DNA from: an uncultured Granulosicoccaceae bacterium
GTDB taxonomy: Bacteria > Pseudomonadota > Gammaproteobacteria > Granulosicoccales > Granulosicoccaceae
DNA length: 32,175 bases
Reading direction: 5' to 3'
Assembly (NCBI GenBank): GCA_938035125.1
Contig: CALHNS010000060.1
Location: 1 to 32,175 of the forward strand
Shown: one piece after another, positions 1 through 32,175 of the stretch
Layout of the letters: each line of letters begins with the position of its first letter
Position numbering within the stretch: position 1 is the stretch's first letter
Notes under the pieces: generated by a model
Told to the model about the DNA's origin: nothing
Database searches by the model: none
What the model saw: only the letters and a program-made list of their open reading frames with translations
Position numbers and translations under genes: made by a program

Positions 1-170
1 GAAAACACCCCGGTTATGTCTTTTTGGTTAGTTTTCCGTTTATGTCCGCGTTTCCGCATTATTTTCAAATCAATATACACCAACAAAATCAACAACTAAA
101 CAGTAACTTTCCTATTAATCGAAAAAAATAAACGGAAGGCCTGATTGACAAACCTCATGGCAATATGGCA
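1..170. other. AT-rich region upstream of the integron integrase
   Basis: No gene is visible. This is where an attI site and the first cassette would lie in a standard integron, because attI normally sits upstream of intI. I could not find a convincing core site of the GTTRRRY type. Two things can be seen. A 10-nt inverted repeat has TTCCGTTTAT at 34-43 and ATAAACGGAA at 128-137. A near-duplicate GGTTATGTC / GTTTATGTC lies at about 12-20 and 37-45. A TTGACA at 145-150 resembles a -35 box, but no good -10 box follows at 16-18 bp. Confidence 0.4.
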
Positions 171-186
171 CTGTATTGATTATCAG
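171..186 (+). promoter_or_regulatory. Candidate LexA (SOS) box before intI
   Basis: The 16-bp sequence CTGTATTGATTATCAG keeps both outer triplets, CTG and CAG, at the spacing of the gammaproteobacterial LexA consensus CTGT-N8-ACAG; only the first base of the right half differs. It lies just upstream of the Shine-Dalgarno AGGAG (190-194) and the intI ATG at 202, where it would block transcription or its first steps. LexA control of intI is established for many integrons, which supports the call. Binding here is inferred. Confidence 0.55.
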
Positions 187-201
187 TATAGGAGATAAAT
201 C

Positions 202-1170
202 ATGTCTGCATTCATGGAAGATTGCAAAATGGCTATGCGTGCTCGGCACCTAGCTTTTAAAACGGAAAAAAGTTACTTACATTGGATTCGACGGTACATT
301 CTTTTTCATAATAAAAAGCACCCAGTCGAAATGGCAGAAACTGAGGTCATAGATTTTCTTAATTTTTTGGCCTTGAAAAAGCGATGCAGCCCAAGCACGC
401 AATCACAGGCACTATGTGCTCTCGTTTTCATGCACCGGTATATTTTACTAAAACCCTTGGGGGATTTAAACGGTATCAAGCATGCGAAAAGACAACAACG
501 TTTGCCTGTTGTGTTAGCCCCAAATGAAGTCCATGAAATTTTGCGACATCTAAACGGCGTTGATCGGCTCATCACTGAATTAATGTACGGCTCTGGCTTA
601 CGAGTTAGCGAAGCGATTTCTCTTAGAATTAAAGACGTTGATTTACACAATCACTGCTTAACCATTCGAATGTCAAAAGGCGCTAAAGACAGAACCGTCA
701 CTCTCGCTGCCTCTATCGAATCTTCACTGGTTAATCAAATTCAACGCGCAAGATACATTCATACACAAGATTTACTTGAAGGCAATGGGTTCACACCGGC
801 ACCTTATGCGCTAAGGAGGAAACTGGGGGTAGCGCTTAAGTCTCCTGAATGGCAATTCATTTTTCCTTCTGCAAGCCTATGCGCGATTCCCGATACGGGT
901 GATATCGTTAGGTTTCATAGGCACGCTGACAATGTAAGAAAATCCATAAAGAGAGCTGCACAACGCGCCAAGATACCAAAGCGTGTAACCACTCATGTAT
1001 TTAGGCACAGTTTTGCAACTCATTTACTTCAAAGTGGTGCCGATATCAGAACTGTGCAAGATCAATTAGGCCACAACGACGTAAAAACCACCGAAATTTA
1101 TACCCACGTTATTAAACGCGGTGCGATGGCGGTGCAGTCACCTTTAGACTTACTCACCAAATTAAATTAA
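202..1170 (+). CDS. intI: Integron integrase IntI (tyrosine recombinase)
   Basis: A site-specific tyrosine recombinase that exchanges gene cassettes at attI/attC sites. The 322-residue product has an N-terminal SAM-like core-binding domain (about 5-85) and a C-terminal catalytic domain. The catalytic set is readable: Arg134 in GLRVSE, Lys159 in the SKGAKDR hairpin, His265 and Arg268 in HVFRH, His291 in LGHND, and nucleophile Tyr300 in EIYTH. The insertion that separates IntI from XerC/D is present around LKSPEWQFIFPS, followed by the typical integron ending RGAMAVQSPLD. The ATG at 202 has AGGAG seven bases upstream. No recognisable cassette or attC site is inside the window, so it is either the end of an array lying to the left or an orphan integrase. 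The downstream gene is on the opposite strand. Confidence 0.9.
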   Translation: MSAFMEDCKMAMRARHLAFKTEKSYLHWIRRYILFHNKKHPVEMAETEVIDFLNFLALKKRCSPSTQSQALCALVFMHRYILLKPLGDLNGIKHAKRQQRLPVVLAPNEVHEILRHLNGVDRLITELMYGSGLRVSEAISLRIKDVDLHNHCLTIRMSKGAKDRTVTLAASIESSLVNQIQRARYIHTQDLLEGNGFTPAPYALRRKLGVALKSPEWQFIFPSASLCAIPDTGDIVRFHRHADNVRKSIKRAAQRAKIPKRVTTHVFRHSFATHLLQSGADIRTVQDQLGHNDVKTTEIYTHVIKRGAMAVQSPLDLLTKLN

Positions 1171-1238
1171 TGAGATTGAAAACATTGAAAATGTTAAACC
1201 AATAGATGCGAATACATCTTAATGAATTCACTATCAAG

Positions 1239-1997
1239 TCATGTAATCTGCTTAATTGAACTCGGTAGCCCAGCTCTTTCAATTACGCTTGCAAGAGGCT
1301 CTACACAGCACCGTAATGTATGAGCTGTAGAATGCAGTATTAAATTTTCAGTTTTTAAAATTCCCACATGCCCAGGCCAGAACACTAAATTGCCGCTCTG
1401 TCGGTTTTCATAGCTTACATTTAATGGCAACGCGTTTTCCTGATCACCACTGTCGCGAGGAATAGATATTCCTTTCGCCTTCGCAAGCATCTGAACTAAA
1501 CCTGAACAGTCACACCCGTCACTACTTCGCCCGCCCCAAAGATAAGGGGCATCTAAATAATTATTCTGCGCTAATTCGATTAGGCTCAAACTTGATTTTG
1601 CATTCGCACTTTGACAATGCCCAGCCCAAATAAAGCCAATGTTTTCAACGCACATAAAGTTTGAATCGATATTGCACATGCTAAGTGAAACTTGGCTGCC
1701 AAATAACAATCGATTCACAACAGGAGATTTTATATCAGCAGATTCGAAAATAAAGGTAGCCCGATTACTGACCCAATGTGTTGCATTGATAAGGGTTGAC
1801 TCATAGGATGTGTTTTCTACAAAACCTGTGTATCCATCCTCAATCGTGCGGATTTTTGCCCATGACCCCAATAGCTGTAAAATCTCAATTCGTTCGCCAA
1901 ACAGCAGCTCGCTGGATGCTTTAGCATTGTGATCGGGAGACTCTTTCACTGTGCACAAAGGGATGCATATTCGAATAGCGTTTAAATCGGTTACCAT
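1239..1997 (-). CDS. NlpC/P60 peptidase with SH3b-like domains, probably cytosolic
   Basis: A 252-residue cysteine peptidase of the NlpC/P60 family, whose members cut the D-gamma-Glu to diamino-acid bond in peptidoglycan stem peptides. The N-terminal 130 residues look like two bacterial SH3-type domains. The catalytic domain starts near residue 140 (YLDAPYLWGGRSSDG). Its triad reads as Cys164 in CDCSGLV, His210 in PGHVGIL and His222 in LHST. The arrangement resembles Bacillus YkfC, which trims recycled muropeptides. No signal peptide or lipobox is visible, so a cytosolic recycling role is more likely than wall cleavage. It diverges from the amidase gene across 54 bp and belongs by context to the muropeptide island running to 7275. 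The family assignment is firm; the substrate is inferred. Confidence 0.82.
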   Translation of the reverse strand: MVTDLNAIRICIPLCTVKESPDHNAKASSELLFGERIEILQLLGSWAKIRTIEDGYTGFVENTSYESTLINATHWVSNRATFIFESADIKSPVVNRLLFGSQVSLSMCNIDSNFMCVENIGFIWAGHCQSANAKSSLSLIELAQNNYLDAPYLWGGRSSDGCDCSGLVQMLAKAKGISIPRDSGDQENALPLNVSYENRQSGNLVFWPGHVGILKTENLILHSTAHTLRCCVEPLASVIERAGLPSSIKQIT

Positions 1998-2051
1998 AAG
2001 TCACGCACTATCGTTAAAAATAAGTAAAAAACCTAATCAAACTCTATCATC

Positions 2052-2474
2052 ATGCTTAACGCCAACAATATTCAGTATTTAGTGGTGCACTGTTCCGACA
2101 CTCCCGACGATGAACCGTTAACCGCACGTGATATCCACGCCATGCACCTTGGTTTCGGTTGGCACGGCGTGGGCTATCACCGAGTGATTAATCGAGACGG
2201 CCGCGTTGAACAAGGCCGCCCCGATTACTGGATTGGTGCTCACGTTTACGGTCATAACGAAATCTCTTTAGGCGTTTGCCTCATTGGCCGAAATGAGTTC
2301 ACCGATGCACAATTTCAATCATTAGCATCGGTACTTTCCGAATGGAAAAAAACACACCCTAACGCACAAGTTGTGGGGCATTGTGATTTTGACTACACAG
2401 AAAAAACCTGCCCTAACTTCGATGCCAAGAAATGGTGGTTATCTCAAACAGAATCACAAACACCACCCAGCTAA
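2052..2474 (+). CDS. N-acetylmuramoyl-L-alanine amidase, T7-lysozyme-like
   Basis: A zinc amidase of the PGRP/amidase_2 fold that splits the lactyl-amide bond between MurNAc and L-Ala. At 140 residues it is nearly all catalytic domain and resembles phage T7 lysozyme more than AmpD. Predicted zinc ligands are His13 (VVHCSD), His110 (GHCDF) and Cys120 (KTCPNF), with the catalytic-type Tyr42 in VGYHRV and Lys118. The conserved GRPDYWIGAHVYGHN stretch is also present. There is no signal peptide, so it could act on muropeptides imported by AmpG, as AmpD does; a domesticated phage lysozyme is the alternative origin. Its TAA overlaps the TAG of ampG by three bases in a convergent arrangement. The Shine-Dalgarno is poor. 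Confidence 0.85.
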   Translation: MLNANNIQYLVVHCSDTPDDEPLTARDIHAMHLGFGWHGVGYHRVINRDGRVEQGRPDYWIGAHVYGHNEISLGVCLIGRNEFTDAQFQSLASVLSEWKKTHPNAQVVGHCDFDYTEKTCPNFDAKKWWLSQTESQTPPS

Positions 2475-3886
2475 GAATCGGCTTTTCCTATAACCACTGT
2501 TTCGTTTGATAGATCCATTTTGTTACGAATGAACCACAGAACGATCAATGACGGAATAACCATCAAAGTGGTGATAATAAAAAACAAGCCCCAATCTCCA
2601 TCTAAAGTATCCACCATTTCACCGGAAAATGCCGCCATGGTGGTTCTTCCAAAGGTAGCAATAGAGGCCAGTAAGGCATATTGCGTTGCGGTGTACGTTC
2701 TATCCACTAGTAACGAAATGAAGGTAACAAAAGCCACCGTTGCGAAGGCGGCTGCTATGTCATCCACCACGACTGCCAACGCAAACAAACCTTTTGATGG
2801 CCCTACCCAAGCAAGCAACGAAAACATTAAATTGGTAACAGCCATTGCAATACCGGCAATAAACAAGGCCTTAATCACACCGGCTCGAAAAGCAAACCAG
2901 CCCCCAAGCAAAGTAAACACTACGGTGGTAATCCAGCCTAACGATTTGGAGTAAATGGCGATGTCTGATTTGGAAAACCCCAGCTCTTTGTAAAACACCA
3001 ATGACATCTTGCCCATAAAGGCTTCGCCAATTTTAAACAAAAACACAAACGCTAAAATAGCGGCGCCTATTTGCCATCCGTTCTTTTTGAAAAAACTGGT
3101 GAGCGGGCCAATGTAGGTACTTCCTACCCATGCCAAAATTTGTGGAATGCTCCACTTCACCGATTCTTGTGATTGCTGTGCTGAAGAACCCAAAGCACTA
3201 GCCACCTTTTGCTGAGCAGCAAACTGCGCTTGTCGTCGATCAATATCAGATACTTCAGGCACCAACAATAAAAACCAATTCATTGCAACGATTAAGATCA
3301 TTATCACGATGAATGTCATTTGCCAGTAGTTGGCATAACCCAAGGTTTCAAATTTATCCGCTACGAATAGCATGACAGCGCCGCCCAACTTATAGCCTGT
3401 CCACCAACCCACTACAGCGATAGCCGCTCCAGCAGCAACCGATGCTTTATCTTCAACCGGTATTTGCTCAATGCGTAGCGCATCGATGGTGATGTCTTGG
3501 GTGGCGGAACACACCGCAATAATCAACCCAACAGCCACCACAAGACCTAAGCTGGCAGTGGGATCTAATTGAGTCCAAACAATAAGGCTCAGAAGAATGA
3601 TGGCTTGAGCTAGAAAAATCCAAGATTTTCGATGCCCTAATTCTTCAGTTAAATAGGGAATTCGAATTCTATCAACCAGCGGTGCCCACCAGAAATTGAT
3701 GGCGTACACGCCAAATATCAAACTGGCGTATCCGATGGTGCTTCGACTTAAACCGTCTTCTTTTAACCACAGAGTAAGAGCGGTGCCGATAATAATCCAT
3801 GGAAAACCACTGATTGCACCCAGCAATAATATTCTTAACATGCGCCGATCGGCGTATACCGCTAAGGACGGATTACTTTGGTTCAT
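2471..3886 (-). CDS. ampG: AmpG-type muropeptide permease (MFS)
   Basis: An inner-membrane transporter of the major facilitator superfamily, AmpG branch, which imports GlcNAc-anhydroMurNAc-peptides released by lytic transglycosylases. The 471-residue protein is almost wholly hydrophobic segments, about a dozen. It carries AmpG landmarks: the start LGAISGFPW, the loop WWAPLVDRIRIPYL, and the helix CSATQDITIDALRIE corresponding to the conserved QDI..DA.R motif. A hydrophilic cytosolic loop near residues 215-245 separates the two halves. The ATG at 3886 has AGGA nine bases upstream. It is divergent from the GH84 gene (75 bp between) and convergent with the amidase, so it sits at the centre of the recycling island. 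Confidence 0.88.
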   Translation of the reverse strand: MNQSNPSLAVYADRRMLRILLLGAISGFPWIIIGTALTLWLKEDGLSRSTIGYASLIFGVYAINFWWAPLVDRIRIPYLTEELGHRKSWIFLAQAIILLSLIVWTQLDPTASLGLVVAVGLIIAVCSATQDITIDALRIEQIPVEDKASVAAGAAIAVVGWWTGYKLGGAVMLFVADKFETLGYANYWQMTFIVIMILIVAMNWFLLLVPEVSDIDRRQAQFAAQQKVASALGSSAQQSQESVKWSIPQILAWVGSTYIGPLTSFFKKNGWQIGAAILAFVFLFKIGEAFMGKMSLVFYKELGFSKSDIAIYSKSLGWITTVVFTLLGGWFAFRAGVIKALFIAGIAMAVTNLMFSLLAWVGPSKGLFALAVVVDDIAAAFATVAFVTFISLLVDRTYTATQYALLASIATFGRTTMAAFSGEMVDTLDGDWGLFFIITTLMVIPSLIVLWFIRNKMDLSNETVVIGKADS

Positions 3887-3961
3887 TGCTAAAGTCCTGT
3901 TTTACGCTCAGTATATACTCAAGCAACTGATGATTTGAATTCTCACTGAGCACCGATTGTA

Positions 3962-5164
3962 ATGGCAGAACAACACTCGAACCCACCGATTCGAGGCTAC
4001 CTTGAAGGATATTACGGGAAACTGCTCTCCTGGAACGAACGCAATGACATGCTCAAATTTTTATCATCTAAAAATTTGAACACCTATTGCTACGCACCCA
4101 AAGAAGACCCGCAACACCGATTGCACTGGCGTACGCCGTATTCGTCTCACTGGCAACAACAGTTCTCAACATTTTGCGAAAACGCAAATCAACACCAAAT
4201 TTGCATTGTCGCAGGCATTGCACCGGGCTTAGATTTCAGCTTTAAAACAAAAACGCAAGACAATGATTTTGATCAATTACTAACCAAAGCAAAAGCGCTA
4301 TTATTCCAAGGTGCCAACGAAATTCTCATACTTTGGGACGACATTGAAGAAGACGGCTATGTGAGCAGCAATGGCTTAAGTGAAGGTGCGGCTCATGCGC
4401 ACATCGTTAACCAGCTATCACAGGCTATCGGGCAAGCGTTATGGACTGTACCACGGGTGTACGCAGGCGATATAGACAATAAAAATCACTACCTAGAAAA
4501 CTTTTTCTCAACACTGCAACCCCAACACACCGTACTACTGTGTGGCAACGCCATAGTGGCAAAGTCTGTAAAAAAAGAACATTTGCAGCAATTAAGTAAC
4601 ACCAACACCAACACCAACACCAACACCAACACCAACAAAACCTTAAAACACCGCACAGTGGTGTGGGACAATTTCTACGCCAACGACTACTGCCCACGGC
4701 GGCTCTTTGTAGGGCCTTGGACCGGCAGAGAACATATTGATCACTACCTATTGAACCCAACCGGTTTACCTTACACTGACCAGTTAATACTAGAATTGGC
4801 TGTATCAACTCAAACCAATACCACCCCGTACACGCTATGGAAACAAACGCTAAAAAAACACGGAGTGCCAGAACAGTTTCTTACCATTGCGCCCTACTTT
4901 TCTCACCCCTTTTTCGGTGACCAAACGTTAAGCGGTGACGATAAAGATACCGAGTGTGTTTGGCCACATAAACCCGCTACCCTTGAAGAAACCACAGCCG
5001 CAATTGAACACTGTTTATGGAAATGGAAAACTCCTTTGGCTAGGGAATGGTATCCGTTTATTTTTGGCCTAAAGCACGACCTTGCCCTACTAGACAACAC
5101 ACTAACGCGAGAACGAATTGTTAAAACTCAACCACCTTTATTGGCAAAAAGGCTATTACGTTGA
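3962..5164 (+). CDS. GH84 beta-N-acetylglucosaminidase, O-GlcNAcase type
   Basis: A glycoside hydrolase family 84 enzyme that removes terminal beta-linked GlcNAc by substrate-assisted catalysis. The 400-residue protein begins directly with the barrel (RGYLEGYYGKLLSW), then NTYCYAPKEDP. The catalytic acid pair is Asp126-Asp127 in LWDDIEED. Further on, VVWDNFYANDY and FVGPWTGR match the sugar-binding segment of human O-GlcNAcase and of the soluble homologue from Oceanicola granulosus. There is no signal peptide, so it should be cytosolic. Its stop codon overlaps the anmK start in TTGA, and murQ follows, so the likely substrate is recycled GlcNAc-anhydroMurNAc, the role NagZ (GH3) has elsewhere. 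Removal of protein O-GlcNAc remains an alternative. An in-frame Asn-Thr repeat lies near residues 213-225. Confidence 0.82.
   Translation: MAEQHSNPPIRGYLEGYYGKLLSWNERNDMLKFLSSKNLNTYCYAPKEDPQHRLHWRTPYSSHWQQQFSTFCENANQHQICIVAGIAPGLDFSFKTKTQDNDFDQLLTKAKALLFQGANEILILWDDIEEDGYVSSNGLSEGAAHAHIVNQLSQAIGQALWTVPRVYAGDIDNKNHYLENFFSTLQPQHTVLLCGNAIVAKSVKKEHLQQLSNTNTNTNTNTNTNKTLKHRTVVWDNFYANDYCPRRLFVGPWTGREHIDHYLLNPTGLPYTDQLILELAVSTQTNTTPYTLWKQTLKKHGVPEQFLTIAPYFSHPFFGDQTLSGDDKDTECVWPHKPATLEETTAAIEHCLWKWKTPLAREWYPFIFGLKHDLALLDNTLTRERIVKTQPPLLAKRLLR
4598..4637 (+). repeat. AACACC hexanucleotide microsatellite inside the GH84 gene
   Basis: Six perfect copies of AACACC (4598-4633) followed by a partial copy encode alternating Asn-Thr. 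Because the unit is six bases, slippage adds or removes Asn-Thr pairs without shifting the frame. It lies between two conserved GH84 segments, after the KSVKKEHLQQL helix and before VVWDNF, so it probably lengthens a surface loop. Confidence 0.95.
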
Positions 5165-6330
5165 GTGAGCTTTATATAGGGTTAATGTCTGGCACAAGCT
5201 TAGATGCGGTTGATGCCGTAGTGGCATCCATAAACCACAACAACATCGATCTTGTAGCGAAGCACGAACAGCCATTTCCTGAAAATCTACGCAAGCACAT
5301 TCTGAGCATGTGCAATAACCAAGGCACCACACTATCGGCTATAGGCTCTTTAGATCACGAACTAGGTAAATTGTACGCACACACCGTTAATAAATTGCTC
5401 AAACAATCCGAATTAACGCCAGCACAGATAACGGCCATTGGGAATCATGGGCAAACTGTTTTTCATCAACCTACCGGTGAATCCCCATTCACTATACAGC
5501 TGGGCGATTCTCATATCATTGCAGCATTAACAGGTATAAACACAGTTGCTGATTTTCGGCGTTTAGACATGGCGTTAGGTGGGCAAGGTGCACCGCTAAC
5601 ACCTGCGTTTCACCAGTTTGTGTTCGCTAATAACCAATCTCAAAATCTACCAGACTCTACAATCGCCGTGGTTAACATCGGCGGCATTTCAAACGTAACA
5701 CTGATGCACGCTAACGATCCAGTTACCGGTTTTGACACAGGACCAGGAAATCTACTCATGGATGCCTGGTGTGAAAAACATACTGGCAAACGATTCGATA
5801 AAGATGCCCAATGGGCACGTACGGGCAAACTGAACAATGCGCTATTGAATCAGTTAATGGCTGACCCTTTTATTAAACAGCAAGCTCCCAAAAGCACGGG
5901 CCGGGAACACTATCATGTGCATTGGTTAGAAACACAAATTCAAAACCTAACTTCTTCTAATACAATATCCCCACACGATGTGCAAAGAACCTTATGTGAA
6001 TTTACTGCCTGCGCTATTACACACCATCTTGAACCTGTTCATAAGCGCACAATCCAAGAACTTCTTATTTGCGGAGGTGGGGCGAAAAACCCATTGTTAG
6101 TTGAACGACTCAGCGCACTGTTACCCAATTGGCAAGTAAAACCCACAACGGATAGAGGCATTCCCGTTGATTGTATGGAGGCCATGGCATTTGCATGGTT
6201 GGCTCGCCAAAGAATTCATAACTTACCCAGTAATTTACCTACGGTTACCGGTGCTAGAAAATCGGCCTCTTTGGGTGTGCTGGTGTCGGTAGATTCTATA
6301 AACGCACAAAAAACGGCACGTAACAATTAA
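5161..6330 (+). CDS. anmK: Anhydro-N-acetylmuramic acid kinase
   Basis: AnmK opens the 1,6-anhydro ring of anhydroMurNAc and phosphorylates it with ATP to give MurNAc-6-phosphate, a cytosolic step in peptidoglycan recycling. The product has 389 residues, slightly longer than usual. The family signature GLMSGTSLDAVDAV is at the start, GNHGQTVFHQP and DFRRLDMALGGQGAPLTP are in the middle, and the ASKHA-fold segments NIGGISNV, FDTGPGN and LICGGGAKNP follow. The only suitable start is TTG at 5161, whose last bases form part of the GH84 stop (TTGA), implying translational coupling. murQ, which consumes its product, begins 30 bp after the stop. Confidence 0.93.
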   Translation: MSELYIGLMSGTSLDAVDAVVASINHNNIDLVAKHEQPFPENLRKHILSMCNNQGTTLSAIGSLDHELGKLYAHTVNKLLKQSELTPAQITAIGNHGQTVFHQPTGESPFTIQLGDSHIIAALTGINTVADFRRLDMALGGQGAPLTPAFHQFVFANNQSQNLPDSTIAVVNIGGISNVTLMHANDPVTGFDTGPGNLLMDAWCEKHTGKRFDKDAQWARTGKLNNALLNQLMADPFIKQQAPKSTGREHYHVHWLETQIQNLTSSNTISPHDVQRTLCEFTACAITHHLEPVHKRTIQELLICGGGAKNPLLVERLSALLPNWQVKPTTDRGIPVDCMEAMAFAWLARQRIHNLPSNLPTVTGARKSASLGVLVSVDSINAQKTARNN

Positions 6331-6360
6331 AAAATCGACCGATTTAAAATTCGAGACAAC

Positions 6361-7275
6361 ATGAACGACAGCCAACTGAACAATACGCTATCCACGCTGG
6401 TATCTGAACAACGAAATCCTGACACTATGGATTTGGATACGCTTAGCACAATGGAATTAGTTACCAAACTCAATCAACAAGATCAATTGGTGCCGTTAGC
6501 GGTTGAAAAAGAACTTCCACAAATTGCTAAGGCCGTTGATCTTATAAGTGATGCGTTCGGATCTGGCGGTAGGCTGCTGTATGTGGGTGCTGGCACCAGC
6601 GGGCGATTAGGGGTGCTGGATGCATCTGAATGTCCGCCCACTTTTGGTGTCGACGAATCCATGGTAATTGGCTTGATCGCTGGTGGTTCAGAAGCTATTT
6701 ACCGTTCACAAGAGGGGGCTGAAGATTCTATGGACTTAGGTGAAACGGATTTAATAAACGAGCAACTCAATGCAAGCGATGTTGTGGTGGGCATTGCCGC
6801 AAGTGGGCGCACGCCTTATGTTGTGGGTGCATTGCGCTATGCGAATTCCATCAATGCCCGCACAGTGGCCCTGTCTTGCAACCCAAATTCCACCATTGCA
6901 CAATTAGCCGATGTGGCCATCTCCCCCGTAGTAGGCCCAGAAGCTTTAACTGGCTCTACCCGATTAAAATCAGGCACAGCGCAAAAATTAATACTCAACA
7001 TGCTCAGTACCGCAAGCATGGTAAAGATCGGTAAAAGCTATGAAAACCTGATGGTGGATGTACAAACATCAAACGAGAAGTTACGCGTGCGCGCAGTGCG
7101 CATTCTCATGCAAGCCACCGGATGCACCGATGACGAAGCAGCTCATTTACTTGAAAAAAGCCAAAACCAACTTAAAACAGCGATTTTTATGCAGCTAACT
7201 GGCACCTCTGTTGTTGCTGCCAACGAACGCTTAGCATCGGTATCAGGCAATCTTAGAAAAGCATTGTCCTTCTGA
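6361..7275 (+). CDS. murQ: N-acetylmuramic acid 6-phosphate etherase
   Basis: MurQ cleaves the lactyl ether of MurNAc-6-phosphate, yielding GlcNAc-6-phosphate and D-lactate, the reaction after AnmK. The 304-residue protein is a SIS-domain sugar isomerase-type fold of normal length. The phosphosugar loop [11 protein letters not shown] is followed by SECPPTFG, placing the catalytic acid at Glu90; the second conserved acid is Glu121 in EGAEDS (Glu83 and Glu114 in E. coli). The C-terminal helical part has the usual [14 protein letters not shown] motif. It is the last gene of the GH84-anmK-murQ operon and is followed by a convergent gene after 39 bp. Confidence 0.95.
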
Positions 7276-7311
7276 TGGGTGCGAACGCAACAACCCTACC
7301 CAATCATTTTT
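7276..7311. terminator. Possible terminator between convergent murQ and the TPR gene
   Basis: TGGGT (7276-7280) can pair with ACCCA (7298-7302). A small inner hairpin TGCG-AA-CGCA lies within, and a short T run follows (CATTTTT). The stem is weak, so this is only a candidate. Confidence 0.35.
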
Positions 7312-7314
7312 AAA

Positions 7315-8646
7315 TTACAACGCATAACCAACACGACGAGCAGGCTCTACAAACCCAATTTGCTCGATGGTGTTCATCAGGGTTTCATAACCTACAGTAT
7401 CGCCAAGCTGTGCAGTTGAATGGGCCAACACTTGAAAGTACACATCTTGTTGCGCATGACTGCCACCCATTTGCCACAATTGCGACTGGGCTGGTTTAAG
7501 TAAATTTACCACCTCTTTATGTTGCCCTTTCTTATGTGCAATAACCGCTTTGGCTGCAGGGAGCGCTGCATTTTGATAACGCATCGATAGATCGTGTTGA
7601 GAATTCTTACTAAACGCTTCCATCGCATTCACTAATTTTTCACAATCATCAAACTGCTCATTGGCTGCCAACACTAACGCAAAATGTGCACTGGTAAAAG
7701 GGTTCGTCATATCGTCTATGCGAGGTGTGCACACTTCAGCCAATTCTTTCCAACGATCACCCACATTGACGCCCACTCTTTCTAAGCGCCATAATAAGCT
7801 GGATGCATTTTGAAGATCGATGTAAAGATCGGGCATGGCAGCGCATAAAGGATGCTCTCGATTTCTAATGCGGGTATCGTAAATCGATAACATCTGTTCA
7901 TGCTCATGGCGTTCTGCAAGAAACAAGCACTGATGCCAAGCTAGGTGATACTGCATTTGTGAGGCGCTGTTCCATAAGGATTCTCGCTCACTCATCCAGC
8001 GTATGCCTTCATCAATGCGATTTTGCATTAACATAACGTGAGCAAACGCATGAGCGCCCCACACATCACCTGGGTTTAACGTTAAAGCATCACAACTAAC
8101 CCGTTCGGCTTCAGAAAAATCAAGGTTCTCCTCTAAATCGAACGCTCGAATGGCAAGAAATGCTGAGTAATTGGGCGTATCTTTTCCCCAGTGTTTTACA
8201 AGCTTTGCCGAGACTCGCTCGCTCCAAACCATATCGCCCAGCCAAAACAATTCGCTTTGTAAAAACACTAAGGCCAATAAATCGGTGGGATGCTGATCGA
8301 GGATAGCTTCAAAACATTGGACGGCTTTTTCAAGTTGTCCTGATAATAAATGGGCCAGTGCACTCACATACTCTTGTTCTCGCGCGCTAACCGAATCTAG
8401 GTTTTTCTTCGCAGCACTCAGAGCATCATTGGCCTGCTGTGTAAAAGCAACGGTACGGGCGCCGTGCAACATGATTCCAAGCGTTGCCTGCGCTAAAACA
8501 CAGTGAGAGTCTGCCTCTAACGCAGCTTGCAAATGAATACTGGTATCGGCTTGTCGCTGTGCATAAGCTTCAATGGTTTTCGATAACGCCATTGCACAGT
8601 GTTCACTATCGGTGGTAATCGTATGACCACGCTCATCGCTATACAC
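7315..8646 (-). CDS. TTC38-family tetratricopeptide repeat protein
   Basis: A 443-residue helical repeat protein resembling tetratricopeptide repeat protein 38 (TTC38), a family found in bacteria and animals without an assigned biochemical role. Recognisable parts are the start SDERGHTITT, an early TPR-like stretch (ALEADSHCVLAQATLGIML), the hallmark segment GDVWGAHAFAHVMLMQNRIDEGIRWM, the following HLAWHQCLFLAE, and DLQNASSLLWRLERVGVNVGDRW. No signal peptide or membrane segment is seen, so it is probably soluble and may act as a scaffold. The start is GTG at 8646 with GAGGAG nine bases upstream. It begins 30 bp after the permease stop and is the last gene of the SPFH-NfeD-permease operon. 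Function unknown. Confidence 0.75.
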   Translation of the reverse strand: MYSDERGHTITTDSEHCAMALSKTIEAYAQRQADTSIHLQAALEADSHCVLAQATLGIMLHGARTVAFTQQANDALSAAKKNLDSVSAREQEYVSALAHLLSGQLEKAVQCFEAILDQHPTDLLALVFLQSELFWLGDMVWSERVSAKLVKHWGKDTPNYSAFLAIRAFDLEENLDFSEAERVSCDALTLNPGDVWGAHAFAHVMLMQNRIDEGIRWMSERESLWNSASQMQYHLAWHQCLFLAERHEHEQMLSIYDTRIRNREHPLCAAMPDLYIDLQNASSLLWRLERVGVNVGDRWKELAEVCTPRIDDMTNPFTSAHFALVLAANEQFDDCEKLVNAMEAFSKNSQHDLSMRYQNAALPAAKAVIAHKKGQHKEVVNLLKPAQSQLWQMGGSHAQQDVYFQVLAHSTAQLGDTVGYETLMNTIEQIGFVEPARRVGYAL

Positions 8647-8676
8647 AGCTACCCACTCCTCACTTACATGCTTTCG

Positions 8677-10008
8677 TTAAACGTTATGCCACTTAGCCAG
8701 AATCAATAACCAACCTGAGCCTAGAAGAAATACAGTAGCCACATACCCCCATTGGCTTGTGGCGCTTATCCAACTGGACGTACCGTATCGCCCTTGCATC
8801 GTTAGATGGGTGCCCGATAAAGGACAAGCCAAAGTACCCAAACTCCAGCCCAACAACATGGTTGTGGCCAGAAGCTCAGGTTGGGGATTCACCGGTAATA
8901 ACAGAGCGGTTGCCATGGCAATGGACACCACCGGGTGAATTCCCAGCATCGCGATGCCAATCATACAGGCCAACAATAGTACCGCAGCTTTTCCAGTGAA
9001 TTCAGGCGGTGACCAGTTAAGATCGCCTAAATTTACCCACGACACCATGCCTACCGCCAGCACACCCACAGCCAATAACAACGTTAGCTCATTGGCACTG
9101 CGCGGTAAATCCTCGGTTATATGCGAATGAATCTGTTGAACAAAGCCTGTAAAACCATCAGTTATCAGTAACACGGTAAAAACCAGCGCTAATGTTGCCA
9201 TAGCAATTAATGGAAGTAACGCTATCGATTCGAAAGAGTAACGCAGCACAACAACAACGATACCCAGCACTGTTGGAATCCATAAGCTTGACCAATTAGC
9301 GGGAAAACCCGGCACATTGGCAAGCTCATCACGTTTATACCAACCCAATAAAAGCGCCACCCCAATTTCCATACAGGCCAAGGGTGCGCCTTGCAGAATA
9401 ACGGTAGCAATGGAAAAATCCGAACTAAAACTAATCACCACAGCAAGGCCTGCAAAAAACGGTGACCAATTAACACAACTTGAAAAAGCGCGTGTTAAGG
9501 CAGCCACTTGATGACGATTAATTTGAGCATGATGCGATAAACGATCAGCCACAATAATAAGCGCTGAAATATTGATAAACGCACCGAATACCGCCACGGT
9601 GAATAACGTATCTCGATAGGCTTTGAACCCTTTAGGAAGTATTGCCTGTGCGGATACAGAACGCAGCGCAATGCGTTTCATAAAACCTACCGACAGAATC
9701 ATGGTAACCAGCGGTATGCTTTGAGAGGCAGCATTTAACCAAGCGGCAGAACCTTGGCGAAATTGAACCAGTATTAATAATCCAATGCCAATGAAAACCA
9801 TGGCACCAATTAACCAGCGCTGCAAAACACGAGTAGATCCTATTACCAACAAGGCAGCGGTCCAGCCAGAAAAAATAGCTAGATACAATAAAGGGCTTTC
9901 AAAGGTGGGGATAAATTCTCGAACAATGATTGATGCAATCATTGTGAACAACAAATACCCCACCACAACCTTGTGGTGGGGTACAAGCAATGACATCAAG
10001 GAGTTCAA
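8677..10008 (-). CDS. Polytopic inner-membrane permease, substrate unknown
   Basis: A 443-residue protein with about a dozen hydrophobic segments. Two re-entrant-like stretches with Ser/Gly/Cys, SSCVNWSPFFAGL in the first half and TLACPLSGTHLTMQGRYG near the end, recall the paired hairpins of the ion-transporter (IT) superfamily. I cannot name the family or substrate with confidence. The start is uncertain: TTG at 10008 overlaps the upstream nfeD stop as TTGA, and an in-frame ATG is at 9996; neither has a good Shine-Dalgarno. A perfect 13-bp inverted repeat sits in the first codons (9956-9983). Neighbours are NfeD upstream and a TTC38-like protein downstream. Confidence 0.65.
   Translation of the reverse strand: MNSLMSLLVPHHKVVVGYLLFTMIASIIVREFIPTFESPLLYLAIFSGWTAALLVIGSTRVLQRWLIGAMVFIGIGLLILVQFRQGSAAWLNAASQSIPLVTMILSVGFMKRIALRSVSAQAILPKGFKAYRDTLFTVAVFGAFINISALIIVADRLSHHAQINRHQVAALTRAFSSCVNWSPFFAGLAVVISFSSDFSIATVILQGAPLACMEIGVALLLGWYKRDELANVPGFPANWSSLWIPTVLGIVVVVLRYSFESIALLPLIAMATLALVFTVLLITDGFTGFVQQIHSHITEDLPRSANELTLLLAVGVLAVGMVSWVNLGDLNWSPPEFTGKAAVLLLACMIGIAMLGIHPVVSIAMATALLLPVNPQPELLATTMLLGWSLGTLACPLSGTHLTMQGRYGTSSWISATSQWGYVATVFLLGSGWLLILAKWHNV
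9956..9983. repeat. Perfect 13-bp inverted repeat in the permease start region
   Basis: TACCCCACCACAA (9956-9968) and its exact complement TTGTGGTGGGGTA (9971-9983) are separated by only two bases. On the transcript this is a GC-rich hairpin covering about codons 9-17 of the permease, encoding VPHHKVVVG. It could slow ribosomes or set the level of the permease relative to nfeD. The role is inferred. Confidence 0.85.
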
Positions 10009-10487
10009 TCAGCCACGACGTGAAACACACCTGGGTCAACGCCTGCTACGGTGACAAGGCTACCAGCAGCAATACGACTGCTACTGGATTGATTACTGAT
10101 TTCAACCCGCCACTTCACACCTGAATACTGATGGGTGCCTGGCGATGTATGGGTAACCTCGCTGTTAACACGGAACTGATGACCGATTAAATCACTGCTT
10201 TGATCGTTACCTAGTTCAGCCCCACTTTGAAGCTTTTTTAACGGAAACCAAAGCACCAAAGTGGCAAGCGCTGAAGCGATGGCAAAGATACCAATACTGA
10301 ATACCCAATTGGCATCTATCACGTTGAACCACAACACAGCGCCCGTTATGAGCGCACCAATGCCGCCAAACAGCAACACACCGCTGGCAAAACCAAAGAT
10401 CAGAATTTCAATGGCAAGCAATGCAAAGCCAATAGCAAACCACACATTGGCAGGATTAGCGAATAAACCACTCATTATTTCGTTCAC
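10005..10487 (-). CDS. NfeD-like membrane protein (short form)
   Basis: A 160-residue protein of the short NfeD family, partner of SPFH/stomatin proteins in membrane microdomains (YbbJ beside QmcA in E. coli). Three membrane helices occupy roughly residues 14-33, 35-55 and 60-82. A C-terminal OB-fold-type domain begins at SSDLIGHQFRVNSEV and ends VAGVDPGVFHV. The ClpP-like protease domain of long NfeD proteins is absent. The start is GTG at 10487 with AAGGGG six bases upstream; the in-frame ATG at 10475 lacks such a site. It lies 18 bp after the SPFH gene and overlaps the permease by four bases (TTGA) if the TTG start is used. Confidence 0.85.
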   Translation of the reverse strand: MNEIMSGLFANPANVWFAIGFALLAIEILIFGFASGVLLFGGIGALITGAVLWFNVIDANWVFSIGIFAIASALATLVLWFPLKKLQSGAELGNDQSSDLIGHQFRVNSEVTHTSPGTHQYSGVKWRVEISNQSSSSRIAAGSLVTVAGVDPGVFHVVAD

Positions 10488-10505
10488 TGTTATCCCCTTT
10501 GGCTA

Positions 10506-11462
10506 TTATTGAGAATTAAACGAACCGCTGGAATTCATTGCCGCAACAACGGCCATGCTCTCTGCTACGACTTTCCCCGCATCGTTATTACTGCCATCCA
10601 TCAATACGATGGTGGAGTCTTTGGCAATTTTCTCTTTCGCGCTAATGGCTTTTGATGCAAGGTCTAGCTGCACCGCTTTCTGCCCTTCAGGAGTAGCAGC
10701 CGCCCGGCCCACTAAATCTAACGCTTCGGCTTGCGCACTTGCTACGGTGGTGATCGCTTGCGCCTCACCTTGAGCTTCTAAAATGCGTTGTTCACGTTCT
10801 CCTTCAGCCGCTAACACTTGCGCACGCTTTTCACCTTCCGATTTATTTATTTGAGATTGACGTAAACCCTCAGATTCCAAAATAAGCGCACGCTTGTCAC
10901 GTTCTGCTTTCATCTGACGTTCCATTGCTTCCAACACACTTTTAGGAGGCGTGATGTCTTTGATCTCATAACGTAAACAGGTTGCACCCCAAGCCGCTCC
11001 AGCTTCGTTAATAGCGTTTACAATCGCGCTGTTCAACGAATCTCTTTCTTCAAAGGTTCGATCTAAAGTGATCTTACCGATTTCTGAACGCATAGTAGTT
11101 TGTGCCAGCTGAGTTACACCGAACACGTAGTTATCAATGCCGTAGCTTGCTTTTTCAGGGTCTAGCACTTTCATGTAAAGCACACCATCAACGTTTAACG
11201 TAATGTTGTCTTTAGTGATGGCGGATTGCCCCGGTACATCTAACGCCATCTCTTTAAGTGATACACGATAGGCCACCCGATCGACGAAGGGCAATACAAA
11301 ATTCAAACCAGCCGTCATGGTTTTATGAAACTTACCGAATCGCTCAACCACAAAGGCCATATTCTGCGGAACAAATTTTACTGAAGAATTCAGTATCAGT
11401 AGAATAACGACGGCAAGACCAATCCAAAACACCGCCCCAGAACCTATTAATAAATCCAACAT
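10506..11462 (-). CDS. qmcA: SPFH/stomatin family protein, QmcA-like
   Basis: A membrane-anchored SPFH (band 7) protein of 318 residues, a family that oligomerises into membrane microdomain scaffolds and modulates membrane proteases and other partners. An N-terminal helix (about 10-30) is followed by the SPFH domain, with VPQNMAFVVERFGKF, then DKNITLNVDGVLYMKV-like strands (here TKDNITLNVDG) and TMRSEIGKITLD. A long charged coiled coil follows (ERQMKAERDKRALILESEG) with Ala/Glu/Gln repeats. The ATG at 11462 is preceded by a strong GGGGAGAG site. It starts the operon leading through NfeD, the permease and the TTC38-like gene, 56 bp after tsaB. Confidence 0.9.
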   Translation of the reverse strand: MLDLLIGSGAVFWIGLAVVILLILNSSVKFVPQNMAFVVERFGKFHKTMTAGLNFVLPFVDRVAYRVSLKEMALDVPGQSAITKDNITLNVDGVLYMKVLDPEKASYGIDNYVFGVTQLAQTTMRSEIGKITLDRTFEERDSLNSAIVNAINEAGAAWGATCLRYEIKDITPPKSVLEAMERQMKAERDKRALILESEGLRQSQINKSEGEKRAQVLAAEGEREQRILEAQGEAQAITTVASAQAEALDLVGRAAATPEGQKAVQLDLASKAISAKEKIAKDSTIVLMDGSNNDAGKVVAESMAVVAAMNSSGSFNSQ

Positions 11463-11487
11463 ATTCTCTCCCCTAATTTTTACCTAA

Positions 11488-11503
11488 CCCCATAAATATG
11501 GGG
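11488..11503. other. Hairpin between tsaB and the SPFH gene
   Basis: CCCCATA-AA-TATGGGG is a perfect 7-bp stem with a two-base loop. It lies between the tsaB stop and the SPFH start on the transcribed minus strand. No T run follows, so it is not a classical terminator; it might mark an mRNA processing or attenuation point. Confidence 0.45.
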
Positions 11504-11518
11504 CCAAATGCTTAATTA

Positions 11519-12283
11519 TCAAGTACTTGAACGCTCGGCTTCGGTGAGCGCCACCTTGTTTCGTAAATACACCGGTTGCGCATCGGCCGCAGGTTTCCAA
11601 CAACTTAAGTTCGCCCCATCGGTTAAGCTCAGTAGATCGATTGCATTGGGGTAAAGGTTGACAACTTTTTGAACCTTTAACGCATGATGCTTAGGCAAAT
11701 TTATCTGAACAGTTTTTTGTAAAGACGCTAACAATTCAGTCTCATATCGCACAGCCCCCGACCCGCACAATACCACCTCTGTACTGTCTTGCTGGTGATC
11801 GCGTTCTTCGGCCCATTGAGCAGGCCATGGGAATTCATCCGGATTAATCACCACTTCATTAGATAGAGCCGTTACAGCCCCCTCATAACAAAAGGTATTT
11901 GCATAAATTTGATCCATGCGCGCATCAAGAGCGCACATCACATAATCGGTGGTTTCGGTCCCCATGTTCTCTCGCACACAACCCTTAGCCATTGCTTGCA
12001 ACGTTGATACGCCATGCACTCCACAATCGGCCGCTAAGGCTAGGCCTTGTGCAGCGGCGGCAGCGATTCGAAGACCAGTAAAACTACCTGGGCCTTGCCC
12101 AAACACCACGCCTTCAATTTGCTTTGCGGTGATACCCATCTGGCTCAGCAATTCCGACAACATGGGCAACAACAAAGCCGCATGTTCTCGCTGAACAATT
12201 CGATGATCGCTTAACACTTCGCCATCCACATGCACAGCCACCGAACACGCCTCAGTTGATGTATCAAATGCAATCAGTTTCAT
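11519..12283 (-). CDS. tsaB: tRNA threonylcarbamoyladenosine biosynthesis protein TsaB
   Basis: TsaB is the scaffold partner of TsaD in making t6A37, the modification of ANN-decoding tRNAs. The 254-residue ASKHA-fold protein starts MKLIAFDTSTEACSVAV and carries the family signature FGQGPGSFTGLRIAAAAAQGLA. The N-terminal half is the most conserved; the C-terminal half is divergent as usual in the family. The ATG at 12283 is 9 bp after the yoaA stop, matching the yoaA-tsaB pair of E. coli. Confidence 0.93.
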   Translation of the reverse strand: MKLIAFDTSTEACSVAVHVDGEVLSDHRIVQREHAALLLPMLSELLSQMGITAKQIEGVVFGQGPGSFTGLRIAAAAAQGLALAADCGVHGVSTLQAMAKGCVRENMGTETTDYVMCALDARMDQIYANTFCYEGAVTALSNEVVINPDEFPWPAQWAEERDHQQDSTEVVLCGSGAVRYETELLASLQKTVQINLPKHHALKVQKVVNLYPNAIDLLSLTDGANLSCWKPAADAQPVYLRNKVALTEAERSST

Positions 12284-12292
12284 AACAATGCA

Positions 12293-14251
12293 CTAACCCG
12301 CAACGGCATCCGCTTTCTCGGTTGAATTTATGCGTTCAAAAAACAGCTCAACCTCATCTAAATCACGCGTGATGGGCATAGGTGGAAGGCTGTTTATAAA
12401 CACTTCACCGTAATGACGTGTGCGAATGCGCGGATCACATAACACCAACCCGCCTTTATCGGTTACATCGCGTATCAATCGGCCCACACCCTGCTTTAAC
12501 GCGATAGCCGCCTGCGGCACTTGAAATTCATAAAATGGGTTACCCCCATCGCGCTGCAACTGATCGATTCGGGCACGCATTACCGGGTCGCCCGGCGAAC
12601 CAAAGGGCAGTTTATCGATAACCACCAACGACAACGCCTCACCACGAACATCCACTCCTTCCCAGAAACTACTGGTGCCTAGTAACACACCATTACCCGC
12701 CTCTTGAAACGCTTGCAGTAAATCCTGTTTAGGCATTTTGCCTTGGCAGAAGATGGGGAAATCAATTCTGGGCTCTAACCATTCCAACGCTTCATTCAAA
12801 GCGCGGTAACTGGTAAACAGTAAAAACGCTCGACCTTGGCTTGCATTTAACACAGGCAAAATAGCATCCATACACGCCGCCGTGTACCCTTTATGTTGCG
12901 GCTCGGGTAACCCTTCAGGCAAATACAACAACGCATTGCGCGGATAATTAAACGGGCTGTCCACTTGCAGCTCAGCACTCTCTTCCAACCCAAGCTGCGT
13001 TCGGAAGTGACTAAAATCTCCGCCCACCGCTAAGGTAGCAGACGTAAATACCCAACTGGATGCCATTGCGTTCATCGCTCGTTGAAACGGTTCAGCCACG
13101 TTCATCGGGGTCATGTTTAAAGCAAAGCCAGTTCGATAGGTTTCAAACCAATGCACATAAGGGCTTTCCCCATCGGAATTTACAAAGCGGCTCAGTAAAT
13201 TCTTTTGCTGTTCAGCCCGCCGGTAACAACTTTCCAAACCCTTACCGCGATCTTTCAAAGGTTCAAGCGCTTTGACTAACACATCCAACAAACCTGTTAA
13301 GCGTTCCAGTTCTCGATCAATCGCAGGTGTATCTTTCACCTCCACCCACGCATCGCGCGTAGGTTCTAGTGAAAAGGCCAATCGAAAATAACGCACACCA
13401 TTTTCTAAGTCGGAGGCAAATTCTCTAAGCTCTTTACTCTCAGGTGCTTCGGTTACTTGTTCATTGATGGTATCGCGCGATAAATCAATCAACATGCGAC
13501 TGCTTAAGCGTTTACCAAAAAATTGTGCGGCTACATCTGGTAACTGATGGGCTTCATCAATGATGAACCCATTGGCGCTGGGCAATAAATCCCCAAACCC
13601 TTCTTCTTTTAACGATAAATCGGCGCACAATAAATGATGGTTAACCACCACGATATCGGCCTCTTGTGCTTTTCGGCGAGCAGCGTGCACAAAGCAATCG
13701 TCTAAGTCTTCAAATTCGTGCTGCGAGCAAAATTCATCGTTGGATGTGATGAAGCCCCAAACCATGGAATCTTCTGGCACATCTAATACTTCTGCGATAT
13801 CACCGGTTTCGGTGCGCATAGACCAAGATTGCAGAATGCGTAAATGTTGCTGATGCCGCTCATCGGCAAGAGAGGGGCTTCGAAGTGCACGCGCTAAACG
13901 CTGCTTACATAAATAGTTAGCACGCCCTTTCAATAAGCTGGTTTGAACTGACACACCCAAACTTTTTTTAACCAACGGCAAATCGTTTGCGTAAAGCTGA
14001 TCTTGTAAGTGACGGGTGCCAGTAGATATGATGATTCGCTTACCTGACAATATGGCAGGCACCAAATAAGCAAACGTTTTGCCCGTGCCCGTGCCAGCTT
14101 CGCCCACCAGGGGATGGCCAGACTCTAAACTTTCATGGATGGCTTCGGCAAGATGCTGCTGCTCTTGCCGCGGTGCAAACCCGGTTAGGTGTTTTGCAAT
14201 GGGGCCATCGTTACCAAAAATGGCCGAAATCGAATCGTATTCATCAAGCAC
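12293..14251 (-). CDS. yoaA: ATP-dependent DNA helicase, YoaA/DinG family
   Basis: An XPD-type superfamily 2 helicase implicated in DNA repair; YoaA in E. coli works with HolC at damaged forks. The 652-residue protein shows Walker A GEAGTGTGKT, the DEAH box in IIDEAHQLPDV, TSATL in the second motor domain, and motif VI GVGRLIRDVTDKGG. For the iron-sulphur domain, Cys115 (NYLC), Cys175 (EFC) and Cys186 (DDC) align with three of the four usual ligands. The ligand expected five residues after Cys175 is Phe180, with a nearby His178. The start is GTG at 14251 with AAGGAG six bases upstream. It is co-transcribed with tsaB. Confidence 0.88.
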   Translation of the reverse strand: MLDEYDSISAIFGNDGPIAKHLTGFAPRQEQQHLAEAIHESLESGHPLVGEAGTGTGKTFAYLVPAILSGKRIIISTGTRHLQDQLYANDLPLVKKSLGVSVQTSLLKGRANYLCKQRLARALRSPSLADERHQQHLRILQSWSMRTETGDIAEVLDVPEDSMVWGFITSNDEFCSQHEFEDLDDCFVHAARRKAQEADIVVVNHHLLCADLSLKEEGFGDLLPSANGFIIDEAHQLPDVAAQFFGKRLSSRMLIDLSRDTINEQVTEAPESKELREFASDLENGVRYFRLAFSLEPTRDAWVEVKDTPAIDRELERLTGLLDVLVKALEPLKDRGKGLESCYRRAEQQKNLLSRFVNSDGESPYVHWFETYRTGFALNMTPMNVAEPFQRAMNAMASSWVFTSATLAVGGDFSHFRTQLGLEESAELQVDSPFNYPRNALLYLPEGLPEPQHKGYTAACMDAILPVLNASQGRAFLLFTSYRALNEALEWLEPRIDFPIFCQGKMPKQDLLQAFQEAGNGVLLGTSSFWEGVDVRGEALSLVVIDKLPFGSPGDPVMRARIDQLQRDGGNPFYEFQVPQAAIALKQGVGRLIRDVTDKGGLVLCDPRIRTRHYGEVFINSLPPMPITRDLDEVELFFERINSTEKADAVAG

Positions 14252-14289
14252 AGTACGCTCCTTGTACTGTTGAGGTTATTTTTAAGAGA

Positions 14290-14769
14290 TTACCTGTCCT
14301 GGTAAAGCTCCACCTGTTTTCTGGCGCTGCGCACACCAAGTAAGTCGCCGCGAAGACTTCGTGCATGTTCGATGATCAACCAATTCCTGTGCAGCAAGGT
14401 TGGGTTTTCACCCGCAAATGCATTCGATTTCAAAGCCAGATTCTCAGCCGTCAGGGCCTGATCGTTTTCAAGCTGAATTTCGGCCGCTCGGCTCCATAAC
14501 AAACTGTTATTGGGGCTGATATCGATGGCTTGATACAGAAGATCAATCGCTTGATCATCGTTATCAACCCGCCGCGCTTGTTCAGCCGCAGACCATAACT
14601 CAGCTAGCTGCTGATCATCAGTATCATACCGGATTGAACCATCCAGCTGCGCACGAACATTAGCGGTAGGATCTCTAACTTCCGGCTTGGGATCGGCAGT
14701 AGCACAGCCTTGCAGCGCAGCGAAAAGCACGGCAAACGGCAGAAATTTATTGGAAAACAAGGAGGTCAT
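14290..14769 (-). CDS. TPR-containing lipoprotein
   Basis: A 159-residue predicted lipoprotein. The N-terminal signal peptide ends in a lipobox LQGC with the lipidated cysteine at residue 22. The following residues Ala-Thr give no inner-membrane retention signal, so an outer-membrane location is likely. Residues about 55-125 form two or three TPR-like helical pairs (AELWSAAEQARRVDNDD, AIDLLYQAIDISPNNSLLW, AAEIQLENDQALTAENLAL). No specific function is recognisable. It lies between an OmpA-type lipoprotein gene upstream and yoaA downstream on the same strand. A 14-bp tandem duplication covers its start codon, and no clear Shine-Dalgarno is seen. Confidence 0.7.
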   Translation of the reverse strand: MTSLFSNKFLPFAVLFAALQGCATADPKPEVRDPTANVRAQLDGSIRYDTDDQQLAELWSAAEQARRVDNDDQAIDLLYQAIDISPNNSLLWSRAAEIQLENDQALTAENLALKSNAFAGENPTLLHRNWLIIEHARSLRGDLLGVRSARKQVELYQDR

Positions 14770-14787
14770 TCGCAGGAGGTCACTCGC
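14760..14787 (-). repeat. 14-bp tandem duplication over the lipoprotein start codon
   Basis: Two adjacent copies of AGGAGGTCAYTCGC (plus strand; 13 of 14 identical) span 14760-14773 and 14774-14787. Read on the minus strand, the downstream copy holds the real ATG. The upstream copy has GTG at the same place, opening a five-codon frame that ends in a TGA overlapping the ATG (ATGA). Confidence 0.8.
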
Positions 14788-14888
14788 TGAATCATGAAAA
14801 GCTTATATATTGACTACTGTATATAGTATGAACAGCTCAATGTTGCGATGTTTCGTTGCTACACATTAATCTAAAGGCCGAATCTTAC
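14770..14888. other. Intergenic region between OmpA-like and TPR lipoprotein genes
   Basis: About 119 bp, AT-rich in the middle (TTATATATTGACTACTGTATATAGTATG at 14803-14830, quoted only by position beyond this). It probably holds the promoter of the TPR lipoprotein on the minus strand, but I cannot fix the -35 and -10 boxes. A CTGT half-site at 14817-14820 is not followed by a correctly spaced partner for LexA. Confidence 0.3.
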
Positions 14889-15503
14889 TTAAGTTTCGTC
14901 AACCGAGCTGGCCACGGTTTGCTCTGCTGGCTCGGCCCGCTCAGCCTCTACTGGCAAAACCAATGGGTTCTCCTCAGGCAATATTACCGACACCTCTATG
15001 CGTCGATTTTGCTCCCGCCCTTCAGCCGATGCATTACTCACCGCCGGGCGAGATTCTCCATACCCGAAGGGCCTTAGCCGCTTAGGGTTCACCCCACGAG
15101 CCACCAAATAGCGCACCACGGCCAACACACGCTGTTTAGACAGGGCTAAATTACGAATGCCAGAACCTCGGTTATCGGTGTGTCCATCCACACTGACAAC
15201 CACGGCAGGGTGGCTCTTTAATTGTCTAACTAACTCATCAAGACTGGCCCGGGCGGCGCGATTAAGGTCAGCTGAATTAGCGGCAAAATCTACGTTAGGT
15301 AGCGCCCCTTTAAAAATCGGGCAACCCGTTTCATCCACAGGCTGCGGCACGCGAGTATCCGTGCACAGGTCGTGTTCATCTGAGACCCCGTCATTATCTA
15401 GATCTGCCACAGCGATTACGGTGGGCGCTTTGGCCGGTGCTGAACACGCACTCAACGTCAACACAGTGACCAACAGAATGCCTATGTGCAGTCCTACTCC
15501 CAT
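14889..15503 (-). CDS. OmpA-family lipoprotein with thrombospondin type 3-like repeat
   Basis: A 204-residue outer-membrane lipoprotein. The signal peptide ends in lipobox LSAC (Cys20). A short acidic calcium-binding-type repeat, [14 protein letters not shown], follows. Then an OmpA/Pal C-terminal domain binds peptidoglycan: [46 protein letters not shown] and REQNRRIEV are all visible. The tail after residue 180 is Glu/Ala-rich. Its ATG lies inside the end of guaA, overlapping by ten bases, so it is probably the third gene of the guaB-guaA operon or is read from a promoter inside guaA. Likely envelope anchoring; the precise partner is unknown. Confidence 0.87.
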
Positions 15504-17079
15504 TCAATAGTCGCCGGAGGCTTACTGGAAATATCGTAGGTAACGCGGGATACGTTAGGAATTGAATTGCAAATGGTTCGAGACACTTCATCTAAAAATT
15601 CGTGCGGTAAATGCGCTGCGCGTGCGGTCATAAAATCAATCGTTTCAACCGCTCTCAGTGCAATTACATAATCATAGCGGCGACCATCGCCTGTCACCCC
15701 AACCGACTTTACGGGCAAGAACACCGCAAAGGCTTGCGACACTTTGTCGTACAAATCGTGACGTCGAAGGGCTTCTATAAAGATGTTATCCGCTTCTCGA
15801 AGAATGTTGGCGTAATGCGCTTTTACCTCACCCAGAATTCGCACGCCCAGCCCAGGCCCTGGAAATGGGTGGCGATATAGCATGTTGGCAGGCAGCCCTA
15901 AATCAACCCCAATACGCCGCACTTCATCTTTAAATAATTCACGCAGCGGTTCGATTAATTTCAATTTCATGTGTTCAGGTAACCCGCCCACATTGTGATG
16001 CGATTTTATTAAATGCGCACTGCCAGTCGATGAAGCCGCAGATTCAATAACATCGGGATAAATAGTGCCTTGTGCAAGCCAGGCGGTTCCGTGAAGTTTC
16101 TTCGCCTCTTCTTCGAACACTTCGATAAATAGATTGCCAATAATTTTGCGCTTAGCTTCAGGATCTGCCACCCCATCTAAGGCATGCATAAAACGCTCTT
16201 CAGCATTAACACGAATAACGTTAACACCCATGTTATTGGCAAAGAGCTCCATCACTTGATCGCCTTCGTTCAATCGAAGTAACCCATGATCAACAAACAC
16301 ACACGTTAGATTTTCGCCAATGGCTTCATGCAATAACGCAGCAACCACAGAAGAATCCACACCACCAGACAACCCTAATAGCACGCGTTCGCTACCCACC
16401 TGCTCTCGCGCTGAACGTATTGCGTTTTCAATAATATTCCCAGGCGTCCAATTGCCTGCGCACGCGCACACTTCTATTACAAAGCGGCGCAGCATTTCAG
16501 CCCCTTGCTTTGTGTGCGTTACTTCTGGGTGAAATTGAATGCCAAAGCGTTTAGCCGATTCGTTAGCAACGGCTGCATAGGGTGCGTTATCGCTTGCACC
16601 CACTTGAACAAAGCCTTGTGGCAATGCGCTAACACGATCACCGTGACTCATCCAAACATCTAAGCAAGTTTTCCCATCGCGGCCACCTTCGTTATCGTTT
16701 AAGCCATCAAACAACGCACATTCTCCCACCACATCCATGGCGGTATAGCCAAATTCACTTTCGCCGCGATGCGCTTCAACGGTGCCTCCAAGCTGGCCTA
16801 CCATCGCTTGCATGCCGTAGCAAATACCTAAAATAGGAACCGATAAATTTAAAATTTCATCGGCAATAAAGGGCGAACCTTGCGCGGTTGTCGATTCCGG
16901 GCCGCCCGATAAAATAACGCCACTAGGGGCAAAGTCGATAATGGATTGCGCGGTTAAATCCCAAGGATGGATTTCACAATACACACCGCATTCGCGCACG
17001 CGCCGCGCGATTAACTGAGTGGTTTGCCCGCCAAAATCAATGATGAGAATGCGGTGGTGGTGTATGTCTTGGTTAGTCA

Positions 17080-17080
<1 letters not shown>
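15494..17080 (-). CDS. guaA: GMP synthase (glutamine-hydrolysing)
   Basis: GuaA converts XMP to GMP using ATP and ammonia from glutamine, the last step of guanine nucleotide synthesis, in the cytosol. The 528-residue protein is of normal length. The class I amidotransferase domain has nucleophile Cys87 in ILGICYGMQ and the His-Glu of [10 protein letters not shown]. The PP-loop ATP pyrophosphatase motif LSGGVDSSV follows, and the C-terminal dimerisation domain ends with PPATIEWE. Its ATG shares one base with the guaB stop (TAATG), so the two are translationally coupled. Confidence 0.97.
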
Positions 17081-19991
<2,911 letters not shown>

Positions 19992-20155
19992 CCAAACCCA
20001 ATGGTCTGTGTTAAATAATTAACCAAACCGCTCAGCCGGCTCTTAAATGCAGCGAACCGTTGTAATCCGCTGATTTACATAACTAATATTATTTTTAAAC
20101 CATTGGAAACGAGTAAATCTGATTCATAACTGACAGGTGAGCCAACATTTTTCAA

Positions 20156-20184
20156 TTGCAACTTGCCAATTTAACTGGTATAAC
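20156..20184 (+). promoter_or_regulatory. Probable sigma-70 promoter of dksA
   Basis: TTGCAA (20156-20161) and TATAAC (20179-20184) are separated by 17 bp, and TGG just before the -10 box adds an extended -10 element. The next bases, CTGCGCTCG, form a GC-rich discriminator, the kind found at promoters inhibited by ppGpp/DksA. That would fit dksA autoregulation, known in E. coli; here it is inferred. The rest of the 230-bp gap after xseA shows no gene. Confidence 0.6.
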
Positions 20185-20221
20185 CTGCGCTCGAATTTTA
20201 AGCCGCTCGCTCAGGTTGAAC

Positions 20222-21127
20222 ATGGCCCAGTCGTCTACGAAAAAAGTTGCAAAAAAAGCTACCGCGAAGAAAGCGGCGGCTAAAAAAACTGCAGTGAAGA
20301 AGAAAGCGCCAGCGGCCAAAAAGGCACCTGCCGCCAAGAAAACAGCGGCTAAGAAAGCAGCAGCCAAAAAAGCCCCGGTAGCCGAGCAGGTAGAGGCTGA
20401 AAGTAAAGCGCCTGCTGCGAAGAAAACGGCGGCAAAGAAAACCGCCACAAAGAAAGTGGCTGAGAAAAAAGTAGTGGCGAAGAAAACTGCCGCAAAAACG
20501 ACCGATGATAAACCCGCTGCGAAAAAGGCAGCCAGTAAGGCGGCTGCAAAGCCTGCAGCATCCAAGAAAAAAGTGTCAGCGAAAAGCGAAGATACGGAAA
20601 CCAAACCCAAAGCAGCAACAAAAAAAGCCGCTTCTAAGAAAAAAGCAACCTCTAAAAAGGCTGATGCGGAACCTAAAGTGAGTACACCAGCAGGTCCAAA
20701 AATCACTGTTGGGGAATTGGAAGTTCCTGATCACACTAAAGCTCAGCGCGATTCCAGCGGGCATTACATGTCAGAAGATGAATTGAAGCACTTCTCTGCC
20801 AAGCTGGCCGACTGGAAACAAGCGTTGATGGAAGAAGTCGATCGAACCGTTGGTCACATGAAAGACGATGCAACAAACTTTCCCGACCCAAATGATCGTG
20901 CAACGCAAGAAGAAGAATTCAGCCTCGAACTACGCACTCGAGATCGTGAACGCAAGCTAATCAAGAAAATCAACGAAGCGCAAAAGCGCATTGAAGATTT
21001 GGAATACGGTTACTGTGAAACATGTGGCGTTGAAATTGGTGTTGGTCGATTAGAAGCCAGACCCACAGCAGAACTTTGCATTGATTGCAAAACTCTAGAA
21101 GAAGTGCGCGAGCGCCAAACAGCCTGA
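20222..21127 (+). CDS. dksA: RNA polymerase-binding factor DksA with histone H1-like N-terminal tail
   Basis: DksA enters the RNA polymerase secondary channel and, with ppGpp, mediates the stringent response. The C-terminal 130 or so residues are canonical: GHYMSEDELKHF, the coiled-coil tip DPNDRATQEEEF, LRTRDRERKLIKKI, then the four-cysteine zinc finger YCETCGVEIG...LCIDCKT. The first 160 or so residues are quite different: a Lys/Ala/Pro-rich low-complexity tail of KKAAAKK-type repeats resembling histone H1 and bacterial AlgP-like proteins. E. coli DksA is 151 residues; this one is 301. The ATG at 20222 follows AGG with six bases between. gluQ follows, overlapping the end, a conserved gammaproteobacterial pairing. 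Confidence 0.95.
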   Translation: MAQSSTKKVAKKATAKKAAAKKTAVKKKAPAAKKAPAAKKTAAKKAAAKKAPVAEQVEAESKAPAAKKTAAKKTATKKVAEKKVVAKKTAAKTTDDKPAAKKAASKAAAKPAASKKKVSAKSEDTETKPKAATKKAASKKKATSKKADAEPKVSTPAGPKITVGELEVPDHTKAQRDSSGHYMSEDELKHFSAKLADWKQALMEEVDRTVGHMKDDATNFPDPNDRATQEEEFSLELRTRDRERKLIKKINEAQKRIEDLEYGYCETCGVEIGVGRLEARPTAELCIDCKTLEEVRERQTA

Positions 21128-22071
21128 GCGAGCTGAGCTCCAAAGGATCAAGCAGCGGCTCTAAAGCCTCTTTAGGCCGCTTCGCTCCAACACCCAGTGG
21201 TGACATGCACTTCGGTTCATTGGTTGCTGCCACAGCAAGCTGTGCGGACGCCCTTAACCGGGGCGGCGAACATTGGGTTCGCATAGACGACATTGATCCA
21301 CCTCGTATCGTGCAAGGCTCAGCCGAACGCATCGTGCACGCCCTTGAACGTTTTGGCGTAACCATCTCAGGGGATATCGTTTTTCAAAGCACTCGGCAGA
21401 ACGCTTACCAAGATGCACTTCAACAGTTAGCTGAACTCGATGTGCTGTTCGCTTGCGCGTGCAGCAGACAGTCGCTTTTCCAAGGCCACAGCTGCCAAGC
21501 CGGGTGCAAGAAAAATCGCATACCCCCTAATGTTCCTCTGCGCCAGCAATTGGAGCAACTCAAAAATCATGCAGCCATTCGATTGGACACCACGCATCCG
21601 CGTGTTAAACAATGCGCACCATTATCGGTAACCGATAGAATTCAGCCAGTTCAAAATTTTCCCGATCTGGCCGTGTTAGGCACACCGGTATTGTGGCGAA
21701 AAGACGGATTAGTGAGCTACCTTCTGGCAACCTCTATCGATGACAGCAATGGGGTCACCGATGTCGTCAGAGGCGCGGATTTATTGGCTGGCAGCAGCGC
21801 ACAACAGCTGATCATGGAGCTACTGATGCGCCCGGTGCCCAGCTGGGCGCACTTTCCTTGCGCCGTAGACGAACACCAGCAAAAGCTTGGCAAACAAACC
21901 TCTGCAGCCTCCATTCACGATGCGCCACCGCTGCCTTTATTGCAAAAGGCTTGGCAGTTTCTCGGACAAACCCCAATAGCCTGTGTCACCCTTACAGAAT
22001 TCTGGAATGAGGCGGCAGACTCTTGGGCAATATCCAACGTGCCTAAGGAACAGACCCTTAAGATCACATAG
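21085..22071 (+). CDS. gluQ: Glutamyl-Q tRNA(Asp) synthetase
   Basis: GluQ-RS is a truncated glutamyl-tRNA synthetase that attaches glutamate to queuosine at position 34 of tRNA-Asp. It shows GRFAPTPSGDMHFGSL (HIGH-like region), VRIDDIDPPR, the zinc-site cysteines CACS...HSCQAGC, and KLGKQT in place of KMSKS. The anticodon-binding domain is missing, as expected. The start is unclear: there is no ATG or GTG before the conserved part. TTG at 21085 overlaps dksA by 43 bases; CTG at 21124 would overlap the dksA stop as CTGA. Neither has a clear Shine-Dalgarno, so translational coupling with dksA is likely. Confidence 0.9.
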   Translation: MQNSRRSARAPNSLSELSSKGSSSGSKASLGRFAPTPSGDMHFGSLVAATASCADALNRGGEHWVRIDDIDPPRIVQGSAERIVHALERFGVTISGDIVFQSTRQNAYQDALQQLAELDVLFACACSRQSLFQGHSCQAGCKKNRIPPNVPLRQQLEQLKNHAAIRLDTTHPRVKQCAPLSVTDRIQPVQNFPDLAVLGTPVLWRKDGLVSYLLATSIDDSNGVTDVVRGADLLAGSSAQQLIMELLMRPVPSWAHFPCAVDEHQQKLGKQTSAASIHDAPPLPLLQKAWQFLGQTPIACVTLTEFWNEAADSWAISNVPKEQTLKIT

Positions 22072-22072
22072 C

Positions 22073-22258
22073 ATGCAATCACAGCGCTACGACCACACGT
22101 TATTAATTCTCATCGCCGCTGTGTTTTTGTTTGTGTCGCCACTTACCTCTTGGTGGTCATCGTTCAATTGGCCTTGGTATGCCATATTTTTTCCTTGGGC
22201 ATTGGTGGTTGCGCTCATCGCTTTGAACCAATACAGGCAGCATCGTCATGACGATTGA
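22073..22258 (+). CDS. Small membrane protein upstream of cbrA (CbrX-like position)
   Basis: A 61-residue protein with two hydrophobic helices (about 9-28 and 35-52) joined by a Trp-rich turn (SWWSSFNWPWY) and ending in a His/Arg-rich tail. The ATG is two bases after the gluQ stop, and its end overlaps the kinase gene by eleven bases. A small ORF in this position, overlapping cbrA, is known in Pseudomonas as cbrX. Function unknown; it may couple translation of the kinase or contact its transporter domain. Confidence 0.7.
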   Translation: MQSQRYDHTLLILIAAVFLFVSPLTSWWSSFNWPWYAIFFPWALVVALIALNQYRQHRHDD

Positions 22259-25199
22259 GCTGTGGTGGTTATTCGCTGTCACTGTTGGTTACTTAGCGTT
22301 ATTGTTTGTTATCGCATGGTCGGCCGAAAGCGGTAAGTTACCGCAACGCATCATATCGAACCCCATTGTGTACACCTTATCGCTTGGTGTGTACGCAACC
22401 TCGTGGACCTACTACGGCAGCGTGGGATTAGCTCAGCAATCAGGCTTTGCGTTTTTAACCATTTACTTAGGGGTTACAGGGGCATTTTTACTTGGCCCTT
22501 ACCTACTTCGCCCCTTACTGCGCTTATCAAGAGAACACCAACTGGCATCCATCGCCGACTTAATGGCGTTTCGTTACGGCGGTCGAGGCACCGGATTACT
22601 TGTTACGCTGTTCATGTTGGTGGGCATACTGCCGTACATTTCACTGCAAATAAGAGCAGTAACAGAATCGGTATCTGTGCTTACGCGCGAACCACCACCA
22701 AATTTTCTAGCGCTAAGTTTTAGCGTGCTAATCACGGTGTTTGCGGTTTTATTTGGCTCTCACCATTTATCTCAACGCGAAAAACACCACGGCTTGGTGG
22801 TGGCTATTGCCTTTGAATCAGCCTTCAAACTGTTCGCCTTACTGATTGCTGGAATCGTAGTGCTAACCACAGTATTTGACGGCCCCAGTGGTTTCAGTGA
22901 ATGGACAACCAACAACGCAGATTCAGTAGATGCTTTGTATGAGCCACTTAGAACAGGCGGCATGTGGCCAACCTTATTATTTCTAGCGTTTACAGCAGCA
23001 TTTTTACTGCCTCGTCAATACCACATGACATTCACCGAAAACGAAAATCCAGCGCATTTAAGTAAAGCGTTCTGGATGTTTCCTTTGTTTTTATTGTTAC
23101 TAAACTTACCGATCATACCCATTTTATTTGCAGGCCAATACTTATCTCTAAGCATCCAGCCCGACTTTTATGTATTGGGCATTATGCAATCGATTAACAG
23201 TGAAGCCTTGGCTATTCTCGTCTTTTTAGGCGGGGTGTCGGCTGCCAGCGCCATGATGATTGTCACCACGTTGGCATTGAGTTACATGGTATTAAATTAT
23301 GTTCTATTGCCAGCTTCTATGTCAGGCAATGCCCCCACCGATTTTTACCAAAAACTCATTTGGAACAAACGCCTAGTGGTTAGTTTGATCATTGCTGCAG
23401 GCTATGGGTTTTACATTATCATTGAACTGAATGAGGGACTTGCCAGCTTGGGATTGGTATCTTTTGTGGCCGCAGCACAATTACTACCTGGCGTTATCGG
23501 TTTACTGTTTTGGTCAAGAGCCAATCGAGTGGGTTTTATCGCAGGCCTTCTAGGCGGCGCAATCGTTTGGTTTGCCATTCTCATTTGGCCCTTACTTAAC
23601 CCCAACACCGCACTTATACAACGTTTACCTGAACATTCAGATATTTGGACACTGTCTACCTTTTGCACTTTATCGGTAAATTCTGTTTTCTTCATACTTG
23701 GGTCTCTTCTTACCCGGCTTACACCTGAAGAAGAAAATGCTGCACAGCTTGCCTTAGCAGGCAACCCACTTCGAACCGGTTCCCAACTTGTTGCCCGCTC
23801 CACGAACAGTTATCGTTATGCCATGCAGGCGGTGCTAGGTTACAAAGTTGCCGATGATGAAATGCAACGGGCCTTGTTGCAAGCAGGTTTATCTGAAGAT
23901 GAAAAGCGCCCTGCCGAACTTCGTTTACTGCACGAGCAATTAGAGAGAAACTTGTCGGGCCTTATGGGTCCAACACTTGCGCGTGAAACGCTTCGACAAC
24001 AACCCAGCTCAGTAGACAATACCGCAGCGAACGACAGCACCAGCAATCGATTGATTGAATTGCGCTTAGAAACATCACGCGAACAAATGGAAGGTATGAC
24101 ACGACAGCTTGATGATCTTCGCCGCTATCTTCGTGAAGTTCTCTATCACCTTCCACTTGGCGTATGCTCATTACATAATGATGGCAAAGTGTATATTTGG
24201 AATTCTGCCATGGTGTCGTTAACAGGCGTTCCAGAACGGCACGTTCAGGATCAAAACATTAATGATTTACCCGCACCTTGGAGCCACGTTCTAGGTGATT
24301 TTTTAGCCTCAGACGAAGAACATCGTTTACGTTGCAAGCTAACCGTTAACGACAACGCATTATCGATTAATTTACACAAGGCCAGTATTCCTAATCAATC
24401 CGACTTGCCACACAGTGCAGGGCAAGTGGTGTTAATGGAAGACAGAACCCACCTTGACACCTTAGAGTCTGAACTTGCCCACAGTGAACGCTTAGCCTCA
24501 ATAGGGCGCTTAGCCGCTGGTGTGGCTCATGAAATAGGTAACCCACTAACAGGGATCGCAAGCATTGCACAAAATCTACAGTACGAAATAACCGACGAGC
24601 CGCCAGAAAGCAATAGCGAGCTTGTGCAGGAACACACTACCGATATTCTTGATCAAGTCGATAGAATCAACCGGATAGTAAGATCGTTATTAACCTTTTC
24701 GCACGCTGAATCCATCAGCGGCTCACCCCATGAAGCGGTGTTAATTTCAACCGCTATTAAAGAGGCTGTGCGATTGGTTAAGTTATCCCCCGATCACGGG
24801 CATAACATTGAACTTAATTTGCCGAACAATACGTATGTTAAAGGCGAAGCGAATCATTTAGCGCAAATTTTTCTAAACCTAATTAACAACGCCTGTGATG
24901 CCTCACCCAGTAACACCCCTGTGGTTGTTCATGTTGAATCAGATGAGAAGTGGCACATCATAAGCGTTACCGATTCTGGCGAAGGTATCGATGCCAACGT
25001 TCGTGATCAAGTTTTTGAACCGTTTTTCACCACAAAGGATGTGGGTCGAGGAACCGGTTTAGGGTTATCACTGGTTTATAGTTTAGTAACAGAACACGGC
25101 GGCTCAGTTCGTATAGACGATGAGTACAAAACAGGCACCCGTATGATCGTTAAATTGCCCGCCTTACATGGTGTTGAAGAAGCAGACTCTGCCGTATGA
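22248..25199 (+). CDS. cbrA: Transporter-like sensor histidine kinase, CbrA type
   Basis: A 983-residue membrane kinase. Residues 1 to about 495 form an SLC5-type sodium/solute symporter domain with about a dozen helices (SWTYYGSVGLAQQSGFAFLTIYLG, RYGGRGTG). A STAC-like linker lies around 510-590 (LERNLSGLMGPTLARE). A PAS domain spans about 625-735 (HLPLGVCSLHNDGKVYIWNS). The HisKA phospho-acceptor is His761 in GVAHEIGNPL. The ATPase domain has the N box NLINNACDAS, G1 DSGEGID and G2 GRGTGLGLS. CbrA of Pseudomonas controls carbon and nitrogen source use, including amino acid catabolism; CrbS of Vibrio is a related regulator of acs. Here the regulator gene follows after 38 bp and acs after that, suggesting control of acetate or carbon use. 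Confidence 0.9.
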   Translation: MTIELWWLFAVTVGYLALLFVIAWSAESGKLPQRIISNPIVYTLSLGVYATSWTYYGSVGLAQQSGFAFLTIYLGVTGAFLLGPYLLRPLLRLSREHQLASIADLMAFRYGGRGTGLLVTLFMLVGILPYISLQIRAVTESVSVLTREPPPNFLALSFSVLITVFAVLFGSHHLSQREKHHGLVVAIAFESAFKLFALLIAGIVVLTTVFDGPSGFSEWTTNNADSVDALYEPLRTGGMWPTLLFLAFTAAFLLPRQYHMTFTENENPAHLSKAFWMFPLFLLLLNLPIIPILFAGQYLSLSIQPDFYVLGIMQSINSEALAILVFLGGVSAASAMMIVTTLALSYMVLNYVLLPASMSGNAPTDFYQKLIWNKRLVVSLIIAAGYGFYIIIELNEGLASLGLVSFVAAAQLLPGVIGLLFWSRANRVGFIAGLLGGAIVWFAILIWPLLNPNTALIQRLPEHSDIWTLSTFCTLSVNSVFFILGSLLTRLTPEEENAAQLALAGNPLRTGSQLVARSTNSYRYAMQAVLGYKVADDEMQRALLQAGLSEDEKRPAELRLLHEQLERNLSGLMGPTLARETLRQQPSSVDNTAANDSTSNRLIELRLETSREQMEGMTRQLDDLRRYLREVLYHLPLGVCSLHNDGKVYIWNSAMVSLTGVPERHVQDQNINDLPAPWSHVLGDFLASDEEHRLRCKLTVNDNALSINLHKASIPNQSDLPHSAGQVVLMEDRTHLDTLESELAHSERLASIGRLAAGVAHEIGNPLTGIASIAQNLQYEITDEPPESNSELVQEHTTDILDQVDRINRIVRSLLTFSHAESISGSPHEAVLISTAIKEAVRLVKLSPDHGHNIELNLPNNTYVKGEANHLAQIFLNLINNACDASPSNTPVVVHVESDEKWHIISVTDSGEGIDANVRDQVFEPFFTTKDVGRGTGLGLSLVYSLVTEHGGSVRIDDEYKTGTRMIVKLPALHGVEEADSAV

Positions 25200-25237
25200 A
25201 CAGCCACATTCGCATAAACAGATAGGGAGGTGATAAC

Positions 25238-26536
25238 GTGAATCGCCTACTCATTATTGAAGATGAAGCCATCATTCTAAAAGCACTAACACGGCTCTTA
25301 GAACGTAATCACTATGAGGTAACCGCCACAACATCTGTAGAAGAGGCATTAGATTTTGAACCTCGTGGCTTTGACTTAGTGCTGGCCGACTTACGCCTTC
25401 CAGGGGTTCCTGGCACAGAAATCATTGCCCACAGTGATCCTGTGCCCGTAGTCATCATGACCAGCCATGCAAGCGTTCGTTCAGCTGTAGATGCCATGCG
25501 AGCTGGTGCTATCGATTACATTGCAAAACCTTTTGATCATGATGAGCTACTCATCGTCATTCAACGTTCGCTTTCGCAGAACCGAATGAAAGCACAAAAC
25601 ACCGCCCTACTCACCGACATGGAACGCTTACTGCCCTCACCAGCCTTACTGCAATGCACTGAATTGGGCGTTCATCACCAACGGATTAAAGACGATACCA
25701 GTAGTGAAAAAAACTATTTCATTGCCGGAGAGCGTGGCGTGGGTCGAGAATGGTTAGCAAGGCTTATGCATTGGCATGGAGAACGTCGAAACGGACCCTT
25801 TGTCATTGCAGACCTTCCGCTGCTTCGTCATGAGCCCATAGCCGAAAAACTGATCGGCAGCGATGAAGGCATTGATCGCCACGGTATGTTGCATGCAGCA
25901 CACGGCGGCACATTAGTGATAAGGCAGCCCGCCCTACTCGGTCACGAATTACAAAACCAGTTAGCCGATATTTTTAATCGGCGAGGTTTAAATAAAAACC
26001 GCTCTGAACGTGTGTTCAATATTCAACTTATTTTAGTTAGCGACACACCGTTTGATGCATTAGTTGAGTCGAAGAAATTAACCCCATCGTTTGCCGAACT
26101 TTTCAGCACCCATCATTTCATCATTAAGCCACTACGTGAGCAACATGAGCGCTTAGATGAATTGGTGAATTCTTTAATTGATCATCACAGTCGAAGGCAC
26201 AACGTTCCTATAAAAACACCTGACCCCAGTGCTATTGCCGCGGTGCAAGCCTATCGATGGGATGGCAACGCACAAGAACTTGACCGCTCGATTGAACGCG
26301 CTGTGTTAGCAGCTCACGGCCGCCCGATTGAGGCTACCGATTTAGGCTTAGGCATTGTCAACACCGATAGCACGGCCACAGCAAACCGAGATTTATCCTT
26401 AGATGAATATTTTCGCTTCTTCGTTTTACGCCATCAATCCCACTTATCGGAAACCGAATTAGCCAGCCGTTTAGGCATTAGCCGAAAAGCCTTGTGGGAA
26501 CGACGTCAGAAAATGGGACTTTCACGCTCAGTTTAG
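25238..26536 (+). CDS. cbrB: CbrB-like response regulator with degenerate AAA+ domain
   Basis: A 432-residue NtrC-family regulator, partner of the kinase just upstream. The receiver domain (1-120) is intact, with acidic pocket Glu8/Asp9, phospho-acceptor Asp51 in LADLRLPG, and KPF. The central domain keeps the shape of a sigma-54 activator but not its chemistry. Walker A is GERGVGRE with Arg170 where Lys is needed. Walker B reads GGTLVIRQ instead of ending in Asp-Glu. The GAFTGA loop that touches sigma-54 is missing (LIGSDEGIDRHG). The C-terminal Fis-type helix-turn-helix is present (ELASRLGISRKALWERRQKMG). It starts at GTG 25238 behind a strong AGGGAGG. Likely a DNA-binding regulator that works without sigma-54. 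Confidence 0.85.
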   Translation: MNRLLIIEDEAIILKALTRLLERNHYEVTATTSVEEALDFEPRGFDLVLADLRLPGVPGTEIIAHSDPVPVVIMTSHASVRSAVDAMRAGAIDYIAKPFDHDELLIVIQRSLSQNRMKAQNTALLTDMERLLPSPALLQCTELGVHHQRIKDDTSSEKNYFIAGERGVGREWLARLMHWHGERRNGPFVIADLPLLRHEPIAEKLIGSDEGIDRHGMLHAAHGGTLVIRQPALLGHELQNQLADIFNRRGLNKNRSERVFNIQLILVSDTPFDALVESKKLTPSFAELFSTHHFIIKPLREQHERLDELVNSLIDHHSRRHNVPIKTPDPSAIAAVQAYRWDGNAQELDRSIERAVLAAHGRPIEATDLGLGIVNTDSTATANRDLSLDEYFRFFVLRHQSHLSETELASRLGISRKALWERRQKMGLSRSV

Positions 26537-26564
26537 GCAGATCGGGGTGCCAAACTAGAAGAAT

Positions 26565-26582
26565 GGCGGCCGACAAACCGCC
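26565..26582 (+). other. Hairpin downstream of cbrB
   Basis: GGCGG (26565-26569) pairs with CCGCC (26578-26582) across an eight-base loop, 29 bp after the cbrB stop. An AT-rich but T-run-free stretch follows, so it is a weak terminator at best. The rest of the 208-bp gap before acs has no CrcZ-like run of A-rich CA motifs and no recognisable sigma-54 site; the acs promoter could not be placed. Confidence 0.35.
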
Positions 26583-26744
26583 TATTAAATCAATGAATTA
26601 AGTTATTCCCTTGAAGAACAGGTCTGATCCTGCTGATACAACGCGGATTCATTCAAACACTGCTCAATTTGTCGCCCCGTAAGTTTGACTCCTTCGGTAC
26701 GACAGGTAAAATTCGGGTTATCTAAGGTTCAGAATAATCATTGT

Positions 26745-28682
26745 ATGAGCGATAGCAAGATCTACCCGGTCCAAGAGTCCTTCGCAGCATCGGCCCACGC
26801 CGATAAAGAAACCTACGAAGCGATGTACAAACACTCCATTGAAAACCCGGATGAGTTCTGGGCGGAACAGGCAGAAAAAACCTTAGATTGGTTTAAGCCA
26901 TGGGATACCGTTCAAGAGTGGGATTACCATAAAGCAGAAATTGCTTGGTTCAAAGGCGCAAAACTTAACGTCTCTTACAACTGCCTTGATCGACACCTAG
27001 AAAAGCGCGGTGATCAGGCGGCCATCATTTGGGAAGGTGATGACCCCAATGAAGATAAAACCATTACCTATCGCGAATTACACGAAGAAGTGTGTCGATT
27101 CTCTAACGCGTTAAAAGGCATTGGTGTAAAAAAAGGCGATCGTGTTTGTATTTACATGCCTATGATTCCAGAGGCCGCTGTTGCCATGCTTGCATGCACA
27201 CGAATCGGTGCGATGCATTCGATTGTTTTTGGTGGCTTCTCACCCGATGCACTTGCCGATCGAATTGAAAACGCCGATTGCTCAGTGGTCATAACAGCCG
27301 ATCAAGGTTTACGTGGTGGGCGTAAGGTGCCACTTAAATCCAACGCCGACCTTGCGTGTGAAAAAACCAGCAACGTAAAACGTATGGTGGTGGTTAAACG
27401 CGGCGGTGAAGACGTTGAATGGACCGACGGTCGCGACCTTTGGTATCACGAACTCGTAGAAGCAGCATCAGCTGATTGCCCAGTTGAAGAGATGGACGCA
27501 GAAGATCCTCTGTTCATTCTTTATACGTCTGGTTCAACCGGTAAGCCAAAGGGGGTGCTGCACACCAGCGGTGGTTACCTACTGCACGCTGCTATGACGC
27601 ACAAATACATTTTCGATTACAAAGACGGTGATGTGTATTGGTGCACAGCCGATGTGGGCTGGGTAACCGGTCACTCATACATCGTGTACGGGCCATTAGC
27701 CAATGGCGCTACCACTATGATGTTTGAAGGCATTCCAACCTACCCAAGTGTGAATCGCTTCTGGGAAGTTATCGATAAGCACAAAGTTAATATTTTCTAC
27801 ACCGCCCCAACCGCCATCCGAGCTTTGATGGCACATGGCGACGAACCCGTAAAATCCACCTCAAGAGAATCGCTGAAGTTACTGGGCACTGTGGGTGAAC
27901 CCATCAATCCAGAAGCGTGGGAGTGGTATCACAAAGTGGTGGGTAATGAGCGCTGCCCTATCGTTGATACGTGGTGGCAAACTGAAACCGGTGGCGTGCT
28001 GATAACACCTCTACCAGGTGCAACTGATTTAAAACCAGGCTCAGCTACTAAGCCATTTTTCGGTGTGCTCCCTGCCCTTGTCGATGAGCAAGGCAACATT
28101 TTAGAAGGAGCCACCGAAGGAAATTTAGTAATTACTCGTCCATGGCCTGGGCAAATGCGCACGGTTTACGGTGATCACAAGCGTTTTCATGAAACCTACT
28201 TTGCTATGTACCCTGGCTACTACTTCACAGGCGATGGAGCACGACGTGATGAAGATGGCTATTACTGGATCACAGGACGCGTAGACGATGTGCTAAATGT
28301 TTCTGGGCACCGCTTAGGAACTGCAGAAATTGAAAGTGCACTCGTACTGCACGACAGTGTGGCAGAAGCCGCCGTCGTCGGTTACCCGCATGATATTAAA
28401 GGCCAAGGCATTTACGCCTACGTTACGCTTAACATTGGCGTAGATGATACCGAAGAGCTTCGTGCTGAATTGATAAAGCACGTTCGTTCAGAGATTGGTC
28501 CAATTGCCACACCCGATTTAATTCAGTGGGCACCTGGCTTACCCAAAACTCGCTCGGGCAAAATCATGCGACGCATACTTCGAAAGATTGCCGAAAATGA
28601 TGTGAGTAACCTCGGTGATACTTCCACCTTGGCCGATCCTGGCGTAGTTGATGGCCTAGTTGAAAACCGGGCCAACAGCTAA
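26745..28682 (+). CDS. acs: Acetyl-CoA synthetase
   Basis: Acs makes acetyl-CoA from acetate, ATP and CoA through an acetyl-AMP intermediate, letting cells scavenge acetate. Starting at ATG 26745 ([16 protein letters not shown]) the product is 645 residues, normal for the family. The adenylation motif [12 protein letters not shown], the substrate-pocket region [24 protein letters not shown] and the hinge [25 protein letters not shown] are all present. Lys606 in TRSGKIMRR is the lysine that protein acetyltransferases modify to switch Acs off. An upstream TTG extends the frame by 20 codons but is not family-like. Placement after cbrAB suggests control by that system. Two hairpins follow. Confidence 0.97.
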
Positions 28683-28713
28683 AGGGCTTAAATCAGTTAT
28701 CCCTTGAAATCGG

Positions 28714-28750
28714 TCAGTAACGGTTTATTTACAGAATAAACCGTTACTGA
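28714..28750. other. Perfect 16-bp stem hairpin after acs
   Basis: TCAGTAACGGTTTATT (28714-28729) and its exact complement (28735-28750) flank a five-base loop, TACAG. It begins 32 bp after the acs stop and is immediately followed by a second hairpin. On the plus-strand transcript a few T residues follow (ATTTTC), so it could help termination or protect the 3' end of the acs mRNA. Confidence 0.85.
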
Positions 28751-28754
28751 TTTT

Positions 28755-28794
28755 CAAAGAGCCCGTGAAAATGCACTTTTTCACGGGCTCTTTG
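28755..28794. terminator. Bidirectional rho-independent terminator
   Basis: A 17-bp perfect stem pairs 28755-28771 with 28778-28794 around a six-base loop. Its GC-rich core GAGCCCGTG/CACGGGCTC is flanked by A-rich sequence on one side and T-rich on the other. It lies between acs (plus) and the thioredoxin gene (minus), as a shared terminator should. Confidence 0.85.
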
Positions 28795-28830
28795 CGTATA
28801 GTCATCTTATGTTCAACCGTTAATAGGGCG

Positions 28831-28915
28831 CTATTCATTTAGCCAAATTTACTCGGCCCAATTGACTCTGCCCTATTCACTTAGCCTCTGTTCACGCAGA
28901 TCTATTCATTCAGCT
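28831..28915 (-). repeat. Degenerate 14-bp tandem repeat array (six units)
   Basis: Read on the minus strand the region divides into six consecutive units of 14 bp (one of 15): AGCTGAATGAATAG, ATCTGCGTGAACAG, AGGCTAAGTGAATAG, GGCAGAGTCAATTG, GGCCGAGTAAATTT and GGCTAAATGAATAG. A consensus near GGCTAAGTGAATAG fits all of them loosely and three of them well. The first unit contains the thioredoxin gene's stop codon; the others lie in its 3' untranslated region before the terminator. Confidence 0.7.
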
Positions 28916-29427
28916 CTTAAACTGAGCATATAGTCAATGAATTCAGGATCATCCCATTCTCTTGGGCCCACCGCCGATGCAATGATTTTTCCTTCTGCCG
29001 ACACAATGTAGGTTGTTGGTAAACCTTTTACGTTCCAGTTCGGAAACGTTTTTGAATTACCCAACAACACGGGAAAATCGATTGGCACTTGTTGCATAAA
29101 TGCCCCTACAGCTCGTGATCCTTCGCCTAAGTTAATGGCCACCATACCCACGCCTTTATCGATAAGTTGTTCCGCTGCTCGATTCATGGCAGGCAATTCA
29201 TGCACACAAGGCGCACACCAAGTTGCCCAAAAATTCACGATATACGGCTGGCCAGTGATGGATTCAGCCGTCCATGCCTCATCGTTTAAGTCGGGTAATT
29301 CAAACGCTGGCAGCTCGCGATCGGTAGGTGTTAGAGGTATATCAAGTGCATTAGCCATTTTGGCGGCAAACACCACGTTGAAAGTTAAGGCTGCACTAAG
29401 GCATGCAAATTTAAGTGATCTTTTCAT
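28906..29427 (-). CDS. Periplasmic TlpA-like thioredoxin
   Basis: A 173-residue thioredoxin-fold protein of the TlpA/ResA type, which reduces or rearranges disulphides in exported proteins. It has an N-terminal signal peptide (hydrophobic 8-21, likely cleaved before residue 30). The redox motif is WCAPC (Cys71, Cys74) in NFWATWCAPCVHELP, and the cis-proline is in KGLPTTYIV. The ATG at 29427 comes three bases after the msrB stop, with GAGGA upstream inside the msrB end, so the two genes form an operon in the order msrB then this gene. A link to oxidative protein repair is plausible, but MsrB itself has no export signal. Confidence 0.87.
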   Translation of the reverse strand: MKRSLKFACLSAALTFNVVFAAKMANALDIPLTPTDRELPAFELPDLNDEAWTAESITGQPYIVNFWATWCAPCVHELPAMNRAAEQLIDKGVGMVAINLGEGSRAVGAFMQQVPIDFPVLLGNSKTFPNWNVKGLPTTYIVSAEGKIIASAVGPREWDDPEFIDYMLSLRAE

Positions 29428-29430
29428 GAC

Positions 29431-29829
29431 CTATCCTCGTTCTTTAAACGTTAAGGATGCTGAATTAATGCAATAACGATTACCGGTAGGTTTTGGCCCA
29501 TCAGGAAACACATGACCTAAGTGCGCCCCGCAAGAACGACACAATACTTCCACTCGGGTCATCCCATGAGATTCATCGCGTTCTTCCTCGATGTCTACCC
29601 CTTCTGCAGGCTGATAAAAGCTTGGCCAGCCCGATCCGGAATCGTACTTATGGGCTGAATCGAAGAGCTTATCTTCACAGCATGCGCAGACATACTCGCC
29701 ATCGCCCTTGTGGTCGTTGTATTGACCAGTAAACGCGCGCTCTGTGCCTTTTCCTCGGGCTATGTTGAATACGTCCTGAGGAAGTTCTGCAGCCCATTGT
29801 TCTTCAGTTTTGTTTATTTTTCGTGACAT
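29431..29829 (-). CDS. msrB: Peptide-methionine (R)-S-oxide reductase
   Basis: MsrB repairs the R epimer of methionine sulphoxide in proteins, in the cytosol. Starting at ATG 29829 (behind GGTGG, seven bases) the product has 132 residues; a frame from an ATG five codons earlier has no ribosome site. The catalytic Cys120 is in NRYCINSASL. The zinc site is Cys48/Cys51 and Cys97/Cys100 (LCRSCGAHLGHVF). Conserved GTERAFTGQY, SGSGWPSF and FPDGPKPTGNRYC are present. The gene is divergent from the Smr gene and first in the operon with the thioredoxin. Confidence 0.95.
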   Translation of the reverse strand: MSRKINKTEEQWAAELPQDVFNIARGKGTERAFTGQYNDHKGDGEYVCACCEDKLFDSAHKYDSGSGWPSFYQPAEGVDIEEERDESHGMTRVEVLCRSCGAHLGHVFPDGPKPTGNRYCINSASLTFKERG

Positions 29830-29875
29830 GGTTCTACCACCCATCGCTTTTTTAATCGTTACTGGTGTATGACCG

Positions 29876-29881
29876 TATAAT
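29876..29881 (+). promoter_or_regulatory. Consensus -10 box directly before the Smr gene
   Basis: TATAAT ends only five bases before the GTG start at 29887, so a transcript begun at the usual distance would start on or within a couple of bases of the start codon. The -35 region is poor (TTAATC at 29852-29857, 18-bp spacing). Confidence 0.5.
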
Positions 29882-29886
29882 GGGGC

Positions 29887-30441
29887 GTGAGTGCCAAAAA
29901 AACAGTCAGTGATGATGACAGTGCCCTATTTCGCGACGCGGTTGGGGACGTTAAATCTGTGCAAAACGATCGCATCGACTTACATCATCAAAAACCCAAG
30001 CCGAAAATCCCTGCCACACCGTCAAAAACAGCCGATGATCGTTCAGTCATGGAAGCCCTTCTCGACGATTTGAGCGAGAATGATTTACTAGAAACTGGCG
30101 ATCACTTAGCTTATACGGCCGATGGGGTGCAAAGATCAGTACTGCGTAAACTTCGAAGCGGTCGTTACAGCTTACAAGCTGAAATCGACCTACACGGCCA
30201 CACCGTCGAGCAAGCTCGCTTAGCGTTGTCCGAATTTCTCAAATCATCAAGAGAAAGGCGGCACTTATGCGTAAGAATAATCCACGGTAAAGGTCGCAAG
30301 CAATCTCTGCAAGCACCCAGATTAAAGCCTGCGGTTAATCAATGGTTACAGCGCAATAAAGCGGTTATCGCTTTTTGCTCTGCGCGAAGCTGTGATGGTG
30401 GAACAGGCGCAGTTTATGTGCTACTTCGAAAACTTACCTAA
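29887..30441 (+). CDS. Smr-domain protein (SmrA/YdaL type)
   Basis: A 184-residue protein whose C-terminal half (about 95-184) is an Smr domain, a small nuclease or nucleic-acid-binding module also found at the end of MutS2. The motifs are IDLHGHTVEQAR, RIIHGKGRKQ and the closing GGTGAVYVLLRK. The N-terminal half is charged, with a DUF-like helical linker (VMEALLDDLSENDLLETGD). SmrB in E. coli cleaves mRNA at collided ribosomes through this domain; the closer SmrA/YdaL relatives are less well defined. A stop codon at 29878 excludes any longer start, so the GTG at 29887 must be used, and it has no Shine-Dalgarno. Its end overlaps the convergent next gene by 21 bases. Confidence 0.88.
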   Translation: MSAKKTVSDDDSALFRDAVGDVKSVQNDRIDLHHQKPKPKIPATPSKTADDRSVMEALLDDLSENDLLETGDHLAYTADGVQRSVLRKLRSGRYSLQAEIDLHGHTVEQARLALSEFLKSSRERRHLCVRIIHGKGRKQSLQAPRLKPAVNQWLQRNKAVIAFCSARSCDGGTGAVYVLLRKLT

Positions 30442-32175
30442 ACGCTTTGACTTAATCCAACGCCAAGACTTTCTAACCACACCTTCAAGTAAGCCAATAG
30501 TTCTCGCAATCCAATTTCGACGTTTTTTATCGTTTGTGTTGTATGAGGCGGCAGGAACATTAAAACCCGCTGTATCATCAAAATCTTCTTCTTGGATGCC
30601 AGCCATTATTTCCATGGATTGATCCATGTAGTTAGTTTCATCTAGCACTAAAGGATCACTCAGCGTCTCATCGTAAACGGATGTATCACTGGCCCATGTA
30701 TCGTCATTATCTAACGACTGACCCGCACTGGGCGGAAGAACAATATCGACGGCGGTAATGTTAGACGTATCGTCTAGCCATACCACATCAACTTCAGAAG
30801 CCTCACTGGCATTCAATGGTGCACTGATAACTTGCGAAGACGTCGCGTTCAATTCATGCACGCTTCCGGTTTTTTCAACCACTTGCGATTCGTTCAGTTT
30901 CGCTATTTCTGAGTGAGTGGCATTCTTCGCATGCTTTCTAACCGATTCCACATCGGGCAACGCTTCATCAACAGGGCTTATTTCCAAACTCATCGCCTGT
31001 TCTGCCTGCCTAACAGCTTCAGCTCTTCTGGCTTCTTCAGCTCGCTGGGCTAGTTGAATCCTCTTAGCCTCTTCAACTCGCTTAGCTTCCTCTATGCGTT
31101 TAGTTTCTTCAGCCCGTTCAGCCTCCTCCAAACGAATGGCTTCTTCAGCCCGTGCAGCTTCTTCCAAACGTTTGGCTTCTTCAGCTTGTTTAGCTTCTTC
31201 TAAACGCATCGCCTCTTCGACCTGTTTAGCTTCTTCTAAACGCGTAGCCTCTTCAGCCCGCTTAGCTTCTTCCAAACGCGTAGCCTTTTCAGCTCGCTTA
31301 GCTTCCTCTAAACGTTTGGCCTGTTCGATGATCTTCGCTTCTTCAACTCGCTGAATACTCTCTGCTCGCACCGTTTCTATACGGTTTGCAGTATAAGCTT
31401 CGTGATTTACACCATCATGGTAAGAACTTGACGCTGATGCTATAGCGTCGCTGCGAGCAGCCGCAACTCGAGCGGCTTCTGCCTTAATTGCATTCTTTCT
31501 AGCAACAGTTACTCTTGTTCGATTGGCCTCAATTCGAGCAGCTTTCGCTTTTGCAGCATCAGCACGAACGGATTCAGCACGTAGCATTTCATTTCGGGCG
31601 GCTTCTGCACGCTTTAAATCAGCGCGGGATTTCTTGGCTCGAACTTTATCAACCATCATAGAAGAGGATCTCGTCATATCTTGATGAACAGACTGAACTG
31701 GTTGCTTGCTGTTAGCGTCAACCGCACTGGTAATTTCTTTTGCGTTCTGGAAATCTTTTACACCGTTGGCCTCATGCAAGCGGCGTCTCGCCGTTTCCTC
31801 CATTTCGGCCTTTGCTTTTTCAAACAACGAACTTTCATTATCATCAATTCGAGAACGAGTTTCGCTACTATGCGAGACCGCATCCTCTTCGCCAGAGTGT
31901 TCAGAACCAAAGGCTTCTTGCCATATTTCAGCTAAAACAATATCCAGTGAACCACTTGACATGTCCAAGGTTGAATCCAGCTTTTGTTTCACTGAGGCAC
32001 CGTTTGCAACTGGGGCTTCATCAATTGCAAACAAATCAATATCTACTGTTGAATCGGGTGAGGAAACCATATCACTCGCGCTAGCCAAATGACTTGCAGG
32101 ACGAGAATGAGTTTGTTGAGTGCTGTTTTGCACTGCGCGGCGGTACTTCACCTTCGGTGCTTTGGGTGCTTTGGG
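30421..32175 (-). CDS. Large repeat-rich charged protein, 5' end outside the window
   Basis: I do not recognise this protein. At least 584 residues are visible; the frame stays open to the window edge with a Pro-Lys-Ala repeat (PKAPKAPK), and a GTG at 32151 is only a possible internal start. From the N-terminus it has a Ser/Asp-rich acidic part, a Lys/Arg/Ala-rich helical stretch (KSRADLKRAEAARNEML), nine 12-residue Glu/Arg repeats, an acidic Asp/Ser-rich part, and a basic amphipathic C-terminus with Trp residues (RKSWRWIKSKRLGKFSK). No membrane helix or known domain is visible. The composition suggests an extended helical spacer or scaffold, with the basic tail perhaps touching membrane or nucleic acid. 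Confidence 0.7.
   Translation of the reverse strand, partial: PKAPKAPKVKYRRAVQNSTQQTHSRPASHLASASDMVSSPDSTVDIDLFAIDEAPVANGASVKQKLDSTLDMSSGSLDIVLAEIWQEAFGSEHSGEEDAVSHSSETRSRIDDNESSLFEKAKAEMEETARRRLHEANGVKDFQNAKEITSAVDANSKQPVQSVHQDMTRSSSMMVDKVRAKKSRADLKRAEAARNEMLRAESVRADAAKAKAARIEANRTRVTVARKNAIKAEAARVAAARSDAIASASSSYHDGVNHEAYTANRIETVRAESIQRVEEAKIIEQAKRLEEAKRAEKATRLEEAKRAEEATRLEEAKQVEEAMRLEEAKQAEEAKRLEEAARAEEAIRLEEAERAEETKRIEEAKRVEEAKRIQLAQRAEEARRAEAVRQAEQAMSLEISPVDEALPDVESVRKHAKNATHSEIAKLNESQVVEKTGSVHELNATSSQVISAPLNASEASEVDVVWLDDTSNITAVDIVLPPSAGQSLDNDDTWASDTSVYDETLSDPLVLDETNYMDQSMEIMAGIQEEDFDDTAGFNVPAASYNTNDKKRRNWIARTIGLLEGVVRKSWRWIKSKRLGKFSK
30994..31320 (-). repeat. 36-bp (12-residue) repeats encoding a Glu/Lys/Arg-rich helix
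   Basis: About nine tandem units of 12 residues follow the pattern (K/T/M/I)RLEEAKRAEEA, ending in a more diverged RRAEAVRQAEQA. Charges alternate every three or four residues with few hydrophobic positions, and the period is six or twelve rather than seven, which fits a single alpha helix better than a classical coiled coil. The DNA units differ at many synonymous positions, so the array is old or under selection at the protein level. Confidence 0.85.

Follow-up and report, generated by a model that had tools for sequence, protein, structure and literature searches.

A GH84 glycosidase as the likely stand-in for NagZ in a muropeptide-recycling gene cluster of a Granulosicoccaceae bacterium

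A predicted cytosolic GH84 glycosidase, encoded within a muropeptide-recycling gene cluster in a relative of marine Granulosicoccus, likely does the job of NagZ, which would be to take GlcNAc off imported GlcNAc-anhydroMurNAc, with or without its peptide. We infer its substrate, cellular location and reaction; comparisons across genomes lend the NagZ-like role strong support, and the protein would have replaced a GH3 enzyme to which it is not orthologous and from which it differs in catalytic mechanism. We found no such proposal in the literature searched. The relevant genes of the window, by which we mean the whole 32,175-nucleotide stretch of DNA analysed, are as follows.

1239-1997, - strand: SH3-NlpC/P60 peptidase (PF00877, 61.4 bits; PF18348, 35.4 bits)
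2052-2474, + strand: AmpD-type (Amidase_2) N-acetylmuramoyl-L-alanine amidase (PF01510, 64.2 bits)
2471-3886, - strand: AmpG-type muropeptide permease (TIGR00901, 369.6 bits, cut-off 350)
3962-5164, + strand: GH84 beta-N-acetylglucosaminidase, 400 residues, predicted cytosolic (PF07555, 170.6 bits, cut-off 25)
5161-6330, + strand: AnmK, anhydro-N-acetylmuramic acid kinase (PF03702, 511 bits; NF007139, 508.9 bits, cut-off 367)
6361-7275, + strand: MurQ, N-acetylmuramic acid 6-phosphate etherase (TIGR00274, 420.7 bits, cut-off 302)

The recycling set of AmpG, Amidase_2, AnmK and MurQ all lies within one 6-kb cluster. Its arrangement agrees with that described in an earlier note on this DNA: the GH84 stop codon and the AnmK start codon, a TTG, share positions 5161-5164 (ttga); murQ comes next on the same strand; and ampG lies opposite, divergent from GH84. 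The gap between anmK and murQ measures 30 bases, and the start codons of ampG and GH84 stand 75 bases apart. Among solved structures, AnmK is the closest to the anmK product. Promoter and terminator scans gave no excess over chance (7 versus a mean of 12.1; 9 versus 7.7, s.d. 2.6).

The Amidase_2 and SH3-NlpC/P60 genes are two cluster members beyond those in the earlier note. The Amidase_2 protein is AmpD-type by its Pfam domain only, scoring 28.3 bits against the AmpD equivalog, under the cut-off of 143; its closest solved structure is T7 lysozyme, the match to AmpD being much weaker, and inspection of its N-terminus by eye gave no evident signal peptide. The SH3-NlpC/P60 protein, whose solved relatives include 3npf, 3pvq and 3h41, has an architecture of dipeptidyl-peptidase VI type, and its substrate is likely to be the recycled stem peptide.

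Assignment of the 400-residue protein to GH84 is based on a PF07555 score above the curated cut-off, on the Asp pair and GlcNAc-binding residues, and on a TIM barrel with a C-terminal helical domain, the fold spanning residues 8-400; the protein matches no GH3 family and so falls outside the NagZ equivalog NF003740. The catalytic pair, correctly picked out by the earlier note as Asp126-Asp127, aligns to Asp174-Asp175 of human O-GlcNAcase (OGA). Gly16, Lys47, Tyr167, Trp235, Asn237 and Asp242 are the other conserved GH84 residues; those of human OGA that we take to bind GlcNAc are Gly67, Lys98, Tyr219, Trp278, Asn280 and Asp285. Catalytic and sugar-binding residues are identical across all 108 bacterial rows of the GH84 alignment. 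The likeness between WDNFYANDY (residues 235-243) and its human counterpart WDNIHANDY is, judged from the alignment, that of sugar-binding residues common to the aligned family members. Ahead of the first barrel motif, EGYYG, come 14 residues (6 in many SAR86 proteins), in which no hydrophobic stretch was seen by eye, and of 101 recycling-type rows, 88 have their farthest in-frame ATG no more than 20 residues ahead of the first glycine of the barrel; the protein appears to have no room for a signal peptide, and a cytosolic location is predicted.

Human OGA, OgOGA, TtOGA and CpOGA/NagJ share with the window protein the GH84 fold, the catalytic Asp pair and the sugar-binding residues, and BtGH84 shares the fold; most NagJ and BtGH84 chains, however, are longer (579-737 residues). 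A GH84 fusion considered in genome G412 is unsupported, its 692-residue open frame crossing an assembly gap of N. Family, fold and catalytic residues being those of O-GlcNAcases, and 3 among 120 listed GH84 homologues being named 'protein O-GlcNAcase/histone acetyltransferase', the enzyme might be thought to act on O-GlcNAc proteins, with its position among recycling genes incidental. We consider this highly improbable, given that neighbourhood, the exclusion with NagZ described below and the separation of its group from human OGA, OgOGA, NagJ and TtOGA in the GH84 tree. In this tree, for which the root is not known and from which, as from the residue alignment, BtGH84 is absent, human OGA joins OgOGA (support 99/85); these two, NagJ, TtOGA and four alphaproteobacterial GH84s (99/93) stand apart from the recycling-type group, to which the tree assigns a separate branch. 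With the Fibrobacteria row set aside, a one-clade test on 56 recycling-type rows (p-AU 0.235) neither rejects nor shows a clade. The earlier note had raised a peptidoglycan-recycling origin or branch of the family: the tree speaks for a distinct branch of recycling type, whereas a recycling origin of eukaryotic OGA is unsupported by it.

A NagZ profile search, for which the earlier note had called, found no canonical NagZ in the assembly, which is 92.5% complete, so that one may possibly have been overlooked. The sole GH3 of the genome scores 146.1 bits on the NagZ profile NF003740 (cut-off 207), its N-terminus resembles a lipobox, and among solved structures the lipoprotein LpqI is its nearest relative; lipoprotein-like and below the cut-off, it was ruled out as an ordinary NagZ. 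The same lipoprotein look recurs in five of seven further family GH3s that score under the cut-off and were inspected, which leaves room for a scheme in which the lipoprotein GH3 acts outside the cytosol, cytosolic GlcNAc removal is missing or minor and GH84 does something else. This strikes us as very unlikely: a GH3 match (126-157 bits) accompanies GH84 in only 7 of 23 GH84-carrying relatives (G000, G010, G020, G025, G027, G032 and G035), most of them having none, and a NagZ-like GH3 match occurs in none of the 101 genomes of the SAR116 order.

The occurrence of the two families across genomes favours the placing of GH84 in the position of NagZ. Among 57 relatives, 23 carry GH84, 22 a NagZ over the cut-off, none both and 12 neither; among 61 SAR86-order genomes the corresponding figures are 49, 11, 0 and 1 (Fisher tests, which ignore kinship, 1.6e-7 and 2.9e-11). 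Restricting the count to AnmK-bearing genomes leaves the pattern in place, with GH84 in 22, NagZ in 21, both in 0 and neither in 5 of 48 relatives, and 44, 10, 0 and 1 of 55 SAR86-order genomes. The SAR86 AnmK tree holds four GH84/NagZ switches, all reciprocal, a number that by itself cannot reach p 0.05. In the SAR116 order GH84 is found in 70 of the 101 genomes, and neither GH84 nor NagZ was found in the other 31; in the class that contains this order, 242 of 289 genomes have a NagZ-like GH3 match. The lack of NagZ in the SAR116 order, like the mutual exclusion, strengthens the case for a NagZ-like role of GH84. Elsewhere the two can meet: the Alphaproteobacteria G110 and G377 have NagZ together with a GH84 of another branch, and in a set of 50 genomes that carry GH84, NagZ exceeds the cut-off in 3 (Myxococcota/Deltaproteobacteria whose GH84 frames are longer), with sub-cut-off GH3 matches in 22 more of the 50.

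The gene neighbourhood, whose survey the earlier note had also proposed, holds in two of three groups. All 22 GH84 loci of other Granulosicoccaceae have at least one of AmpG, Amidase_2, NlpC, AnmK and MurQ within 8 kb (AmpG 15, NlpC 16, Amidase_2 13, AnmK 6, MurQ 2), as do 24 of 26 SAR116-type loci (AnmK 24, MurQ 23, AmpG 20, NlpC 17, Amidase_2 16), the two exceptions being on contigs some 6 kb long. No recycling gene lies within 8 kb in any of the 37 SAR86-type loci, so the NagZ-like case there is one of exclusion alone. A shared site for GH84 and NagZ in SAR86 was rejected: prfA, prmC and moeB, the neighbours of a SAR86-type GH84, have no match at six NagZ loci (L314-L319). GH84 enzymes tolerate many groups beyond GlcNAc, and a NagZ-keeping alphaproteobacterium has a GH84 adjoining a BadF-type kinase and a GntR-type regulator; together with the SAR86-type genes that lie away from recycling genes, this would fit a cytosolic beta-N-acetylglucosaminidase of general use that acts on whatever GlcNAc glycosides are imported (chitobiose, other oligosaccharides), with muropeptides at most one of several substrates. 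We think this unlikely, since a general scavenger would not be expected to exclude NagZ or to occupy an order that lacks it, and GH84 has muropeptide genes for neighbours in both Granulosicoccaceae and SAR116.

With GH84 in the place of NagZ, AmpG would import GlcNAc-anhydroMurNAc-peptides, the Amidase_2 protein would take off the peptide and the NlpC/P60 enzyme would then trim it. GH84 would free GlcNAc via Asp126-Asp127, aided by the substrate's own 2-acetamido group, and the freed anhydroMurNAc would pass through AnmK to MurNAc-6-phosphate and through MurQ to GlcNAc-6-phosphate and D-lactate, the established products of these two enzymes. AmpG, Amidase_2, AnmK and MurQ are likewise found in the E. 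coli-type AmpG-AmpD-NagZ-AnmK-MurQ pathway, which differs in having NagZ where GH84 stands here and in that an NlpC/P60 peptidase belongs to the present cluster. The proposed reaction, compartment and pathway slot, between AmpG import and AnmK/MurQ, are those of NagZ, but the families are unrelated: NagZ forms a covalent glycosyl-enzyme (PMC3920638), whereas GH84 enzymes use the substrate's 2-acetamido group in catalysis (PMC4683255).

Two relatives with neither GH84 nor NagZ have a GH20 hexosaminidase in an Amidase_2-NlpC-AnmK operon, so the GlcNAc-removal step appears replaceable by unrelated families. We find it fairly probable, with less assurance than for the window protein itself, that cytosolic GlcNAc removal is a hot-swappable slot, filled by the GH84 branch in Granulosicoccaceae, SAR116 and most SAR86, by GH20 in some Granulosicoccaceae and by NagZ elsewhere, and hence that part of the annotated bacterial O-GlcNAcases are muropeptide hexosaminidases in some of the most abundant surface-ocean bacteria. 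If so, one branch of the O-GlcNAcase family in bacteria would gain a native function, a label like 'protein O-GlcNAcase/histone acetyltransferase' would mislead for some GH84s, and finding a cytosolic GH84 in a bacterium would be no evidence that it cycles O-GlcNAc on its proteins. Marine clades seemingly without NagZ would recycle wall sugars after all, and the GlcNAc-removal step there should be blocked not by NagZ-selective inhibitors but by O-GlcNAcase inhibitors such as Thiamet-G, which is bound to human OGA in solved structures.

In the window we read the layout that the earlier note had claimed, with the stop of GH84 overlapping anmK (TTGA), murQ following and ampG opposite:

1239-1997, minus strand, SH3-NlpC/P60 protein, on the far side of AmpG
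2052-2474, plus strand, Amidase_2 protein, on the far side of AmpG
2471-3886, minus strand, AmpG, divergent from GH84
3962-5164, plus strand, GH84
5161-6330, plus strand, AnmK, TTG start, TTGA overlap with the GH84 stop
6361-7275, plus strand, MurQ

AnmK and MurQ catalyse the two anhydroMurNAc-processing steps, and together the five genes adjoining GH84 suit import, peptide removal, peptide trimming and these two steps; dipeptidyl-peptidase VI is among the solved relatives of the SH3-NlpC/P60 protein, as is 3h41, itself an NlpC/P60 protein. NagZ is the remaining need of E. coli-type recycling, in which, according to PMC3920638, this cytosolic enzyme is required and takes off the non-reducing GlcNAc. 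An integron integrase (202-1170, plus strand; TIGR02249, 383.8 bits against a cut-off of 265) also adjoins the cluster, and a perfect AACACC repeat within GH84 (4598-4637, 6.7 copies) encodes an Asn-Thr run whose length could change without a frame shift.

The closest named relatives of this GH84 come from uncultured Granulosicoccaceae (54-58% identity). The suggestion that it stands in for NagZ agrees with the window's genome (111 contigs, 3.54 Mb, completeness 92.53%) insofar as nothing there exceeded the cut-off of the NagZ family NF003740, the single GH3 scoring 146.1 bits against 207. The best solved relative of that GH3 is the lipoprotein LpqI, and its N-terminus has a hydrophobic stretch with LLSAC at the end, which by the usual rule we take to be a lipobox. 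We inspected seven other GH3s of the family below the cut-off (L048-L051, L053-L055): by eye, a similar lipobox is present in five (L049, L050, L051, L053 and L054) and not clear in L055, while L048 is a divergent, cytosolic-looking NagZ-like GH3 (171 bits) from the same-genus genome G001, where no GH84 was found. Of the 22 canonical NagZ loci of other relatives (L026-L047), we inspected the 21 selected by motif and saw no lipobox in any of them, though their open frames include stretches ahead of the true starts.

Among 57 relatives, GH84 (PF07555) was found in 23, NagZ over the cut-off in 22, both in none and neither in 12 (Fisher one-sided 1.6e-7, kinship ignored); for the 36 genomes of the family only, the counts were 23 with GH84, 4 with NagZ and 9 with neither (p 0.012, again ignoring kinship). 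AnmK is present in 48 of the 57, and these divide into 22 with GH84, 21 with NagZ and 5 with neither. The order of the SAR86 genome G094 (61 genomes) behaves likewise: 49 carry GH84, 11 NagZ over the cut-off, none both and one (G514) neither (p 2.9e-11, kinship ignored), the remaining GH3 matches being weak (at most 57 bits); 55 have AnmK, of which 44 carry GH84, 10 NagZ and one neither. When these AnmK proteins, except that of G514 (54 of 55), are placed on a tree used in place of a species tree, the GH84/NagZ label requires four changes, every one forced by starred branches, and the two enzymes change oppositely in 4/4 independent pairs, a number with which p 0.05 is unreachable. In the order of the SAR116 genome G062, 70 of 101 genomes carry GH84, and no NagZ-like GH3 was detected in any of the 101, even at E 0.001; across that order's class (289 genomes) such a match is found in 242, over the cut-off in 191. 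Assembly gaps hardly explain the absence in G319, G395 and G403, where GH84 is present and NagZ was not found despite contigs of 2.75, 2.70 and 2.59 Mb, respectively.

We scanned 8 kb around GH84 with the window proteins and their SAR116 versions. The conserved neighbourhood anticipated for GH84 homologues emerged in two groups but not a third: at least one recycling gene lies near GH84 in 22/22 other Granulosicoccaceae loci and 24/26 SAR116-type loci, but in 0/37 SAR86-type and 0/4 other loci, the type labels deriving from similarity and record titles, some of which say just Alpha-/Gammaproteobacteria or Proteobacteria. The last three groups, with five further Granulosicoccaceae loci, make up 72 homologue loci; those five also have recycling neighbours, three apparently being the same contigs as among the 22. 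In the 22, AnmK is near GH84 in only 6 and often elsewhere, with NlpC near in 16, AmpG in 15 and Amidase_2 in 13. A frequent SAR116 order is Amidase_2, NlpC, AmpG, MurQ, AnmK, PIG-L deacetylase, GH84, with AmpG on the far side of GH84 in some loci; one scanned SAR86 locus has prfA, prmC and a ThiF-family gene upstream.

In several SAR116-type loci the PIG-L deacetylase separates AnmK from GH84, and a 3-hydroxyisobutyrate-dehydrogenase-type gene adjoins GH84 in 13 of 32 scanned (for example, L091:9158-10039). Amidase_2 and NlpC/P60 matches share one open frame at L334:11133-12407, from a SAR116-order genome, likely a fusion of the two peptide-processing enzymes. Within the genus of the window, AnmK falls into two score classes, 480-514 bits (three genomes) versus mostly 234-283 (the others, fragments aside); in the loci inspected, MurQ adjoins AnmK only in the former.

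In an unrooted GH84 tree (67 rows, those more than 80% identical dropped), the recycling-type GH84s of Granulosicoccaceae, SAR116 and SAR86 form, with one Fibrobacteria row, a group apart (93/94); on the other side are human OGA with OgOGA as its partner (99/85), NagJ, TtOGA, four alphaproteobacterial GH84s and two Myxococcota-type rows. One SAR116 group nests within Granulosicoccaceae (99/94), which suggests that GH84 moved between classes by transfer.

A role for GH84 in peptidoglycan recycling is the best-supported reading and, in our judgement, very likely correct; the enzyme's reaction and location are inferred. We found no such proposal in the open-licence literature, judged mostly from abstracts.

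Two same-genus relatives, G016 and G005, have AnmK, and neither GH84 nor NagZ was found in them. Each carries a GH20 hexosaminidase gene (L324:4867-6810, 326 bits, and L323:5072-7027, 327 bits, respectively) that overlaps the Amidase_2 gene and is followed by NlpC and AnmK in one operon; by eye, neither protein shows an evident signal peptide. The remaining three AnmK-bearing relatives with neither enzyme, G007, G022 and G043, are 68%, 82% and 75% complete, and no hexosaminidase was noticed next to AnmK in G007 or G022.

The exclusion has bounds. Neither enzyme was found in 31/101 SAR116-order genomes. In G450, a genome of that order, GH84 matches on contig 25 (5198-5896) come in several pieces, two containing stops, from either a broken gene or poor assembly. 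NagZ was surveyed in 50 genomes, covering 50 of the 72 homologue loci: it exceeds the cut-off in three, with a weaker GH3 match in 22 more. The GH84 frames of those three (L125, L126 and L133) extend at least 235 residues ahead of the barrel, with an ATG 210-225 residues ahead. Of seven GH84 genomes among the 289 of the alphaproteobacterial class, three (G062, G215 and G319) belong to the SAR116 order; of the others, G110 and G377 carry NagZ over the cut-off, the GH3 matches of G229 (7.7e-16) and G333 (3.8e-11) are no more than weak, and the GH84s of these four form a separate branch (100/100). At L322:2104-8905 in G377, the GH84 of that other branch and a BadF-type kinase are divergent from a group comprising AnmK, an AmpG-like gene, what looks by eye like a GntR-like regulator, and MurQ.
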